Shown here one piece after another: positions 1-64,000 of a DNA stretch of 64,000 nucleotides. Every line of letters starts with the position of its first letter. Position 1 is the first letter of the stretch. The position numbers and the translations under genes are program-made. The notes under the pieces are model-generated. The model was given only the letters and a program-made list of their open reading frames with translations, was not told the origin of the DNA and did no database searches. Location: the NCBI RefSeq assembly GCF_002855515.1, contig NZ_PKRP01000005.1, forward strand, positions 1-64,000, read 5' to 3'. The DNA comes from Rhizobium sp. TH135. GTDB lineage: Bacteria > Pseudomonadota > Alphaproteobacteria > Rhizobiales > Rhizobiaceae.

Positions 1-519
1 TTCAATTGTCAAAAAACAGACGGATCAAAACCCGTCAAAAATCCCTGCCACCCAACCCTAAAGTCGGGCAATAAATCAGCAATCCAGCCAATTTCGAAGG
101 TTTTCTCTAGAGCGAAGGGCTTCGTCGCTAGCAGCGCCGCCGCCCTCGTCAGTGAGCGGATGTATAGATTCGCTTCTCCGAGCAGTCAACAGCCTTCTTC
201 GATAAAATTCCAGAAAATCGACATGGCATTGAAAAACAACAGTTTTCCTGCGCGCTTCATTTTGGCCGCGCCTATTGGTCTGGATTTCAGCCCAACTTGG
301 CCCGTGAAAGGGTGCTTGCATCAGCCCTCGGGCGTGCTCGCAGTCCTCCTTCACGTGTGTGTACGCGCGCGTGCCGCGCTAATTCCATATTTGCCTGCGC
401 ATAAGAGGGCCATGGCCCGCCGATTTGACGGCTCGGGCCAAAACATGAGACACAAAAGACGTGATCCAGTCGACCAACAGGCAGGCGCCCTGCGCCTCGG
501 CCACAGACAGCAAGCCGGC
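1..519. other. Upstream region with no supported gene
   Basis: This stretch before the peptidase gene has no reading frame with family features. A minus-strand frame at 76-354 lacks recognisable motifs and looks like chance. The first 40 bases contain a short inverted repeat (19-23 with 32-36) next to an A-run on its left, which would read as a weak terminator for leftward transcription. The peptidase frame stays open to position 160 without looking like coding sequence, so part of this region is probably its 5' untranslated leader. Confidence 0.5.
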
Positions 520-2463
520 ATGACAACAGACCGCGACCTGATCCGTTCGCTCGGTGGCGAGCCTCCGATCCTGGCGGATGGCCTTCGCGCGCCCGATCGC
601 CGCGAAATCTCGCTGCGCTGGCTGTCCGGCACCTTCCTGACTGGCATCACCTCCTGCATCCTCATGGGTGTCGCCCTGTTTGCAGCGCTGGATGGGCGCC
701 AGCAATTGGCAATCCCGGCCGAAGCCTTTGCCGTCACCCCGCCGGATGCTGCGCAGACTGCAGCAGAAGAGACCATCCGCGGTTCCCGCATCTTCGGCCC
801 GAAGATCGCAGCCCGCCCGGTCGACAAGGCGATCCTCGACGTGCCGACCGTCTTCAAGGATGGCGAGCGCGAAGTGGTGCGCAAGCTGCCCTTCGCCCAT
901 GTGAAGATGGTGCTGGCCGCAGACTATGCCAATCAGGAGCGCTATCCGCGCTTTGATCCTCTTTCCATCTTCGCCACCGACGAAGCCACACCGCCGGTCG
1001 CCAACAGGACCGGCTCTCTCTACGGCTCTGACGTAGAGTCGGAAGTCATCCTGAAGTCGACCCCCTTCCCGAGCATCCCGGACAAGCCGCTCGCTGGCGA
1101 GATGACCTTCGACGAGGTCGAGGAGAATGTCCGCTCGAACGGATCGGTGCTGACCGACGGCAACACGCAGGTTGCCGCCCTCTATTACATCGACCCGCGT
1201 CGCTTCGACACCGAGGATACGGGGCTCGATCTGGCCACCGGCATGACCGCACGCATCGTCGAGGAAAACATGAGCCTCGCAGAGCCGGAGATCATCACGC
1301 CGATGACGCCGGAATATGCCGACGACATCCTGCCCGCGCGCCGGCCCCAGTCGGTTGCTACGCTCATGACGGCGGCCGGCTATCCAGCCTCCAAGGCGGA
1401 AGATGTCGGCAAGGCACTCGCGCCCTTCATGAAGGGTGAAGGTCTCGTTGAGGGTGATATCATCCGGGTCGGTCTTTTGCAGCGCGGCGAAGAGGTCCGG
1501 CTCGTTCGTTTCTCGCTTTACCATCGCACCGAACATGTCGCGACGCTGGCCGTCAATGATGCAGGCCGCCTGGTCGAGGGTGCGGCGCCCCCGGCACTCG
1601 ATGCGATCGCCGGCGCCTTCGACAATTCCCAGCCGGCGATGATGTCGGGCCGAGACCTGCCGCGCGTCTATGACGGTATCTACCGGGCCGCACTTTCCTA
1701 TGGCATGAACCAGGACCTGACGGGCCAGGTCATTCGGCTGCTCGCCGCCAATGTCGACTTCCAGGCGCAGCTGAAGCCGTCCGACATGCTCGAAGCCGTC
1801 TTTTCGGTCACCGACGACCAGGGTATGGCGACCGACGAGTCCGAACTGCTTTATGTCCGCGCACGCTTCGGCGACACGATCACCCAGTTCTATCGCTTCC
1901 AGGATCCGGAAGACGGCTCGATCGACTATTTCGACGAGAACGGCAAATCGATCCGACAGTTCCTGCTACGCAACCCCGTGCCGAATGGCCGCTTCACCTC
2001 AGGCTTTGGCATGCGCCGCCATCCGATCCTCGGCTATTCCCGCATGCATACCGGCGTCGACTGGGCAGCGCCCCGCGGCACGCCGATCATCGCTTCGGGC
2101 AACGGCGTGGTCGAGAAGGCCGGCTGGGCCTCCGGCTACGGCAATCAGACCCTCATCCGCCATGCCAATGGTTACGTCACCTCCTACAATCACCAGAGCG
2201 GCATCGCCAAGGGCATCGTCCCGGGCGCCAAGGTCAAGCAGGGTCAGGTCATCGGCTTCGTCGGCTCGACCGGCTCCTCCACCGGATCGCACCTGCATTA
2301 CGAGCTGATCGTCAACGGCACCAAGGTCGATGCGATGAAGGTGCGCCTGCCCGGCGGCAAGGCACTCGAAGGCGAGGTGCTGGCGAGCTTCCAGCAGGAA
2401 CGTCAGCGCATCGACACCCTGCTCGAAAGCGGCGGCCGCCCGGCCCAGGTGGCAAGCCGCTAG
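520..2463 (+). CDS. M23 family metallopeptidase (murein endopeptidase)
   Basis: This is a predicted inner-membrane-anchored periplasmic peptidase of the M23 (LytM/NlpD-like) family, likely cutting peptidoglycan cross-bridges. From the chosen ATG it is 647 aa: a cytoplasmic N-terminus, one hydrophobic segment around residues 35-57, a long periplasmic region, and a C-terminal M23 domain. The zinc ligands are visible: HTGVD gives H510 and D514, and HLHYE gives H591 and H593. The frame is open upstream to 160 and another in-frame ATG lies at 445. I chose 520 because conserved-looking sequence (TTDRDLIRSLGGEPP) begins there, but no strong ribosome site decides it. The zinc motif appears complete, so the enzyme should be active. 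The exact substrate bond cannot be told from sequence. Confidence 0.88.
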   Translation: MTTDRDLIRSLGGEPPILADGLRAPDRREISLRWLSGTFLTGITSCILMGVALFAALDGRQQLAIPAEAFAVTPPDAAQTAAEETIRGSRIFGPKIAARPVDKAILDVPTVFKDGEREVVRKLPFAHVKMVLAADYANQERYPRFDPLSIFATDEATPPVANRTGSLYGSDVESEVILKSTPFPSIPDKPLAGEMTFDEVEENVRSNGSVLTDGNTQVAALYYIDPRRFDTEDTGLDLATGMTARIVEENMSLAEPEIITPMTPEYADDILPARRPQSVATLMTAAGYPASKAEDVGKALAPFMKGEGLVEGDIIRVGLLQRGEEVRLVRFSLYHRTEHVATLAVNDAGRLVEGAAPPALDAIAGAFDNSQPAMMSGRDLPRVYDGIYRAALSYGMNQDLTGQVIRLLAANVDFQAQLKPSDMLEAVFSVTDDQGMATDESELLYVRARFGDTITQFYRFQDPEDGSIDYFDENGKSIRQFLLRNPVPNGRFTSGFGMRRHPILGYSRMHTGVDWAAPRGTPIIASGNGVVEKAGWASGYGNQTLIRHANGYVTSYNHQSGIAKGIVPGAKVKQGQVIGFVGSTGSSTGSHLHYELIVNGTKVDAMKVRLPGGKALEGEVLASFQQERQRIDTLLESGGRPAQVASR

Positions 2464-2565
2464 CGCCGATGGCGCCAAACTTGAATCAAATTCGAGCCGT
2501 CCGCTTCATCAAAGCTCAGCAGTTGTATGATGTCCTTCCCTGCAATTTTTAAGCAGGGATTGGAT

Positions 2566-3135
2566 ATGATCGAAGCACTTTTCATGTTCGGAGGCCGCCT
2601 CAACAGGCTTCAGTATTTGCTGGCAGGCGTCTTGACCCATCTGGTCGGCGGCGGCATTTTGCTCCTGGGCGTGGTATCGATGGGAAATGGCGCAGGAGCG
2701 GGCGCGATTGCAACCCTCGCCTTGGCCGGCCTCGCGCTGCTCTGGATGGCCCTCAGCCTGCAGGCGGCGCGCATCCGTGACATCGGTCTCAGCCCGCTTC
2801 TTGTCATACTGGCCTTCACGATCGTCTATTCCATGGCGCATATCGGCAAGGAAACGATGAAGGATACGGATATCGGCACGGTGCTGGCAGGACTGACGAT
2901 CGCCCTGCAGGCAGTTTTCGGGTTTTTCCTGCTGCTGATGCCAGGGGAGGACTCTCACACATCAGAACCGCCGGACCCGCTCGATTACAAATCCGCCCTT
3001 CTAGATCGGCGCGCTGCGATGATCCGAAGCGAAGACGCAGCCGCGGTGAGGTCCACTCCGAGACATAGCGAGGAAGCATCGACACGGGGGCGACAAGCGG
3101 GGACGAAACCGATCTTCGGTCGGCGCGGAATGTGA
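2566..3135 (+). CDS. DUF805 family membrane protein
   Basis: The 189-aa product begins IEALFMFGGRLNRLQYLLAG, the typical opening of DUF805 proteins (aromatic-glycine-arginine followed by four hydrophobic helices). Hydrophobic segments run to about residue 130, followed by a polar, charged tail of about 60 residues that is less typical and may be a disordered extension. An upstream in-frame ATG at 2527 has no ribosome site, whereas a purine-rich GCAGGGA precedes 2566, so the latter was chosen. It lies about 100 bp after the M23 peptidase on the same strand and could be co-transcribed. DUF805 has no established function. Confidence 0.75.
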   Translation: MIEALFMFGGRLNRLQYLLAGVLTHLVGGGILLLGVVSMGNGAGAGAIATLALAGLALLWMALSLQAARIRDIGLSPLLVILAFTIVYSMAHIGKETMKDTDIGTVLAGLTIALQAVFGFFLLLMPGEDSHTSEPPDPLDYKSALLDRRAAMIRSEDAAAVRSTPRHSEEASTRGRQAGTKPIFGRRGM

Positions 3136-3154
3136 CGGCCCAAACGGCCATGAA

Positions 3155-3183
3155 AAAGGGCGGCTCGGGGGGAGCCGCCCTTT
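3155..3183. terminator. Bidirectional rho-independent terminator
   Basis: A perfect 12-bp stem (3155-3166 with 3172-3183) with a G-rich loop is flanked by A residues on the left and T residues on the right. It sits between the convergent DUF805 and clpB genes, so it can end transcription from both sides. Confidence 0.9.
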
Positions 3184-3202
3184 CCTTCATCTGTCAAAGC
3201 TT

Positions 3203-5806
<2,604 letters not shown>

Positions 5807-5916
5807 CGTCACTCTCCCTTGTCTCCGCCCTGCCCGCAATCGGCACAAATCGGATGGTGTGGATGAGGCCCCCGAAAGCGGCGGACCCCGGAGCGGAAAC
5901 CGCTCCCTCGACCGAG

Positions 5917-5947
5917 ATATGGGAGCGGGATTTTGCCCTTTAAAGAG
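5917..5947 (-). promoter_or_regulatory. Candidate RpoH (heat-shock sigma-32) promoter of clpB
   Basis: Read on the minus strand, CTCTTTAA (5947-5940) is followed after exactly 17 bp by CCATAT (5922-5917). This fits the rhizobial RpoH consensus as I recall it, CNCTTGAA with a 16-18 bp spacer and CCANAT, with one mismatch in the -35. It lies between the upstream terminator and clpB, giving a leader of roughly 100 nt. Confidence 0.65.
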
Positions 5948-5960
5948 GCAGATAAACGAA

Positions 5961-5986
5961 AAACTCCGGGTGGGAGCCCGGAGTTT
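5961..5986 (-). terminator. Rho-independent terminator after the DUF4167 gene
   Basis: A perfect 10-bp stem (5961-5970 with 5977-5986) with a 6-nt loop is followed on the minus strand by a T run (plus-strand A run 5959-5963). It isolates clpB from the DUF4167 gene upstream. Confidence 0.88.
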
Positions 5987-6014
5987 TGCAATCGTCAAAT
6001 GGAGCCGGAAAAGC

Positions 6015-6773
6015 TCATTCGGAAGTCACGTCGGCGAGAGCGGGCGCTTCGCCACCTTCGCCATTGTCACCACCTTCACCACCCTCGTCACCACCAGCGC
6101 TGCGGCGCGGCTGACGGCGCGGACGGTTACCGGCATTGCGGCGGCGCGGCTGGCGCTCGCCGCTGGCTTCCGCCGCGCTTTCGGCAGCAGCGGCTACGGC
6201 TTCGGCCGGCATGTCTTCAAGCACGGGCTGCGGACCGGTACCGGCGATCTCAGGCTGCGGCTGCGCCTGGGGTTGCGGCTGAGGCTGACGCTCGCGGCGC
6301 TCGTTCTGCTGCGAGCGATTGTGCTGCTGCGGCTGCTGATGCTGCGGCGCCTGCTGGTTGCCGCGATCATTGCTCTGGCCGGAATTGTCGTCCGAGCCGT
6401 CGAAGTCTTCGCCGTCCCGTTCGTTGTAATCCTGGCGATCGTCGCCGCCATCGCGGTCGTCACGCTGGAAGCGCTCCTGCATCTGCGACTGAGCGGCCGC
6501 GATGATGCGGTTATAGTGCTCGGCGTGCTGCAGGTAGTTTTCCGCCATGACGCGGTCGCCGGCGCTCTGGGCGTCGCGAGCGAGCGTGGAATACTTCTCG
6601 GCGATATGCTGGGCGGTGCCGCGGATCTTCACATCTGGGCCGGAGCTGTCATAGGTCCGGGTAAGCGGGTTCTGGCCCTTGCGGTTGAAATTGTTGTTTC
6701 CACCGCCGCCGCCACCGCCGCCGCCATTGTTGTTACGCCCCCGACCACGCTTGTTTTGCTGTCCTGGCCTCAT
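6015..6773 (-). CDS. DUF4167 domain protein, low-complexity Gly/Asn/Gln/Arg-rich
   Basis: The 252-aa product starts MRPGQQNKRGRGRNNN, continues through a glycine run (9 Gly) and then the conserved DUF4167 core at about residues 35-100 (TRTYDSSGPDVKIRGTAQHI and a following helical segment rich in Ala, Glu, Tyr and His). The rest is low-complexity: an Asp/Arg-rich stretch, Gln/Pro-rich repeats (QPQPQPQAQPQP) and a basic Arg-rich C-terminal part. The family is widespread in Alphaproteobacteria and of unknown function. The composition resembles RNA-binding or condensate-forming proteins, which is inference only. It lies 330 bp downstream of prmC on the same strand and ends at its own terminator. 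Confidence 0.85.
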   Translation of the reverse strand: MRPGQQNKRGRGRNNNGGGGGGGGGNNNFNRKGQNPLTRTYDSSGPDVKIRGTAQHIAEKYSTLARDAQSAGDRVMAENYLQHAEHYNRIIAAAQSQMQERFQRDDRDGGDDRQDYNERDGEDFDGSDDNSGQSNDRGNQQAPQHQQPQQHNRSQQNERRERQPQPQPQAQPQPEIAGTGPQPVLEDMPAEAVAAAAESAAEASGERQPRRRNAGNRPRRQPRRSAGGDEGGEGGDNGEGGEAPALADVTSE

Positions 6774-7103
6774 AGATGCTTCACCTGAATGTCTTTGTTG
6801 TGCTGATAAAGGGCAACGTCATTGGCTCTGGTTGAACCGGACCAAGTCTATGCGCGCCGCCGACAGACCGCGCTCTCGCCTTGCTCGCCGCTGGTGAAAG
6901 TCGAGTTTACTGAGTTACGCATCGGTCCAGTCGTGCTTCGCGGAGTTCGACAGCGAACTTTTTCGAAGCCGGCCTAGTCGCGAACGAATCTTCGTTCTTT
7001 CCCCGCCGCCCGTTGCGTGCCCGCAAACTATTACGCTTCATTCGGAAAACCAAGCCTTTTTCTGGCTTTCCTGCAATTATCCTTAGCAGGCGCAGCAAAG
7101 GGC
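6774..7103. other. Intergenic region between prmC and the DUF4167 gene
   Basis: There is no convincing gene here. A 63-codon minus-strand frame at 6907-7098 has no family features. The region should hold the promoter and leader of the DUF4167 gene, but I see no clear -35/-10 pair. A weak terminator for prmC lies at its right end. Confidence 0.5.
7046..7068 (-). terminator. Possible terminator after prmC
   Basis: Read leftward, a 5-bp stem (AAGCC at 7068-7064 with GGCTT at 7056-7052) is followed by GG and four T residues. The stem is short, so this is tentative. Confidence 0.35.
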
Positions 7104-7979
7104 CTAATTAAGCGTTGGTGCAAACACCAGAACACGGTCGTTACCACCATAGTCGCGACGTTCTTCGAGAAGAGAAAATCCAGCCTCTTCAAAGATTTGC
7201 GTCACGTCATCCCGCTGGTCGAAACCGATTTCCAGGCCAACCAGCCCATGATCTTCGAGATGCTCCAGCGCCTCTGCCGCGATGGCACGATAGGCCTCAA
7301 GCCCATCCGGGCCACCGTCAAGCGCAGCCATCGGATCGAAATTCGTCACCTCGGGCTCCAGCCCCACCACCACATCGCTCGGGATATAAGGCGGATTGGA
7401 GATGATGATGTCGAAACGCTCGGATGTCCTTTCAAACCATGGGCCCGCTCGTGTCGTGAAACGCGACGAGAGCCCGTTGCGCTCGGCATTGGCCGCAGCC
7501 GTCTTCAACGCATCCTCTGAGATATCGATACCCATGGCCTCGGCCTCCGGGCATTCCTGAAGCAGGGCAAGAGCAATCGCTCCGGTGCCCGTCCCGAGAT
7601 CGACGATCTTTGGCTTCATACCTGCAGAGATCATAGTCCGGAGATGTGGCAGGATCACGTCAACGAGGATTTCGGTATCCGGTCTCGGCTCCAGCGTGCC
7701 CTCGGATAGCGCGAGGTCGAGACCATAAAAGTCCCGACGTCCGAGAATGCGATAGACCGGCTCCCGCGCGAGCCGCCGGACGATCGCCTCCTCGACACGT
7801 GCCGCGAGGTCTGCAGCCACCGGCTTGTCGCCATCCAGCAGAAGGGCCGTCGGACTCAGGTCCAAAAGACCGCTGATCAGCACCCGGGCATCGGTTGCCG
7901 GGTCGGCAAGCCCGGCGGCCTCGAAGCGCCGTCGTGCCTCGGCCATCAGCAACCTCGCGGATGGCGCCACGCCACTCAC
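7104..7979 (-). CDS. prmC: Peptide chain release factor N5-glutamine methyltransferase PrmC
   Basis: PrmC methylates the glutamine of the GGQ motif in RF1 and RF2 using S-adenosylmethionine, raising release activity. The 291-aa product has an N-terminal helical domain, the SAM-binding motif [15 protein letters not shown] at about residues 116-130 and the diagnostic substrate motif NPPYIPSD near residue 190. It starts at a GTG whose last two bases overlap the TGA stop of prfA (GTGA), so it is translationally coupled to the gene for its own substrate. This is the standard prfA-prmC arrangement. Confidence 0.95.
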
Positions 7980-9055
7980 TGGTTTTCGCCGAGTTGCGCC
8001 AGCTGCCCGGCCTGATAGTCGGAAATCAGCGCATCGAGCATTTCGTCGAGATCGCCTTCGATCATCCGGTCAAGCTTGTAGAGCGTCAGGTTGATCCGGT
8101 GATCGGTCACGCGCCCCTGCGGGAAATTATAAGTGCGGATGCGCTCCGACCGGTCGCCCGAGCCGACCTGGCTCTTGCGGTTCGCCGACCGTTCGCTATC
8201 CAGCTTCTGCCGCTCGATGTCGTAGAGCCTGGAACGCAGAACCTGCATCGCCTTGGCGCGGTTCTGGTGCTGGGACTTCTCCGAGGACGTCACGATCAGC
8301 CCCGTCGGCAGATGTGTGATGCGCACGGCCGAGTCCGTGGTGTTGACGTGCTGGCCACCCGCACCCGACGCGCGCATCGTATCGATCCGGATATCCTCGG
8401 GCTTGATCTCGATGTCGATGTCTTCGGCTTCCGGCAGAACGGCAACGGTTGCCGCAGACGTATGAATGCGCCCGCTCGCCTCCGTTTCCGGCACGCGCTG
8501 AACGCGGTGAACGCCGGATTCGAATTTCAGCTTGGAGAACACGCCCCGCCCACTGATCGTCGCGATGATTTCCTTGTAACCGCCGGCCTCGCCTTCGCTG
8601 GCGGAGAGCACCTCCACCTTCCAGCCCTTGGTCGAGGCAAAGCGCTCGTACATGCGAAAGAGATCACCGGCAAAGAGGGCCGCTTCCGAGCCGCCGGTTC
8701 CTGCCCGGATTTCCAGGATGGCGCTCTTCTCGTCGGCGGCATCCTTCGGCAGGAGCAGGATCTGCATCTCGCCTTCAAGCGCCTCGATCCGGCTTTCGAT
8801 TTCGGGCAACTCCATCTCGGCGAGATCGCGCATCTCGCGGTCCGTCGCCTTGTCGGAAAGCATGGCGCGCAAGCCGTCGGCCTCGTCGATCGCAGCCTGG
8901 TATTCGCGGATCTTCTTCACGACCGGCTCAAGCTCGGAATACTCGGAGGCGAGCTTCACATAGACATCGGCTGCCGGTCCCGCCGACATTCGCGCCTCGA
9001 TCTCGCCGAAGCGGCGTTCGAGTTCGCGCATTTTCTCGACAGGAAGCTTCGCCAC
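7976..9055 (-). CDS. prfA: Peptide chain release factor 1
   Basis: RF1 reads UAA and UAG stop codons and triggers peptide release on the ribosome. The 359-aa product has the normal length, the peptidyl-hydrolysis motif GAGGQHVN (GGQ at about residue 232) and the codon-recognition region [20 protein letters not shown]. The PxT discriminator reads PET where E. coli has PAT. It starts at GTG (9055), preceded by GGAGTAAAGG, a strong ribosome site. Coupled to prmC downstream; 39 bp separate it from ptsP upstream, so the three genes probably share a transcript. Confidence 0.97.
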
Positions 9056-9094
9056 CCTTTACTCCAGGTCAGTCGCCAGAATCAGTCGTCAAAG

Positions 9095-11362
9095 TCAGAC
9101 GGGGATATTGTGCTCTTCCGCATGGCGGACGAGCAGGTCGCGCACTGACACGCCCGGGGTGTCGTCGTCAAGCGCAGCCGTCAGAACCTCGGACAACCGA
9201 CTGATATCCAGACCGAGCAGCATCGCCTTGACCGGACCGATTGCCGTCGGTGACATCGAGATCGAGCGGAAGCCGATCCCGAGCAGCGCCATCGCCGAAA
9301 GCGGCTTCGACGCCATCTCCCCGCACAGCGTCACCGGCGTCTTGTTCCGCTCTCCGGCACGCACGATGTCCCGGAGGATCCGGAGGAACGGCCGCCCGAG
9401 CACGTCGAAACGATCGGACACGCGCGCATTGCCACGGTCCACCGCCATCGCGAACTGGAACAGGTCATTCGACCCGACCGAGACGAAATCCACCTCGTCC
9501 ATCAGCTCGTCGAGCTGCCAGAGCAGCGCCGGCACTTCGAGCATCGCGCCGAACTGCAGCTTTTTCGGCAACTGATGGCCGAACTTGGAGATATGCTGGA
9601 TCTCCTTCTGCATCAGTTCACGCACCTGACGGATCTCCGATACCTCCGTCACCATCGGCAGCATCATCTTGAGCTCGGCGCCGGAGGCCGCCTTGAGCAG
9701 GGCCCTCAACTGGGTGCGCAGCAGGCCGGGGCGATCAAGCGACAGGCGGATCGCCCGCCAGCCAAGCGCCGGGTTCTCTTCTTCCTGAGAGCGGAAATAG
9801 GGAACGACCTTGTCCCCACCGATATCAAGTGTCCGGAAAGTCACCGGGCGCCCAGCCGCCTGCTTGAGCACATTGCGGTAGAAGCTCTCCTGCTCCTCGC
9901 CCTTCGGCATGGTCGAGGAGATCATGAACTGCAATTCGGTCCGGAACAGCCCGATGCCATCGGCACCGGAATCGGCTAGCTGCGGCAGGTCGACAAGCAG
10001 ACCGGCATTCATCTGCAGCTTGATCCGATGCCCGTCCTTGGTAACAGGTTCGACATCGCGCAGCGCGCGGAACTGTTCCTGCCGCTTCGCCCTGAGCTTG
10101 ACCTTTTCCTCATAGGCCTTCTGCAGATCGGCGACCGGACGCACATGCACCTTGCCGTCGTCACCGTCGATGATGACGGGATCGCCGTTTTCGGCAAGCG
10201 CCACGGCACCCGCCGCCTGACCGACGACCGCAATGCCCATGGCACGCGCAACGATCACGACGTGGCTGGTCACAGCCCCTTCTTCGAGCACCAGACCGCG
10301 CAGGTTCGCACGCGGATAATCGAGAAGTTCGGCGGCCCCCATGGCGCGCGCAAAGACGATCGCGTCGTTCGGAAACCCTTCGGCTGCACTATGCGGCGAA
10401 AAGCCGGTGAGCTGGCGCAACAAGCGGTTCGCCAGATCGTCGAAGTCGTGCATCCGCTCGCGCAGATAGGGATCTGTCAGGCGCATCATGCGCGCCTTGG
10501 TGTCGCTCTGCACCTTCTCGACGGCTGCTTCTGCTGTGAGGCCGTTATGGATCGCCTCTTCCATGCGCCGCACCCAGCCCTGGTCATGGGCAAACATGCG
10601 GTAGGTTTCGAGCACGTCGCGATGCTCGCCTTCCATGGAGACTTCACGCCGCGACAGCATGTCGTCGATCGAAATACGCAGCGAACCCAGCGCATCGGCC
10701 AGCCGGCGAATTTCCGTCTCGCTGTCTTCGTTCAGGAGATTGGTGACGACGATGCGCGGCTCGTGCAGCACGACATAACCGAGGCCGATGCCTTCGGAAT
10801 AACTGTCCCCGTCAATCGAGACGGGTCGCGTCAGGTCGAGTTCGAGGCCGGGTCGGGTAATCTTCTTGAGTTCGCCGGTGGCGATCATCTCGGCGAGCAC
10901 CATCGCGGTCGTCTCGAGCGCTTCGAGCTCGTCCTCGCGATAATTACGCTGCGCCTTGTTCTGCACGACGAGAACGCCGAGGCTTCGACCGGCACGCAGG
11001 ATCGGCACACCGAGGAAGGAGTGGTAGATCTCTTCGCCGGTTTCCGGCAGGTAGCGGAAGGCCGGATGCGCCTGGGCATCCGAAAGATTGAGAGACTGGG
11101 CAGAGGCCGCGATCGTACCGACAAGACCCTGGCCCATCTTAAGCTGGGCCAGGTGGACCGCGTCCTTGTTCAGACCTTCGGTGGCATAGAGTTCCAGAAC
11201 GCCGTCGGAGCGGAGGACATAGGCGGAGCACACCTCTGCGACCATGTTGTTCGCAATCTGGCGAACGATCCGATCAAGTCGCTCCTGCGGCTCGAGCGGC
11301 TCCGCCATCAGTTCGCGCAGCCGCTTGAGGAGGACGCGGGGACCCGCAGAAAGGTCTCTCAT
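9095..11362 (-). CDS. ptsP: PEP-protein phosphotransferase PtsP (EI-Ntr)
   Basis: PtsP is enzyme I of the nitrogen phosphotransferase system. It autophosphorylates from phosphoenolpyruvate and passes phosphate to NPr (PtsO), linking carbon and nitrogen status to regulation. The 755-aa product has an N-terminal GAF domain (about residues 20-160), the phosphohistidine domain with GAVTSHVVIVARAMG (His about 367) and a C-terminal PEP-binding TIM barrel containing GIGLFRTE, FRTLDIGGDK and VSVGSNDLFQFAMAVDR. The GAF domain separates it from sugar-type PtsI and suggests ligand control; in the family glutamine and 2-oxoglutarate are sensed. No ptsO or ptsN is in the window. The order lysC-ptsP-prfA is common in Rhizobiaceae. 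Confidence 0.96.
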   Translation of the reverse strand: MRDLSAGPRVLLKRLRELMAEPLEPQERLDRIVRQIANNMVAEVCSAYVLRSDGVLELYATEGLNKDAVHLAQLKMGQGLVGTIAASAQSLNLSDAQAHPAFRYLPETGEEIYHSFLGVPILRAGRSLGVLVVQNKAQRNYREDELEALETTAMVLAEMIATGELKKITRPGLELDLTRPVSIDGDSYSEGIGLGYVVLHEPRIVVTNLLNEDSETEIRRLADALGSLRISIDDMLSRREVSMEGEHRDVLETYRMFAHDQGWVRRMEEAIHNGLTAEAAVEKVQSDTKARMMRLTDPYLRERMHDFDDLANRLLRQLTGFSPHSAAEGFPNDAIVFARAMGAAELLDYPRANLRGLVLEEGAVTSHVVIVARAMGIAVVGQAAGAVALAENGDPVIIDGDDGKVHVRPVADLQKAYEEKVKLRAKRQEQFRALRDVEPVTKDGHRIKLQMNAGLLVDLPQLADSGADGIGLFRTELQFMISSTMPKGEEQESFYRNVLKQAAGRPVTFRTLDIGGDKVVPYFRSQEEENPALGWRAIRLSLDRPGLLRTQLRALLKAASGAELKMMLPMVTEVSEIRQVRELMQKEIQHISKFGHQLPKKLQFGAMLEVPALLWQLDELMDEVDFVSVGSNDLFQFAMAVDRGNARVSDRFDVLGRPFLRILRDIVRAGERNKTPVTLCGEMASKPLSAMALLGIGFRSISMSPTAIGPVKAMLLGLDISRLSEVLTAALDDDTPGVSVRDLLVRHAEEHNIPV

Positions 11363-11448
11363 CGCGTTTTTGCTCCACTTCCCATTGGTCAGCGGATTGT
11401 TACCCTTACCTTTTCAGGGGTCGGGTCACGCGTGTCCGCTCTCAGGAA

Positions 11449-12723
11449 TCAATTCTTATCCAGACCGTAGCAGGAATGCAAAGTCCGAACCGCAAGCTCG
11501 GCATAGGGACCGTCGATCAGGATGGAGATCTTGATCTCCGAAGTCGTGATCGCCTTGATGTTGATGCCCTTCTCGGCAAGCGCCCGGAAGGCCGTTGCAG
11601 CAACACCCGCATGGCTGCGCATGCCGATGCCGATGACGGAAACCTTGACCAGACCCTTTTCGCTCTGGACGACGTCGAAGCCGATCTTCTCCTTGTTGGA
11701 GCCGAGAACGGCGAGCGCCTTGTCCACGTCGCCAGAGGGCACCGTGAAGGTCATGTCGGTCTTCGAACCATCTTCCGAGATGTTCTGGACGATCATGTCG
11801 ACATTGATGTGGGACTCGGCGAGCGGTCCGAAGATCGCAGCCGACACGCCTGGCCGGTCGGCCAGGCGGCGCAGCGAAATCTGGGCTTCATCCTTGGCAT
11901 AGGCAATACCGGTGACGACTTCCTGTTCCACGATCTCTTCCTCATCGCAAATCAACGTACCGGGCGGGTTCATCAGATCGCCCATGCCCGGCGCATCGGG
12001 ATCTTCAAAGCTGGAGCGCACGAAGGTGCGGACCTTGTGCACCATGGCGAGTTCGACGGAGCGGACCTGCAGCACCTTGGCGCCGAGCGATGCCATTTCG
12101 AGCATTTCCTCGAAAGCGATCTTCTTCAGGCGACGCGCCTTGGGCTCGATGCGCGGGTCGGTCGTATAGACGCCGTCAACGTCAGTATAGATGTCGCAGC
12201 GGTCAGCCTTCACGCCAGCGGCAATCGCCACGGCCGAGGTATCCGAGCCGCCACGACCGAGCGTCGCGATACGATTGTCAGGGCCGATGCCCTGGAAACC
12301 GGCAACGACAGCCACCTGGCCTTCGCTCATGCGGCGAATGATCTCGGTGCCGTCGATCTCCTGGATACGGGCAGCGCCATGAGCGTTGTCGGTCTTGATC
12401 GGGATCTGCCAGCCCTGCCAGGAGCGGGCATTGATATCCATCGACTGGAGCGCGATCGCCAGCAGGCCGGCAGTCACCTGTTCGCCCGAGGCGACGACGG
12501 CGTCGTATTCGCGCGCATCGTAGAAAGGCGAAGCGGCACCGGCGACCTTAGGCATGTTTTGCACCCAGTCGACCAGCTCGTTCGTCTTGCCGGACATGGC
12601 CGAGACAACAACGGCCACTTCGTGACCCGCATCGACTTCGCGTTTCACATGGCGCGCGACGTTATAGATGCGATCCAGATTGGCGACGGATGTCCCGCCG
12701 AATTTCATGACGATGCGAGCCAT
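11449..12723 (-). CDS. lysC: Aspartate kinase
   Basis: This enzyme phosphorylates L-aspartate, the first step to lysine, methionine, threonine and diaminopimelate. The 424-aa product opens with ARIVMKFGGTSVANLDRI, the nucleotide and substrate loop of aspartokinases, and contains TLGRGGSDTSAVAIAAG and the DVDGVYTTDPRI motif. Two ACT domains follow from about residue 270 (containing VSAAIFGPLAESHINVDMI and VKVSVIGIGMRSHAGVAATA), so feedback control by lysine and/or threonine is expected. Length and layout fit the monofunctional alpha/beta-type enzyme. It is the first gene of the leftward run. It pairs functionally with lysA at 57.6 kb. Confidence 0.96.
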   Translation of the reverse strand: MARIVMKFGGTSVANLDRIYNVARHVKREVDAGHEVAVVVSAMSGKTNELVDWVQNMPKVAGAASPFYDAREYDAVVASGEQVTAGLLAIALQSMDINARSWQGWQIPIKTDNAHGAARIQEIDGTEIIRRMSEGQVAVVAGFQGIGPDNRIATLGRGGSDTSAVAIAAGVKADRCDIYTDVDGVYTTDPRIEPKARRLKKIAFEEMLEMASLGAKVLQVRSVELAMVHKVRTFVRSSFEDPDAPGMGDLMNPPGTLICDEEEIVEQEVVTGIAYAKDEAQISLRRLADRPGVSAAIFGPLAESHINVDMIVQNISEDGSKTDMTFTVPSGDVDKALAVLGSNKEKIGFDVVQSEKGLVKVSVIGIGMRSHAGVAATAFRALAEKGINIKAITTSEIKISILIDGPYAELAVRTLHSCYGLDKN

Positions 12724-13005
12724 AGACTTGAACCATATGCCCTTGAATGACGCCGGGACCCCGGCACAGAAATACCGGCCTGGGCGGATAAGCCTCAGGT
12801 TGCCGGGCTTTTAGTCTATCTGGCCAAGGGGCGCAACGGCCACTTAGCCCTCAAACGGTACGCCATGGCGCGGATTTTTCCACGCCTCTGTCCCGAGGGA
12901 ACACTGCCTTAATTTGGATCGAATTCGAGCGCCAACCATGAGGCGACGCCCGGACTGGGAGGCCGGATCGTCTCGTTTTCGTCGAAGGATACCGGATAGG
13001 GTGTC
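12724..13005. other. Divergent promoter region lysC / lpiA
   Basis: These 282 bp separate two divergent transcription units and must carry both promoters. I see no clear vegetative -35/-10 pair. A GGAAC at 12898-12902, spaced 17 bp from CGAA, is only a partial match to the general-stress EcfG promoter. No gene is supported. Confidence 0.4.
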
Positions 13006-15606
13006 ATGAAAGCAGCTGACGCATTCCCCGAGACTGCCCTGAGCGACACTCTCCCGCCGCCCTCCTTCCTCAAGAGACATGCAAAGTCGATCGCGGCAAT
13101 TGCGGCACTCATCGTCTTTGCCGCCGTCGGTTATGCCGTCTACCAGCTGACGGAGGAAGTCACCTATGCCGATGTCCTCCGCGCACTGGCATCAACGAAT
13201 TCCTCCTCGATCGCGCTCGCCGTCCTTTTCACAGGCCTGAGCTTCATTACCCTCTGCTTCTACGACCTGAACGCGCTTGCCCATATCGGTCGCAAGCGCC
13301 CCTGGCCGGAGGTGGCGCTTACCGCCTTCAGCGCCTATGCCGTGGGCAATGTCGCAGGCTTCGGCGCCTTGTCGGGCGGGGCGATCCGCTACCGTGCCTA
13401 TGCCCGCGCCGGCCTTTCGCCTGACGAAATCGGCCGCATCATCGCCTTCGTCACCGTGTCCTTCTCGGTCGGCCTCGCGCTCCTGACCACATGCAGCTTG
13501 ATCCCTATGGCCGGGGAAATTGCGCCGCTGCTTGGGATCTCCTCGGCGACGCTCGCGACCGTGAGCACCGTCATCCTGCTCTCGATCCTGCTGCTTCTCG
13601 GCATTGCCAGCCGAAACGGGCTGACGATTGCCGGCCGCACACTCCGCCTTCCCGATACCGGCACGCTCTCGCGGCAATTCCTGGTGACTGTGCTCGATGT
13701 CGCCTTCTCGGCATCTGTCCTCTACGCCCTGTTGCCCGCAGAAGCGCAGATATCCTGGCCCGCCTTCTTCGCGGTCTATGCAGTCGCCATCGGCATCGGC
13801 ATCGTCAGCCACGTGCCCGCCGGCCTTGGCGTCTTCGAGGCCGTGATGCTCGCTGCTCTCGGCTCGCAGGTTCCAAACGACGCGCTGCTTGCCTCGCTCG
13901 TCGCCTACCGCGCCATCTATTATGTCCTCCCGCTGGTCATCGCGATCCTCGTGGTCACGGCAACCGAACTTCGCCAGCTGTCGTCGAGCCCGCTTGCAAC
14001 AGGCGTCGCCAGAACGGCCGGACGCCTCGCGCCGACACTGCTGTCCGCGCTCGCTTTCGTCCTCGGCGCCATACTGGTCCTGTCGAGCGTCACCCCGACC
14101 CCAAGCGACAACCTCGACCTCCTCGCTGGGTTCCTGCCGCTTCCCGTGGTCGAAGGCGCCCATTTCCTCGCCAGCATCCTCGGCCTGATGCTCGTCATCC
14201 TCGCCCGCGGCCTTGCCCAGCGCCTGGACGGCGCCTGGTGGGGAGCGCTCTTCATAGCAGTGCTTGCCCTTGTGCTTTCGCTCGCCAAGGCGGTTGCCGT
14301 CTACGAAGCGGCCCTGCTTGCCATCCTCGTCATCGGCCTCATCCCGAGCCGCCGCCTCTTTCACCGCAAGGCGTCTCTCGGCCGGACCCTCACCTCCTCC
14401 TGGCTGCTCGCCGTTGCCGTCCTGATCGGCGGTGCGGCCATCGTCCTCCTCTTCGTCTACCGCGACGTCGAATACAGCCATACGCTCTGGTGGCAGTTCG
14501 CCTTCGATGCCGAGGCGCCGCGCTCGCTTCGCGCCATGCTCGGCCTCACCGTCGTCGCCATGGGTGTCGGCCTCTTCAGCCTCATGCGCCCGGCAGCTCC
14601 GGCAATCCGCCCGGCAAGCGAGCAAGAACTGGCACAGGCCGTCGCCATTCTCGACCGCCACGATGTGGCAGACGCCAATCTAGTGCGCACCGGCGACAAG
14701 TCGGTGATGACCTCACCCGATGGCGAAGCCTTCCTGATGTATGGCCGCCAGGGTCGTTCCCTGATTGCCTTCCTCGATCCCGTCGGGCCAAAAGCCTCGC
14801 GTGACGAGCTCGTCTGGCAATTCGTCGAAACCGCGCGTGCAAGCGGATGCCGCGCCGTCTTCTACCAGGCCTCGCCCGCCATCCTGCCCGTCATCGCCGA
14901 TGCCGGCATGAAGGCCTTCAAGCTCGGCGAAATGGCGGTGGTCGACCTTGAACTTTTCGACCTTAAGGGTGGCAAATGGTCTGGCCTGCGCCAGGCTGCC
15001 GCCAAGGGCGAGCGGGACGGCCTCACCTTCGAGATCATCCCGACGGAAAAAGTCGCTGATATCCTCGACGACCTGCGCCACATCTCCGATGCCTGGCTCG
15101 ACCATCACCGGGCGAAGGAGAAGGGCTTTTCGCTCGGCGCCTTTACCGACACCTACATGATAGCCCAACCGGTCGCCGTCCTGCGCCACGAGGGCCGCAT
15201 CGTCGCCTTTGCCGACATTCTGCTGACGGACACGCGCGAGGAGGCATCGATCGACCTCATGCGCTTCGCCCCCGATGCCCCGAAAGGCGCGATGGATTTC
15301 TTGTTCGTGCGCCTGATGACGACCCTCCGCGACCAGGGCTATCGCCATTTCAACCTCGGCATGGCGCCGCTGTCTGGCCTGTCACGCCGCGAGGTCGCGC
15401 CCGTCTGGGATCGCGTCGCCAACACTTTCTATGAACACGGCGAACGCTATTACAATTTCAAGGGCCTCCGCGCTTTCAAATCCAAGTTCCATCCCGACTG
15501 GCAGCCGCGTTATCTTGCGGTCGCCGGCGGTCTCAATCCCGTATTGGCCCTGCTCGACGCGACCCTTCTGATCGGCGGCGGCCTGAAAGGCGTGGTGAAG
15601 AAATGA
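13006..15606 (+). CDS. lpiA: Bifunctional lysylphosphatidylglycerol flippase/synthetase LpiA (MprF)
   Basis: MprF/LpiA transfers lysine from Lys-tRNA to phosphatidylglycerol and flips the product to the outer leaflet, lowering membrane negative charge and giving resistance to cationic peptides and acid. The 866-aa product has an N-terminal part with about 13-14 hydrophobic helices (through about residue 535; contains ASTNSSSIALAVLFTGLSF and ISHVPAGLGVFEAV-like flippase segments) and a soluble C-terminal DUF2156 synthase domain (about 550-850) with GDKSVMTSPDGEAFLMYGRQ and NLGMAPLSGLS. The length is typical. The start is preceded by GGATAGGGTGTC. Its stop overlaps the acvB start by 4 bp, matching the acid-induced lpiA-atvA operon described in Rhizobium tropici. 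Confidence 0.95.
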   Translation: MKAADAFPETALSDTLPPPSFLKRHAKSIAAIAALIVFAAVGYAVYQLTEEVTYADVLRALASTNSSSIALAVLFTGLSFITLCFYDLNALAHIGRKRPWPEVALTAFSAYAVGNVAGFGALSGGAIRYRAYARAGLSPDEIGRIIAFVTVSFSVGLALLTTCSLIPMAGEIAPLLGISSATLATVSTVILLSILLLLGIASRNGLTIAGRTLRLPDTGTLSRQFLVTVLDVAFSASVLYALLPAEAQISWPAFFAVYAVAIGIGIVSHVPAGLGVFEAVMLAALGSQVPNDALLASLVAYRAIYYVLPLVIAILVVTATELRQLSSSPLATGVARTAGRLAPTLLSALAFVLGAILVLSSVTPTPSDNLDLLAGFLPLPVVEGAHFLASILGLMLVILARGLAQRLDGAWWGALFIAVLALVLSLAKAVAVYEAALLAILVIGLIPSRRLFHRKASLGRTLTSSWLLAVAVLIGGAAIVLLFVYRDVEYSHTLWWQFAFDAEAPRSLRAMLGLTVVAMGVGLFSLMRPAAPAIRPASEQELAQAVAILDRHDVADANLVRTGDKSVMTSPDGEAFLMYGRQGRSLIAFLDPVGPKASRDELVWQFVETARASGCRAVFYQASPAILPVIADAGMKAFKLGEMAVVDLELFDLKGGKWSGLRQAAAKGERDGLTFEIIPTEKVADILDDLRHISDAWLDHHRAKEKGFSLGAFTDTYMIAQPVAVLRHEGRIVAFADILLTDTREEASIDLMRFAPDAPKGAMDFLFVRLMTTLRDQGYRHFNLGMAPLSGLSRREVAPVWDRVANTFYEHGERYYNFKGLRAFKSKFHPDWQPRYLAVAGGLNPVLALLDATLLIGGGLKGVVKK

Positions 15607-16979
15607 AGTCCTCCCTCCGCGCGACGCTGCTCGCACTTCCCCTTCTTGCCTTGTTATCGCCCACCATCGCGCCCGGTCCGGCACATGCCGAAGACCCGCC
15701 GCTCGACACCGGCATGATCCCCTCGCCGGTCACACTCTTGCCCGAAAGAGATCCGCAATCGCTCGTCGTGCTGCTGTCTGACGCACCGGGTTGGCAGGAT
15801 GCCGACCAGAAGGAAGCCGAGCGCCTGCAGGCAAACGGCGCGATCGTCGTTGGCATCGACACGCCGAAATACATGGCCTCGCTGTCTGCCGACAAAGGCG
15901 ATTGCATCTACACAGTCTCCGATATCGAGGCGCTCGGTCACCAGCTGCAGCGCAAGGCCGGTAATGCGAACTTCCTCCCGCCCATCGTCGCTGGTCGCGG
16001 CGAAGGCGGCGCGCTCGCGCTCGCCATCCTTGCCCAGACCCCAAAAGCCACAATCGGCCAGACGCTTGCCCTCGACCCGGAAGCCGGCATCCCGCTCACC
16101 AAACAGTTTTGCACACCGGCTGAGAAGAAGGTCGATGGTGACAGGATGCTCTACGGCCTCACACCGGGTGACCTGCCTGATCCAGCGACCGTTCTCTTCA
16201 GCCCCGCTGCCAAGGCCGATGCCCGCGCCCATGTCACTGACCTCCTGGAGAGCCATCCGGACATCGACCAGCGCGACATCGACACGGATACGGACAAGGC
16301 CTTTTCCGACACGATCAACGAACTGGTCGCGGCGACCAATGCCGCAGAAACCCCGCTCGGCCTGCCGCTGACCGTTCTGGACGCGACGCCCTCTCGCGAT
16401 ACCATGGCGGTGATTTATTCGGGCGATGGCGGCTGGCGCGATCTCGACAGCCAGGTCGGCACCAATCTGCAGGCCGCCGGCATCCCCGTCGTCGGCGTGG
16501 ATTCGCTCCGTTACTTCTGGTCGAAGAAGACGCCCGAACAGACGAGCGAGGATCTCTCCACCATCATCCATACCTACGAGAAGCGCTGGAAGGTGAAGCA
16601 TGTAATTCTGATCGGCTATTCCTTCGGCGCCGACATCCTGCCCGCGGCCTATAACGGGCTACCGGACAAGCTAAAGTCGCGCGTCGCACAGGTGAGCCTG
16701 CTCGCCCTCTCCCACCAAGCCGACTATGAGGTCTCGGTGTCAGGCTGGCTCGGCAGCAGCGGGACCGGCAGCGCCGATCCCCTGAGAGATGTTGGGAAGA
16801 TAGAGCCCGCACGCGTTCAATGCATGTTCGGCACGGACGAAGAAGACGACGCCTGCAAAGATCTGGTCGGTGGCCCGGTCGAGACGATCGGCATCAAGGG
16901 CGGGCACCACTTTGACGGCGACTATCCTGCGCTCGCCAAACGTATTGTCGACGGACTGGACCGGCGGATGTCACGCTGA
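15603..16979 (+). CDS. acvB: AcvB/AtvA (VirJ family) periplasmic lysyl-phosphatidylglycerol hydrolase
   Basis: The 458-aa product has a signal peptide (Lys/Arg-containing start, hydrophobic core, AHA-ED cleavage region near residue 30) and two related alpha/beta-hydrolase halves. The C-terminal half carries the nucleophile elbow VILIGYSFGADILP (GYSFG) and the VirJ-type GGHHFDGDYPALA end with the catalytic His. The N-terminal half has a degenerate GRGEGG elbow. AcvB of Agrobacterium tumefaciens is needed for virulence and was later shown to hydrolyse lysyl-phosphatidylglycerol; AtvA of R. tropici is needed for acid tolerance. The ATGA overlap with lpiA places synthesis and breakdown of the same lipid in one operon. 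Assignment is strong; substrate is by homology. Confidence 0.92.
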   Translation: MKSSLRATLLALPLLALLSPTIAPGPAHAEDPPLDTGMIPSPVTLLPERDPQSLVVLLSDAPGWQDADQKEAERLQANGAIVVGIDTPKYMASLSADKGDCIYTVSDIEALGHQLQRKAGNANFLPPIVAGRGEGGALALAILAQTPKATIGQTLALDPEAGIPLTKQFCTPAEKKVDGDRMLYGLTPGDLPDPATVLFSPAAKADARAHVTDLLESHPDIDQRDIDTDTDKAFSDTINELVAATNAAETPLGLPLTVLDATPSRDTMAVIYSGDGGWRDLDSQVGTNLQAAGIPVVGVDSLRYFWSKKTPEQTSEDLSTIIHTYEKRWKVKHVILIGYSFGADILPAAYNGLPDKLKSRVAQVSLLALSHQADYEVSVSGWLGSSGTGSADPLRDVGKIEPARVQCMFGTDEEDDACKDLVGGPVETIGIKGGHHFDGDYPALAKRIVDGLDRRMSR

Positions 16980-16985
16980 ACGCGA

Positions 16986-17012
16986 AACGAGGGGGCAATT
17001 CGCCCCCTCGTT
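16986..17012 (+). terminator. Terminator after lpiA-acvB
   Basis: A perfect 11-bp stem (16986-16996 with 17002-17012), loop AATTC, is followed by TTCTACATTT. It lies between convergent acvB and the SH3-domain gene and could serve both. Confidence 0.85.
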
Positions 17013-17035
17013 CTACATTTCCAAAAAAAACGAGT

Positions 17036-17617
17036 TTAGCGGCAGGCGCTTGGATCTCGTTCGCAGCGCTCTCGCATCATGCTCCTCAACGGAAGCCGTC
17101 CCGGTTCGTCCTGCCGCTCGATATCGCGACGCACCCGGCGATCATCGTCGCGGCCGCGTCTGTCGTTGTCGACCCGGCGGTCGCGGTCCCGGTCGCGACG
17201 ATCGTCGCGCCAGCCATCACCATCCCGCCAGCGATCGCGATCGCGGTAGAAGGCGCGGCCGCGGTAGTGATCGTCCCAGTAACGGCCAATACTGAAGGTC
17301 ACGGTCGGAATGCCGAGCGGGCGGTAGTACCGCGGCCCGACCGCCACGCGGCGCTGCGAATAGGTCGTCTGCAGATACGATCCCGAAACCCATCCACGGT
17401 AACCCGCGAAAGAGACATCGCACCAGTTGGCGCTCGACATACAGCCCTGGATATTGACGCGCGTTCCAGCGGGCACCACGATCACGGCAGGATAGCGTGT
17501 GCTCGGCCCGGACCGCATGTTGACATTGGCGGTCGAGAAGGCCGTAGCCGCCTCGGCAACGGCCGGTAGGGCGCCCGCAGATGCGGCAAGCGCCGCGATG
17601 ATCCACATCTTCTTCAT
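17036..17617 (-). CDS. Secreted SH3 domain protein with Arg/Asp-rich tail
   Basis: The 193-aa product has a cleavable signal peptide ([17 protein letters not shown], ending AEA near residue 24) and one bacterial SH3 (SH3b) domain at about residues 25-85 ([18 protein letters not shown], a Cys pair at CMSSANWC, and [10 protein letters not shown]). From about residue 110 the sequence is dominated by Arg-Asp repeats and is probably disordered. SH3b domains bind cell-wall or surface ligands, so a periplasmic envelope role is likely. I chose ATG 17617, preceded by AGGAG, over an upstream GTG at 17638. It is alone on the minus strand, facing acvB. The exact function is unknown. Confidence 0.82.
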
Positions 17618-17782
17618 GGTCTTCAAACTCCTGTTCACCGATCGCCCGCGAGGGCTGCGGTTCGCCTTTCAACGTCTGGCCCCTCCCGAGGTTCCCACTC
17701 CTGCCCCACCTGCGACGTCCATGCCCTTGACTTTGCAAGCCATCGGGACGACTTCATGGCCATCGCCGCAGGAGGTTCCGTC

Positions 17783-18538
17783 ATGAGTGCAGAGGCACGC
17801 ACCACCATTGATCAGTCAGAAGTCGACCGCTTCTCCGCCATGGCCGCGGAATGGTGGGACCCGACCGGCAAATTCAAGCCGTTGCACAAGATCAACCCCG
17901 TGCGTCTCGCCTACATCAGGGACAAGGTCGTCGAGCATTACGGCCGCGATCCCAGAAGCGCCCGCCCGCTCGAAGGCCTTCGCATCCTAGATATCGGCTG
18001 TGGTGGCGGTTTGCTCTCCGAACCCGTCGCCCGCATGGGTGCGAGCGTGCTCGGGGCCGACGCGTCCGAAAAGAACATCAAGATCGCCATGACCCACTCG
18101 GCCCAGAGCGGCGTCGAGGTCGATTACCGCGCCGTCACGGCCGAGGAACTGGCAGCCCAGGGTGAAACCTTCGACATCGTGCTTAACATGGAAGTCGTTG
18201 AACACGTCGCCGACGTCGATTTCTTCCTCTCGACCTGCGCCTCGATGGTCCGCCCCGGCGGCCTGATGCTGGTTTCCACCATCAACCGCACCTTGAAGGC
18301 AGCCGCGCTTGCGATCGTCGGCGCCGAATACGTGCTTCGCTGGCTGCCGCGCGGCACCCACCAATATGAAAAGCTGGTCCGTCCGGAAGAAATCGAGCGC
18401 CCGCTGTCGGCAAGCGGCATGCAGATCCTCGAGCGCAAGGGCGTCTTCTTCAATCCGCTGCAGAACCAGTGGAACCTCTCGGCCGATATCGACGTGAACT
18501 ACATGATGCTCGCCAGCCGCCCGGGCCAGACGGCATGA
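17783..18538 (+). CDS. ubiG: Ubiquinone biosynthesis O-methyltransferase UbiG
   Basis: UbiG carries out both O-methylations of ubiquinone synthesis using S-adenosylmethionine. The 251-aa product shows the family opening [20 protein letters not shown], then [19 protein letters not shown] motif [21 protein letters not shown] near residues 65-85, and [15 protein letters not shown]. The chosen ATG is preceded by a near-perfect ribosome site (GGAGG, 6 bp upstream), which settles it over an in-frame ATG at 17756. The stop overlaps the start of the DUF924 gene by 4 bp (ATGA). In many Rhizobiaceae ubiG sits beside lysC; here lpiA-acvB and the SH3 gene lie between. Confidence 0.95.
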
Positions 18539-19086
18539 CCTCGCCACAGGCCGTCATCGATTGCTGGCTGCGCCACGGCCCGGAAGCCTGGTTCTCCCGC
18601 AATGAAGCCCTGGATGCCGAAATTCAGGCGGAATATGCCGACCTGCATTTCCAGGCCTCGTGCTGCGCCCTCTCGGAATGGGAGAAGACGCCGGAGGGAA
18701 CGCTCGCGCTGCTCCTCCTGCTCGACCAGTTCCCGCGCAACCTCTTTCGCGGCAGCGGCCATTCCTATGCCACCGATCCGTTGGCCCGCGCCACGGCCCG
18801 TCGCGCGCTCGACAAGGGTTTCGACGTCAAGGTCGAGCCGATCCTGCGCCCCTTCTTCTATCTGCCCTTCGAGCATTCGGAAGAGCTTGAAGACCAGAAG
18901 TTCAGCATTTCCCTCTTCGAGAAACACCGCGACGAGACGGGCGATGCAGAGCCGCTGAAATGGGCGATCGTGCACCTCGAACTGATCGAGCGCTTCGGCC
19001 GTTTCCCGCATCGCAACGCAGCCCTCGGCCGCGAGACAACGCCTGAAGAACAGGTCTATCTCGACGCCGACGGTTTCAAGGGCTGA
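18535..19086 (+). CDS. DUF924 family protein
   Basis: The 183-aa product matches DUF924, a tetratricopeptide-like alpha-helical family: [15 protein letters not shown], the strongly conserved [16 protein letters not shown] near residues 62-77, [14 protein letters not shown] and [15 protein letters not shown]. Length is typical. It starts inside the ubiG stop codon (ATGA overlap), so it is probably translated by coupling. Function is unknown; the conserved Asp/Arg/His residues suggest a metal or nucleotide-related enzyme, but no activity is established. Confidence 0.88.
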
Positions 19087-19093
19087 CAATCGT

Positions 19094-19678
19094 CTAAACG
19101 GGCAAGGTCTTGACCACTGCAAGCAGGTCGGCCTGCCCGGTCGCATTTTTTGCCGCAAGCGCCTTCACCCGTGCCCGATCGACGATCAGCGCGCTTCCAT
19201 CGGGACCAAAGGCGGACTTGAAGCTGAAGGCCTCCGGCGTGGGGCCGTGATCGGCCAACATCTCGAACCGCTTTACGGCCTCCTCCCAGTCTGGTCTCCT
19301 GCCAGCAGGCATCCAGAAGAGCACAAGCGGCGGCCATTCCTGCACCATATTCCAGCTGCGAGCGTGCTTGAGGGCGTCTGCATGCACGCCGGTATAGGTA
19401 AACGCCATCAGACTCTCGATGTCCTGCCAGAGCGAGAGCGACGACACGCCGGCTCCGTCGCCATGCTCAGCGAGAAAGCGGGGAAAGACGAGAGGACCCC
19501 AGCTGCGCGGTCCCGGAACACCCTTGTATCCGGACCTTGCGACAAAACCTGCCGCACGTTCTGCCGCCGCAAAATTCATCGGCTCACGTAGGACGAAGCC
19601 CCGCACCGCAGCACTATCGGAGGCGTCGACATGGATGCCGAAATTGTAGATCGCAAGGTGATGGGAACCGACGCTCAA
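19094..19678 (-). CDS. DUF3291 domain protein
   Basis: The 194-aa product fits DUF3291: HHLAIYNFGIHV at the start, SLWQDIESLMAFTYTGVHAD in the middle and PPLVLFWMPAGRRPDWEEAV afterwards. The fold is expected to be ferredoxin-like (dimeric alpha/beta barrel, related to small monooxygenases), but no substrate is known. It begins at TTG, overlapping the TGA of the DUF1178 gene (TTGA), with no obvious ribosome site of its own, so translation should depend on coupling. It is the last gene of the comF-grxC-nitrilase-DUF1178-DUF3291 run and faces the DUF924 gene 7 bp away. Confidence 0.82.
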   Translation of the reverse strand: MSVGSHHLAIYNFGIHVDASDSAAVRGFVLREPMNFAAAERAAGFVARSGYKGVPGPRSWGPLVFPRFLAEHGDGAGVSSLSLWQDIESLMAFTYTGVHADALKHARSWNMVQEWPPLVLFWMPAGRRPDWEEAVKRFEMLADHGPTPEAFSFKSAFGPDGSALIVDRARVKALAAKNATGQADLLAVVKTLPV

Positions 19679-20103
19679 TTCACATCGTCAGGCAGGACCG
19701 GCAAAGGCGCGATCTCGATGCCTTCCTCGATCAGCGACTTCACCTCGACGGGCGAAGCCTGGCCGATAATGCCGCGGGCTTCCGCCTCGCCGTAATGGAT
19801 CTTGCGGGCTTCCTCGGGAAATTTCTCGCCCACATCCTCGCTGCTCGCGCGGATCTCGCGGATCGCTTCCTTGAGCTTCACGAAGGCCTGCTTCTGCACC
19901 TCCGAGACCGCCAACGCCTGCGTTTCGTCCTTCTGCCGCGCGGTCGAGACCGCAGGTGCCATCAGGACCTTCGACACCTCGCCAGACCCGCAGATCGGGC
20001 AGGTGAGATAACCGGACGCCTTCTGTCGGTCGAATTCGGCGCTCTCCGAGAACCAGCCTTCGAATTCATGGGCCTTCTCGCAGGACAGGGAATAGCGGAT
20101 CAA
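19675..20103 (-). CDS. DUF1178 family zinc-ribbon-like protein
   Basis: The 142-aa product starts MIRYSLSCEKAHEFEGWFSE and carries LTCPICGSGEVSKVLMAPAV, the single CxxC knuckle of DUF1178 (an additional Cys near position 8 may complete a metal site). A charged helical C-terminal half follows (VKLKEAIREIRASSEDVGEK). Length is typical. It starts at TTG overlapping the TGA of the nitrilase gene and is preceded by GGGAGG about 9 bases upstream, so the unusual start is well supported. The function is not known. Confidence 0.87.
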   Translation of the reverse strand: MIRYSLSCEKAHEFEGWFSESAEFDRQKASGYLTCPICGSGEVSKVLMAPAVSTARQKDETQALAVSEVQKQAFVKLKEAIREIRASSEDVGEKFPEEARKIHYGEAEARGIIGQASPVEVKSLIEEGIEIAPLPVLPDDVN

Positions 20104-20957
20104 ACCGTGACGCCTCCCTTAGCAAGAACCGGCGCAATGTCGAGCTGGAAATCGCGGCCATTCTTGAGGTTCGGGATTTTCGCCCGGCAGGCTTTGACCG
20201 CTTCGAGATCGATCTCGGCCACCACGACGTCCTCGCCCGCACCGCCGGCAGACGCCAGCACCTTGCCCCAGGGCCCCACGATCATCGAATGCCCGAAAGT
20301 CTCACGCCCATCCTCATGCACGCCCGCCTGGGCAGCCGAAATGACATAGGCGCCGTTTTCGATCGCGCGCGCCCGCAGCAGGATCTCCCAATGCGCCTCG
20401 CCGGTCTGCTTGGTGAAGGCCGCCGGCGTCGTCAGGATCTCCGCCCCCGCCATGGCCTCGGCCCGGAAGAGATGCGGGAAGCGCACGTCGTAGCAGACGC
20501 CAAAGCCGAGCTTGCCGAAGGGAAGATCCGCGACCACGGCCCGTTCGCCGGGGCGATAGACCGCACTCTCGCGCCAGCTCTCGCCATTGTCGAGGTCGAC
20601 GTCGAACATGTGGATCTTGTCGTAGGACGTGATCTTGTGGCCGTCGGGTCCGAACAGGAAAGCACGGTTGGCAATCTTGCCGTCGGCCAGCTTGATGGCG
20701 GTCGAGCCGACATGCAAATGGATGCCGAGCTCCTTGGCAAGCTCCGAAGCCTTTTTGACGATCAGATCGGTTTCCTCGTCACGCAGAACCGCCGCAAGAC
20801 CCGCACGATCCTTCTGCACGGCACCGGTCATTTCGGGCGTCTGGACATAGATCGCACCGCGACGACGAGCCTCGCGCACCAGCCGCGCCATGCTCTCTGC
20901 ATTCTTCTCCGGATCGACCCCGGAGCACATCTGGACGGCAGCGGCCTTGAACACCAT
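20100..20957 (-). CDS. Carbon-nitrogen hydrolase (nitrilase superfamily, Nit1/omega-amidase type)
   Basis: The 285-aa product has the nitrilase-superfamily triad: Glu in QTPEMTGAVQ, Lys in YDKIHMFDVDL and Cys in GFGVCYDVRFPHLFR. It is close to the Nit1/Nit2 branch; known members hydrolyse deaminated glutathione or omega-amides such as 2-oxoglutaramate. Its position beside the glutaredoxin gene makes deaminated-glutathione repair plausible (inference). The start at 20957 has AAGGA nine bases upstream. Eleven bases separate it from grxC and its stop overlaps the DUF1178 start. Confidence 0.9.
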   Translation of the reverse strand: MVFKAAAVQMCSGVDPEKNAESMARLVREARRRGAIYVQTPEMTGAVQKDRAGLAAVLRDEETDLIVKKASELAKELGIHLHVGSTAIKLADGKIANRAFLFGPDGHKITSYDKIHMFDVDLDNGESWRESAVYRPGERAVVADLPFGKLGFGVCYDVRFPHLFRAEAMAGAEILTTPAAFTKQTGEAHWEILLRARAIENGAYVISAAQAGVHEDGRETFGHSMIVGPWGKVLASAGGAGEDVVVAEIDLEAVKACRAKIPNLKNGRDFQLDIAPVLAKGGVTV

Positions 20958-20968
20958 GGGGTCTGTCC

Positions 20969-21223
20969 TTAACGAGAAAGAAGGGGATCGAGCTTGCCGG
21001 CCCGGTCGAGTGCATGCAGGTCGTCGCAACCCCCGACATGCTGGCTGCCGATGAAGATCTGCGGGAAGGTATTGCGGCCGGACTTCGCGATCATTTCCTC
21101 GCGCAGGTCAGGCTTGCCGGTGGCATCATGCTCGACATAGGCGACGCCCTTACCGTCGAGCAGTGCCTTCGCGCTGGCGCAATAGCCGCAGAATTGCCGT
21201 GTGTAGATCGTGACGTCAGCCAT
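20969..21223 (-). CDS. grxC: Glutaredoxin 3
   Basis: This small cytoplasmic thiol-disulfide oxidoreductase uses glutathione to reduce protein disulfides or to deglutathionylate. The 84-aa product begins ADVTIYTRQFCGYCASAKAL with active-site C12 and C15 and has the glutathione-binding NTFPQIFIGSQHVGGCDDL region, including the cis-Pro. The ATG at 21223 is preceded by GGAG. It belongs to the minus-strand run with comF upstream and the nitrilase gene downstream. Confidence 0.94.
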   Translation of the reverse strand: MADVTIYTRQFCGYCASAKALLDGKGVAYVEHDATGKPDLREEMIAKSGRNTFPQIFIGSQHVGGCDDLHALDRAGKLDPLLSR

Positions 21224-21269
21224 GGGGTACTCCGCCGGAAAGCATCGGTGGGACAAGGAATTGGACCCC

Positions 21270-22046
21270 TCATATAGGCCCGGCAAGGGCCCTTGCAAAG
21301 GTCAAAATAGTGACATCCGCAGCCCCTGCCTTTTTCAGGGCAGTCGTCGCGGCACTCACCGTCGCCCCAGTGGTGTAGACGTCATCGACCAGAACCAGCC
21401 TCTTGCCGAAGACGAGATCCTCGCATCCCTCCGGCACGCTGAAGGCACCACGCACATTGAGCGAGCGCTGGTTTGCCGTCAGCCCCACCTGTTGCTGCGT
21501 ACGTTTGCGGCGCATAAGCGCCTCAGGCACAAACGGCTTGTCCGATAGCCGCGCCACATGCCGCGCAAGCTCGGCGGACTGGTTGAACATCCGGCGGAAT
21601 ATCCGCATCCGATGCAGCGGCACGGAAAGGATGGCATCCGCCGCCGCGATCTCCGCGGATGCCGCGCGCACCATCCATCCCGCCATCATCGGCGCAAGGT
21701 CGACGCGATCCCGGTATTTGAGATCATGCACCAGGTGCCGCGCCACGCCCTCATGCAGCGCAACCGACCGCAGTCGGTCGAAGACAGGCGGATGCGCAAT
21801 CGCCTGCGGCGACACCATGCCCTCCCCGGGATCATGCGCGAAGGGCAGACCGAGAACAGGGCAATAGGGTTTCTCGATCAGCCGCATCTCGCCCCAGCAC
21901 CGGGGGCAAAGAGCGTGGTGGCTGGCGACATGGGCATGGCAATGGGCGCAGGCGGGCGGATAGATCAGATGAAAAAGCCCACGCAGCATCGTCGCGGCAT
22001 GATGCCGGCTGACGGATGCGCTTTTCTGCACTAAATGAGCCCACAT
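21270..22046 (-). CDS. comF: ComF family protein (phosphoribosyltransferase-like)
   Basis: The 258-aa product has an N-terminal zinc-ribbon part (PPACAHCHAHVASHHALCPRCWGEM, seen as two CxxC pairs over residues 31-56) and a C-terminal phosphoribosyltransferase-like domain with the PRPP loop RLVLVDDVYTTGATVSAA. ComF/GntX proteins are linked to DNA uptake or use of DNA as nutrient, though biochemistry is incomplete. A shorter start at ATG 21989 would fit the family length better; neither start has a clear ribosome site. It diverges from the methyltransferase gene at 22127. Confidence 0.88.
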   Translation of the reverse strand: MWAHLVQKSASVSRHHAATMLRGLFHLIYPPACAHCHAHVASHHALCPRCWGEMRLIEKPYCPVLGLPFAHDPGEGMVSPQAIAHPPVFDRLRSVALHEGVARHLVHDLKYRDRVDLAPMMAGWMVRAASAEIAAADAILSVPLHRMRIFRRMFNQSAELARHVARLSDKPFVPEALMRRKRTQQQVGLTANQRSLNVRGAFSVPEGCEDLVFGKRLVLVDDVYTTGATVSAATTALKKAGAADVTILTFARALAGPI

Positions 22047-22126
22047 GCATCGACTTTACGCCCGTCACGGCGTTCGGCCAATGCCGGAAATCTTGCCGAA
22101 TTCAGGCCGAAAACCAGGAATACCCC

Positions 22127-23011
22127 ATGAACGAGCTTTTCGACGAAGCCCTGATTGCCCGGAACCGGGAACGGGCGCTCGCCCGCAATGCGGCCGGCAG
22201 CGATTTTCTGCTGGAACTGACGGCGCGTGAACTCGCCGACCGCCTGGCCATCGTCGAGCGCCGGTTCGAGAACGCTGTCGAACTCTTCGGCGCAACCGGC
22301 CTCACCGCAAGGGCCGCGATGGCAACCGGCAAGATCGAAAGGCTGCAGCGCATCGAAACCCATGCAGGCTTCGGTGAAGCGGACCAGCCTGTCGCGGTCA
22401 CGAATTTCGAGAGCGTCCCGCTCGAGCCGCAGTCCGTGAACCTCATCCTCTCGCCGCTCTCGCTGCATCTGACCAATGACACGCCCGGCATGCTGATCCA
22501 GATGCGCAGGGCGCTGAAGCCGGACGGCCTGCTGCTGGCCGCAATCCCGGGGGCCGGCACGCTGTCCGAATTGCGCGAGGTGCTTCTTGCGGCCGAAACG
22601 GAAATCTATGGCGGCGCGAGCCCCCGCGTCGTGCCTTTCGCCGACATCAGGGATATCGGCTCCCTGCTGCAGCGTGCAGGTTTTGCCCTTCCCGTCATCG
22701 ACGAGGAAAGCTTCACAGTTCGCTACGATCATATCTTTGCGCTGATGCGGGATCTGAAGGCCATGGGCATGGCAAACCCGCTGAAGGGCAGAAGTCGCCG
22801 CCCCGTGTCGCGCCGCTTCTTCCTGCGGGCCGCCGAACTCTATGCCGAACGGTTCTCCGACCCGGATGGACGCATCCGCGCCACCTTCTCGATCGTCTTC
22901 CTGTCCGGCTGGGCTCCGCACGAGAGCCAGCAAAAGCCGCTCAAGCCGGGATCGGCCAAGATGCGCCTTGCCGACGCTCTCGATCCGACCAAGCGGTCCG
23001 ATCAGTCCTGA
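22127..23011 (+). CDS. SAM-dependent methyltransferase-like protein (BioC / NDUFAF5 type)
   Basis: The 294-aa product opens NELFDEALIARNRERALARN, as in alphaproteobacterial proteins related to mitochondrial complex I assembly factor NDUFAF5 and to BioC. SVNLILSPLSLHLTNDTPGML and IQMRRALKPDGLLLAAIPG form the second half of a Rossmann methyltransferase fold. The usual glycine-rich motif I is weak (VELFGATGLTARAAMATG), so SAM binding is not certain. NDUFAF5 is an arginine hydroxylase acting on a complex I subunit; a similar role is possible by inference only. The start is preceded by CCAGGAATACCCC and it is divergent from comF. Confidence 0.8.
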   Translation: MNELFDEALIARNRERALARNAAGSDFLLELTARELADRLAIVERRFENAVELFGATGLTARAAMATGKIERLQRIETHAGFGEADQPVAVTNFESVPLEPQSVNLILSPLSLHLTNDTPGMLIQMRRALKPDGLLLAAIPGAGTLSELREVLLAAETEIYGGASPRVVPFADIRDIGSLLQRAGFALPVIDEESFTVRYDHIFALMRDLKAMGMANPLKGRSRRPVSRRFFLRAAELYAERFSDPDGRIRATFSIVFLSGWAPHESQQKPLKPGSAKMRLADALDPTKRSDQS

Positions 23012-23020
23012 CGGCTTAGA

Positions 23021-23194
23021 TTACTTGTTGGCGTTGGTGATGTGGGTTTCCACGGTGTTGAGCGTGCCCAGCAGCGAGCCGGTGAGGGCACCATAGCCGC
23101 TAATCAGGGCGACGCTCATGATGGCTGCAATCAGCCCATACTCGATCGCGGTTGCACCACGCAGGTCGGACATCAACTGACGGAAGAGACGCAT
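23021..23194 (-). CDS. Flp family type IVb pilin
   Basis: The 57-aa product reads MRLFRQLMSDLRGATAIEYG and continues as a hydrophobic helix (LIAAIMSVALISGYGAL) and short polar tail, the exact layout of Flp/PilA pilins. Prepilin peptidase would cut after the glycine of RGATAIEYG. The ATG is preceded by AGGAG, which rules out a longer upstream start. No tad/cpa assembly genes are in the window, so it is either assembled by a distant locus or an extra pilin. It lies 58 bp after the hypothetical gene at 23253-23573 on the same strand. Confidence 0.9.
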   Translation of the reverse strand: MRLFRQLMSDLRGATAIEYGLIAAIMSVALISGYGALTGSLLGTLNTVETHITNANK

Positions 23195-23252
23195 TCTCGC
23201 TCCTGATGGTCTGGACCCGAGATGGTTGCCCCCCGCCCCGGCCACGATTGGG

Positions 23253-23573
23253 TTAGCAGGCCTGGCCGGAGCCGTAGCCGTCGATGATGCAGACGGAACC
23301 CGGAGTTTCCTGAAGCACGCTGCGGCGGATGGTGTATCGCTTGCCGCTATCGTCCTTCGGGATAGACCCGGTGGTCATCATGTCGAACTCGTCCGGCTGG
23401 AAAGCCAGGGCCTTGCGATCGGTCTTGGAGGCGAGCATCGGGGTCAGCACGAGCGACAACGCAATCGCCGCCGTGCCAAACAGCAGCGCGATGTTGAGGA
23501 CCCCAGTCCTGCCCGTCTTGATCGAAGACCGCTCTCTGGACCGTGCGGCCTTCCAGAAATCCTCGTTTACCAT
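23253..23573 (-). CDS. Hypothetical single-pass membrane protein upstream of the pilin gene
   Basis: I do not recognise this 106-aa protein beyond conservation expected in related rhizobia. It has a basic N-terminus (VNEDFWKAARSRERSSIKTG), one hydrophobic segment at about residues 27-48, then a polar C-terminal domain with a Met-Met-Thr stretch (EFDMMTTGSIPKDDSGKRY) and two cysteines near the end (CIIDGYGSGQAC). The topology suggests a small periplasmic domain. The ATG at 23573 has GGAG upstream. It precedes the Flp pilin gene on the same strand with no obvious terminator between, and a CtrA-like box lies upstream. Confidence 0.72.
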   Translation of the reverse strand: MVNEDFWKAARSRERSSIKTGRTGVLNIALLFGTAAIALSLVLTPMLASKTDRKALAFQPDEFDMMTTGSIPKDDSGKRYTIRRSVLQETPGSVCIIDGYGSGQAC

Positions 23574-23631
23574 ATTACGCTCCACACACGTATTCGACGT
23601 ATGAACAGAGGGTATATTGCGGTGCGGGGTA

Positions 23632-23646
23632 TAAACTTTTGATTAA
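23632..23646 (-). promoter_or_regulatory. CtrA-like box upstream of the pilin transcription unit
   Basis: On the minus strand the sequence reads TTAA, seven bases, TTTA. The consensus for the cell-cycle regulator CtrA is TTAA-N7-TTAA, so this is a one-mismatch full site. It lies 59-73 bp upstream of the hypothetical gene that precedes the Flp pilin gene. Pilin genes are known CtrA targets in Caulobacter. Confidence 0.4.
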
Positions 23647-23671
23647 CGACGGCGCTAAAATCAGCGAGGTC

Positions 23672-24085
23672 TCACAGAAGGTCCTGCAGAACGGGAATGA
23701 GCGGCTCGTCCGCCGGCGGCATCGGATAGTCGCGCAGGGCCTTCGCCTTGACCCACTTGATTGCCTGGCCTTCCCGCCCCTGCGGAATGCCCTCATAGCG
23801 CCGGCAGATATAAAGCGGCATCAGCAGGTGGAAGGTCTCGTAGGTATGGCTGGCAAAGGTCAGCGGTGCCAGGCAGGCAACCTTGGTCTGAATGCCGAGC
23901 TCTTCCTCAAGCTCGCGCACCAGTGTCTCCTCGGGCGTCTCGCCGGCTTCGACCTTGCCACCGGGAAACTCCCAGAGCCCCGCGAGCGACTTGCCCTCGG
24001 GGCGCTGCGCAAGCAGGATCCGGTTGTCGGCATCCACAAGCGCACAGGCCGCGACCAGGAGAATAGGCTTCTTTCCCTCGGTCAT
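23672..24085 (-). CDS. mutT: (Deoxy)nucleoside triphosphate pyrophosphohydrolase MutT
   Basis: The 137-aa product contains the full Nudix box, GGKVEAGETPEETLVRELEE followed by ELGI, which binds Mg2+ and hydrolyses nucleoside triphosphates such as 8-oxo-dGTP. The opening (KKPILLVAACALVDADNRIL) and the AQRPEGKSLAGLWEFPGG stretch are typical of alphaproteobacterial MutT. The start at 24085 forms a 4-bp ATGA overlap with the GNAT gene upstream, chosen over an in-frame ATG six codons earlier. It closes the argJ-GNAT-mutT run. Confidence 0.93.
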   Translation of the reverse strand: MTEGKKPILLVAACALVDADNRILLAQRPEGKSLAGLWEFPGGKVEAGETPEETLVRELEEELGIQTKVACLAPLTFASHTYETFHLLMPLYICRRYEGIPQGREGQAIKWVKAKALRDYPMPPADEPLIPVLQDLL

Positions 24086-24858
24086 CGGGAAGCCTTCCGC
24101 CAATAGGCATAGCGATAGACTTCCTCGAAGCCCATCTTGCGGTAGAGCTCAAGCGCCTCCGCATTCTCGGCGACCACCTGCAGCCAGGTCGTGCGTGCAC
24201 CGCGCATGCGTGACCAGCGAAGTGCCGAGCTCAGGATCTCAATGCCGAGCCCCTGCCGCCGGCGATCAGCCCTGACCGCAAGCGACATGATGCCGGCAAG
24301 ATCATTGTCCTGGACGCAAAGTGCGACCGCAAGCGCGCCCTCGGCGGCATCCTCGATAACGAACAGCCCTGACGGCGGCTTGATGCCGGTGATGACCTCC
24401 GCGAGCGCCGGCTTGAGGGCCGGATCGCTGCCATGCACGACGATATCGGCGTCCACATAGCGCCCGACATCCTGCGTCGGCAGATGATCGAGCGTATCGG
24501 GGAAGGTCATGCCACCGAGGTCGGCAGTCATCGTCACCACTTCCTCGAAACGCTCCCAGCCCTCGGCCGCGAGGAAGTCGATCAGCGGCTTCGGCGAAAG
24601 CGGCGTCTGGCGCACCAGGAGCGGACGCCCGTGTGCCTCGAAGCGCTTTCCGGCCTTCTCGATACGGATCGCGATGTCGCGGCTGTCGGAAGGATCGAGC
24701 GGCACGATGCAATTCAGCCGCTTGCCCGGATGCCCACCGGTCAGACGCACCTGCCAGCTTCCGTCATAGACGACGCTGCTGGCCGGCCAGGCCCGGAAAC
24801 CCACCGCTTCGAGACGCCGGACGAGCGGCAGGTTGGGATCACTCACCATTGCATGCAT
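24082..24858 (-). CDS. GNAT family N-acetyltransferase
   Basis: The 258-aa product has a C-terminal GNAT domain with the acetyl-CoA pyrophosphate loop in VRADRRRQGLGIEILSSAL and the final ENAEALELYRKMGFEEVYRY. The N-terminal half (RRLEAVGFRAWPASSVVYDG) is specific to this subfamily, which commonly lies between argJ and mutT in Rhizobiaceae. Starts at 24858, 24849 and further upstream are all possible; 24858 was taken because GGAG lies upstream and it leaves only 7 bp to the argJ stop. The substrate is unknown. Confidence 0.85.
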   Translation of the reverse strand: MHAMVSDPNLPLVRRLEAVGFRAWPASSVVYDGSWQVRLTGGHPGKRLNCIVPLDPSDSRDIAIRIEKAGKRFEAHGRPLLVRQTPLSPKPLIDFLAAEGWERFEEVVTMTADLGGMTFPDTLDHLPTQDVGRYVDADIVVHGSDPALKPALAEVITGIKPPSGLFVIEDAAEGALAVALCVQDNDLAGIMSLAVRADRRRQGLGIEILSSALRWSRMRGARTTWLQVVAENAEALELYRKMGFEEVYRYAYWRKASR

Positions 24859-24865
24859 ACAGACG

Positions 24866-26107
24866 TCAGCTCCGATAGTCGCCATTGATGGCGACATATT
24901 CCTTGGTCAGGTCGCAGGTCCACACCGTCGCGGTGCCGGAACCAAGACCGATATCCACGGTAACAGGAATGTCTTCCCGTTCCATCACCGCCGTGGTTGC
25001 CTCTTCCGAATAGGACGGATCGCGCTCACCATTGACGGCTACGCGCACATCGCCGAACCAGATCGCCAGACGATCGCGATCGGCCATCTCGCCCGACTTG
25101 CCGACCGCCATGACGATACGGCCCCAATTGGCATCCTCGCCGGCAACGGCCGTCTTCACCAGCGGCGAATTGGCAATGGAAAGGGCAATTTTCTTGGCCG
25201 CGAGATCGTTCTCGGCACCCTTGACGGTGATCTCCACCATCTTGCGCGCGCCCTCACCATCACGCACGACCTGCAGCGCCAGATCCTTGAGAAGGTCGTT
25301 CAGCGCCGCCTTGAAACCCTCAAGCCGTGCATCATCAGCATCTTCGATCTTCGCCTGGCCGTCGGCCGTCGCAGCACCCGTCGCAAACAGCATAAGCGTG
25401 TCGGAGGTCGAGGTATCGCTGTCGACCGTGATCGAATTAAAGCTCGGCTCGACGCCTGCAGACAGCAGACCCTGCAGGGCAGCTGGCGCGATATTGGCAT
25501 CCGTCACCACGAAGGAGAGCATCGTCGCCATGTCAGGCGCGATCATGCCGGCACCCTTGGCAATTCCGTTGATCGTGACCGTGACGCCATCGATCGTGGC
25601 GCTGCGCGTCGCGACCTTCGGATAGGTATCCGTAGTCATGATCGCCTTGGCGGCCTCGAACCAGAAGTCACCGGTCGCGTCCTCCGCCATCTGGTCCAGC
25701 ACGCCGGAAAACTTCGTCGCATCCAGCGGCTCGCCGATGACGCCGGTCGAGGCGAGATAGATCTCGTTTTCACCGCAGCCCAGCGCCTCAGCCGCCGACT
25801 TGGCAGTCAGTTCGGTCGCAGCCTTGCCCTTCACGCCCGTAAAGGCATTGGCATTGCCGGAATTGACGACGACGCCGCGCGCCACGCCATGCGCGAGATT
25901 CTGTCGGCAAAAATCCACCGGCGCCGAAGGGCACCTCGACTTGGTGAACACACCCGCGACGGACGCCGGCTGATCGAAGGCCATCAACAGCACGTCGGTG
26001 CGGTTCTTGTACTTGATACCAGCGGCAGCCGTCGCCATCCGCACTCCACGGATGACAGGCATGTCGGCATAGGTTTTCGGAGCGAGAGGAGAAATGCTGG
26101 AAGACAT
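24866..26107 (-). CDS. argJ: Bifunctional glutamate N-acetyltransferase / amino-acid acetyltransferase ArgJ
   Basis: ArgJ recycles the acetyl group from N-acetylornithine to glutamate and, in bifunctional forms, also makes N-acetylglutamate from acetyl-CoA, for arginine synthesis. The 413-aa precursor contains the self-cleavage site MATMLSF (Ala194/Thr195), where Thr becomes the nucleophile of the beta chain, plus [16 protein letters not shown] and [14 protein letters not shown]. The C-terminus ends in [11 protein letters not shown], as in the family. Length is normal. It shares an arginine-pathway role with argH at 55.9 kb. The GNAT gene follows almost directly. Confidence 0.96.
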
Positions 26108-26173
26108 GGAGCGGCCCGTAATGGAAGGCCCGCAAACTGCGGGCCTTGAAAGAAATACTGATGAAGGAGCAGC

Positions 26174-27028
26174 TTACTGCTGCTGCTCTGCCTTGTTTGC
26201 CTCGTCATAGCCTTTGCGGAGCGCTTCGTCGACGATCTCGATCTTCTGCTCGCTCTTGGCCTTCTCGATGATGGCGAGATACTTGTCGCGCATTACGAGC
26301 TGGCGCACCTGCTGCTCGACGGCTTCAAAAGCCGGCGGCGGGGCGTCGCGCTTGTCTTCCAGACGAATGACGTGGAAGCCGAACTGCGTCTGGACCGGGG
26401 TCTTCGTGTAGGCGCCCTTTTCGAGTGCGAAGGCTGCCTCTTCGAATTCCGGAACCATGCGGCCCTTGGTGAAGTAGCCGAGGTCGCCGCCTTCGGTCTT
26501 GTTCGGGTCCGTCGACTTTTCCTTGGCGATTTCGATGAAGTCCTTGCCGGCGTCGAGATCGGTGATGATCTGCTTGGCCTCTTCCTCGGTCTTCACCAGG
26601 ATGTGACGGGCGCGCACTTCTTCCTGCTTCGGAAGGGCTGCGATTTCCTTTTCGTAACGGGCCTTCACTTCATCTTCGGTGACGGCGTCGACGACGTTCT
26701 TCTTGAAGAAGGCGTTGTGCAGTTCGCGCTCGGCGATGAAAGCCATACGGCGCTTGTAGTCTGCATCGTCCTGCAGGCCGGCAGCGGTCGCGTTGGCGGC
26801 AAGCAGCTTCACGTCGATGGCGCCGGAAAGGGCTGCGACCTTTTTCTGCTCGTCGGGAAGCTGGGCCAGCTGCGGGTCGAGATTGGCAACTGCCAGATCG
26901 AGTTCGGACTGGGTGATCTCCAGATCACCAACCTTGGCGACCACGGTCGCATCCTGCGCGGAAGCCGCGCCATAGAGGGCCGAGAGGGAAACGCAGGCGG
27001 CGAGCACGATTTTATTGAGGCGAAGCAT
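26174..27028 (-). CDS. Periplasmic peptidyl-prolyl cis-trans isomerase (parvulin type)
   Basis: The 284-aa product has a signal peptide (MLRLNKIVLAACVSLSALYG, cleavage near ASA-Q) and a SurA/PrsA-type layout: an N-terminal helical chaperone region with LEITQSELDLAVANLDPQLA, then one rotamase domain at about residues 130-225 (EVRARHILVKTEEEAKQII, GGDLGYFTKGRMVPEFEEAA, TQFGFHVIRLED). It should assist folding of secreted and outer-membrane proteins. The start is preceded by GAAAGGTC. It diverges from secA across 245 bp, a fitting neighbour for the secretion motor. Confidence 0.92.
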   Translation of the reverse strand: MLRLNKIVLAACVSLSALYGAASAQDATVVAKVGDLEITQSELDLAVANLDPQLAQLPDEQKKVAALSGAIDVKLLAANATAAGLQDDADYKRRMAFIAERELHNAFFKKNVVDAVTEDEVKARYEKEIAALPKQEEVRARHILVKTEEEAKQIITDLDAGKDFIEIAKEKSTDPNKTEGGDLGYFTKGRMVPEFEEAAFALEKGAYTKTPVQTQFGFHVIRLEDKRDAPPPAFEAVEQQVRQLVMRDKYLAIIEKAKSEQKIEIVDEALRKGYDEANKAEQQQ

Positions 27029-27129
27029 GAAAGACCTTTCGGATGGTGAACCGTTTCAAGACCGTTCGAATCGGGCAAAATATTGTCAGATGCCCGGCGA
27101 TCGAGGGGATTTGCGACTGGCCTGCGCCG

Positions 27130-27158
27130 TTGACATCATTCGACCCCCCTCTTATCTG
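27130..27158 (+). promoter_or_regulatory. Candidate vegetative promoter for secA
   Basis: TTGACA at 27130-27135 is a perfect -35. A -10-like TTATCT lies at 27152-27157 (16-bp spacer). It is about 115 bp upstream of the secA start, on the secA side of the divergent region. Confidence 0.5.
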
Positions 27159-27273
27159 TCACGCAACCTCGCGTCCAGAGTAGTTTCAGGACGCATTGTG
27201 CCTATTCGACCGCTCTAATGGTGGTCCGAAAGGTACGTCAACGATATGACGAAGGTCAGAAAGGACCATCGAT

Positions 27274-29970
27274 ATGGTCAGTCTTGGTGGACTTGCGCGC
27301 AAAATCTTCGGCTCGTCGAACGAGCGTCGCGTAAAATCCTATAACCCGCGCGTCGCTCAGATCGCAGCCCTTGAGGAAAAGGTGAAGGCGCTGAGCGATG
27401 AACAGCTCGCCGCCAAGACGGCCGAGTTCCGGGCAGAACTGGCCGCCGGCAAGACGCTGGACGACATCCTCGTTCCCGCCTTCGCCGTTGCCCGCGAAGG
27501 CGCCCGTCGTGCGCTCGGCATGCGTCCTTTTGACGTACAGCTGATCGGCGCGATGATCCTCAACGACAATTCCATCGCTGAAATGAAGACCGGTGAAGGC
27601 AAGACGCTCGTTGCGACGCTCGCCGTCTACCTGAACGCGCTCTCCGGCAAGGGCGTGCACGTCGTCACCGTCAACGACTACCTCGCCCGCCGCGACGCCG
27701 CCACCATGGCCAAGATGTATGGCTTCCTCGGCCTCACCACCGGCGTCATCGTCCACGGCCTCTCCGACGACGAGCGCCGCGCGGCCTATGCCTGCGACAT
27801 CACCTACGCGACGAACAACGAACTCGGCTTCGACTATCTGCGCGACAACATGAAGTATGAGCGCGGCCAGATGGTCCAGCGCGGCCACAACTTCGCGATC
27901 GTCGACGAAGTCGACTCGATCTTGGTCGACGAAGCCCGCACGCCGCTGATCATCTCCGGCCCGCTCGACGACCGCTCCGATCTCTACAACACGATCGACG
28001 CCTACATCCCGCTGCTGTCGGACGAAGACTACGAAATCGATGAGAAGCAGCGTTCGGCCAACTTCTCCGAAGTCGGCACCGAAAAGCTGGAAAACCTGCT
28101 GCGTGCAGCCGGTCTCCTGAAGGGTGAAAGCCTTTACGACGTCGAAAACGTCGCGATCGTCCACCACATCAACAACGCACTGAAGGCCCACAAGCTCTTC
28201 CAGCGCGACAAGGACTACATCGTCCGCAACAACGAGATCGTCATCATCGACGAGTTCACCGGCCGCATGATGCCGGGCCGTCGTTACTCGGAAGGCCAGC
28301 ACCAGGCGCTCGAAGCCAAGGAAAAGGTCCAGATCCAGCCCGAGAACCAGACGCTCGCCTCGATCACCTTCCAGAACTACTTCCGTATGTACAAGAAGCT
28401 GGCCGGCATGACCGGTACGGCTGCGACCGAAGCGGAAGAATTCGCCAATATCTACGGCCTCGAAGTGGTCGAAGTCCCGACCAACCTGCCGATCAAGCGT
28501 ATCGACGAAGACGACGAGGTCTACCGGACCTTCGAGGAAAAGTTCAAGGCGATCATCGAGGAGATCAAGGCCGCCAACGAGCGCAACCAGCCGGTTCTCG
28601 TCGGCACCACCTCGATCGAAAAGTCCGAGCTTCTGGCTAACATGCTCAGCCAGTCCGGCTTCAAGGACTTCAAGGTCCTGAACGCCCGCTACCACGAGCA
28701 GGAAGCCTATATCGTGTCCCAGGCCGGCGTTCCCGGCGCCGTGACCATCGCCACCAACATGGCGGGCCGCGGTACCGACATTCAGCTCGGCGGCAACCTC
28801 GACATGCGCCTCGAGCACGAACTGGCCGAGATGGAGCCGGGTCCGGAGCGTGATGCCAAGGCCGATGCTATCAAGGCTGAAATCGCCGCCCTGAAGCAGA
28901 AGGCGCTCGAAGCCGGTGGCCTCTATGTCATCGCCACGGAACGCCACGAAAGCCGCCGTATCGACAACCAGCTGCGCGGTCGTTCCGGCCGTCAGGGCGA
29001 CCCGGGCCGCTCGAAGTTCTACCTGTCGCTCCAGGACGACCTGATGCGCATCTTCGGCTCCGACCGCATGGACGGCATGCTGACAAAGCTCGGTCTGAAG
29101 GACGGCGAAGCCATCGTCCATCCGTGGATCAACAAGGCGCTCGAACGCGCCCAGAAGAAGGTCGAAGCCCGCAACTTCGACATCCGCAAGAACCTCCTGA
29201 AGTATGATGACGTCATCAACGACCAGCGCAAGGTGATCTTCGAACAGCGCATCGAGCTGATGGACGCGACCGACGTGTCCGCAACCGTCACCGATATGCG
29301 CCACGAAGTCATCGAGACCATGGTCGCCATCCACGTTCCCCCGAACGCCTATGCCGAACAGTGGGATGTCGCCGGCCTCAAGCAGAAGGTCGCGACCACG
29401 CTCAACCTCGACCTGCCGGTCGACGTCTGGGCGGCGGAAGAAGGCATCGCGGAAGACGACATCTACAACCGCATCATGGAAGCCGCAGACAAGGCCGCCG
29501 CAGACAAGGCCGAGCGCTTCGGCGCCGAGCTGATGGCCTATGTCGAACGCTCCGTCGTTCTGCAGACCATCGACAATCTCTGGCGCGAGCACATCGTCAA
29601 CCTCGACCACCTGCGCTCGGTCGTCGGTTTCCGCGGCTATGCCCAGCGCGATCCGCTGCAGGAATACAAGGCGGAAGCCTTCGAACTCTTCCAGGCCCTG
29701 CTCGCCAACCTGCGCGATGCCGTGACCATGCAGATGTCGCGCGTCGAGCTGGTGCGCGATCCCCCGCCGGCCCCGACCCCGCCGCCGATGGAAGGCCATC
29801 ACCTCGACGCCACCACCGGCGAGGACGATTTTGCCGAAGGCGCCCAGGTGCCGCCGCAGGATCGCAACCCGCAGGATCCAAAGAGCTGGGGCACGGTCGG
29901 TCGCAATGAGCCCTGCCCCTGCGGCTCCGGCAAGAAGTACAAGCACTGCCACGGCGCGCTGGAAGCCTGA
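27274..29970 (+). CDS. secA: Preprotein translocase ATPase SecA
   Basis: SecA is the ATP motor that pushes unfolded preproteins through SecYEG. The 898-aa product has the expected order: N-terminal [20 protein letters not shown], first nucleotide fold with [20 protein letters not shown] (Walker A) and [20 protein letters not shown] (DEVDS replaces the usual DEAD-type box), the preprotein cross-linking domain, second nucleotide fold with [15 protein letters not shown], and the C-terminal zinc-binding tail [14 protein letters not shown] that contacts SecB. The start is preceded by AAAGGACC. A terminator follows at 30031-30060. Confidence 0.98.
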
Positions 29971-30030
29971 TCTTTCAGCCTTCAGGCTTGAGGTTTTTTC
30001 AACCTTTCGCTGTCAGCCTCCGATGAAAGA

Positions 30031-30060
30031 GGGGAACCGCGCCACCCGGCCCGGTTCCCC
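30031..30060 (+). terminator. Terminator after secA
   Basis: A perfect 9-bp stem (30031-30039 with 30052-30060) is followed by TTTCCTTT. It ends 19 bp before the acyltransferase start codon, so the next gene is either reached by read-through or has a promoter inside this short gap. Confidence 0.7.
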
Positions 30061-30079
30061 TTTCCTTTGGAGGATCGGG

Positions 30080-31285
30080 ATGTCGGCTGGTGCAGCACGG
30101 GAACATCACTGGGATTCGCTGCGCGCATTCCTGATGCTTCTCGGCATCCCCTATCACGCCGCCATGGCCTACAATGCCCGTGTCCTCTGGGACATCCAGT
30201 CGCCCGACAAGAGCGAGTTTCTCACCTTCCTGAGTGGCGTCTTCGTCACCTTCCGCATGCCGGCCTTCTTCATCGTCGCCGGCTATTTTGCCGCCATGAT
30301 GCTGGAGCGAAGAGCTGCAGGTTCCTGGCTGCGCGGCCGCTTCGTGCGGCTCGGCGTCCCCTTCCTGACAGGCCTTGCCCTGCTGGCCCCTTTGCAGATC
30401 GCCCTGGTCGACATCAACCAAGCGCTCACCGGCACGATGTCGATGACATCAGCGCTTGATCAGGCGGCCCGGGATGTCACCCATCCTGGCTTCAGCTGGA
30501 TCATGCATCTCTGGTTCCTGCCGGCACTGCTGGCCTACAGCACCCTTCTCGTCCTCGTCTGGCACCCGCTGCGGCAGCTACCGCTGGCAGGGCTAGTCCA
30601 GCGCATTCGCCAGACCACCCTCGCCCATCCCCGCACGGCACTCGCGCTGCTCACGCTCATCGTCATGGCATGGGAGGTTTTCGTCCACCTCGCCCACCAG
30701 ACCATGCTCGCGCGGGATGGCACCCTGTCCTACCTGCTAGCCCATGGCATCGATCCCTATCTGCGCTATCTCCCCTTCTTCCTGATCGGCGTCGCCTTGA
30801 GATCAGTTGCCGAGCTGCGGGGGGCATTCGTCTGGAAAAAGGGTCGGACACTCCCGGCCCTGGCCGTCATCACCGCCATCGCCGCCTCCCTGTTGCGCGG
30901 GCGCGATACGACCGGCGTCGAACTCGCCTATAACGCCGTCGATGGTGCGGCTGCCGTCCTCATGAGCCTTGTGGTCATCGGCATCGCCGAGCGCTTCTGG
31001 AACCGCCCGGATCCGCGCATCGACCGGATCGTCGATGCCTCCTTCAGCATCTACCTCCTCCATCATCCGATCATCTATGCGCTTGCGACGCTCTTCCTGC
31101 TCACCACCTGGCCACCCCTGGTAGAGTTCCTGCTCGTCTGCCTGGTGACCTCGGTGCTGTCCTATGCTGCCCACCGCCTGATCCGCCGCTCGGCGCTGGC
31201 GCTTTTCCTCTTCAACGGCGTGCCGATGTCCGGCAAGACCCGGGATGGCGGCCGCCCGCAAGGCAGCATCACCACACTTCGTTAA
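30080..31285 (+). CDS. Acyltransferase 3 family membrane protein
   Basis: The 401-aa product is a polytopic inner-membrane protein with about ten hydrophobic helices. The start REHHWDSLRAFLMLLGIPYH carries the Arg and His of acyltransferase-3 proteins, and RMPAFFIVAGYFAAMMLERR and SFSIYLLHHPIIYAL are family hallmarks. Members O-acetylate or O-succinylate sugars of polysaccharides, periplasmic glucans (OpgC) or Nod factors. A GGAGG site precedes the ATG at 30080, so the long upstream extension of the frame is not coding. It is followed by the flippase and GNAT genes in the same direction. The substrate is unknown. Confidence 0.88.
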   Translation: MSAGAAREHHWDSLRAFLMLLGIPYHAAMAYNARVLWDIQSPDKSEFLTFLSGVFVTFRMPAFFIVAGYFAAMMLERRAAGSWLRGRFVRLGVPFLTGLALLAPLQIALVDINQALTGTMSMTSALDQAARDVTHPGFSWIMHLWFLPALLAYSTLLVLVWHPLRQLPLAGLVQRIRQTTLAHPRTALALLTLIVMAWEVFVHLAHQTMLARDGTLSYLLAHGIDPYLRYLPFFLIGVALRSVAELRGAFVWKKGRTLPALAVITAIAASLLRGRDTTGVELAYNAVDGAAAVLMSLVVIGIAERFWNRPDPRIDRIVDASFSIYLLHHPIIYALATLFLLTTWPPLVEFLLVCLVTSVLSYAAHRLIRRSALALFLFNGVPMSGKTRDGGRPQGSITTLR

Positions 31286-31346
31286 CCCTGATCTGTCATC
31301 ACTGGAGGCCATACCCGACCCAGCGAGAAGTATTGCGTCCGTACCG

Positions 31347-32741
31347 ATGACTGTTCTGGAAACAGCGGAAAAATGGTTGCCCGCGGGCCCGCGTCTGGTC
31401 CGTGCGCTCTTGGCTGACGACGAGACGGCCCGTGCCCAGCGCATGGCTGCCATCGCCTTCGCCATCCGCATCGTCAGTGCCGCCATCGCCTTCCTCTCGC
31501 AGATCATCCAGGCCCGCCTGATGGGCGAGTTCGAATACGGCATCTTCGTCTTCGTCTGGGTTCTGGTCGTGCTGGCCGGCAGCTTCTCCTCCCTCGGCTT
31601 TCCGACCGCAGTCATCCGTTTCCTGCCGCAATATGATCTCGACCACGCCAAGGCCGAAATCCGCGGGCTGACCTCGACGGCACGCCTCTTTGCCATGACG
31701 AGCGCCAGCATCCTCGCCCTGTCAGGCATCTCGGTCCTGCATCTGTTCGTTGATAGCATCGAGCATTATTACCTCGTGCCGCTCTTCCTCGCCGTCTTCG
31801 CGCTGCCGATGATCGCGCTCGGCGACGTGCTGGATGGCACCGCGCGCGCCAATCGCTGGGCAGTCCTTGGCCTGAGCCCCACTTACATCATCCGCCCGAG
31901 CCTGATTCTCGTCTTCATGCTTCTGGCCGTCTATTGGGGCGCACCGGCTACCGCCGTGACGGCCATGCAGGCAGCCCTCGCCGCCACCTATGTCACGACG
32001 CTTGGCCAGTTCCTGCTCGTCGACCGCCGCCTCCTGAACCGCTACGACCGCGGCGCGCGCACGATCGATTTTGCCGCCTGGATCAAGGTCGCCCTGCCGA
32101 TCTTCCTCATCGAAGGCTTCGGCTTCCTGCTCACCAATTCCGATGTCATCGTCGTCGGCCTCTATCTGCCACCGGACCAAGTCGGCATCTATTTCGCCGC
32201 CGCCAAGACCATGGCGCTGGTGCAATTCGTCTTCTTCGCCGTCAAGGCAGGCGCCACCCCGCGCTTCTCCGCCCTGATGGCCGCCGATGATCGCCATGGC
32301 CTCGCCGGCTTCGCCGGCACCGCCGCGCGCTGGACATTCTGGCCCTCGCTCGCCGTTGGTGCCGTCGTCCTGATGTTGGGCCAGTTGCTGCTCGGGCTTT
32401 TCGGCTCTGCCTTCACCGCAGGCTACGTCCTGATGGTCATCCTCTTTGCCGGCAACATGGCCAAGGCGCTTGTCGGCCCCGCTGAAATGCTGCTCACCAT
32501 GGCCGGCCGCCAGCAGCTGTGTGTCGCCGTCTATGCCGTCGCCCTCGCCAGCAATATTGCTCTTAACATCACGCTGATCCCCGCCTGGGGTCTCGCAGGC
32601 GCCGCCACCGCCACGGCCGCCGCCATGACCATCGAGGCCCTTCTCCTGCATGTCGCGGTCCGCCGCGCGCTCGGCATCGTCGTCTTCGCCTTTGCCGATC
32701 CGCATGCCCTGACGCCCCGCACGGAGGCCGTCCGCCCATGA
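31347..32741 (+). CDS. Oligosaccharide flippase family protein (Wzx/MATE-like)
   Basis: The 464-aa product has about 12-14 hydrophobic segments and the MOP-superfamily look of polysaccharide flippases: RMAAIAFAIRIVSAAIAFLS, QARLMGEFEYGIFVFVWVLV, ALPMIALGDVLDGTARANRW and the late NIALNITLIPAWGLAGAATA. It likely flips a lipid-linked glycan across the inner membrane. The frame is open to 31245, overlapping the acyltransferase end, but ATG 31347 begins the conserved part. The stop overlaps the GNAT gene start by 4 bp. No glycosyltransferase is adjacent, so the substrate is probably made by enzymes encoded elsewhere. Confidence 0.85.
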   Translation: MTVLETAEKWLPAGPRLVRALLADDETARAQRMAAIAFAIRIVSAAIAFLSQIIQARLMGEFEYGIFVFVWVLVVLAGSFSSLGFPTAVIRFLPQYDLDHAKAEIRGLTSTARLFAMTSASILALSGISVLHLFVDSIEHYYLVPLFLAVFALPMIALGDVLDGTARANRWAVLGLSPTYIIRPSLILVFMLLAVYWGAPATAVTAMQAALAATYVTTLGQFLLVDRRLLNRYDRGARTIDFAAWIKVALPIFLIEGFGFLLTNSDVIVVGLYLPPDQVGIYFAAAKTMALVQFVFFAVKAGATPRFSALMAADDRHGLAGFAGTAARWTFWPSLAVGAVVLMLGQLLLGLFGSAFTAGYVLMVILFAGNMAKALVGPAEMLLTMAGRQQLCVAVYAVALASNIALNITLIPAWGLAGAATATAAAMTIEALLLHVAVRRALGIVVFAFADPHALTPRTEAVRP

Positions 32742-34009
32742 CCGAACGCATCTACAACGAGAGCATGAACAGCGACGCCAACCGGTTGGTCGGCAGTCTC
32801 GCAGGCGCTCCCGCAGCCCCGATTGCGGAAATGGAAGTGTCCGTCGGTCGCCCGGGTCGTCGTCTCAGCGTCTATCCCGGCCAGATGGGCTATGAACTCC
32901 AGGACGAGCTCGAATACCTGACCTACCGCGTGATGGAGGCGAATGTCTTCTTCGCCCCGCGTTTCCTCGCGCCCGCCATGCCGCGCCTTGAAGAGCGTCA
33001 GGTCCGCTTTGCCGTCATCCGCGACGAGGACGAGCGCCGCTCGCGCCTGCGCCTGCTCTTCCCCTTCTCGATCGAAAAGCCGGGCTTCTCGGTCGGTCCC
33101 TCGATCATTCGCGCCTGGGCAAACCCCTTTGGCCCGCTCGGCACGCCGCTGGTCGATGCCGAAGGTGCCGCCGAGACGATCGACAACCTGCTGGAGGCGC
33201 TCGGCCGTCCCGAAGCCCGCCTGCCGAGCCTGCTTGTCATTCCGGACCTTCGCCTTGAAGGCCGCTTCGCACAGCTCGCCCGCGCCGTGGCGCTCGCCCG
33301 CGATCTGCCGCTGACGCTCACCAACGAATACCAGCGGCCGATGCTGCAGAGCTTCGACGACGGACCGAACTATCTGCGCGCGGCGCTCAACAAGAACCAC
33401 CTGCGCGAGATGCGTCGCCAGTTCCGGCTGCTCTCCGAACAGGGATCGGTGACCTACAACGTTGCCCGCCAGCCGGAAGAAATCCGCTTCCGGATGGAGG
33501 AATTCCTGGCCCTGGAAGCAAGCGGCTGGAAGGGGCGCAAGCGCTCCGCCATGGTCAACGACCGCCTGCGCGCAGCCTTCGCCCGCGAGGCGATCACCAA
33601 TCTGGCCGAAGCTGACGCCGTGCGTATTCACACGCTCGACCTTGACGGGCGCGCGATCGCCTCGATGGTCGTCTTCATCATGGCCGGCGAGGCCTACACC
33701 TGGAAGACTGCGTTCGACGAGACCTATGCCCGCTTCTCGCCCGGCAAGCTTCTGATGGCCGACCTCACCGAATGGCATCTCGACGACGCCAACATCGTGC
33801 GCACCGACAGCTGCGCCGTGCCTGACCATCCGATCATGAGCCGCTTCTGGAAGGAACGCGAAGCCATGGGCACCCTGGTGATCGGCCTCAAATCAAACGC
33901 CGACCGCGACGTCCGACAGGTCGGTGCGCAGCTGCATATGTATCGCAACACCCGCAACATCGCCCGCATCCTGCGCGACAAGGTCCTGAACCGCCGCTTC
34001 GGCAACTGA
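32738..34009 (+). CDS. GNAT (Acetyltransf_6 / FemAB-CelD-like) family protein
   Basis: The 423-aa product belongs to the double-GNAT group found in polysaccharide loci (cellulose CelD-like, FemAB-related). FAPRFLAPAMPRLEERQVRF sits in the N-terminal half. NKNHLREMRRQFRLLSEQGS, FLALEASGWKGRKRSAMVND and YTWKTAFDETYARFSPGKLL are the recognisable C-terminal motifs. Members transfer acyl or aminoacyl groups to sugars or peptides. Start and flippase stop overlap as ATGA, a strong sign that the two proteins act together. It would complete a modify-and-export unit with the acyltransferase. Confidence 0.83.
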   Translation: MTERIYNESMNSDANRLVGSLAGAPAAPIAEMEVSVGRPGRRLSVYPGQMGYELQDELEYLTYRVMEANVFFAPRFLAPAMPRLEERQVRFAVIRDEDERRSRLRLLFPFSIEKPGFSVGPSIIRAWANPFGPLGTPLVDAEGAAETIDNLLEALGRPEARLPSLLVIPDLRLEGRFAQLARAVALARDLPLTLTNEYQRPMLQSFDDGPNYLRAALNKNHLREMRRQFRLLSEQGSVTYNVARQPEEIRFRMEEFLALEASGWKGRKRSAMVNDRLRAAFAREAITNLAEADAVRIHTLDLDGRAIASMVVFIMAGEAYTWKTAFDETYARFSPGKLLMADLTEWHLDDANIVRTDSCAVPDHPIMSRFWKEREAMGTLVIGLKSNADRDVRQVGAQLHMYRNTRNIARILRDKVLNRRFGN

Positions 34010-34046
34010 TCGGCATCCGGACCGACGGGCCTGTCATCCCAACCGA

Positions 34047-35681
34047 TCAGCTGGCCCTGGCAATCTCCTGGTCCCTAAGCAGCCTGCGGATCACCTTGCC
34101 GCTCGTTGTCAGCGGCAGCTCCGCCACGAATTCGATCTCGCGCGGATACTCATGCATCGACAACCGGTTCTTCACCCAGTCGCGGATCTCGGCTGCGAGC
34201 GCCGGATTGCCGGCGAAACCGTCCTGCAGCACGACGAAGGCCTTGACGATCTCCGTCCTCAGCGTGTCGGGCTTGCCGATGACGGCTGCCAGCCGCACTG
34301 CCGGATGGCCAATCAGGCAATCCTCGATCTCGGTCGGGCCGATGCGATAGCCGGAAGAGGTGATCACATCGTCGTCGCGGCCGAAGAACTGCACATAGCC
34401 TTCCTCATCCTGCCGACCGAGATCACCCGTCTTCATCCAGTCGCCAACAAACTTGTCCGCCGTCGCCTTGGCGTTATTCCAGTAGCCCAGAAACATCACC
34501 GGATCCGGCCGGCGGATGGCCACCTGCCCCGTCTCGCCAACAGGCATTTCCCGACCGTCAGCATCGATGATCGCGACCTCGTGCCCCGGCACTGCCTTGC
34601 CGATGAAGCCACCCTTGGTGACGCCGAGATGGGCGGCTGACGACAGCACGAAATTGCACTCCGTCTGCCCATAGAACTCGTTCGGCACGATACCGAGTGC
34701 CGACTTCAGCCATTCATAAGTCTCGCGCCCCAGAGACTCCCCCGCAGAGCCGATGCTGCGCAACACGAGGTCGTAAGCCTCACGCGGCTTCTCGACGGCC
34801 TTCAGCAGCCGGAGCGCCGTCGGCGGGATGAAGGCATTGCGCACCTTCATCTCGGACATGATCCGGAATGCCATATGCGGATCGAATTTCTGCGCCGGCG
34901 AGGAAACCACCGGCACGCCAAGCATCAGCGCCGGCAGAAGCGCGTTCAGCAGTCCTCCTGCCCAGGCCCAGTCAGACGGCGTCCAGACCTTGTCATCAGG
35001 CTGCGGCAGGTAGTCATGCGCCAGCTGAAACCCGGGAATATGGCCAGCCAGAACGCGATGACCATGGAGCGCGCCCTTCGGCGGCCCTGTTGTGCCGGAC
35101 GTATAAATCATCAGTGCCGGCGTATCCGGGCCGCTTTCGGCGATCTCGAAAACATCAGGCCTGCCCTCGATCATCGCATGGAAGCCGATGACATCAGGCC
35201 CGGCACCCTCGACCGAAATCACCTTCTGCAGCGCTGGCAGGCGGGCCCGCAGCGTCTTCAGTCTCGCAAGACCAAAACCATTGGTCACGATGACCTTGGC
35301 GCCTGCATCGCGGAGCCGGTATTCCAGCGCTTCTTCGCCGAAAAGCAGCGCAAGCGGCAGCGCAATCGCACCCATCTTGTAGATCGCGACATGCGCGATC
35401 ACAGTCTCGAAGCATTGCGGGAGTAGAAGCGCCACACGATCTCCGGGAACGACACCGAGTTCCGTCAATCCATGCGCAAGCGCCGAGGACTGCGCCGCAA
35501 GCGCGCCATAGGTCATCGAGAGATGGTCGCCGTCTGGCGAGAAATGTTGAAGGCAGATGCGCTCGGGCGCCTTGGCGGCCCAGTCGTCGGACACCACCCG
35601 CCCGATGTTGAAATCGGCAGGGATCTCCCAACGGAAATCTCGGCGAAGCGCCTCGAAAGTATCGCGCGGCTCAAGCAGCAT
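34047..35681 (-). CDS. Acyl-CoA synthetase (AMP-forming, acetyl-CoA synthetase-like)
   Basis: This is an ANL-superfamily ligase that adenylates a carboxylic acid and joins it to CoA. The 544-aa product shows the AMP-binding loop MIYTSGTTGPPKGALHGHRV, the A5 region NEFYGQTECNFVLSS, the hinge and ATP motif KTGDLGRQDEEGYVQFFGRDDDVI with YRIGPTEIEDCL, and the catalytic Lys in LPLTTSGKVIRRLLRDQE. The opening (RRDFRWEIPADFNIGRVVSD) resembles medium-chain or acetyl-type synthetases. Substrate cannot be fixed. It is convergent with the GNAT gene and not obviously part of an operon. Confidence 0.9.
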   Translation of the reverse strand: MLLEPRDTFEALRRDFRWEIPADFNIGRVVSDDWAAKAPERICLQHFSPDGDHLSMTYGALAAQSSALAHGLTELGVVPGDRVALLLPQCFETVIAHVAIYKMGAIALPLALLFGEEALEYRLRDAGAKVIVTNGFGLARLKTLRARLPALQKVISVEGAGPDVIGFHAMIEGRPDVFEIAESGPDTPALMIYTSGTTGPPKGALHGHRVLAGHIPGFQLAHDYLPQPDDKVWTPSDWAWAGGLLNALLPALMLGVPVVSSPAQKFDPHMAFRIMSEMKVRNAFIPPTALRLLKAVEKPREAYDLVLRSIGSAGESLGRETYEWLKSALGIVPNEFYGQTECNFVLSSAAHLGVTKGGFIGKAVPGHEVAIIDADGREMPVGETGQVAIRRPDPVMFLGYWNNAKATADKFVGDWMKTGDLGRQDEEGYVQFFGRDDDVITSSGYRIGPTEIEDCLIGHPAVRLAAVIGKPDTLRTEIVKAFVVLQDGFAGNPALAAEIRDWVKNRLSMHEYPREIEFVAELPLTTSGKVIRRLLRDQEIARAS

Positions 35682-35871
35682 GGCTGAGTATCCGGATCGT
35701 CATGCTGTCTCTGCTAACATTCATCTCGCAGATGCACAATGACGGGCTGAAATCAGCGTAAATCACACGCAAACCTGACGCCTCGCAGGAAGACCGCAGC
35801 GGAATGGACGCGACGTCCGGAAAGCGATTTGGTCGGCAGAGCGAGCAAGGCGAACCATGCCGCGCCGAATA

Positions 35872-36363
35872 TCAGCCCTTGTTCTGGGCCGCTTCCGCAC
35901 GCATCAGCGCAACGAGCGCCTTCAATTCGCCACCCCGAACCATCTGGGCCGGTGTGCGGCCGCCAAAGGCTTCGAGATGCTGGCTACGATACCACTTCTC
36001 GGCCGTTTCCTTTGAGCCAAGGCGTTTCATCGCGAGCGCCAGCACGAGTGCCTTGGCATCCGCAGACGAAACCGTTCCCGCCTCGATCGCGGCATCGACG
36101 CGAGCGATCTGCGACTGCACCGACTGCTGCTTCAGTTTATGCCGCATGGCGGCCACCTGCGGCGCGACGGGCGCAACGATGTTGACCTTGGCCTTGCCGT
36201 CGACGGCAGCGGCCGGGCTCGCAATCACAGGTGCTGCAGCCTTAGCCTTGCGCTTGCCCTTGGCGGCAACGGGCTGGGCCGGCGCCTTCGGCAACAGCGC
36301 CGCATCCACGACAACCTGCTTGACGGGCTGGGGAATGCGGATCTTCTTGGCCGAGGTTGTCAT
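35872..36363 (-). CDS. MbcA/ParS/Xre antitoxin-like (DUF2384) protein with basic N-terminus, no adjacent toxin
   Basis: The 163-aa product has a Lys/Ala/Pro-rich N-terminal half (KIRIPQPVKQVVVDAALLPK, then KGKRKAKAAAP) that looks disordered and nucleic-acid-binding, and a helical C-terminal half ending WYRSQHLEAFGGRTPAQMV followed by ELKALVALMRAEAA. The FGGRTPAQMV block resembles the toxin-binding domain of MbcA/ParS/Xre antitoxins (DUF2384). No RES-domain toxin gene lies on either side: the neighbours are an acyl-CoA synthetase and an antiporter. Assignment rests on the short C-terminal motif and is moderate. It may be a solitary regulator derived from an antitoxin. Confidence 0.62.
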   Translation of the reverse strand: MTTSAKKIRIPQPVKQVVVDAALLPKAPAQPVAAKGKRKAKAAAPVIASPAAAVDGKAKVNIVAPVAPQVAAMRHKLKQQSVQSQIARVDAAIEAGTVSSADAKALVLALAMKRLGSKETAEKWYRSQHLEAFGGRTPAQMVRGGELKALVALMRAEAAQNKG

Positions 36364-36501
36364 GCGTCTTGCTTTCCGTGGATGTGAAATCGCCCCGACG
36401 ACAGGCCGGGTCGCCCCACACGACTGCGCATGCGGATCGGTCTTTCCCTAGCATTCCGGGAGAGACGCTTCAACACGCTAGGCGATCACCTCCAGCCGTC
36501 T

Positions 36502-38337
36502 TTAGGTTGCCCTTCCACCGGCTGTCGCATCTGGAAGGTCGACACCCGCGGCTTCGCCAAGCGCCACAAGCATGCCCTTCGCGATCTCGCGTTCGCCCAT
36601 GATTACGGTATCGGCTCCGAGTTTGGTGAGATGCTCGATTTCGGCATCCGTATGGGCCCGGCCCAGAACCAGGAGACCGGGATAGGCCCGCCGGGCCTGA
36701 TCGACGATGCTGCCCGCCTCGAAACCGTTGGGGATGGCTACCACCAGTCCGCGCGCGCGGTCGAGATTGGCAAGATCCAGCACGGCCTTGCCGGTGGCAT
36801 TTCCGACAACAACCTCGATACCCTTCTCGACCAGTACCGAGACGCGGCTTTCGGCATCTTCGATCACCAGGAACGGAATCTTGTACGACTGAAGATGCTC
36901 GGTGACGATGCTGCCCACCCGACCATAACCGACGACCACCACATGGTCCTCAAGGTCGCTAACGGCCACTTGGCCGGCCTCGCCAGCGGAAGTGAAGCGC
37001 GCCGCATCACCATTTGCCTCGTCTCCGGAGGCAATGGAAGCCGCCGCCATGCTTCGCTCGACAGGCCCTTCTGTGGCGGGTGCCCCAGGCCTTTCGGGCC
37101 TCACAGTCCGTGCCTCCACCGGCCCGACCAGTCGGTCTGCGAGATAGAACATCAGCGGATTGAGAACGATGGATATGATCGCCCCGGCCAGGATCAGGTC
37201 ACGCCCCTCTTCCGGCAGCAAGTTCAAACCGACACCAAGTTCGGCAAGGATGAACGAGAATTCGCCGATCTGGGCCAGGCTGGCCGAAATCGTCAGCGCC
37301 GTTCCGCCACGGTGGCGGAATGCAATCACGATCGCAAAGGCCGCGATCGATTTGCCGATCAGGATGATGAAGACCGTCGCAAGCAACGGCAGCGGCTCGG
37401 TGACGATGATATGCGGATTGAACAGCATCCCGACGGAAACAAAGAACAGGACCGCAAAGGCATCACGCAGCGGCAGGCTTTCCTGGGCCGCCTGATGCGA
37501 AAGCTCGCTTTCCGAGAGGATCATGCCGGCAAAAAAGGCACCGAGCGCGAGCGAGACACCGAATAGTTTGGCCGCACCGAACGCGACACCGAGGGCAATC
37601 GCCAGCACGCCGAGCCGGAACAATTCGCGCGAACCGCGATGGGCGATGGAGTGCAGAATCCATGGAATGACCCGCCGGCCGACAACAAGCATCAGCGCGA
37701 CGAACAGGGCGACCTTGAACAATGTCAGCAGGATGATGCCGACGATTCCGACCTCGACGCCAAGCATGGTGGTGATCGCAGCTGCCAGCGGATCGCTGCC
37801 ATGGCCGGCGTCGCCGACACTGGCGAAGGCCGGGATCAGGACAAGCGCCAGCACCATCGCGAGATCCTCGACGATCAGCCAGCCGACCGCGATTTTGCCG
37901 CGCTCGCTCTCAACGAGACGCCGCTCCTGCAACGCCTTCAGAAGAACCACCGTCGAGGCAACCGAAAGCGCGAGGCCGAACACGAATCCGCCGCCGAGCG
38001 ACCACCCCATGAGTTGCGACAGTCCGAGCCCGAGCAGAGTAGCAAACGCGATCTGAACCACCGCGCCCGGAATTGCTATGGCGCGCACCGAGAGCAGGTC
38101 CTTGAGCGAAAAATGCAGACCGACCCCGAACATCAGCAGGATGACGCCGATTTCGGCAAGTTGTGGGGCGAGCGACTGATCGGCCACAAACCCGGGCGTA
38201 TACGGCCCGACGAGAATGCCGGCAAACAGATATCCCACCAGGGGCGGAAGCTTCAGTCGGTTGGCGATGAAGCCGAAGGCGAAGGCAAGCACGAGGCCCG
38301 CCACGATGGTGGAAATCAAAGGAGTGTCGTGCGGCAT
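36502..38337 (-). CDS. Monovalent cation:proton antiporter, CPA2 family with TrkA-N domain (YbaL/KefB-like)
   Basis: The 611-aa product has 12-13 hydrophobic helices from the N-terminus (STIVAGLVLAFAFGFIANRL, then LPPLVGYLFAGILVGPYTPG, typical for CPA2) to about residue 390, then a cytoplasmic TrkA-N/RCK domain at about 455-575 (DHVVVVGYGRVGSIVTEHLQ, a Rossmann GxGxxG) that binds nucleotide. YbaL/KefB-like proteins exchange K+ or Na+ for H+ under redox or osmotic control. The start has GAGGGGG upstream. It is divergent from the small XRE regulator across 84 bp, so regulation by that protein is possible. Confidence 0.92.
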   Translation of the reverse strand: MPHDTPLISTIVAGLVLAFAFGFIANRLKLPPLVGYLFAGILVGPYTPGFVADQSLAPQLAEIGVILLMFGVGLHFSLKDLLSVRAIAIPGAVVQIAFATLLGLGLSQLMGWSLGGGFVFGLALSVASTVVLLKALQERRLVESERGKIAVGWLIVEDLAMVLALVLIPAFASVGDAGHGSDPLAAAITTMLGVEVGIVGIILLTLFKVALFVALMLVVGRRVIPWILHSIAHRGSRELFRLGVLAIALGVAFGAAKLFGVSLALGAFFAGMILSESELSHQAAQESLPLRDAFAVLFFVSVGMLFNPHIIVTEPLPLLATVFIILIGKSIAAFAIVIAFRHRGGTALTISASLAQIGEFSFILAELGVGLNLLPEEGRDLILAGAIISIVLNPLMFYLADRLVGPVEARTVRPERPGAPATEGPVERSMAAASIASGDEANGDAARFTSAGEAGQVAVSDLEDHVVVVGYGRVGSIVTEHLQSYKIPFLVIEDAESRVSVLVEKGIEVVVGNATGKAVLDLANLDRARGLVVAIPNGFEAGSIVDQARRAYPGLLVLGRAHTDAEIEHLTKLGADTVIMGEREIAKGMLVALGEAAGVDLPDATAGGRAT

Positions 38338-38368
38338 TCGGCCCCCTCTCTGGATTTATCTGGGATAA

Positions 38369-38398
38369 TTGACTATATATGGCAATAGTAACCAATAT
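38369..38398 (+). promoter_or_regulatory. Candidate promoter and operator of the XRE regulator gene
   Basis: TTGACT (38369-38374) and CAATAT (38393-38398) form a plausible promoter with an 18-bp spacer. An inverted repeat ACTAT-N8-ATAGT (38372-38376 and 38385-38389) lies over the -35 and spacer, a position suited to autorepression. It is in the 84-bp gap shared with the antiporter gene. Confidence 0.45.
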
Positions 38399-38421
38399 GG
38401 TCAGATTTTGAGGATCTTCAA

Positions 38422-38694
38422 GTGCCAAAGGCAAAACTGCTGACGCCGGCGCTATGCCGCGCGGGCCGTGGCTTTCTAGACTGGACGCAGACCGACCTCG
38501 CCGAGCGATCCGGCGTCTCTCGCAGCACGATCCGCGACTTCGAGGGCTGCCATCATGACATTCACCGGGCGACCTCCGCCCAGCTCACCCAGGCCTTTGA
38601 AGAGGCGGGACTGAAGATCCTCAGGCTGGATGGCATCGGCACAGTGATCGTCGATTCCGGGAGCGACGGGGCTCCACACGAGAAGCAGGATTGA
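38422..38694 (+). CDS. Small XRE family HTH transcriptional regulator
   Basis: The 90-aa product is little more than a Cro/CI-type helix-turn-helix: LTPALCRAGRGFLDWTQTDL, then AERSGVSRSTIRDFEGCHH, followed by a C-terminal strand part (LRLDGIGTVIVDSGSDG). Such short XRE proteins usually repress their own promoter or a divergent gene. It begins at GTG with GAGGA seven bases upstream. It is divergent from the CPA2 antiporter gene and 61 bp upstream of tRNA-Leu. No HigB or RelE-type toxin is adjacent. Confidence 0.85.
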   Translation: MPKAKLLTPALCRAGRGFLDWTQTDLAERSGVSRSTIRDFEGCHHDIHRATSAQLTQAFEEAGLKILRLDGIGTVIVDSGSDGAPHEKQD

Positions 38695-38755
38695 TAACCC
38701 AGCACCCCTTGCAAGCCCGCCGCGCCCCATGGTAAGTCGCGCTTATCCAGACCGT

Positions 38756-38840
38756 GCCCCATTGGCGGAACTGGTAGACGCGCTCGACTCAAAATCGAGT
38801 TCCGAAAGGAGTGCTGGTTCGATTCCGGCATGGGGCACCA
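38756..38840 (+). tRNA. tRNA-Leu (anticodon CAA)
   Basis: The acceptor stem pairs GCCCCAT (38756-38762) with ATGGGGC (38830-38836), and ACCA follows, so CCA is encoded. The anticodon arm is CTCGA-CTCAAAA-TCGAG, placing CAA at positions 34-36 (reads UUG). A variable arm typical of the type II leucine tRNA and a T-loop GGTTCGATTCC are present. Length is 85 nt including CCA. Confidence 0.97.
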
Positions 38841-38998
38841 TTTCTTCCAGCGAAATCTCTCCGATTTGACGGACTTATGCGGCACGCGTGATTGCCAACC
38901 CGCTGTATAAGCAAGTCATTGCTCATCTTGGGTTGATAGGACCTTCAGCATGCCCTACCCTTTATGACTTCAGGGGTAAATTCGCGGCAGGCTCGACG

Positions 38999-40561
38999 AT
39001 GAGCCGCACCGCAGGGCCGGGATCATTTATGGAGCGATACGCACCTGGCAAAGCCCAGAAATTCGTCGTCATGGCAATCGTGGTGGCGTGGGCCGGCTTC
39101 ATCGCGTTGGCGTCCTCCTGGGCATTTCAGTCGTACCACGCGACGGTCAAAGCCGCGGAAGACCGCGTCTCCACGTCCAGCCTTGTCGTCGCAACCCACG
39201 CAAAATGGATCTACGAGTTTGGAGCCCAGGCAACGGGGCGGCTCGTTGATTTCGTGGAAAGCGGCCGGGCACCTCCGCAGGTCGGCGAGGTGCAAGACAT
39301 CCGGGCGGCTCTCCAGGGACTGCCGGGAGCGGTCCAGGCCTATGTGGTCGCCGCCGACGGACGGACGTTGTATTCCACCGACCCCGGTCTGAAGCCAATC
39401 GACATCCGGGATCGCGAATACTTCAAGGCGCTCGAGGCCGGCCGTGAGGACTATGTCTCCTCCCTCCTGATCAGCCGCCTCAGCGGCGACCAGATATTCG
39501 TCTTCAGCCGTCGGTTCGAAAAGGCAGGGATTTTTGCGGGTGTCGTCACCGTGTCGCTCTCGACAGAGTTGATGAAGCCGATCTGGGAAGCGGTCAATCT
39601 CGGTGGAAATTTCGCGGTCAGCTTCATCCGAGATGATGGGCAACTGGTTGCGCGCTACCCCAAGCCCGAAGCCGGTCTCGACATGAGCGGCTATGTCCTG
39701 TTTACGGACTATCTCAAGCGTGCGCCGACAGGCACCTATATGGCTGAGGCATCACCGCTCGATGGTGTGCAGCGGATCGTCGGCTACAGAAAGGTGGAAG
39801 GCACGCCCTTCGTCGCCGTCGCTGCAGCAGACTTGGATCTGCTCATGAGGCCCTTCTGGCACAACATCGAGATTTTGGTGGTGGTGACCGCCCTTGCCTG
39901 CCTCGGATCGATCGGAGCGGCATTTCGCATCAGGAGTCTGCTGCGCATCCAGGATGCTCAGTCAGCTGCACTCCAAAACGCACTGGACAAGAACGAACTT
40001 CTGCTGCGGGAAATCCATCACCGGGTGAAGAACAATCTTCAGTCCGTCATGTCCCTGATCCGCATTCATCTGAAGCCGGGAGAGCAGTCGCAGGCGCTGA
40101 CGGACCGCATCAAGGCCATGGTCGCAGTCCACGAACTGATCTACCAGCACGATGCCTATGCTGCTCTCGATGCCGCCCAACTGGTCCGCCGCGTCACCGA
40201 AAACGTGATCGGAGCCTATGGCAGCCGCGTGCAGGTCGACTTCGACCTCGCCCCTTTGTGCGTGTCCAACGACCGGGCGACAGCCCTCGCCCTCCTCGTC
40301 AACGAGGTCGTCAGCAACAGTCTCAAATACGCATTCGAGACCCATGAAAACGGCAGAATCGAGATCGGTCTTCACGGGGAAGAGACCGACGACATGGCAT
40401 CGCTGACGATAGCGGACAACGGCATCGGCTTCGACCCGGCGGCTGCATCGAGGGGCACCGGAACGAAACTCATGGAAGGCTCTCTTCGGCAACTCGACGG
40501 CAGCTATACGCTGGATGGCAGCGACGGCACCCGTTTTTCGGCACAGTTGAAGTTGCTTTAG
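38999..40561 (+). CDS. HisKA_2 (HWE-related) sensor histidine kinase with extracytoplasmic sensor domain
   Basis: The 520-aa product has a first membrane helix (QKFVVMAIVVAWAGFIALAS), a periplasmic sensor region of about 250 residues resembling a dCache/PAS-like fold (IRDREYFKALEAGREDYVSS), a second helix near residues 285-305, and a cytoplasmic kinase. The HisKA_2 box LLREIHHRVKNNLQSVMSLI has the probable phosphoacceptor at H341, followed by an HATPase domain with LVNEVVSNSLKYAF and ADNGIGFDP. Such kinases often act in light or general stress responses with unlinked regulators, and none is adjacent here. ATG 39029 (MERYAP) is an alternative start; the longer frame to 38888 seems less likely. 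Confidence 0.88.
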   Translation: MSRTAGPGSFMERYAPGKAQKFVVMAIVVAWAGFIALASSWAFQSYHATVKAAEDRVSTSSLVVATHAKWIYEFGAQATGRLVDFVESGRAPPQVGEVQDIRAALQGLPGAVQAYVVAADGRTLYSTDPGLKPIDIRDREYFKALEAGREDYVSSLLISRLSGDQIFVFSRRFEKAGIFAGVVTVSLSTELMKPIWEAVNLGGNFAVSFIRDDGQLVARYPKPEAGLDMSGYVLFTDYLKRAPTGTYMAEASPLDGVQRIVGYRKVEGTPFVAVAAADLDLLMRPFWHNIEILVVVTALACLGSIGAAFRIRSLLRIQDAQSAALQNALDKNELLLREIHHRVKNNLQSVMSLIRIHLKPGEQSQALTDRIKAMVAVHELIYQHDAYAALDAAQLVRRVTENVIGAYGSRVQVDFDLAPLCVSNDRATALALLVNEVVSNSLKYAFETHENGRIEIGLHGEETDDMASLTIADNGIGFDPAAASRGTGTKLMEGSLRQLDGSYTLDGSDGTRFSAQLKLL

Positions 40562-40784
40562 ACGACGTCTGACTTGAACCCGACGGGCCAGTTTTCAGCA
40601 CACCGACCGCAACACCGCTCGAAAATGCGAAAAACCCGTCAAGCTGTTGCCCGATGCGTCATCACGCAGACGTGCGGCCACCGCACAAGCCACCGGTGAT
40701 TTACACGCCTTGGCAAACGCAATAGAACCCGGCCTGTCCGGCGCTCGTGCCGGCGACGTGGAAATCAGCTGCAGGCCCTATCCG

Positions 40785-41297
40785 ATGCTCGCAATTCTCA
40801 ATCGCCACCCCGACCGCTCGGCGGCCGTTCTCGTCACCTTCGGCATGGCGATCGTCGTCGGCTCGGCTCTGGGCTTCGAGCATATCGGCGGCTATATCCC
40901 TTGCGCACTCTGCCTGATGCAGCGCAATCCGTATTACATCGGCATTGGCGTCGGCTTCCTGGCCGTGCTGTCCGCCGTCTTCCGCCTACCGCCAATCGTC
41001 ACCAAGGTCCTGCTGATCACGGTCGCGCTCTTGATGATCGTCGGCATGGGCCTTGGCATCTACCATTCCGGTGTCGAGTGGAAGTTCTGGGAGGGTCCCT
41101 CGACCTGCACGATCGGCGCAACCGGTGGCGATACGCCCGTCAACGTGTTGGAGGCGCTGAACGCCACCAAGGCGCCGTCCTGCACCGAGGCGACGCTTCG
41201 CGTGCTCGGCCTGTCCTTCGCAGGCTGGAACGTGCTGACCAGTGCAGCCCTTGCCGCCATCGCGCTCTGGGGCGCGCTGCGCAAGCCCACCGTCTGA
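40785..41297 (+). CDS. dsbB: Disulfide bond formation protein DsbB
   Basis: DsbB reoxidises DsbA in the periplasm and passes electrons to ubiquinone. The 170-aa product has four hydrophobic helices and both cysteine pairs in place: the first CALC at C40/C43 (GGYIPCALCLMQRNPYYIGI), and the second represented by C108 (GPSTCTIG) and C133 (APSCTEA). The start at 40785 gives the family length; the frame is open further upstream without family sequence. The 223 bp before it hold no gene. Confidence 0.92.
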   Translation: MLAILNRHPDRSAAVLVTFGMAIVVGSALGFEHIGGYIPCALCLMQRNPYYIGIGVGFLAVLSAVFRLPPIVTKVLLITVALLMIVGMGLGIYHSGVEWKFWEGPSTCTIGATGGDTPVNVLEALNATKAPSCTEATLRVLGLSFAGWNVLTSAALAAIALWGALRKPTV

Positions 41298-41349
41298 GGA
41301 GAGAGCGGCTGCCCGGACAGGCGCCGCCAACGGAGATCAAGCTGCGGCC

Positions 41350-41907
41350 TTACGGCTGCAGTTCGGTGTCCCAGTAGAGATAGTCCACCCAGCTTTCATG
41401 CAGGTAGTTCGGCGGGAAGAGCCGTCCATTGTTGTGCAGGTCCTGCACCGTTGGCCGGTACGGCTTCTGGTGCGGGAACATCTGCGCCTGCTTCGGTAGC
41501 TTCGATCCCTTGCGCAGATTGCATGGCGAGCAGGCCGCGACCACGTTCTCCCAGGTCGTCTCGCCGCCATGGGCGCGCGGGATAACGTGGTCGAAGGTCA
41601 GATCGTCGGGCGAGCCGCAATACTGGCACTCGAACTTGTCGCGCAGGAAGACATTGAAGCGGGTAAAGGCCGGATTCCGCGTCGGTTGAACATAGGTCTT
41701 GAGGCTGACAACGCTCGGCAGCCGCATCGAGAAACTCGGCGAGCAGACGGAGTGTTCATACTCGGCGATGATGTTCACACGGTCGAGGAAGACCGCCTTG
41801 ATCGCGTCCTGCCAGGACCAGAGCGACAAGGGATAATAACTCAGTGGCCGGTAGTCGGCATTCAGGACGAGCGCCGGCAGGGCCTGGGGAGAAACTGCAA
41901 TCGTCAA
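41350..41907 (-). CDS. HNH endonuclease
   Basis: The 185-aa product has a C-terminal HNH fold: RDKFECQYCGSPDDLTFDHV, then IPRAHGGETTWENVVAACSP with CNLRKG. Two CxxC pairs (CQYC, CSPC) bind structural zinc, and the His of FDHV is catalytic. The N-terminal part (ALVLNADYRPLSYYPLSLWS) is typical of a chromosomal HNH family widespread in Alphaproteobacteria and not tied to phage or introns. It starts at TTG with AGGAG eight bases upstream. The biological role is not established; a DNA repair or processing function is possible given the AlkA-like gene upstream. Confidence 0.9.
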   Translation of the reverse strand: MTIAVSPQALPALVLNADYRPLSYYPLSLWSWQDAIKAVFLDRVNIIAEYEHSVCSPSFSMRLPSVVSLKTYVQPTRNPAFTRFNVFLRDKFECQYCGSPDDLTFDHVIPRAHGGETTWENVVAACSPCNLRKGSKLPKQAQMFPHQKPYRPTVQDLHNNGRLFPPNYLHESWVDYLYWDTELQP

Positions 41908-41942
41908 GGCTAACTCCTGATCGATTCGGCATCTGCCCTTCT

Positions 41943-41972
41943 ATATTAGGTCCGTTGTTACAGCATTGTGAA
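41943..41972 (-). promoter_or_regulatory. Possible promoter of the HNH gene
   Basis: On the minus strand TTCACA (41972-41967) and TAATAT (41948-41943) are separated by 18 bp. It lies 36 bp upstream of the TTG start. The -35 is a weak match. Confidence 0.33.
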
Positions 41973-42014
41973 GCCTGAATCTTTAGGCCGTGTTGCGACC
42001 TCTCGGCGCGCCCC

Positions 42015-42659
42015 TCAACGGGGCAGCGCAACGCGGCCCGTGATGCGCGCATAATGGGCCCAGAACAGCCGTGCCGCGACCGATCGCACCGGCGCCCAGG
42101 CTTCGGCAAGCTCGGCGACCTGCTCCGGCAAGGGGCGTTCGCCGGCAAAGAAAACATCGCCCACGGAGATGCGCAGCGCCACATCTCCAACCGGGAAAAT
42201 GTCGGGATGGCCGCCGCAGAACATCAGGTAGACCTCGGCCGTCCAGGGGCCGACACCTTTAAGGCCTGTCAGCGCCGCGATCGCAGCGTCCGCCGGCATC
42301 TCGGCCACTTCGTCGAGGCGGAAGGGGCCGCCGAGATCGGCTTTGGCGGCTGCTTCGAGCGCCTGCGCCTTGCCGCGTGACAGACCGAAGGTGCCGATCA
42401 GTTCGGGCCCAAGCGCCAGATAGTCTTCCGCCAATGGTCGATTGCCCAGCACCGCCGTCATCCGCCGCCAGATCGCGTCGGCACTGGCCCGCGACACCAT
42501 CTGCGAAACGATGATCGAGGCGAGCCCCGCAAAGCCCGGTGCCGAGAGCCGGAGCGGCAGCGGGCTGCACACCTCCGCGATCGGACAGAGCCTGGGATCG
42601 CGTTGAAGCAAAAGGGAAAGCCCCGCAGCGAGATCAGCCTCGCATCGGATCGTCGTCAA
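42015..42659 (-). CDS. DNA-3-methyladenine glycosylase 2 family protein (AlkA-like)
   Basis: The 214-aa product is a helix-hairpin-helix base-excision glycosylase. FAGLASIIVSQMVSRASADA forms the N-terminal helices, and LTGLKGVGPWTAEVYLMFCG followed by PDIFPVGDVALR contains the HhH and the catalytic Asp. It would remove alkylated purines from DNA. It lacks the long N-terminal domain of E. coli AlkA, as is usual for this short form. Translation probably starts at TTG (42659), preceded by AGGAAAAGGGG. It is divergent from gluQ. Confidence 0.9.
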   Translation of the reverse strand: MTTIRCEADLAAGLSLLLQRDPRLCPIAEVCSPLPLRLSAPGFAGLASIIVSQMVSRASADAIWRRMTAVLGNRPLAEDYLALGPELIGTFGLSRGKAQALEAAAKADLGGPFRLDEVAEMPADAAIAALTGLKGVGPWTAEVYLMFCGGHPDIFPVGDVALRISVGDVFFAGERPLPEQVAELAEAWAPVRSVAARLFWAHYARITGRVALPR

Positions 42660-42703
42660 ACCCGTCCCCTTTTCCTCATTCCACTCTCATGCGAAGGAAA
42701 AGC

Positions 42704-43600
42704 ATGACCGAACCCTCTCGTCAAACCGTGGGCCACGATGCCCCCGTCTTTCGCTTTGCCCCGAGCCCCAACGGGCGGCTGCATCTCGGCCATGCGCTCT
42801 CGGCCCTTTTGAACGCTGATATGGCCGAAAAAATGGGCGGTCGGCTTTTGCTGCGCATCGAAGACATTGACCTCACCCGTTGCACGCCCCAGCTTGAGCA
42901 GGCCGTCTTCGACGACCTCGATTGGCTCGGGATCTCCTTCGAGCAGCCGGTTCGCCGCCAGTCGGAGCATTTTCCGCTCTATCGCCAGGCCCTCGACCGC
43001 CTGAAGGCCAAAGGCCTCGTCTACCCCGCATTCCTCACCCGTGGCGAGGTGAAGGCCCGTGTCTTCGCTTATGAGCGAGAGGGCGGCACCTGGCCGCGCG
43101 ATCCTGATGGCGCGCCGCTTTACCCGACTGAGGAGCGCGCGATGAGCGAGGCGGACCGGGCGGAAAGGCTCGCGACCGTCGAGCGCTACGCCTGGCGGCT
43201 CGACATCGACAGGGCTCAGAGCATGGTGGAAAGGCTGCTCACCTGGCAGGAAACCGGGGACGGACCGCGAGGCGAGATCGAGGCGGACCCGGCCGCCTGG
43301 GGCGATGTGGTGCTCTGGCGTTCCGATGCGCCGGCAAGCTATCACCTCGCCGTCACCGTGGACGATGCCGCGCAAGGGGTGACCCATGTCGTGCGCGGTC
43401 TGGATCTCTATCACGCAACCTCTGTGCACCGGCTGCTGCAGGTGCTGCTTGGCCTGCCGGCACCGATCTATCACCACCACCGACTGATCCTGGGGCCCGA
43501 TGGGAGAAAGCTCTCCAAGAGCCTCGGCGATACCGCGCTCTCAGCACTGAGGGCCGAGGGCAAGACGCCTTCAGATATCCGCGCCATGGTCGGGATTTGA
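42704..43600 (+). CDS. gluQ: tRNA glutamyl-Q(34) synthetase GluQRS
   Basis: GluQRS attaches glutamate to the queuosine base at position 34 of tRNA-Asp. The 298-aa product is a truncated glutamyl-tRNA synthetase: FRFAPSPNGRLHLGHALSAL contains the HIGH-type HLGH, LLLRIEDIDLTRCTPQLEQA and GVTHVVRGLDLYHATSVHRL are family motifs, and GRKLSKSLGD is the KMSKS-type loop. The anticodon-binding half of true GluRS is absent, which defines the family. The start at 42704 has AAGGA seven bases upstream. The last 30 bp overlap the 3' end of the convergent yihY gene. Confidence 0.93.
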   Translation: MTEPSRQTVGHDAPVFRFAPSPNGRLHLGHALSALLNADMAEKMGGRLLLRIEDIDLTRCTPQLEQAVFDDLDWLGISFEQPVRRQSEHFPLYRQALDRLKAKGLVYPAFLTRGEVKARVFAYEREGGTWPRDPDGAPLYPTEERAMSEADRAERLATVERYAWRLDIDRAQSMVERLLTWQETGDGPRGEIEADPAAWGDVVLWRSDAPASYHLAVTVDDAAQGVTHVVRGLDLYHATSVHRLLQVLLGLPAPIYHHHRLILGPDGRKLSKSLGDTALSALRAEGKTPSDIRAMVGI

Positions 43601-44461
43601 GATCCCGGCGGGCGCGCCCTTCACCGGAACCACCCGGAACTTCATCAGCGCCGCGTTGAACTCTGCGCCGATGATGAAGATCGCGCCGACCATATAGAGG
43701 AACACCAGCACGATCATGATCGAGGCGAGGCCGGCATAGGTCGCCGCATAATTGGCGAAGGTGCCGATGTAGTAGGCGAAGACCAGCGCACCGACCAGCC
43801 AGAGGGCGAGCGTCAGAAGCACGCCGGGTAGGACGTCGATCACCCGCCGGCGCCCGGCTGGCAGGCCGAGATGGAAGATCATCAGGCCAAGCACGAGGAA
43901 GATCACCGTTCCGTAGACGCGCCAGTTGGCGACGATGGCAAGGAAGCCTTCCAGCAGAGGGAAATAACGCTCCGCAAAAGCGAGCGCCACGGGCACGGCA
44001 ACGAGAAGCGCACTGATCGCGGCCAGCACCACGACCGCCCCGAGCACGAAACCGAAGCTGACGAGGCGCGTCACATACCAGGGCCGGGTTTCGGCGACAC
44101 GGTAGGCGCGGTTGAGCGAGACGCGCAGCGCCTCGACCCCGTTCGAGGCGAAGTAGGCCGCGGCCAACACAGAAATCGTCAAGAGCCCGCCGCGCGGGAT
44201 CGTCAAAACCTGCACCACCTGGTCGGACAGCGGCTTGGCGATGGTCTCCGGCCAGGTGTCGAAGATCAGATGCACGGCGGTCTCGGCGAACTGATCGGCG
44301 CCGAGAAAGCCTGCCAGCGCCGTGCCAAAGATCAGGAAGGGAAAAACCGCGAGCAGCGCCGAAAGAGCCACATGGCTTGCCATCGCCCAGCCGTCATCCT
44401 CGGAAAAATGCCACAAGGCATCAAACACCACCTTGTAGAGCATACGCAGGAAAGTCGGCAT
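43571..44461 (-). CDS. YihY/virulence factor BrkB family membrane protein
   Basis: The 296-aa product has six hydrophobic helices and the YihY/BrkB signature: DDGWAMASHVALSALLAVFP near residues 21-40, ASNGVEALRVSLNRAYRV and YYIGTFANYAATYAGLASIM. Members were once called ribonuclease BN, which is incorrect; BrkB was linked to serum resistance in Bordetella, and the transport function is undefined. The start has AAGGAG five bases upstream. The gene overlaps the end of gluQ tail-to-tail by 30 bp. Confidence 0.9.
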   Translation of the reverse strand: MPTFLRMLYKVVFDALWHFSEDDGWAMASHVALSALLAVFPFLIFGTALAGFLGADQFAETAVHLIFDTWPETIAKPLSDQVVQVLTIPRGGLLTISVLAAAYFASNGVEALRVSLNRAYRVAETRPWYVTRLVSFGFVLGAVVVLAAISALLVAVPVALAFAERYFPLLEGFLAIVANWRVYGTVIFLVLGLMIFHLGLPAGRRRVIDVLPGVLLTLALWLVGALVFAYYIGTFANYAATYAGLASIMIVLVFLYMVGAIFIIGAEFNAALMKFRVVPVKGAPAGISNPDHGADI

Positions 44462-44554
44462 CCGGTCTCCTTCGGACCTCTAAGGGCAATTGCAGGCTGC
44501 TGGCGAATATGGGAAACCCATCGGCATTTGCAAAGGAAGAACGAGGTTTTCCCC

Positions 44555-45379
44555 GTGAAGAGCATCATCGTCACCGGTTGTTCGTCCGGCATCGGCGCCT
44601 ATTGTGCAGAGGCCTTGAAGCGCGACGGCTGGCGGGTCTTCGCGACGGTCCGCAAGCCGGAGGACCTCGGCCCGCTCGAGGCCAAGGGCATCGAGACACT
44701 CATCATGGATTACACCGATTCTGCCAGCATCGAAGCGCTCGTTTCGACCGTCTTCGAGCGCACCGGCGGACGCCTCGACGCGCTCTTCAACAACGGCGCC
44801 TATGGCCAGCCGGGCGCAGTGGAAGACCTGCCGACGGAGGCGCTCCGCACCCAGTTCGAGACCAATCTCTTCGGCTGGCATGACCTCACCCGCCGGGTGA
44901 TCCCGGCAATGCGGGCACAAGGTGAAGGCCGCATCGTGCAATGCTCCTCGATCCTCGGCATCATCCCCTATCGCTGGCGCGGCGCCTATACGGCTTCGAA
45001 ATTCGCGCTTGAGGGCCTGTCGCTGACGATGCGCATGGAGCTGGAAGGCTCCGGCGTGCAGGTGAGCCTGATCGAGCCCGGCCCGATCGAAAGCCGCTTC
45101 ACCGCCAATGCGCTTCACCATATCCGCGAGGCGATCGACCTCGAAAACTCTGTGCATGCGCAAGACTATCACCGGCAGCTGGCGCGACTCGATGGCACAG
45201 GCCCCGTGAACCGCCACAAACTCGGGCCGGATGCCGTCTACAAAGTCCTCACCCACGCCTTGACCGCCCGGCGTGCCCGCCCACATTATCTCGTGACCAA
45301 GCCGGCGAAACAGGGGGCCCTGCTCAAGCGCTGGCTGCCGGCCGACCTCTTCTATCGATTGATGCGCTCGCTGGACTGA
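44555..45379 (+). CDS. Short-chain dehydrogenase/reductase (SDR) family protein
   Basis: The 274-aa product is a classical SDR with the NAD(P) motif SIIVTGCSSGIGAYCAEALK near the N-terminus, the structural FNNGAYGQPG (NNG replaces the common NNAG), catalytic Ser in IVQCSSILG and YxxxK in AYTASKFALEG. The C-terminus is longer than minimal SDRs (HYLVTKPAKQGALLKRWLPA), as in sterol/retinol-type members. It starts at GTG preceded by GAGG eight bases upstream; the long upstream open frame lies opposite yihY and is not coding. The substrate is unknown. Confidence 0.9.
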   Translation: MKSIIVTGCSSGIGAYCAEALKRDGWRVFATVRKPEDLGPLEAKGIETLIMDYTDSASIEALVSTVFERTGGRLDALFNNGAYGQPGAVEDLPTEALRTQFETNLFGWHDLTRRVIPAMRAQGEGRIVQCSSILGIIPYRWRGAYTASKFALEGLSLTMRMELEGSGVQVSLIEPGPIESRFTANALHHIREAIDLENSVHAQDYHRQLARLDGTGPVNRHKLGPDAVYKVLTHALTARRARPHYLVTKPAKQGALLKRWLPADLFYRLMRSLD

Positions 45380-45409
45380 CCGGCGACGAACAAAGGCTCA
45401 TCCCAAGTT

Positions 45410-45607
45410 ATGTCCACATTCACCTATGTCCTCGCCATCATCGTCATGGGGCTCGTTGCCCTTGTCCTCGTGAGAGGCCTCTTCAACATGCTGAAGGGCG
45501 GCGACGGCAACACATCCAACAAGCTGATGCAGGCGCGCATCGTGCTGCAGGCAATCGCGATTGCCCTGATCATGCTGACGCTCTGGCTGACCGGCGGGGG
45601 ACGCTAA
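45410..45607 (+). CDS. Small twin-transmembrane protein (HIG1-domain-like)
   Basis: The 65-aa product has two hydrophobic helices (about residues 5-26 and 45-61) joined by a polar loop, GLFNMLKGGDGNTSNKLMQA, with the RIVLQ-like beginning of the second helix typical of HIG1-domain proteins. Mitochondrial HIG1 proteins associate with respiratory supercomplexes. Small bacterial twin-TM proteins of this type commonly sit directly before the cobalamin adenosyltransferase gene in Rhizobiales, as here (3 bp gap), suggesting one transcript. Function is unknown. Confidence 0.8.
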   Translation: MSTFTYVLAIIVMGLVALVLVRGLFNMLKGGDGNTSNKLMQARIVLQAIAIALIMLTLWLTGGGR

Positions 45608-45610
45608 TCC

Positions 45611-46189
45611 ATGGTCAAGCTCAACAAGATCTACACCCGCACCGGCGATGACGGCACCACGGCCCTGGTAACAGGCCCCCGCCGCCTGAAGCACGACCTG
45701 CGCGTCGACGCCTATGGCACGATCGACGAAACCAATTCGGCAATCGGCATCGCCCGGCTGCATACGGCTGAGATGCCGGAGCTCGACGCCATGTTGATGC
45801 GCATCCAGAACGACCTCTTCGACCTCGGCGCGGATCTCGCCGCCCCCGAAACCGGGGAAGTGCTCTCCTACGAGCCGCTGCGCGTCATCGAGGCCCAAGT
45901 CGACCGGATCGAGAAGGAGATCGACCAGCTGAATGCAGAGCTGGATCCCTTGAAATCCTTCATCCTCCCCGGCGGCACGCCCGCCGCCGCCTATCTGCAT
46001 CTCGCCCGCACGACGTCGCGTCGGGCTGAGCGCATCATGGTGGAACTGTCGCGCTTCGATGGCGAGGAAGTTGGCGAGCCGGCGCTGAAATACGTGAACC
46101 GGCTGTCGGACTTTCTGTTTGTCGCGGCACGCCATGCGAATGATGGCGGCAAGGCGGATATTCTGTGGGTGCCGGGGAAGAATAGGTAG
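45611..46189 (+). CDS. Cob(I)yrinic acid a,c-diamide adenosyltransferase (PduO type)
   Basis: This enzyme moves the adenosyl group of ATP to cob(I)alamin, completing coenzyme B12. The 192-aa product shows LNKIYTRTGDDGTTALVTGP at the start (ATP loop), VDAYGTIDETNSAIGIARLH and the late RTTSRRAERIMVELSR with YVNRLSDFLFVAARHAN, all hallmarks of the PduO/MMAB family. Length is typical. A G-rich ribosome site precedes the ATG. No other cobalamin gene is in the window. Confidence 0.94.
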   Translation: MVKLNKIYTRTGDDGTTALVTGPRRLKHDLRVDAYGTIDETNSAIGIARLHTAEMPELDAMLMRIQNDLFDLGADLAAPETGEVLSYEPLRVIEAQVDRIEKEIDQLNAELDPLKSFILPGGTPAAAYLHLARTTSRRAERIMVELSRFDGEEVGEPALKYVNRLSDFLFVAARHANDGGKADILWVPGKNR

Positions 46190-46218
46190 GCAGTTAACGT
46201 CTTGCGTGGGGCCCATCT

Positions 46219-46299
46219 TCCCCTCGGTGGGGGAGAAAGCGATTTCGATGAATTAGGCGAGCGCAAGCCGCCTAAACATCTGAAATCGCAAGTGAGGGG
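46219..46299. repeat. Palindromic intergenic element A (RIME-like)
   Basis: A long imperfect hairpin: GCGATTTC (46239-46246) pairs with GAAATCGC (46282-46289), inner GATG/CATC and TTAGGCG/CGCCTAA arms follow, and outer C-rich and G-rich flanks (46218-46225, 46292-46299) also pair. The form is that of rhizobial intergenic mosaic or REP-like elements. Confidence 0.6.
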
Positions 46300-46337
46300 G
46301 TCCGTTCGTCGTGCCCCCATCACCGATCCCCTCACCA

Positions 46338-46407
46338 ACAAAATCTGAGGTTTAGCCCTGACCGGGCTAAGCCCTCGATTTTGTAACCTCTCCCACAAGG
46401 GGAGAGG
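46338..46407. repeat. Palindromic intergenic element B
   Basis: ACAAAATC (46338-46345) pairs with GATTTTGT (46377-46384) and TTTAGCCC (46351-46358) with GGGCTAA (46364-46370). A second hairpin, CCTCTCCC/GGGGAGAGG, follows at 46387-46407. The end pattern (CTCTCCC, short loop, GGGGAGAG) is common in Rhizobiaceae intergenic repeats. It could also act as a terminator for the adenosyltransferase gene. Confidence 0.6.
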
Positions 46408-46592
46408 GGAAAACCAATTGTCAAAAACCCCAAGCTTCGCCGCCGGTCGGGATTGCTCCCTCCGGGTCGGGTTATGCTTGTCTCGGACGAGGCGCCAGAA
46501 GCAACCTGTCTAAGTAATTTACGTGGCTCCTTCCGGCGCCTCGTTCGGCGTCCATTCCCGCTGCATGCATCTCTCTGGCAAGGCGGCGACGG

Positions 46593-47128
46593 TCCTTGGA
46601 ACTTGCGTTCCAGGGAAGACCGGGCGCGGGTCCGGCTTGACAGAGTCATCCCGAGGGAAAGTCTGCCAGAGCCTGGCCGGTGGCCCGGGAGGTTCCCGCC
46701 GGATGGTGCACCATTCCGACCGGGACCCTCGCCCGGGGGATGATCGTCCGGCCATTGGCGGCCCGGCGCTCATCCCCGCCGTTTGTTTCGCCCCGCTGTC
46801 TGGGTGTTCGCGACAGCGCTGGCGCCTTGTCTGTGTGCCTCTGAGGCACGTCCTTCCGATCAGGGTATCCAGGTTTTGGGGAGCATCCGACCCCATCACC
46901 CTCGTCAAGCCCTTCGTCCGGAGGGAGACCGTTGCAGCGGGCCGGGGGTCTGCACCTGCGAGAGTGCTCGCCCCCGGCGCCGGCCCCGCCTCGCCTGACA
47001 TCGCATCGTCAGGTGTATCCGAGGGCGGGACGGGGATGAATCTACGAGGGTGGAATTGGTGGGGGATGAAAAAACATGTGGGGGTTTGATTTTACTGGGA
47101 GATTTTTGGAATTCGTCCCCCTTTTTTT
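46593..47128 (+). ncRNA. Candidate structured non-coding RNA (hairpin-dense block with terminator)
   Basis: At least eight successive strong hairpins are visible: 46593-46616 (10-bp stem, TTGC loop), 46686-46698, 46701-46716, a nested stem 46736-46777 (8 perfect outer pairs), 46794-46818 (7 pairs), 46835-46849, nested 46862-46902, 46942-46977 and 46994-47013. A further stem, 47061-47070 with 47112-47121 (10 pairs, one wobble, long loop), is followed directly by seven T residues (47122-47128), like a rho-independent terminator for the plus strand. I do not recognise it as RNase P RNA, tmRNA, 6S or SRP RNA. The 5' end and promoter are not identified. A repeat relic or chance GC-rich DNA remain alternatives. 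Confidence 0.32.
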
Positions 47129-47169
47129 GGAGAATGGGGCGGTCTTTCGTGACCGTCTGGTCTCAGAAG

Positions 47170-47333
47170 GCTTGTGTTTGGATCCTCGGGTCAAGCCCGA
47201 GGATGACGACCTTCTGGGGTGGATCAGGGTATTCTCCTCCGACGTTGTGCAATGGAGACTGAAGAGGAGGATACCATTCGCTCCCCTCACACTCCGTCGT
47301 CCTCGGGCTTGACCTGAGGATCCAGTCACAAGC
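47170..47333. repeat. 164-bp nested palindrome (MITE- or BIME-like element)
   Basis: Two copies of an approximately 40-bp repeat face each other (47170-47210 and 47296-47333), sharing GCTTGTG, GGATCCTC, GGTCAAGCCCGAGGA and GACGAC, with few differences. Each copy is itself a small palindrome (TCCTCGGG-tcaag-CCCGAGGA in the left one). Inside, GGTATTCTCCTC (47228-47239) pairs with GAGGAGGATACC (47264-47275). The whole can fold as one long hairpin. Confidence 0.65.
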
Positions 47334-47465
47334 AAGCACGTGCAACGTCCTAACTCGCCCTTAGTGGGGAGAGGAGGAACTGGCGCTCGCCCCTTCCCCT
47401 CTGTCCCCACACCCCAACCTGCGCTAGCATCCGCCGACCCAACCCCGCCAACCCGACGAGGCGCG

Positions 47466-48323
47466 ATGTTCATTCCCCTGCATGACCGAAACGCGCTCAA
47501 ACATATTCGCCGGCAATATGTGACGCTGGGGCTGATTCTTGCCAATGTCGTGACCCATGCGCTGGCGACGCTGGCGCCGGAGGCGCTTTATGAGATCGGG
47601 GTCTATGGCATGGGGTTCATCCCGGCCGTCGCCTTCGATATCGCAGAGCTCGATCCACGGCTGGTGCTCGTGCCGGAAAGTGCGACCTACATCACCTATT
47701 CTTTCCTGCATGGCAGCTGGCTGCATCTGGGGTCCAACATGCTCTTCCTCTGGGTCTTCGGCGACAATGTCGAGGACGCCATGGGGCACCTCAAGTTCCT
47801 GTTCTTCTACCTCGCCTGCGCGGCCGCCGGTGCGCTGGTGCATGGGCTGGTGATGCCCGCCAGCGAAGCGCCGCTGATCGGGGCGTCGGGCGCGGTGTCG
47901 GGCGTCGTCGCGGCCTATCTGATGCTGCATCCCAAGGTGCGCGTCTGGGTGCTGGTCTTCATGCGCTTTCCCCTGCCGCTTCCGGCCTTCATCCCGCTCC
48001 TCTTCTGGGTCGGCCAGCAATTCGTCATGCTGGTGATCGACGCAGGCAGCAATGTCTCCTGGGGTGCACATGTCGGCGGGATCCTCACCGGTGCCTTGTT
48101 AGTGCTCTTTTTGCGACGTCCGGGCGTGCCCCTCTTCGACCGCGCGATCGTCACACCCCGCGCCGTCGAGCATGAGGCTGCCACCGTCGACGTGGCGCCG
48201 GTCGGGCCCTGGGGGCAGAGACCCGCAGGAAACGCGCCGGATGGCGAGGCAGCAGGCGGCGCACTCCGCCCAGAAACTCCGGCAACCCAGCCGGTCCGCA
48301 AGGTCACCCATTGGGGACGATGA
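47466..48323 (+). CDS. Rhomboid family intramembrane serine protease
   Basis: The 285-aa product has six to seven hydrophobic helices. The catalytic pair is visible: Ser141 in LIGASGAVSGVVAAYL (GxSG) and His202 in VSWGAHVGGILTGALL. HGSWLHLGSNMLFLWVFGDN is the helix-2 HxxxN oxyanion region. It cleaves single-pass membrane proteins within the bilayer; targets are unknown. The C-terminal 45 residues after the last helix are polar and Ala/Pro-rich. ATG 47466 (GAGG upstream) was chosen over an upstream ATG at 47340 that lies next to the palindromic repeat. Confidence 0.93.
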   Translation: MFIPLHDRNALKHIRRQYVTLGLILANVVTHALATLAPEALYEIGVYGMGFIPAVAFDIAELDPRLVLVPESATYITYSFLHGSWLHLGSNMLFLWVFGDNVEDAMGHLKFLFFYLACAAAGALVHGLVMPASEAPLIGASGAVSGVVAAYLMLHPKVRVWVLVFMRFPLPLPAFIPLLFWVGQQFVMLVIDAGSNVSWGAHVGGILTGALLVLFLRRPGVPLFDRAIVTPRAVEHEAATVDVAPVGPWGQRPAGNAPDGEAAGGALRPETPATQPVRKVTHWGR

Positions 48324-48346
48324 CAACAGGTCGCGGGTCAGCTGTA

Positions 48347-48376
48347 TTGACGTGAACGTCAACGTCAATTATTGCT
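48347..48376 (+). promoter_or_regulatory. Palindromic operator overlapping the likely etfBA promoter (LiuR-type candidate)
   Basis: A perfect 16-bp palindrome, TTGACGT-GA-ACGTCAA, spans 48347-48362, and CGTCAA is repeated again at 48363-48368. TTGACG can also serve as a -35 with a TTATTG -10 at 48369-48374 (16-bp spacer). The site resembles the MerR-family LiuR motif (TTnACGT-nn-ACGTnAA as I recall it) that controls branched-chain amino acid and acyl-CoA catabolism, and etf genes are reported members of such regulons. Confidence 0.55.
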
Positions 48377-48497
48377 GTCGGCCAAACGGCATCGATCGTT
48401 GTGTTTGGGAAAAAAATGCGTATCGATGTCGCCAATCGACAAACGGCGGAGCGCATGTGAGCGCATTTTCCGGCGGAAGATTTGAAGAGAGGAACCC

Positions 48498-49247
48498 ATG
48501 AAGATACTCGTCCCAGTCAAGCGGGTTGTGGATTACAACGTCAAGATCCGCGTCAAGCCTGATGGTTCCGGCGTCGAACTCGCCAACGTCAAGATGTCCA
48601 TGAACCCCTTCGACGAGATCTCCGTCGAGGAAGCCCTGCGGCTGAAGGAAGCCGGCAAGGCCGAGGAAGTGGTCGTCGTTTCGATCGGTCCTGCCAAGGC
48701 CGAGGAAACCATCCGCACCGCACTCGCCATGGGCGCTGACCGTGGCATCCTGATTGAAACCGACGAAGCCGTTGAGCCGCTCGCCGTCGCCAAGCTCCTG
48801 AAGGGCGTGGTCGAAGCCGAGGCTCCGGGTCTCGTCATCGTCGGCAAGCAGGCAATCGACGACGATTCGAACCAGACCGGCCAGATGCTTGCGGCGCTCC
48901 TCGGTTGGGGCCAGGCGACGTTTGCCTCCAAGCTCGAACTCGGCGCCGACAAAGCGACCGTGACCCGCGAAGTCGACGGCGGTCTGCAGACCATCGACGT
49001 GAAGCTCCCGGCGATCGTCACCACCGACCTGCGCCTCAACGAGCCGCGTTATGCCTCGCTGCCGAACATCATGAAGGCGAAGAAGAAGCCGCTCGACAAG
49101 AAGGCTCCGTCCGACTTCGGCGTCGACGTTGCTCCGCGCCTGAAGGTGCTGAAGACCGAAGAGCCGGGTGGTCGCAAGGCGGGCATCAAGGTGAAGAGCG
49201 TCGCCGAATTGGTTGACAAGCTCAAGAACGAAGCCGGCGTATTGTAA
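48498..49247 (+). CDS. etfB: Electron transfer flavoprotein subunit beta
   Basis: EtfB with EtfA accepts electrons from acyl-CoA dehydrogenases and passes them to ETF-ubiquinone oxidoreductase. The 249-aa product has [40 protein letters not shown], the AMP-binding [20 protein letters not shown] and the signature [20 protein letters not shown] with [10 protein letters not shown]. Length is typical. GAGAGGA precedes the ATG. etfA follows after 25 bp, and a palindromic operator lies about 140 bp upstream. Confidence 0.97.
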
Positions 49248-49272
49248 GCGGAACGGACAGGAGAAACGTAAA

Positions 49273-50202
49273 ATGGCTATTCTTCTTCTCGCAGAACACG
49301 ACAACGCGACCGTTTCCGAACAGACCGCGAAGGCCCTGACGGCTGCTACGAAAATCGGCGGCGACGTGCATGTGCTGGTCGCCGGTGCTGGCGCCAAGGC
49401 TGCCGCCGATGCGGCTGCCAAGCTCTCTGGCGTCTCCAAGGTGCTGCTCGCCGACGACGCGTCGCTCGGCAACAACCTGGCGGAACCGCTGGCGGCCCTC
49501 ATCGTCTCGCTTGCCGGCTCCTACGACACAATCATCGCGGCTGCGACCTCGGTCGGCAAGAACGTGATGCCGCGCGTCGCAGCTCTGCTCGATGTCATGC
49601 AGGTCTCGGAAATCACTGAAGTGGTCTCTGCCGACACCTTCAAGCGTCCGATCTATGCCGGCAACGCCATCCAGACCGTGCAGTCGACCGATGCCAAGAA
49701 GGTGATTACGGTCCGTACCGCCTCCTTCGCCGCTGCCGGCGACGGTGGATCCGCTGCCGTGGAAAGCATTGCTGCCGCTGCAAACCCCGGCGTTTCGAGC
49801 CATGTGTCCGACGCGCTGTCCTCTTCGGACCGTCCGGAACTGGCCTCGGCCAAGATCATCATTTCCGGCGGCCGTGCCCTCGGCTCCTCGGAGAAGTTCC
49901 AGGAAGTCATCCTGCCCGTCGCCGACAAGCTGGGTGCCGCCGTCGGCGCGTCCCGTGCGGCGGTCGACGCAGGCTACGCCCCGAACGACTGGCAGGTTGG
50001 CCAGACCGGCAAGGTGGTTGCCCCGCAGCTCTACATCGCCTGCGGCATCTCGGGTGCCATCCAGCATCTCGCCGGCATGAAGGACTCCAAGGTCATCGTC
50101 GCCATCAACAAGGACGAGGAAGCCCCGATCTTCCAGGTCGCCGATTACGGCCTCGTCGCCGACATCTTCGAAGCCCTGCCGGAGCTCGAGAAGGCGCTCT
50201 AA
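49273..50202 (+). CDS. etfA: Electron transfer flavoprotein subunit alpha
   Basis: The 309-aa partner of EtfB binds FAD in its C-terminal domain: [40 protein letters not shown] with [20 protein letters not shown] and the final [20 protein letters not shown] with [20 protein letters not shown]. These match the family closely. The ATG at 49273 has AGGAGA upstream. A strong terminator follows at 50261-50292, so etfBA form one two-gene unit. Confidence 0.97.
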
Positions 50203-50260
50203 GCACCATCTCGCAGCTGCGAAAGGACTGGTCAAAGAACCCTTTGCGGTCTATCAATCA

Positions 50261-50292
50261 GCCGGGTCCGCGACAGCGGGTCCGGCATTTTT
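50261..50292 (+). terminator. Terminator after etfBA
   Basis: An 11-bp stem with two G-T pairs (50261-50271 with 50276-50286) and a GACA tetraloop is followed by ATTTTT. It separates etfBA from the dehydrogenase gene. Confidence 0.85.
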
Positions 50293-50342
50293 GTCGGTGC
50301 CATCTTCTTGAGTGAAGACGAGAACGGGTGAGGAGCGAGACG

Positions 50343-51224
50343 ATGACGGACAAGATCAGCAATGTGGGTGTCGTGGGTGCCGGCCAGATGGGCTGTGGCA
50401 TTGCCCAGGTCTCCGCCGCCGCCGGCTACAAGGTCACGATCTACGATCTCTCCAAGGAGCGGATCGAAGCGGGCTTGGCCACCATCAACGGCAACCTCGC
50501 CCGTCAAGTGACCAACGGCAAGATCACCGACGATCAGCGCAAGGAAGCACTGGCGCTGATCTCCGGTTCGTCCGACGTCAACGACCTTGCCGCAGCCGAT
50601 CTCGTCATCGAGGCGGCGACCGAGGACGAAAGCGTCAAGCGCAAGATCTTTGCGGCCCTCTGCCCGGTGCTGAAGCCCGAGGCGCTGATTGCGACCAACA
50701 CATCTTCGCTTTCCATTACCCGGCTTGCATCGGCCACCGATCGGCCGGAGCGCTTCATGGGCATTCACTTCATGAACCCGGTCCCGGTCATGAAGCTCGT
50801 CGAACTGGTGCGCGGCATCGCGACCGACGAGACGACTTTCAAGACAGCCAAGGAGTTCGTCTCCTCGCTCGACAAGACGATCACGGTGGCCGAAGACTTC
50901 CCCGCCTTCATCGTCAACCGCATCCTGCTCCCGATGATCAACGAGGCGATCTACACGCTCTATGAAGGCGTGGGCTCGGTGGAAGCCATCGACACGGCGA
51001 TGAAGCTTGGCGCCAACCATCCGATGGGGCCGCTGCAGCTCGCCGATTTCATCGGCCTCGACACCTGCCTTTCGATCATGCAGGTGCTGCATGAAGGCCT
51101 GTCGGACTCGAAGTATCGCCCCTGCCCACTGCTGGTCAAATATGTCGAGGCCGGCTGGCTCGGTCGCAAGTCGGGCCGCGGCTTCTACGACTATCGCGGC
51201 GAAGTGCCGGTTCCCACCCGCTGA
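50343..51224 (+). CDS. hbd: 3-hydroxybutyryl-CoA dehydrogenase
   Basis: This enzyme oxidises or reduces (S)-3-hydroxybutyryl-CoA with NAD(P). The 293-aa product has the N-terminal Rossmann motif VGVVGAGQMGCGIAQVSAAA, LVIEAATEDESVKRKIFAAL, catalytic ATNTSSLSITRLASAT and FMGIHFMNPVPVMKLVELVR, and the C-terminal helical domain ANHPMGPLQLADFIGLDTCL. Length matches single-domain 3-hydroxyacyl-CoA dehydrogenases (Hbd/PaaH). GTGAGGAGCGAGACG precedes the ATG. Position behind etfBA fits fatty acid, polyhydroxybutyrate or phenylacetate-type catabolism; the exact pathway is not determined by context. Confidence 0.94.
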   Translation: MTDKISNVGVVGAGQMGCGIAQVSAAAGYKVTIYDLSKERIEAGLATINGNLARQVTNGKITDDQRKEALALISGSSDVNDLAAADLVIEAATEDESVKRKIFAALCPVLKPEALIATNTSSLSITRLASATDRPERFMGIHFMNPVPVMKLVELVRGIATDETTFKTAKEFVSSLDKTITVAEDFPAFIVNRILLPMINEAIYTLYEGVGSVEAIDTAMKLGANHPMGPLQLADFIGLDTCLSIMQVLHEGLSDSKYRPCPLLVKYVEAGWLGRKSGRGFYDYRGEVPVPTR

Positions 51225-51238
51225 TTACCCATTCCGGC

Positions 51239-51350
51239 GGGGCACCCTCCGGCGGAAAGATATTTGCCCCTCGGGGTGATCATTGGTCGGCCATTCCTCG
51301 GAAGAGACGGGCCGACCCTCTAGTTTGCGGGGCAGATACCGATCCCCCGC
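51239..51350 (+). promoter_or_regulatory. Structured leader upstream of the sulfate transporter operon
   Basis: Three or four hairpins lie between hbd and sbp: GGGGCA/TGCCCC (51239-51244 with 51265-51270), which competes with CCCC-TC-GGGG (51267-51276); GGTCGGCC/GGCCGACC (51285-51292 with 51310-51317), with an inner CTC-GGAA-GAG; and GCGGGG/CCCCGC (51327-51332 with 51345-51350), ending just before the sbp ribosome site. One of them may simply terminate hbd, but none is followed by a T run. Mutually exclusive pairing near the start would suit attenuation or ligand sensing. Not recognised as a known riboswitch. Confidence 0.4.
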
Positions 51351-51368
51351 ATACCGGAGACCAAGTTC

Positions 51369-52352
51369 ATGAAACGCCTCCTCCTCCTGAGCGCCGCCAT
51401 CGCCGCCCTTTCCCTGCCGGTTTCGGCCAGTGCTGCCGACAAGCTGCTGAACGCCTCCTACGACATCGCCCGCGAAATCTTCGCCGCCCAGAACGAAGCC
51501 TTCATCAAGGCCAATCCGGGCGTCAGCATCGACCAGTCGCATGGCGGCACCTCGCGTCAGGCACGCGCCATCGTTGAGGGACTGGAAGCCGATGTCGTGA
51601 CCTTCAACCAGGTGACCGACGTCGAGTTCCTCGCCAAGAACGGCTTCATCAACGAAGGCTGGCAGGGCGAATTCCCGAACAACGCCTCGCCCTTCTACTC
51701 CTTCCCGTCCTTCCTGGTGCGCGCCGGCAATCCGAAGGGGATCAAGGACTGGGACGATCTCGCCCGTGACGACGTTCAGGTAATCTTCCCCAACCCGAAG
51801 ACCTCGGGCAATGCCCGCTACACCTATCTGGCGGCAACAGCTTACGCGAAAGAGAAGTTCGCCGGCGACGAGGCCAAGGTGACGGAATTCGTCGACAAGA
51901 TCTTCGACAACGTGCCGGTCTTCGACACTGGTGGCCGCGCCGCGACGACGACGTTCGTCGAGCGCGAGACCGGCGACGTGATCATCACCTTCGAAGCCGA
52001 GACCAAGTCGATCGCCAAGCAGTATGGCGAGGACAAGTTCCAGCAGGTGGTGCCGTCGATGAGCCTGCTTGCCGAATTCCCGGTCGCGATCGTCGACAAG
52101 GTTGCCGATGCCAAGGGCAGCCAGGAGCTTTCCAAGAAGTATCTCGACTTCCTCTACTCGCCCGAGGGCCAGAAGATCGCCGCCGAATTCGGCCACCGCG
52201 TCCATGACGAGGCGGTCGCTGCCGAATACAAGGACCAGTTCCCGGAGATCCGCCTCGTGACCGTCGAAGATGCCTTCGGCGGCTGGGATAAGGTCTCTGC
52301 GGAGCACTTTGCCGAGGGCGGCATCCTTGATGGGATTTATGGCAGCCGCTAA
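51369..52352 (+). CDS. sbp: Sulfate ABC transporter substrate-binding protein
   Basis: This periplasmic protein captures sulfate (or thiosulfate) for the CysTWA importer. The 327-aa product has a signal peptide (KRLLLLSAAIAALSLPVSA, cleavage after ASA) and family motifs LLNASYDIAREIFAAQNEAF, QSHGGTSRQARAIVEGLEAD, DVVTFNQVTDVEFLA and IFPNPKTSGNARYTYLAATA, which line the sulfate pocket. GGAG precedes the ATG. It is the first gene of sbp-cysT-cysW-cysA, separated from cysT by a hairpin. Confidence 0.95.
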   Translation: MKRLLLLSAAIAALSLPVSASAADKLLNASYDIAREIFAAQNEAFIKANPGVSIDQSHGGTSRQARAIVEGLEADVVTFNQVTDVEFLAKNGFINEGWQGEFPNNASPFYSFPSFLVRAGNPKGIKDWDDLARDDVQVIFPNPKTSGNARYTYLAATAYAKEKFAGDEAKVTEFVDKIFDNVPVFDTGGRAATTTFVERETGDVIITFEAETKSIAKQYGEDKFQQVVPSMSLLAEFPVAIVDKVADAKGSQELSKKYLDFLYSPEGQKIAAEFGHRVHDEAVAAEYKDQFPEIRLVTVEDAFGGWDKVSAEHFAEGGILDGIYGSR

Positions 52353-52376
52353 GCACGGTATTCGATCGATGTCAGG

Positions 52377-52400
52377 ACCGGCGGGCGCTCCGCCGGTTTT
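52377..52400 (+). terminator. Intra-operon hairpin between sbp and cysT
   Basis: A perfect 8-bp GC-rich stem (52377-52384 with 52390-52397) ends in four T residues. Located inside the operon, it probably acts as a partial terminator or mRNA stabiliser that gives more binding protein than membrane subunits. Confidence 0.65.
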
Positions 52401-52420
52401 CTCATGAAAGGACGACGACG

Positions 52421-53242
52421 TTGAAACGCCGCGTATTGCCGGGCTTCAGACTGTCCCTCGGGATCACGCTGGTCTATGCCGCGATCATCATCCTGTTGCC
52501 GCTGGCAGCCCTGATCTTCAAGGCGGCGAGCCTCGGACCATCAGACTACTGGCGCATCGTCTCCTCGGACCGTGCTGTCGCGAGTTATGGCGTGACGATC
52601 GGCTCGGCGCTGGTCGCGACCCTGTTCAACCTCGTCTTCGGCCTGGCTCTCGCCTGGGTGCTTGTGCGCTATCGTTTCCCCGGTCGCCGTATCATCGACG
52701 CCCTCGTCGACCTGCCCTTTGCGCTTCCGACGGCGGTCGCCGGCATTTCGCTCACCACGCTCTTTGCCTCCAATGGCTGGTTCGGATCGGCACTTGCCGA
52801 AATCGGCATCAAGGTCGCCTACACCCCGCTCGGCATCATGGTCGCCATGGCCTTCACCAGCCTGCCCTTCATCGTGCGCACGGTGCAGCCGGTGCTGGAA
52901 GAGCTCGACCCGGCGCTCGAAGAGGCCGGCCAGACGCTCGGCTCCAGCGACCTGTCGATCTTCCGCCGCGTGATCCTGCCGCTTCTGACGCCGGCCCTTC
53001 TTGCCGGCACCTCGCTCGCCTTCGCGCGCAGCCTTGGCGAATTCGGCGCGATCATCTTCATTGCCGGCAACCAGCCCTTCTCGACCGAGATTACGGCGCT
53101 CCTCGCCTTCATCCGGCTCGAGGAATACGACTATCCGGCCTCGGCCGCGATTGCCTCGGTCATGCTGATTGCCGCCTTCGTCATGCTGGCGGTAACCAAC
53201 TATCTGCAGGCCCGCGCGCTGCGCTACACGGTGAAAGGCTGA
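52421..53242 (+). CDS. cysT: Sulfate ABC transporter permease CysT
   Basis: This is one of two membrane subunits of the sulfate importer. The 273-aa product has six hydrophobic helices and the binding-protein-dependent permease loop EEAGQTLGSSDLSIFRRVIL (EAA motif), plus VDLPFALPTAVAGISLTTLF and ARSLGEFGAIIFIAGN, typical of CysT/CysU. It starts at TTG with AAAGGA nine bases upstream; the nearest ATG is out of frame. Three bp separate it from cysW. Confidence 0.95.
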   Translation: MKRRVLPGFRLSLGITLVYAAIIILLPLAALIFKAASLGPSDYWRIVSSDRAVASYGVTIGSALVATLFNLVFGLALAWVLVRYRFPGRRIIDALVDLPFALPTAVAGISLTTLFASNGWFGSALAEIGIKVAYTPLGIMVAMAFTSLPFIVRTVQPVLEELDPALEEAGQTLGSSDLSIFRRVILPLLTPALLAGTSLAFARSLGEFGAIIFIAGNQPFSTEITALLAFIRLEEYDYPASAAIASVMLIAAFVMLAVTNYLQARALRYTVKG

Positions 53243-53245
53243 ACC

Positions 53246-54136
53246 ATGAGCCACGTCACAAAGACAAGACGCCCGCCACGGGTCGGCGATGCGCCGCTCT
53301 TCAAATACACGCTGATCGGTCTGGTCCTCGTTCTGGTCGCCTTCTTCATCGTGGCACCGCTGGCCGTCATCGGCATCGAGGCCTTCTCCAAGGGCGTGCC
53401 GTTCTTTCTGGAGACGATCGCGGATCCGGACACCGGCCATGCAATCGGGCTGACGGTGCTCACCGCGCTGATCGCCGTGCCGCTGAACACCATCTTCGGC
53501 GTGGCAGCTGCCTGGGCGATCACCAAGCATGATTTTCGCGGCAAGCGCATCCTGACCATCCTGATCGAGATCCCCTTCTCCGTCTCGCCGGTCGTGGCAG
53601 GCGTTGCCTATCTCTTCGTCTACGGCCTGCAGGGCATCTTCGGCCCCGCCCTCGACAGCGCCGGGCTGAAGATCCTCTTTGCCCTGCCGGGCATCGTGCT
53701 TGCCTCGATGTTCGTGACGGCACCCTTTGTGGCGCGTGAGCTGATCCCGTTGATGCAGGCCCAGGGCCGAGATCTCGAAGAGGCGGCAACCTCACTGGGT
53801 GCGAGCGGCTTCCGCACCTTCGTCTCGGTGACACTGCCAAACATCAAATGGGCGCTGCTCTACGGCATCGTTCTCTGCAATGCGCGTGTGATGGGCGAAT
53901 TCGGCGCCGTGTCGATCGTCTCCGGCAACATCCGCGGCCAGACCAACACGCTGCCGCTGCATATTGAACTGCTCTACCAGGACTACAACGCCGTCGGCGC
54001 CTTCGCGGCTGCCTCAATCCTCGCGACGCTGGCGCTCGTGACGCTGGTGGTCAAGGTCTTCCTCGAACGCCAGGGCGCCGGTCGCAGAAGCCGCCCGGCG
54101 ACGCTCGCCGGTACTACTTCGGAGATGAATTCGTGA
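53246..54136 (+). CDS. cysW: Sulfate ABC transporter permease CysW
   Basis: This is the second membrane subunit of the sulfate importer. The 296-aa product has six hydrophobic helices, IEIPFSVSPVVAGVAYLFVY, the EAA loop EEAATSLGASGFRTFVSVTL and NARVMGEFGAVSIVSGNIRG followed by QTNTLPLHIELLYQDY, a CysW hallmark. The start lies 3 bp after cysT, and its stop overlaps the GTG start of cysA (GTGA), so the three genes are coupled. Confidence 0.95.
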   Translation: MSHVTKTRRPPRVGDAPLFKYTLIGLVLVLVAFFIVAPLAVIGIEAFSKGVPFFLETIADPDTGHAIGLTVLTALIAVPLNTIFGVAAAWAITKHDFRGKRILTILIEIPFSVSPVVAGVAYLFVYGLQGIFGPALDSAGLKILFALPGIVLASMFVTAPFVARELIPLMQAQGRDLEEAATSLGASGFRTFVSVTLPNIKWALLYGIVLCNARVMGEFGAVSIVSGNIRGQTNTLPLHIELLYQDYNAVGAFAAASILATLALVTLVVKVFLERQGAGRRSRPATLAGTTSEMNS

Positions 54137-55155
54137 ACATTCGCCTCGACACGGTCGTCAAGACCTTCGAAACCTTCCGCGCCGTGCATGGCGTCTCGCT
54201 CGACATCAAGAGCGGCGAACTGGTGGCGCTGCTCGGCCCCTCGGGCTCCGGTAAGACGACCATTCTACGCATGGTGGCCGGCCTCGAATTTGCCGATGGC
54301 GGCCAGATCCATTTCGGCGAGGAGGATGCGACAAACATTCCCGTCCGCGATCGCGGCGTAGGCTTCGTCTTCCAGCATTATGCGCTGTTTCCGCATATGA
54401 CGGTGGCCGAGAACATCGCCTTCGGCATGCAGGTCTCGAAGGTGAAGCGCTCGACCGCAGACATAGACCGCCGCGTCGAAGAACTGCTCTCACTCGTGCA
54501 GCTTGCCGGATTGGGCGAGCGCTTCCCCGGCCAGATCTCCGGCGGCCAGCGTCAGCGCGTAGCACTTGCCCGTGCACTCGCCGTCGATCCGCGCGTGCTG
54601 TTGCTCGACGAGCCTTTCGGCGCACTCGACGCCAACGTCCGCCGCGACCTGCGTCGCTGGCTGCGCTCGATCCATGACGAGCTCGGCATCACCACGCTCT
54701 TCGTCACGCATGACCAGGAAGAGGCCCTCGACCTCGCCGACCGCGTCGTCATCCTCGACAAGGGCAAGATCGTGCAGCAGGGCACGCCGGAAGAGGTCTG
54801 CCGCCAGCCGGCGAACGCCTTCGTCATGCGCTTCCTCGGCGACACCAACGCGCTGATGGCAACCGTTTCCAACGGCAAAGCTGCCGTCGGCAACATGACC
54901 TATGCGGCAGACGGCCTGAAGGACGGGCCAGCGGAATTGCTGTTCCGTCCCACCGATGTCGTCTGGAGCGACGATGCGTCCAAGGGTGTGGCGGCGACCA
55001 TCCAGCGCGTTCTCGACCGCCCAGGCTCGCGCCGGGTGCTGGCCAGGACGGCAGGCGACACGATCGTCGAATTCGACGCGTCGCCGGAATTTGCCAGAGC
55101 CAAGGGCGATGAGGGCTTCATCGAGATCCTCCGGCCACGCGTCTTTCAGGACTGA
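54133..55155 (+). CDS. cysA: Sulfate/thiosulfate ABC transporter ATP-binding protein CysA
   Basis: This is the ATPase of the sulfate importer. The 340-aa product has Walker A LLGPSGSGKTTILRMVAGLE, Q-loop FVFQHYALFPHMTVAENIAF, signature QISGGQRQRVALARALAVDP, Walker B VLLLDEPFGALDA and H-loop FVTHDQEEALDLADR. A C-terminal TOBE-like domain (about 235-335) may be regulatory. It starts at GTG (GGAG upstream) inside the cysW stop. It ends the operon, and tlpA is convergent 24 bp away. Confidence 0.96.
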   Translation: MNIRLDTVVKTFETFRAVHGVSLDIKSGELVALLGPSGSGKTTILRMVAGLEFADGGQIHFGEEDATNIPVRDRGVGFVFQHYALFPHMTVAENIAFGMQVSKVKRSTADIDRRVEELLSLVQLAGLGERFPGQISGGQRQRVALARALAVDPRVLLLDEPFGALDANVRRDLRRWLRSIHDELGITTLFVTHDQEEALDLADRVVILDKGKIVQQGTPEEVCRQPANAFVMRFLGDTNALMATVSNGKAAVGNMTYAADGLKDGPAELLFRPTDVVWSDDASKGVAATIQRVLDRPGSRRVLARTAGDTIVEFDASPEFARAKGDEGFIEILRPRVFQD

Positions 55156-55179
55156 GACAGCGGCAAGCTGCGGAGGAGA

Positions 55180-55845
55180 TCAGCTTCCGGTCGCAGCAGC
55201 CGTCACCAGCGCCTTGGCGTCAGTGCCGTCCCACGCGGCCGGGCCATTCATGCTACCGAGCAGGCAGCCTTTACCATTGACGAGCAGCGTCACCGGGAGG
55301 CCGAAGGCAAGACCTTCGCGCTTCAGCTGGTTGAAGACGCCCATCGAGGCATCGCGGTAGAGACCGAGCGCATCGACGCCCGTCTCTTCGAGGAACGTCT
55401 GGGGCTTTTCGACATCGCCGGTATCGATGTTGATCGCAAGCACCTGGAAGGCTTCACCGCCGGCCGCCTCCTGCAGGTTGTTGAGCGCCGGCATTTCCTC
55501 GCGGCAGGGCACGCACCAGGTGGCCCAGAGATTGATCAGCACCGTCTTATTCGCGAAGTTGGCCATGGTCATCGGAGCGCCCGCCTTGTCCTGGAAGGTC
55601 AGGCCCTGGATGAGCTTCGGCTCGCTGACTGGGATCATCGCCGCGACATCGCCCTTCAGATAAGGGGTCAGCGCCTCGGCCTTGGCGACAGAACCCTCGC
55701 ATTGCGCGGCATCGGCGGTCTCCACGGCATTGCCAGACGTGGTCTCTCTCACGTATACCGCAGCCGCGCCGGCGACGATGCCGGCCACCGCCGCGATCGC
55801 AACCAGCTTGGTGGGGAAAAGACGCTCAGGTCTTTTTTCTGTCAT
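55180..55845 (-). CDS. tlpA: TlpA family thiol-disulfide oxidoreductase
   Basis: This is a membrane-anchored periplasmic thioredoxin-like protein; in Bradyrhizobium TlpA reduces copper-delivery proteins for cytochrome oxidase. The 221-aa product has one N-terminal hydrophobic segment ([20 protein letters not shown]), a thioredoxin fold with active site [15 protein letters not shown] (C111/C114) and the cis-Pro region GLPVTLLVN. Two further Cys (C49, and one in NGKGCLLGS) match a known TlpA feature. ATG 55845 (GGAGA upstream) was preferred to an ATG seven codons earlier. It is divergent from argH across 24 bp. Confidence 0.93.
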
Positions 55846-55869
55846 GTCATTCTCCAGGACGGGCATTCC

Positions 55870-57273
55870 ATGGCCGAGGGCACAAAAGACACCAAATCCT
55901 CCAACCAGATGTGGGGCGGTCGCTTCGCCTCCGGCCCTTCGGCCATCATGGAGGAGATAAATGCCTCCATCGGTTTCGACAAGAAGCTTTACGCCCAGGA
56001 TATCCGCGGCTCAAAGGCGCATGCGACCATGCTGGCGCACCAAGGCATCATCTCGGCCGAAGATAAAGACAAGATCCTTCACGGCCTGGACACGATCCTG
56101 TCAGAGATCGAAAGCGGCCAGTTCGTCTTCTCGCGCAAGCTCGAAGACATCCATATGAACGTCGAGGCACGCCTTGCCGACCTGATCGGCTCCGCCGCCG
56201 GTCGTCTCCATACGGCCCGCTCGCGCAACGACCAGGTGGCCCTCGATTTCCGCCTCTGGGTAAAGGAAGAGCTGCAGAAGACGGAACAGGCGCTTTCCGG
56301 CCTGATCGCCGCCTTCCTCGACCGTGCCGAAGAACATGCCGACACCGTCATGCCCGGCTTCACCCATCTCCAGACGGCACAGCCGGTGACCTTTGGCCAC
56401 CACTGCATGGCCTATGTCGAGATGTTTGGCCGCGACCGCCAGCGCGTGCGTCACGCGATCGAACACTTGGACGAAAGCCCGATCGGCGCTGCAGCCCTTG
56501 CCGGCACCGGCTATCCGATTGACCGCCACATGACGGCGCAGGCACTTGGCTTCCGCGAGCCGACCCGCAACTCGATCGACACTGTGTCCGACCGCGACTT
56601 TGCGCTCGAATTCCTCTCGATTGCCTCGATTGCCGCCGTGCACCTTTCGCGACTGGCGGAAGAGATCGTCATCTGGTCGACGCCGCAATTCGGCTTCATC
56701 CGCCTATCGGATGCCTTCTCCACCGGCTCCTCGATCATGCCGCAGAAGAAGAACCCGGACGCAGCCGAACTGGTGCGCGCCAAGACCGGCCGCATCAACG
56801 GCTCGCTGATCGCACTTCTGACCGTGATGAAGGGCCTGCCGCTCGCCTATTCCAAGGACATGCAGGAAGACAAGGAACAGGTCTTCGACGCCGCCGAAAG
56901 CCTGGAACTGGCAATTGCCGCGATGACCGGCATGGTCACCGACATGACCATCCGCACCGACAAGATGAAGGCAGCTGCCGGTTCGGGTTACTCGACCGCG
57001 ACGGACCTGGCCGACTGGCTGGTCCGCGAAGCCGGCCTGCCCTTCCGCGACGCGCACCATGTGACCGGCAATGCGGTGGCCATGGCCGAGAAGAAGGGCT
57101 GCGATCTCGCCGAGCTTTCGCTGGAAGAGCTGCAGAGCATCAATTCAGCGATTACGGCCGACGTTTTCAATGTTTTGACCGTGGAAGCCTCGGTTGCCAG
57201 CCGCAAGAGCTTTGGCGGCACGGCACCGTCGGAAGTCAGGAAGCAGATCGCCTGGTGGCGTGCGCGCAACTGA
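55870..57273 (+). CDS. argH: Argininosuccinate lyase
   Basis: ArgH splits argininosuccinate into arginine and fumarate, the last step of arginine synthesis. The 467-aa product has [20 protein letters not shown] at the start, [40 protein letters not shown] and the superfamily signature [12 protein letters not shown] with the catalytic Ser loop. The ATG at 55870 gives the usual N-terminus; longer upstream frame lies opposite tlpA. It shares a 24-bp divergent gap with tlpA, so promoters must overlap the coding starts. A terminator follows at 57319-57342. Confidence 0.97.
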
Positions 57274-57318
57274 CAGGGCAATCGATCACGCGCACATGCG
57301 GGACACATCACGAGATCA

Positions 57319-57342
57319 GGGGTGCACAAGCGCCCCTTTTTT
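57319..57342 (+). terminator. Terminator after argH
   Basis: A 7-bp stem (GGGGTGC 57319-57325 with GCGCCCC 57330-57336, one G-T pair) and tetraloop ACAA are followed by six T residues. It stands between argH and lptM, so lptM-lysA needs read-through or a promoter in the 29 bp after it. Confidence 0.85.
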
Positions 57343-57370
57343 CTGTACAGGCTAGCACAACAATATCTTC

Positions 57371-57571
57371 ATGGACCGGGTCATGGTGAATTCGCTGAAA
57401 CGCACGACGCTGACGCTCTCTCTCGTACTGGCCGCCTCGCTGGCTCTGTCCGCTTGCGGCCGCAAGGGCGATCTCGACCCGCCGAGCACGCCGGTCGACC
57501 AGCAGAACAAGCGCGGCGTCGAGGCCGAAAAGACCCCCGACACCCCCTTCCTCCTCGATCCGCTTCTTTGA
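57371..57571 (+). CDS. lptM: LptM-like small lipoprotein (LPS translocon maturation)
   Basis: The 66-aa product is a small lipoprotein: basic start, hydrophobic stretch (LTLSLVLAASLALS), lipobox LSAC with the lipidated Cys, then CGRKGDLDPPSTP, the signature of the YifL/LptM family. In E. coli LptM helps LptD oxidation and LptDE assembly. The position just before lysA is conserved from enterics to rhizobia. An ATG at 57383 is an alternative start. 13 bp separate it from lysA. Confidence 0.88.
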   Translation: MDRVMVNSLKRTTLTLSLVLAASLALSACGRKGDLDPPSTPVDQQNKRGVEAEKTPDTPFLLDPLL

Positions 57572-57584
57572 CAGGGCTTAACCC

Positions 57585-58853
57585 GTGAACCACTTCGAGT
57601 ATCGCGACGGCGTTCTCTACGCCGAGGGCGTGGCAATTCCTGAGATTGGGCGCAGCGTCGGCACACCCTTCTACTGCTATTCGACCGCAACGCTGGAGCG
57701 TCACTACAAGGTCTTCTCCAAGGCCTTCGACGGCGTCGATGCCCTCGTCTGCTATGCGATGAAAGCCAATTCCAACCAGGCCGTCCTGAAGACGCTGGGT
57801 CGTCTCGGCGCCGGCGTCGACGTGGTCTCGGAAGGCGAACTCCGCCGTGCACTCGCCGCCGGCATCCCCGCAGAGCGCATCATGTTCTCCGGCGTCGGCA
57901 AGACGCCGAGCGAGATGGATTTAGCACTTGAAGCCGGCATCTATTGCTTCAACGTCGAGAGCGAGCCGGAACTGGAAGTCCTGAACCAGCGCGCGATCAA
58001 GGCCGGCAAAAAGGCCCACGTCTCCTTCCGCGTCAATCCTGACGTCGATGCCAAGACCCATGCCAAGATCTCGACGGGCAAGAAGGAAAACAAGTTCGGC
58101 ATCTCCTTCGACCGGGCCCGCGCCGTCTATGCCCGTGCGGCTAGCCTAGAAGGCATCCAGGTGACCGGCATCGACATGCATATCGGCAGCCAGATCACCG
58201 ATCTGCAGCCCTTCGAGGACGCCTTCGGCCTGCTGCGCGAACTCGTCGAGACGCTGCGCGGCGACGGCCACAGCATCGATCACGTCGACGTCGGCGGTGG
58301 CCTCGGCATTCCCTACAAGGACGACAACAACCCGCCGCCGGAACCAGACGCCTATGCCCGGATCGTCAAGGATCAGCTGTCGAGCCTCAACTGCCGCATC
58401 GTCACTGAGCCCGGCCGCCTGATCGTCGGCAATGCGGGCATCCTGGTGACCGAGGTCATCTATGTGAAGGACGGCGGCGACAAGACCTTCGTCATCGTCG
58501 ACGGCGCGATGAACGACCTCATTCGCCCAACGCTCTATGAGGCCTATCACGAGATCAAGCCCGTGGTGATTTCGGCGGCGAACGCGCCGCGCATCAAGGC
58601 CGATGTGGTGGGTCCCGTCTGCGAGACCGGCGACTATCTGGCGCTCGACCGCGAGATGGCGATGCCGAAGCCCGGCGATCTGATCGCCGTCGGCTCCGCC
58701 GGTGCCTATGGCGCCGTGCAGGCGGGCACCTACAACACCCGCCGGCTGGTGCCGGAGGTGCTGGTGAACGGCGACGAGTTCCACGTGATTCGCCCGCGTC
58801 CGACCTATGAGGACCTGATCGCGCTCGACAGCGTGCCCGACTGGCTGGCCTGA
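57585..58853 (+). CDS. lysA: Diaminopimelate decarboxylase
   Basis: LysA makes L-lysine from meso-diaminopimelate using pyridoxal phosphate. The 422-aa product has the PLP lysine in ALVCYAMKANSNQAVLKTLG, HIGSQITDLQPFEDAFGLLR, DVGGGLGIPYKDDNNPPPEP (phosphate-binding glycine loop), EPGRLIVGNAGILVTEVIYV and the substrate loop GPVCETGDYLALDREM. Length is normal. It starts at GTG with AGGG upstream. It completes the lysine branch begun by lysC at 12 kb. Confidence 0.96.
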   Translation: MNHFEYRDGVLYAEGVAIPEIGRSVGTPFYCYSTATLERHYKVFSKAFDGVDALVCYAMKANSNQAVLKTLGRLGAGVDVVSEGELRRALAAGIPAERIMFSGVGKTPSEMDLALEAGIYCFNVESEPELEVLNQRAIKAGKKAHVSFRVNPDVDAKTHAKISTGKKENKFGISFDRARAVYARAASLEGIQVTGIDMHIGSQITDLQPFEDAFGLLRELVETLRGDGHSIDHVDVGGGLGIPYKDDNNPPPEPDAYARIVKDQLSSLNCRIVTEPGRLIVGNAGILVTEVIYVKDGGDKTFVIVDGAMNDLIRPTLYEAYHEIKPVVISAANAPRIKADVVGPVCETGDYLALDREMAMPKPGDLIAVGSAGAYGAVQAGTYNTRRLVPEVLVNGDEFHVIRPRPTYEDLIALDSVPDWLA

Positions 58854-58870
58854 TCCATTCACAATTCGGC

Positions 58871-58899
58871 GATGAGGCGGGAAAAACCCTCGCCTCATC
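58871..58899 (+). terminator. Probable terminator after lysA
   Basis: A 9-bp perfect stem (58871-58879 with 58891-58899) encloses an A-rich loop. It is not followed by a clear T run, so termination efficiency is uncertain. Confidence 0.5.
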
Positions 58900-58987
58900 C
58901 TTGCCGCCCTCGTCTTCGCCACAAAGACTGCTATCTTCGAGAACAATCAGCCGTGTCTGACGCGCGGCGCTCTCGGAGACCAGACGG

Positions 58988-61669
58988 ATGAGCTATTCCC
59001 GCCCGGCCAGCCACAGGAAAGGCGCCTTCAAGGACGACCCTGCGCTCGCGCGTCGCGTTGGCGTGAAACGTGTGCTTGCCCGTTCCGTGCTGTTTGCCGA
59101 GCGCCTGCTGCCGCTCTTCCTGCCGGTCGCCGGCATTGCCGCCCTCTTCGTCTCGCTTGCCTGGTTCGGCGTCTACCGCGAAGTGCCGGATCTCCTCCGC
59201 CTCGCGATCGTCTTCATCCTCGTCTTTGCGTTTGTCGCCTCCTTCCTGCCCTTCCTCAAAGTGCGTCTGCCGAGCATTCCGGAAGCCGACCGGCTGCTGG
59301 AGGAGCGCAATGGCCTCGCCCACCAGCCGGTGGCGGTCCAGGACGACCAGCTCTCCGCCGAGACGCCCTTTGCCCGGGCACTCTGGCAGGAGCACCAGCG
59401 GCGCATGGCAGAGCGCATCGCAGCGCTCGATGCCGGCCTGCCACAGCCCGACATCGCCCGCTATGACCGCTATGCCCTGCGCGCCGTGCCGGCCCTGCTC
59501 TTCGTCACGGCCCTCGCCTATTCCGGCTCCAATGGCGCCGGGCAGATTGCCGATGCCTTCCGCCAGCATGTGCCGGAGAGCGAGGCGCCGACGATCCGCA
59601 TCGATGCCTGGATCACGCCGCCGGGCTATACCGGCCAGCCGCCGGTCTTCCTGTCCGGCCTCGGCACACAGGATGCGGCCGGCGTGACCGTGCCGCAGAA
59701 GTCGAAGATCACCGTGCGCATCAGCGGCGGGGTTTCCGACGAGAAGGTTCTCTTCGTCAAACAGTCTGATGGCGCAGTCCTCGACGTGGCGGAGAAGGAC
59801 GATGCGGCCCGCAGGCCCACGGCCGGCTCCGAGACAGACGCAATCAGTCAGACGGTCGTCCCGACCCCGCCGCCGGCGCCCGCGCCAAACGCCCCGATGG
59901 TCGCACGCACGCACGAGCTGGAACTGGCGGAAGCCGGCGAACTGCGCGTTGCCGACCGCACCTGGACCATCGGCGTGACGCCGGACAAGGCACCGGAAAT
60001 CGCCTTCGACGGCGTGCCGCGCCGCGCAATCAACGGCGCTTTGGAGATCGCCTTCCTCGCCAAGGACGACTACGGCCTGCGTGAGGCCCATGCCGAGATC
60101 ATGCCGATCGAGCAGCAGCCGGGCGCGACCCCGCTCTATCCGCTGCCAGACTACAAGCTCGACCTGCCGCGCCACAATGCCCGCGACACCAAGGGTGTTG
60201 CGAGCCGCAACATCACCGAACACCCGCTCGCCGGCCAGATGGTGACGATCACGCTGGTCGCGACCGACGGCGCCGGCCAGACGGGGCGCAGCGAACCGGT
60301 CGAGATGCAGCTGCCCGCGCGCAATTTCAACGAACCGCTGGCGGCTTCCGTGGCCGAGCAGCGGCAGATCTTTGCGCTCGACACCCGCCAGATGCCCCAG
60401 GCGATCGCCTTCAACGAGGCCATCGTGCTGCGCGCCGACGAGACCATCCCTGATCTTGGCAACTTCATCGCGCTGGAAAGCGCCCGTGCTCGTATGTCCA
60501 TGGCGCGCGGCGAGGAACTGCTTAAGGATACCGCAGACTATCTCTGGGAAATCGCGCTTGGCATGGAGGACGGCGATCTGTCGCTGGCCGAACGCCGTCT
60601 GCGCGACGCCCAGCAGGCACTGTCCGATGCGCTGGAGAACGGTGCATCCGACGAGGAAATCCAGCGGCTGATGGCCGAGCTGCGCTCCGCGATGCAGGAG
60701 TTCCTCCAGGCGCTGGCCGAGCGCATGCCCAATCAGCAGGGCGAGCCGCAGCAGAATGCCGAGAACATGCTACGCCAACAGGATCTCGACAACATGCTCG
60801 ACCAGCTGGAGAACCTGGCGCGCTCCGGCAATCGCGACCAGGCGCAGCAGCTTCTGTCGGAACTGCAGCGCATGATGAACAACCTGCAGGCAGGCCGTCC
60901 GCAGCAGGGCCAGCAGCAACAGAACAGCGAGGCTCGCCGCCAGATCGACAAGCTCGGCGAGATCATGCAGGAGCAGCAGCGGCTGATGGACGAGACATTC
61001 CGCCTCGACCAGGCCCTGCGCGACCGCATGCAGCGCGGAGACCCGCAGCAGGGCGAGGAAGGTGCCCAGGGCCAGCAGCAGCAGGGTCAGCAACAGCAAG
61101 GCCAGCAGGGTCAACAGGGACAGCAAGGCGAGCAGGGCCAGCAGAACCTCGATGGCATGACCGCAGAGCAGCTGCGTGAGGCGCTGAGGCAGTTGCGCGA
61201 ACAGCAGGAGCAGCTCGGCCAGCAGCTAGGCGAATTGCAGGAGGGCCTGAAGGGTCTCGGCATGGAACCGGGTCCCGGCTTCGGTGAGGCGCAGCAGGAA
61301 ATGCAGGGCGCCGGCGAAGCTCTCGGCCAGGGTCAGGGCGGTCCGGCCGTAGAAGGCCAGGGACGCGCCATGGAGGCGCTGCGCCAGGGCGCCCGTGACA
61401 TGATGAACCAGATGATGCAGGCGCAGCAGGGCCAGGGCGGTCAGGGTCCGCAGATGGGCCAGGGTCAGGGCAACCAGGATGGCCGCGACCCGCTGGGTCG
61501 CCCGCGTGCCACCAGCGGCCCTGATTTCGGCGAACAGGTCAAGGTTCCCGACGAGATCGACGTCCAGCGCGCCCGGGAGATCCTGGAAGCCATCCGCGAG
61601 AAGCTCGGCGAGAACTCCAGCCCCGAGATCGAACGGCGCTATCTTGAGCGGCTACTGGACATCCAGTGA
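58988..61669 (+). CDS. TIGR02302 / DUF4175 family membrane protein with Gln/Gly-rich repeats
   Basis: The 893-aa product matches the alphaproteobacterial TIGR02302 family: two hydrophobic helices near residues 35-80 (LLPLFLPVAGIAALFVSLAW and FILVFAFVASFLPFL), a third near 170, a predicted periplasmic beta-rich middle (IRIDAWITPPGYTGQPPVFL and the repeat VPRRAINGALEIAFLAKDDY), and a long C-terminal part of amphipathic helices with a low-complexity Gln/Gly tract at about residues 620-840 (many QQGQQ units) before a conserved tail, VQRAREILEAIREKLGENSS. Function is unknown. It follows lysA by 134 bp and has its own terminator. Confidence 0.9.
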   Translation: MSYSRPASHRKGAFKDDPALARRVGVKRVLARSVLFAERLLPLFLPVAGIAALFVSLAWFGVYREVPDLLRLAIVFILVFAFVASFLPFLKVRLPSIPEADRLLEERNGLAHQPVAVQDDQLSAETPFARALWQEHQRRMAERIAALDAGLPQPDIARYDRYALRAVPALLFVTALAYSGSNGAGQIADAFRQHVPESEAPTIRIDAWITPPGYTGQPPVFLSGLGTQDAAGVTVPQKSKITVRISGGVSDEKVLFVKQSDGAVLDVAEKDDAARRPTAGSETDAISQTVVPTPPPAPAPNAPMVARTHELELAEAGELRVADRTWTIGVTPDKAPEIAFDGVPRRAINGALEIAFLAKDDYGLREAHAEIMPIEQQPGATPLYPLPDYKLDLPRHNARDTKGVASRNITEHPLAGQMVTITLVATDGAGQTGRSEPVEMQLPARNFNEPLAASVAEQRQIFALDTRQMPQAIAFNEAIVLRADETIPDLGNFIALESARARMSMARGEELLKDTADYLWEIALGMEDGDLSLAERRLRDAQQALSDALENGASDEEIQRLMAELRSAMQEFLQALAERMPNQQGEPQQNAENMLRQQDLDNMLDQLENLARSGNRDQAQQLLSELQRMMNNLQAGRPQQGQQQQNSEARRQIDKLGEIMQEQQRLMDETFRLDQALRDRMQRGDPQQGEEGAQGQQQQGQQQQGQQGQQGQQGEQGQQNLDGMTAEQLREALRQLREQQEQLGQQLGELQEGLKGLGMEPGPGFGEAQQEMQGAGEALGQGQGGPAVEGQGRAMEALRQGARDMMNQMMQAQQGQGGQGPQMGQGQGNQDGRDPLGRPRATSGPDFGEQVKVPDEIDVQRAREILEAIREKLGENSSPEIERRYLERLLDIQ

Positions 61670-61695
61670 GGCCGTAGCGATTTTGCAGAAATGAC

Positions 61696-61722
61696 AACGC
61701 CCGCATCAGCGGGCGTTTGTTT
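61696..61722 (+). terminator. Terminator after the TIGR02302 gene
   Basis: A perfect 9-bp stem (61696-61704 with 61709-61717) and ATCA tetraloop are followed by TTGTTTGTT. It lies between convergent genes and may also serve cpdR. Confidence 0.9.
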
Positions 61723-61746
61723 GTTCATCGATATGTTCGGTGGTTT

Positions 61747-62106
61747 TTAGCCCGCAAGCGCCAAAGCCACGGCCTTGCGGATATCCGGAAGCGCGAAGGG
61801 CTTGGAGACGACATCGACGATCTTCGAGGAAAGATCGTCGGCGCGCTCGCGCTGTTCGGCATAGCCGGTCATCAGCAGGATCTTCATCTCGGGAAATTCG
61901 GAATGGGCGCGATGCGCAAGCTCGATGCCGTCCATGACGGGCATGCGGATATCGGAGAGCAAGAGGTCGAAGGCGCTTTCGGAAAGCTTTTCGAGACCTT
62001 CGGCACCATCAGCAGCCTCGTGTGTCTCATGGCCATCGAGGCGAAGCGCACGCGCCACGAAAGAGCGGAGGGAGTCTTCGTCTTCGGTGATGAGGATTCT
62101 CGCCAT
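61747..62106 (-). CDS. cpdR: Cell-cycle response regulator CpdR
   Basis: CpdR is a single-domain response regulator of the CckA-ChpT relay. Unphosphorylated, it primes the ClpXP protease to degrade cell-cycle proteins such as PdeA and, through adaptors, CtrA. The 119-aa product is only a receiver domain: acidic pocket ITEDEDSLR, phosphoacceptor D52 in LLLSDIRMPVMDGIELAHRA, conserved Thr in LLMTGYAEQRERADDL and Lys in VVSKPFALPDI. The GYAEQRERADDL and DVVSKPF segments are typical of CpdR. It lies downstream of hpt on the same strand behind a terminator-like hairpin. Confidence 0.92.
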   Translation of the reverse strand: MARILITEDEDSLRSFVARALRLDGHETHEAADGAEGLEKLSESAFDLLLSDIRMPVMDGIELAHRAHSEFPEMKILLMTGYAEQRERADDLSSKIVDVVSKPFALPDIRKAVALALAG

Positions 62107-62180
62107 GGTTGAAGTCTTCTCCCGCGTCCTTTGAGCCTTGCGAGAGGCAAATCACCAGACTTTCCTTGTCGAGTGGTAAA

Positions 62181-62201
62181 CGCGGGACGCCTCGTCCCGC
62201 G
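62181..62201 (-). terminator. Terminator-like hairpin after hpt
   Basis: A perfect 9-bp GC-rich stem (62181-62189 with 62193-62201) with a 3-nt loop is followed on the minus strand by TTTACCAC. It lies between hpt and cpdR. Confidence 0.6.
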
Positions 62202-62256
62202 CGATGGTTAACAGCTCACTGCCGTCGAATGGTCAGATGTTCCCTTCTGGAACAGC

Positions 62257-62799
62257 TTAAGCGTCGCCGGTGACCACGCCGACGAAGGGCAATTCGCGGA
62301 ACGCATAGGCCACGTCCATGCCGTAACCGACAACGAAATAATCGGGGCATTCAAAGCCGACATAATCAGCCTCAAACACTTCTTTTCGCTTCACTTTCTT
62401 GTCGAGGAGGACGGCGATCGTGACGTTGGCGGCACCCCGCTCGAACATCAGTTCCTTGGCGAAAAGCAGGGTACGGCCGGACTCGAGAATGTCGTCGATG
62501 AGGAGGATGTTGCGCCCCTTCACGTCACTGTCGATGTCCTTGATGATCTTCACGCCCTGGGACACGGTGCCTGTGCCATAGCTGGACAGGGTGATGAACT
62601 CGACCTCGGGAGCGAGACCGACATCATGCAACGCACGAATGAGGTCCGCGGCGAAGATGAAGGAGCCCTTGAGCACCGAGATGACCAGAAGGTCGTCGCA
62701 GGGACCCTTGATGATATCCTGGGCGAGTTCGAGATTACGCTGCCGGATCTGCTCGGCGGTAAAGAGCGGTTCGATGTTCTTTCCGCGAACAACGGGCAT
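62257..62799 (-). CDS. hpt: Hypoxanthine phosphoribosyltransferase
   Basis: Hpt salvages hypoxanthine and guanine to IMP and GMP using PRPP. The 180-aa product has LLVISVLKGSFIFAADLIRA, the PRPP loop NILLIDDILESGRTLLFAKE, and the C-terminal DYFVVGYGMDVAYAFRELPF that stacks on the purine. Length is typical of the Hpt (not Gpt) group. The ATG has AGGAG upstream. The neighbourhood of cpdR and ftsE is common in Rhizobiaceae. Confidence 0.96.
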   Translation of the reverse strand: MPVVRGKNIEPLFTAEQIRQRNLELAQDIIKGPCDDLLVISVLKGSFIFAADLIRALHDVGLAPEVEFITLSSYGTGTVSQGVKIIKDIDSDVKGRNILLIDDILESGRTLLFAKELMFERGAANVTIAVLLDKKVKRKEVFEADYVGFECPDYFVVGYGMDVAYAFRELPFVGVVTGDA

Positions 62800-62882
62800 G
62801 GGAAACTCCTAGCGTGTCGACCTGAGGTCCTTGAGCCGGCGATCTGCCGGAAAGGCACGGGCCTTAGCACACTGGCGGCGCC

Positions 62883-63533
62883 TTAGGCACCCGCCTCTTC
62901 GAAGGAAAGCCGGACTTCCGGCATTTTTCCACCAGGATGCTGGAGCCGGGTGACAATCCCGCGGCTCTCGCCACCATCAAGACTGTCCACCGGCGGCTCG
63001 ATATAGGTGCTGGCAATGACCTGACCGTCGATGAGCAGATCGGCGCGGAGCTTGGGAAGCGTCACCTCGCGGCCGGTACGGTTTTCGACGATCGCGTTCA
63101 GCAGCAGTACGCGCATGCCGTTGCGGTCCTGTGGTGTCAGGTTCACATGGGTGAAGTCGAGCGGCTTGGCGGCGATTTCCGGATGTTCGCCACTGCCGAA
63201 GACAAGCTGGCCGGCCAGCGAGAACATCGACACGAAGGCGATCGCGACAAGAAGCGAGAAGGCGACATCAGAAAGCCGCTGAAGGCGGGTTTCCACGCGT
63301 TCGATGACTGTGCGCAGCAGAGCGCTGATATCAGAGGGAGTGGCCGCGACTGTGGGCGCTACGGCCGGACGCGGCGACGGCTTGGGCGTCTCGCGCACCG
63401 TGACGAACTGCGCGTCAACAACGTCGGGACGACCCATGCGCTGCTGCGGCTCGATCCGGCGGCGGGCACGATCCGGCGGCAGGAGGTCGAGGTCCGCGGC
63501 TGCGGCCTGCTTCTGATGACGGAAAGCGCTCAT
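62883..63533 (-). CDS. DUF3426-like single-pass membrane protein, lacking the zinc finger
   Basis: The 216-aa product has a polar N-terminus of about 85 residues (DLLPPDRARRRIEPQQRMGR and a Pro/Ala-rich stretch), one hydrophobic helix (AFSLLVAIAFVSMFSLAGQL) and a C-terminal domain (MRVLLLNAIVENRTGREVTL, VIASTYIEPPVDSLDGGESR) that resembles the DUF3426 beta-sandwich found in proteins encoded next to ftsE in Alphaproteobacteria. Those usually begin with an MJ0042 zinc finger, which is absent here. The start at 63533 has AAAGGTC upstream. It is divergent from ftsE. Function unknown. Confidence 0.75.
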   Translation of the reverse strand: MSAFRHQKQAAAADLDLLPPDRARRRIEPQQRMGRPDVVDAQFVTVRETPKPSPRPAVAPTVAATPSDISALLRTVIERVETRLQRLSDVAFSLLVAIAFVSMFSLAGQLVFGSGEHPEIAAKPLDFTHVNLTPQDRNGMRVLLLNAIVENRTGREVTLPKLRADLLIDGQVIASTYIEPPVDSLDGGESRGIVTRLQHPGGKMPEVRLSFEEAGA

Positions 63534-63732
63534 GCGTGCGGACCTTTCGCACAGCCAAATCGGATACCCCGAAAGTCGGCGGTTGAAACGAATCCTCTCC
63601 AGACGTAAATTCAAATGGTTAATGCTTCGGAAAGACGGGCGGAAAAGCCTGGGATCCGGGAGCATGTTTACCGGCCGTTGACGATCTTCGTTTACGTGCC
63701 CCAGACCTCGGACACGTCAGACTGGGCCCCCT

Positions 63733-64000
63733 TTGATCCATTTCGAAAATGTCGGCCTGCGCTATGGAATGGGACCGGAGATCCTCCGCGACCTGACCTT
63801 CGACCTGCCGAAAGGGTCCTTCCAGTTTCTGACTGGTCCGTCCGGCGCCGGCAAGACAACACTCCTGCGCCTGTTGTTCATGTCGCTGCAGCCGACGCGC
63901 GGCCTGATCCGCAGCTTCGGGCGTGATATCACCAGCATTCCGCGGAGCGAGCTGCCGATGCTGCGTCGCCGGGTGGGCATCGTCTTCCAGGATTTCCGCC
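63733..64000 (+). CDS. ftsE: Cell division ATP-binding protein FtsE (5' part, cut by window edge)
   Basis: FtsE with FtsX forms an ABC-type complex that couples divisome assembly to periplasmic amidase or M23 peptidase activation. The visible 89 codons read IHFENVGLRYGMGPEILRDL, the Walker A loop FLTGPSGAGKTTLLRLLFMS, LQPTRGLIRSFGRDI and the Q-loop VGIVFQDFR, with the Tyr-Gly of FtsE near the start. No ATG precedes this; translation most likely begins at TTG 63733, directly before the conserved IHFEN. The rest of the gene lies beyond 64000. Confidence 0.9.
   Translation, partial: MIHFENVGLRYGMGPEILRDLTFDLPKGSFQFLTGPSGAGKTTLLRLLFMSLQPTRGLIRSFGRDITSIPRSELPMLRRRVGIVFQDFR

Follow-up and report, generated by a model that had tools for sequence, protein, structure and literature searches.

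Positions 46593-47128 of the window (the whole 64,000-nt stretch of Rhizobium sp. TH135 DNA analyzed here) hold one strong hairpin after another, and the question raised by this locus is what kind of element such a block represents. The sequence-only reading took it for an undescribed long structured RNA, read from the plus strand and ended by a terminator. The density of hairpins was indeed above chance. The predicted fold of minus-strand 46480-47031 reached -295 kcal/mol against -243.5 +/- 6.0 kcal/mol for dinucleotide shuffles (8.7 SD below the shuffles, with 0 of 100 equally stable), and the plus-strand reading of the same interval lay 5.0 SD below its shuffles. Conservation across 64 near-full-length copies rose at ~46420 and fell at ~47130, and within this alignment blocks that were more than 95% conserved alternated with hypervariable loops. 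The limits given to the block therefore had to be redrawn: the conserved unit runs from ~46420 to ~47130, the RNA from 47031 down to ~46440 on the minus strand, with a predicted length of 550-600 nt, and the strongest hairpin (46487-46544) falls outside the original limits. The 64-copy alignment, the covariation and the fold excess (z -8.7) leave little doubt that 46440-47031 on the minus strand is one copy of a gene for a large, structured non-coding RNA, with a firm core at 46484-47031 and an uncertain 3' end. The gene is presumably transcribed.

A protein-coding block was ruled out, since in each of the six frames the longest open stretch dropped to 40-60 amino acids in some copy and the two long open frames of the block had no Pfam match. 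A known RNA was ruled out as far as Rfam covers 46300-47300 and 17 divergent loci. Rfam 15 returned nothing at the gathering score over 46300-47300, where matches at E values up to 10 all scored far below it. Among the 17 divergent loci it found a tRNA in L018 only, and across the window only a tRNA at 38756-38837. The tRNA gene in L018 (1336-1408) lies less than 100 nt from one RNA copy. With no Rfam match, strong covariation, frames broken in other copies and no Pfam match, the claim of an undescribed long structured RNA held, and conservation and covariation, which had been set beforehand as its tests, both came out in favor of an RNA. The open-access full texts gave no description of the RNA in the parts covered (PMC11109978, PMC10469942, PMC3738593 and PMC2881028 included). 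Part of the RNA may already be the Rhizobiales-1 motif (Weinberg et al. 2010, PMC2864571), a comparison made by its table row alone; as this motif has no Rfam accession in Table 1 of that paper and so stands outside Rfam, an earlier priority for part of the RNA is possible.

The conserved structure was analyzed in two alignments. The alignment of the 5' domain was reduced from 74 to 37 rows by removing two odd rows and near-duplicates, and a larger alignment was reduced from 114 to 68 sequences by removing near-duplicates and from 68 to 66 by removing two rows of unfit length. The folding that we propose on the minus strand comprises a 5' domain (E1, E2 and F), a long-range helix D-B that encloses a variable center, and a 3' hairpin, A. 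Helix E1 (47024-47031 with 46983-46990) and hairpin E2 (47009-47013 with 46994-46998), which together span 46983-47031, had 99.5% and 100% of their cells paired in the 37 sequences. Hairpin F (46941-46978, with arms 46964-46978 and 46941-46955) corresponds to inverted repeat I8; it showed double changes at 10 of 11 pairs, with 83.8% of cells paired. Over the 21 pairs of the 5' domain, 91.4% of 771 cells were paired in the 37 non-redundant sequences, 124 cells were changed on both sides against 41.6 after shuffling, and the covariation score was 0.507 against 0.201 after shuffling and at most 0.163 with the partners slid; shuffle tests can be inflated by kinship, and sliding the partners by 1-3 columns erased most of the signal. 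Helix A, a 19-pair hairpin at 46487-46544, had 94.7% of 1251 cells paired in 66 sequences. Its double changes, found at 13 pairs, numbered 129 against 31.9 after shuffling, and its covariation score was 0.358 against 0.168 after shuffling and at most 0.120 with the partners slid.

The halves of the long-range helix, box D (46920-46930, GGTCTCCCTCC) and box B (46557-46573), lie ~350 nt apart in the window copy. Positions 46925-46929 of box D pair with 46569-46573, box B also pairs with 46937-46941, and the helix showed compensatory exchanges with several pair types. Comparison of the copies further placed hairpin C in the CGTGCCTCAGAGGCAC region (46835-46849). RNAalifold favored pairing of the 3' strand of E1 with box D over E1 itself. 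Since E1 and this alternative helix each fit the 37 sequences, a switch of the RNA between the two pairings is possible.

Upstream of E1 lies a -10-like box (TAGATT on the minus strand, 47039-47044). The box started 12-13 nt before the first base of E1 in 98 of 113 unique copies and was followed by a GC-rich stretch; from this distance, the transcript is predicted to start at 47031, the first base of helix E1. A conserved TCATCCCC motif occupies the -35 position (47062-47069, minus strand), as seen from the spacing across copies: among the 85 in which both elements could be placed, CCCC precedes the -10-like box by 21-22 nt in 74. The -35 motif of this promoter-like region is unusual, and a generic sigma-70 scan detected no promoter. 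It was at this site that the sequence-only reading had put its plus-strand terminator. The inverted repeat itself is present in the sequence (47061-47070 with 47112-47121, ten pairs, one of them T-G, followed by seven T residues at 47122-47128), but its reading as a plus-strand terminator is not supported: it overlaps the -35 motif in the promoter region of the minus-strand gene, its loop is 41 nt long, and the T-run, found in most of the main-clade copies listed, is absent from the G014 and G006 copies among those listed. The terminator scan, which admits loops of 3-8 nt only, found no terminator on the minus strand; as the 41-nt loop exceeds its limit, the scan does not bear on the 47061-47128 stem. 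Upstream of the RNA promoter, a TTGATTTTGTTGGGGAAT-type block (47086-47103), a possible regulator site, is kept in many copies of the genus. Palindromes of the type ATCCTCGGG..CCCGAGGAT lie at 47182-47204 and 47300-47322, in a piece that matches Sinorhizobium plasmids; similar ones occur as insertions in variable loops of RNA copies L014, L049, L070 and L072.

The sense of the RNA was judged from the wobble pairs, the fold depth and the promoter-like box, all of which point to the minus strand. On that strand the ratio of G-U to A-C was 47:14, 41:4, 47:5 and 39:6 in four helices, which were named only after the ranked candidate list was known, and which we report alongside an opposing stem (46776-46780 with 46582-46586) with a ratio of 13:30 against the minus strand and 69% Watson-Crick cells. 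An earlier, smaller alignment had given 34:1 for the minus strand in helix E1 and a tie of 12:13 in helix A. A plus-strand RNA, as first proposed, could draw on the stem with its T-run at 47061-47128, on a fold that lies below the shuffles on that strand too (z -5.0) and on the one stem with opposite wobble; we set it aside as very improbable, given that the wobble in the better-supported helices and the -10-like box favor the minus strand, the fold is deeper there, and the T-run is lost from the G014 and G006 copies. Nor does a structure acting at the level of DNA, as in chromosome organization or as a recombination site, seem at all probable. Rhizobial intergenic regions do commonly hold dispersed palindromic DNA, but the one-strand excess of G-U over A-C in four helices is expected of a strand-specific RNA instead, and the fixed distance of the -10-like box and the long-range helix also argue against a purely DNA-level role.

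At the downstream end, a further hairpin after helix A (46441-46464, minus strand), read from the sequence, may mark the 3' end of the RNA. Of 53 copies from outside the clade of the window copy, 29 have another type of hairpin after helix A, against 4.1 after shuffling; it is absent from all 14 copies of the window's clade, which carry a different one. Behind the window copy stands a convergent cobalamin adenosyltransferase gene (45611-46189). Between this gene and the RNA lies a 21-nt inverted repeat (46338-46384) that ends in ATTTTG and is conserved in part next to other copies; it may serve both as a terminator in two directions.

The window genome holds five copies of the RNA, and the other four are 86-88% identical to the window copy over ~700 bp. 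Among 60 relatives searched, 30 gave matches, two of them (G049 and G054) short, weak and in other families, and a profile search tied in shorter, diverged copies from other members of the genus. The named genomes among the matches listed include Rhizobium, Neorhizobium, Aliirhizobium, Shinella, Agrobacterium, Ciceribacter, Xaviernesmea and Ferirhizobium. Listed matches from outside the Rhizobiaceae (Streptomyces, Kosakonia, Aeromonas and others) were rejected as chance, their surroundings lacking the other boxes of the RNA. Genomes were tallied with R1, a covariance model of the RNA 5' domain, under strict filters and with part of the candidates scored (18 per genome in the family and outside-family samples), so that copies may be missed: in the genus R1 detected 141 copies, up to 7 per genome, spread over 30 of 40 genomes, and in the family it was positive in 28 of 199 genomes, which cover 19 of its 109 genera sampled. 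Outside the family R1 found no copy, as the hits in 2 of 199 and 1 of 41 genomes all turned out to be family members. One genome, G162, gave up to 18 hits, some being repeats beside N; its tandem copies were discounted as probable scaffold joints. A phage origin was also considered and rejected. The search pattern occurred in six viral contigs. Judged by their boxes, only two of these, L215 and L216, seem to hold genuine copies, and L216, from a viral collection, also carries a J-domain neighbor.

Several RNA copies have behind helix A a small open reading frame with a C-x4-C-R-R motif, which we call the CRR protein. Its signature is C-x4-C-R-R-x3-C plus a fourth cysteine. C33, C38, R39, R40, C44 and C64 were invariant in 31 of 31 aligned members, and little else was conserved beyond the four cysteines and the arginine pair. 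The protein appears zinc-finger-like and may bind zinc. A profile built from six such pieces and iterated over the six frames of all loci gathered by then gave 62 open reading frames in 62 loci, and wherever the RNA block had been mapped, the CRR frame lay on the RNA strand (33 of 33, with 0 opposite). A Shine-Dalgarno-like stretch preceded 17 of the 17 starts listed, under a lenient pattern. No meaningful match was found for CRR proteins in Pfam (8 proteins), NCBIfam (8), PHROGs (5) or PADLOC (5); the best of the weak matches were DUF6400, below the cut-off at E 0.12, and an unnamed PHROG at E 0.018. The CRR protein of L171 had no tblastn match in plasmid and phage records. The predicted model of the CRR protein (mean pLDDT 81, pTM 0.72) had among solved structures no relative by sequence and no clear one by fold, an absence that in itself proves nothing. 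A weak row for the DnaA DNA-binding domain (Z 3.1), which bears on the helix-turn-helix question taken up below, was not significant. An arginine-rich protein with four cysteines is plausible as an RNA binder, and in view of the lack of a clear structural relative it is the motif and the position of the gene that suggest RNA binding.

The linkage of RNA and protein was analyzed by searching for CRR genes independently of the RNA in the 40 genomes of the genus. This gave 42 places in 29 genomes. Of these places, 34 begin 300-896 nt downstream of an RNA 5' domain and share its strand; none of the 42 lay near the RNA in any other geometry within 3 kb. Both RNA and protein occurred in 28 genomes, the RNA only in 2, the protein only in 1 and neither in 9 (Fisher p 1.9e-6, kinship ignored), and the one genome with the protein only has a contig end at the place expected for the RNA. 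Eight CRR places had no preceding RNA hit: three begin no more than 410 nt into a contig, one lies at a contig end, and the other four, which contig ends do not explain, had no R1 match at E 0.01. Seen from the RNA, a CRR gene follows 34 of the 141 copies and is missing behind 107, the copy in the window included. The only CRR match of the window genome (L004:2359-2961) lies on another contig, behind the RNA copy G000:C8:551956-552649.

The family sample gave a CRR match in 29 of 199 genomes. RNA was present in all 15 of those matched at E 2.5e-9 or below and in 3 of the 14 with weaker matches. Ten weak CRR places (L346-L355), taken from those 14 genomes, had no convincing RNA nearby, with a best R1 E value of 0.041, and were rejected as probably unrelated proteins. 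Conversely, 10 of the 28 RNA-positive genomes of the family had no CRR match at E 1e-4. In an order-wide sample the only CRR match among 101 genomes came from the window's own genome. For one locus, the order RNA, CRR gene and convergent J-domain gene recurred in 5 of the 6 loci that have the J-domain gene (a member of the genus, Ciceribacter thiooxidans, two Shinella and one viral-collection contig); the sixth, L096, had no CRR match.

Copies with and without a CRR gene were alike in their structure. In helix A, 634 of 673 cells were paired in CRR-less copies and 310 of 328 in CRR-linked copies, and the -10-like box was present in 40 of 46 CRR-less and 22 of 22 CRR-linked copies. The junction GATCGCCAAGGG or a close variant, which forms the CRR ribosome-binding site, occurred in 14 of 114 copies, 6 of which had a CRR match. 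Such junctions stand without a CRR match in L097, L118, L133, L137, L149, L167, L198 and L199, as if the gene had been lost.

By their flanks on the helix A side, the copies sort into orthologous groups, the larger ones with 12, 9, 6 and 5 loci and every locus of a group from a different genome, next to some smaller ones, which indicates that the copies hold chromosomal places. The sequences of the copies follow a different pattern. Within a genome, their mean identity was 0.915 (137 pairs), and copies at the same locus, one from the main clade and the other from G014 or G006, gave 0.686 (29 pairs); inside the main clade, copies from the same locus (0.879) were no closer than those from different loci (0.875). 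Of the 64 copies, 43 had their closest relative within their own genome, 1 had it at the same locus, and 20 had it at neither; locus labels were available for 44 of the 64. This looks like concerted evolution resembling that of rRNA genes, probably through gene conversion between copies. The leading strand was not favored (20 of 39, from 40 stretches of which one had no pattern hit), in which the RNA differs from many highly expressed genes.

Taken as a whole, the explanation that we consider narrowly probable is a multicopy RNA gene whose product would join the CRR protein in a ribonucleoprotein that works in trans. Every copy has a promoter-like sequence of its own, and the predicted 5' end of the RNA is the first base of E1. 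The CRR protein would come from one or a few loci, and the RNA-only copies would raise the dosage of the RNA, gene conversion keeping them alike as in rRNA genes. The comparisons establish the conservation and structure of the RNA, its strand by covariation, the promoter-like box, and where the CRR gene lies and how it co-occurs with the RNA; transcription, zinc, RNA binding, action in trans and gene conversion are inferred. A fuller statement, which we offer tentatively and at a little under even chances, is that the Rhizobiaceae possess an unrecognized ribonucleoprotein, with a multicopy RNA of ~300-600 nt homogenized like rRNA genes and a dedicated CRR protein, that serves a basic cellular or stress function in trans.

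The main rival to this trans-acting ribonucleoprotein takes the RNA for a cis-acting leader of the CRR mRNA, that is, a protein- or ligand-sensing 5' untranslated region, with the gene-less copies as decoys or decaying duplicates. A leader would fit the CRR gene lying directly behind the RNA with its ribosome-binding site and with no terminator noticed between them, and box D (CUCCCU) could pair with the AGGGAG of some CRR ribosome-binding sites. The GATCGCCAAGGG-type junctions, most of them without a CRR match, would fit loss of the gene from copies that once had it. However, 107 of the 141 genus copies have no CRR match behind them, and copies without the gene retain helix A and mostly the -10-like box, which a pure leader would not need, so that trans action is favored, and the concerted evolution of the gene-less copies suggests that they are in use. 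We regard the leader as unlikely, at about one chance in four. Less probable still is that the unit is a mobile or repetitive element that passes through an RNA stage, its spread aided by the CRR protein and its gene-less copies non-autonomous. Dispersed copies are many, with up to 18 hits in G162, and those within one genome are alike. Such an element would be expected at non-orthologous sites with a transposase or recombinase; instead, the flanks on the helix A side are orthologous across species, one RNA locus is common to different genera, and the recurrent neighbors examined included no transposase-like family. Some of the G162 hits, moreover, are the repeats beside N that probably reflect assembly joints.

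By kind, the RNA stands near the large ornate RNAs with dedicated proteins, such as OLE, and near the Brt-Trp modules, and the tests made gave it no membership of a known family. OLE is reported to function as part of a ribonucleoprotein that includes small proteins (PMC9723947, PMC12054373). Like OLE, GOLLD and ROOL, the RNA described here is hundreds of nucleotides long with an intricate conserved structure. Unlike them, it was found only in Rhizobiaceae and has no Rfam match, reaches 7 copies per genome in the sample of the genus, with concerted evolution, and has a partner gene directly behind some copies. The Bartonella Brt RNAs are reported to be 194-203 nt long, and all nine are followed by a gene for a Trp helix-turn-helix protein (PMC5387305). 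These resemble the present case in being multicopy RNAs of the same order with a small-protein gene directly behind; the RNA here, in contrast, reaches ~600 nt, its protein is the four-cysteine CRR protein, and most copies have no protein gene. A same-strand small-protein gene directly downstream was found for the RNA family as a whole (34 of 42 CRR places) and not for the window copy, and the 8 CRR proteins compared with Pfam gave no match at the cut-off that would indicate a helix-turn-helix.

Bacteria have few large structured RNAs, and for several of them no function has been assigned yet. This one is multicopy in many soil- and plant-associated species, relatives of root-nodule and crown-gall bacteria, and its candidate protein partner, small, cysteine-rich and previously unnamed, offers a direct handle on its role. 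That places are kept while sequences are homogenized, a behavior best known from rRNA genes, suggests selection on dosage or identity. Because RNA and protein have no match in Rfam, Pfam, NCBIfam, PHROGs or PADLOC, annotation based on these libraries misses the RNA and leaves the protein unnamed.

Trans-encoded small RNAs of the Rhizobiales (the alpha-r families, suhB/mmgR) are intergenic, have their own promoter and, in some families, occur in several copies. The RNA described here is much longer, has a long-range helix and matches no Rfam family. A CUCCCUCC stretch within it resembles the anti-ribosome-binding-site motifs of those small RNAs. The RIME/RUP-type repeats of rhizobia are short, dispersed, intergenic palindromes that form strong hairpins. 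The RNA unit is likewise a dispersed intergenic repeat with strong hairpins, but it differs from such short palindromes in its covarying long-range structure and its promoter-like box. Palindromes that resemble RIME/RUP sit beside, and even within, the variable loops of the RNA.
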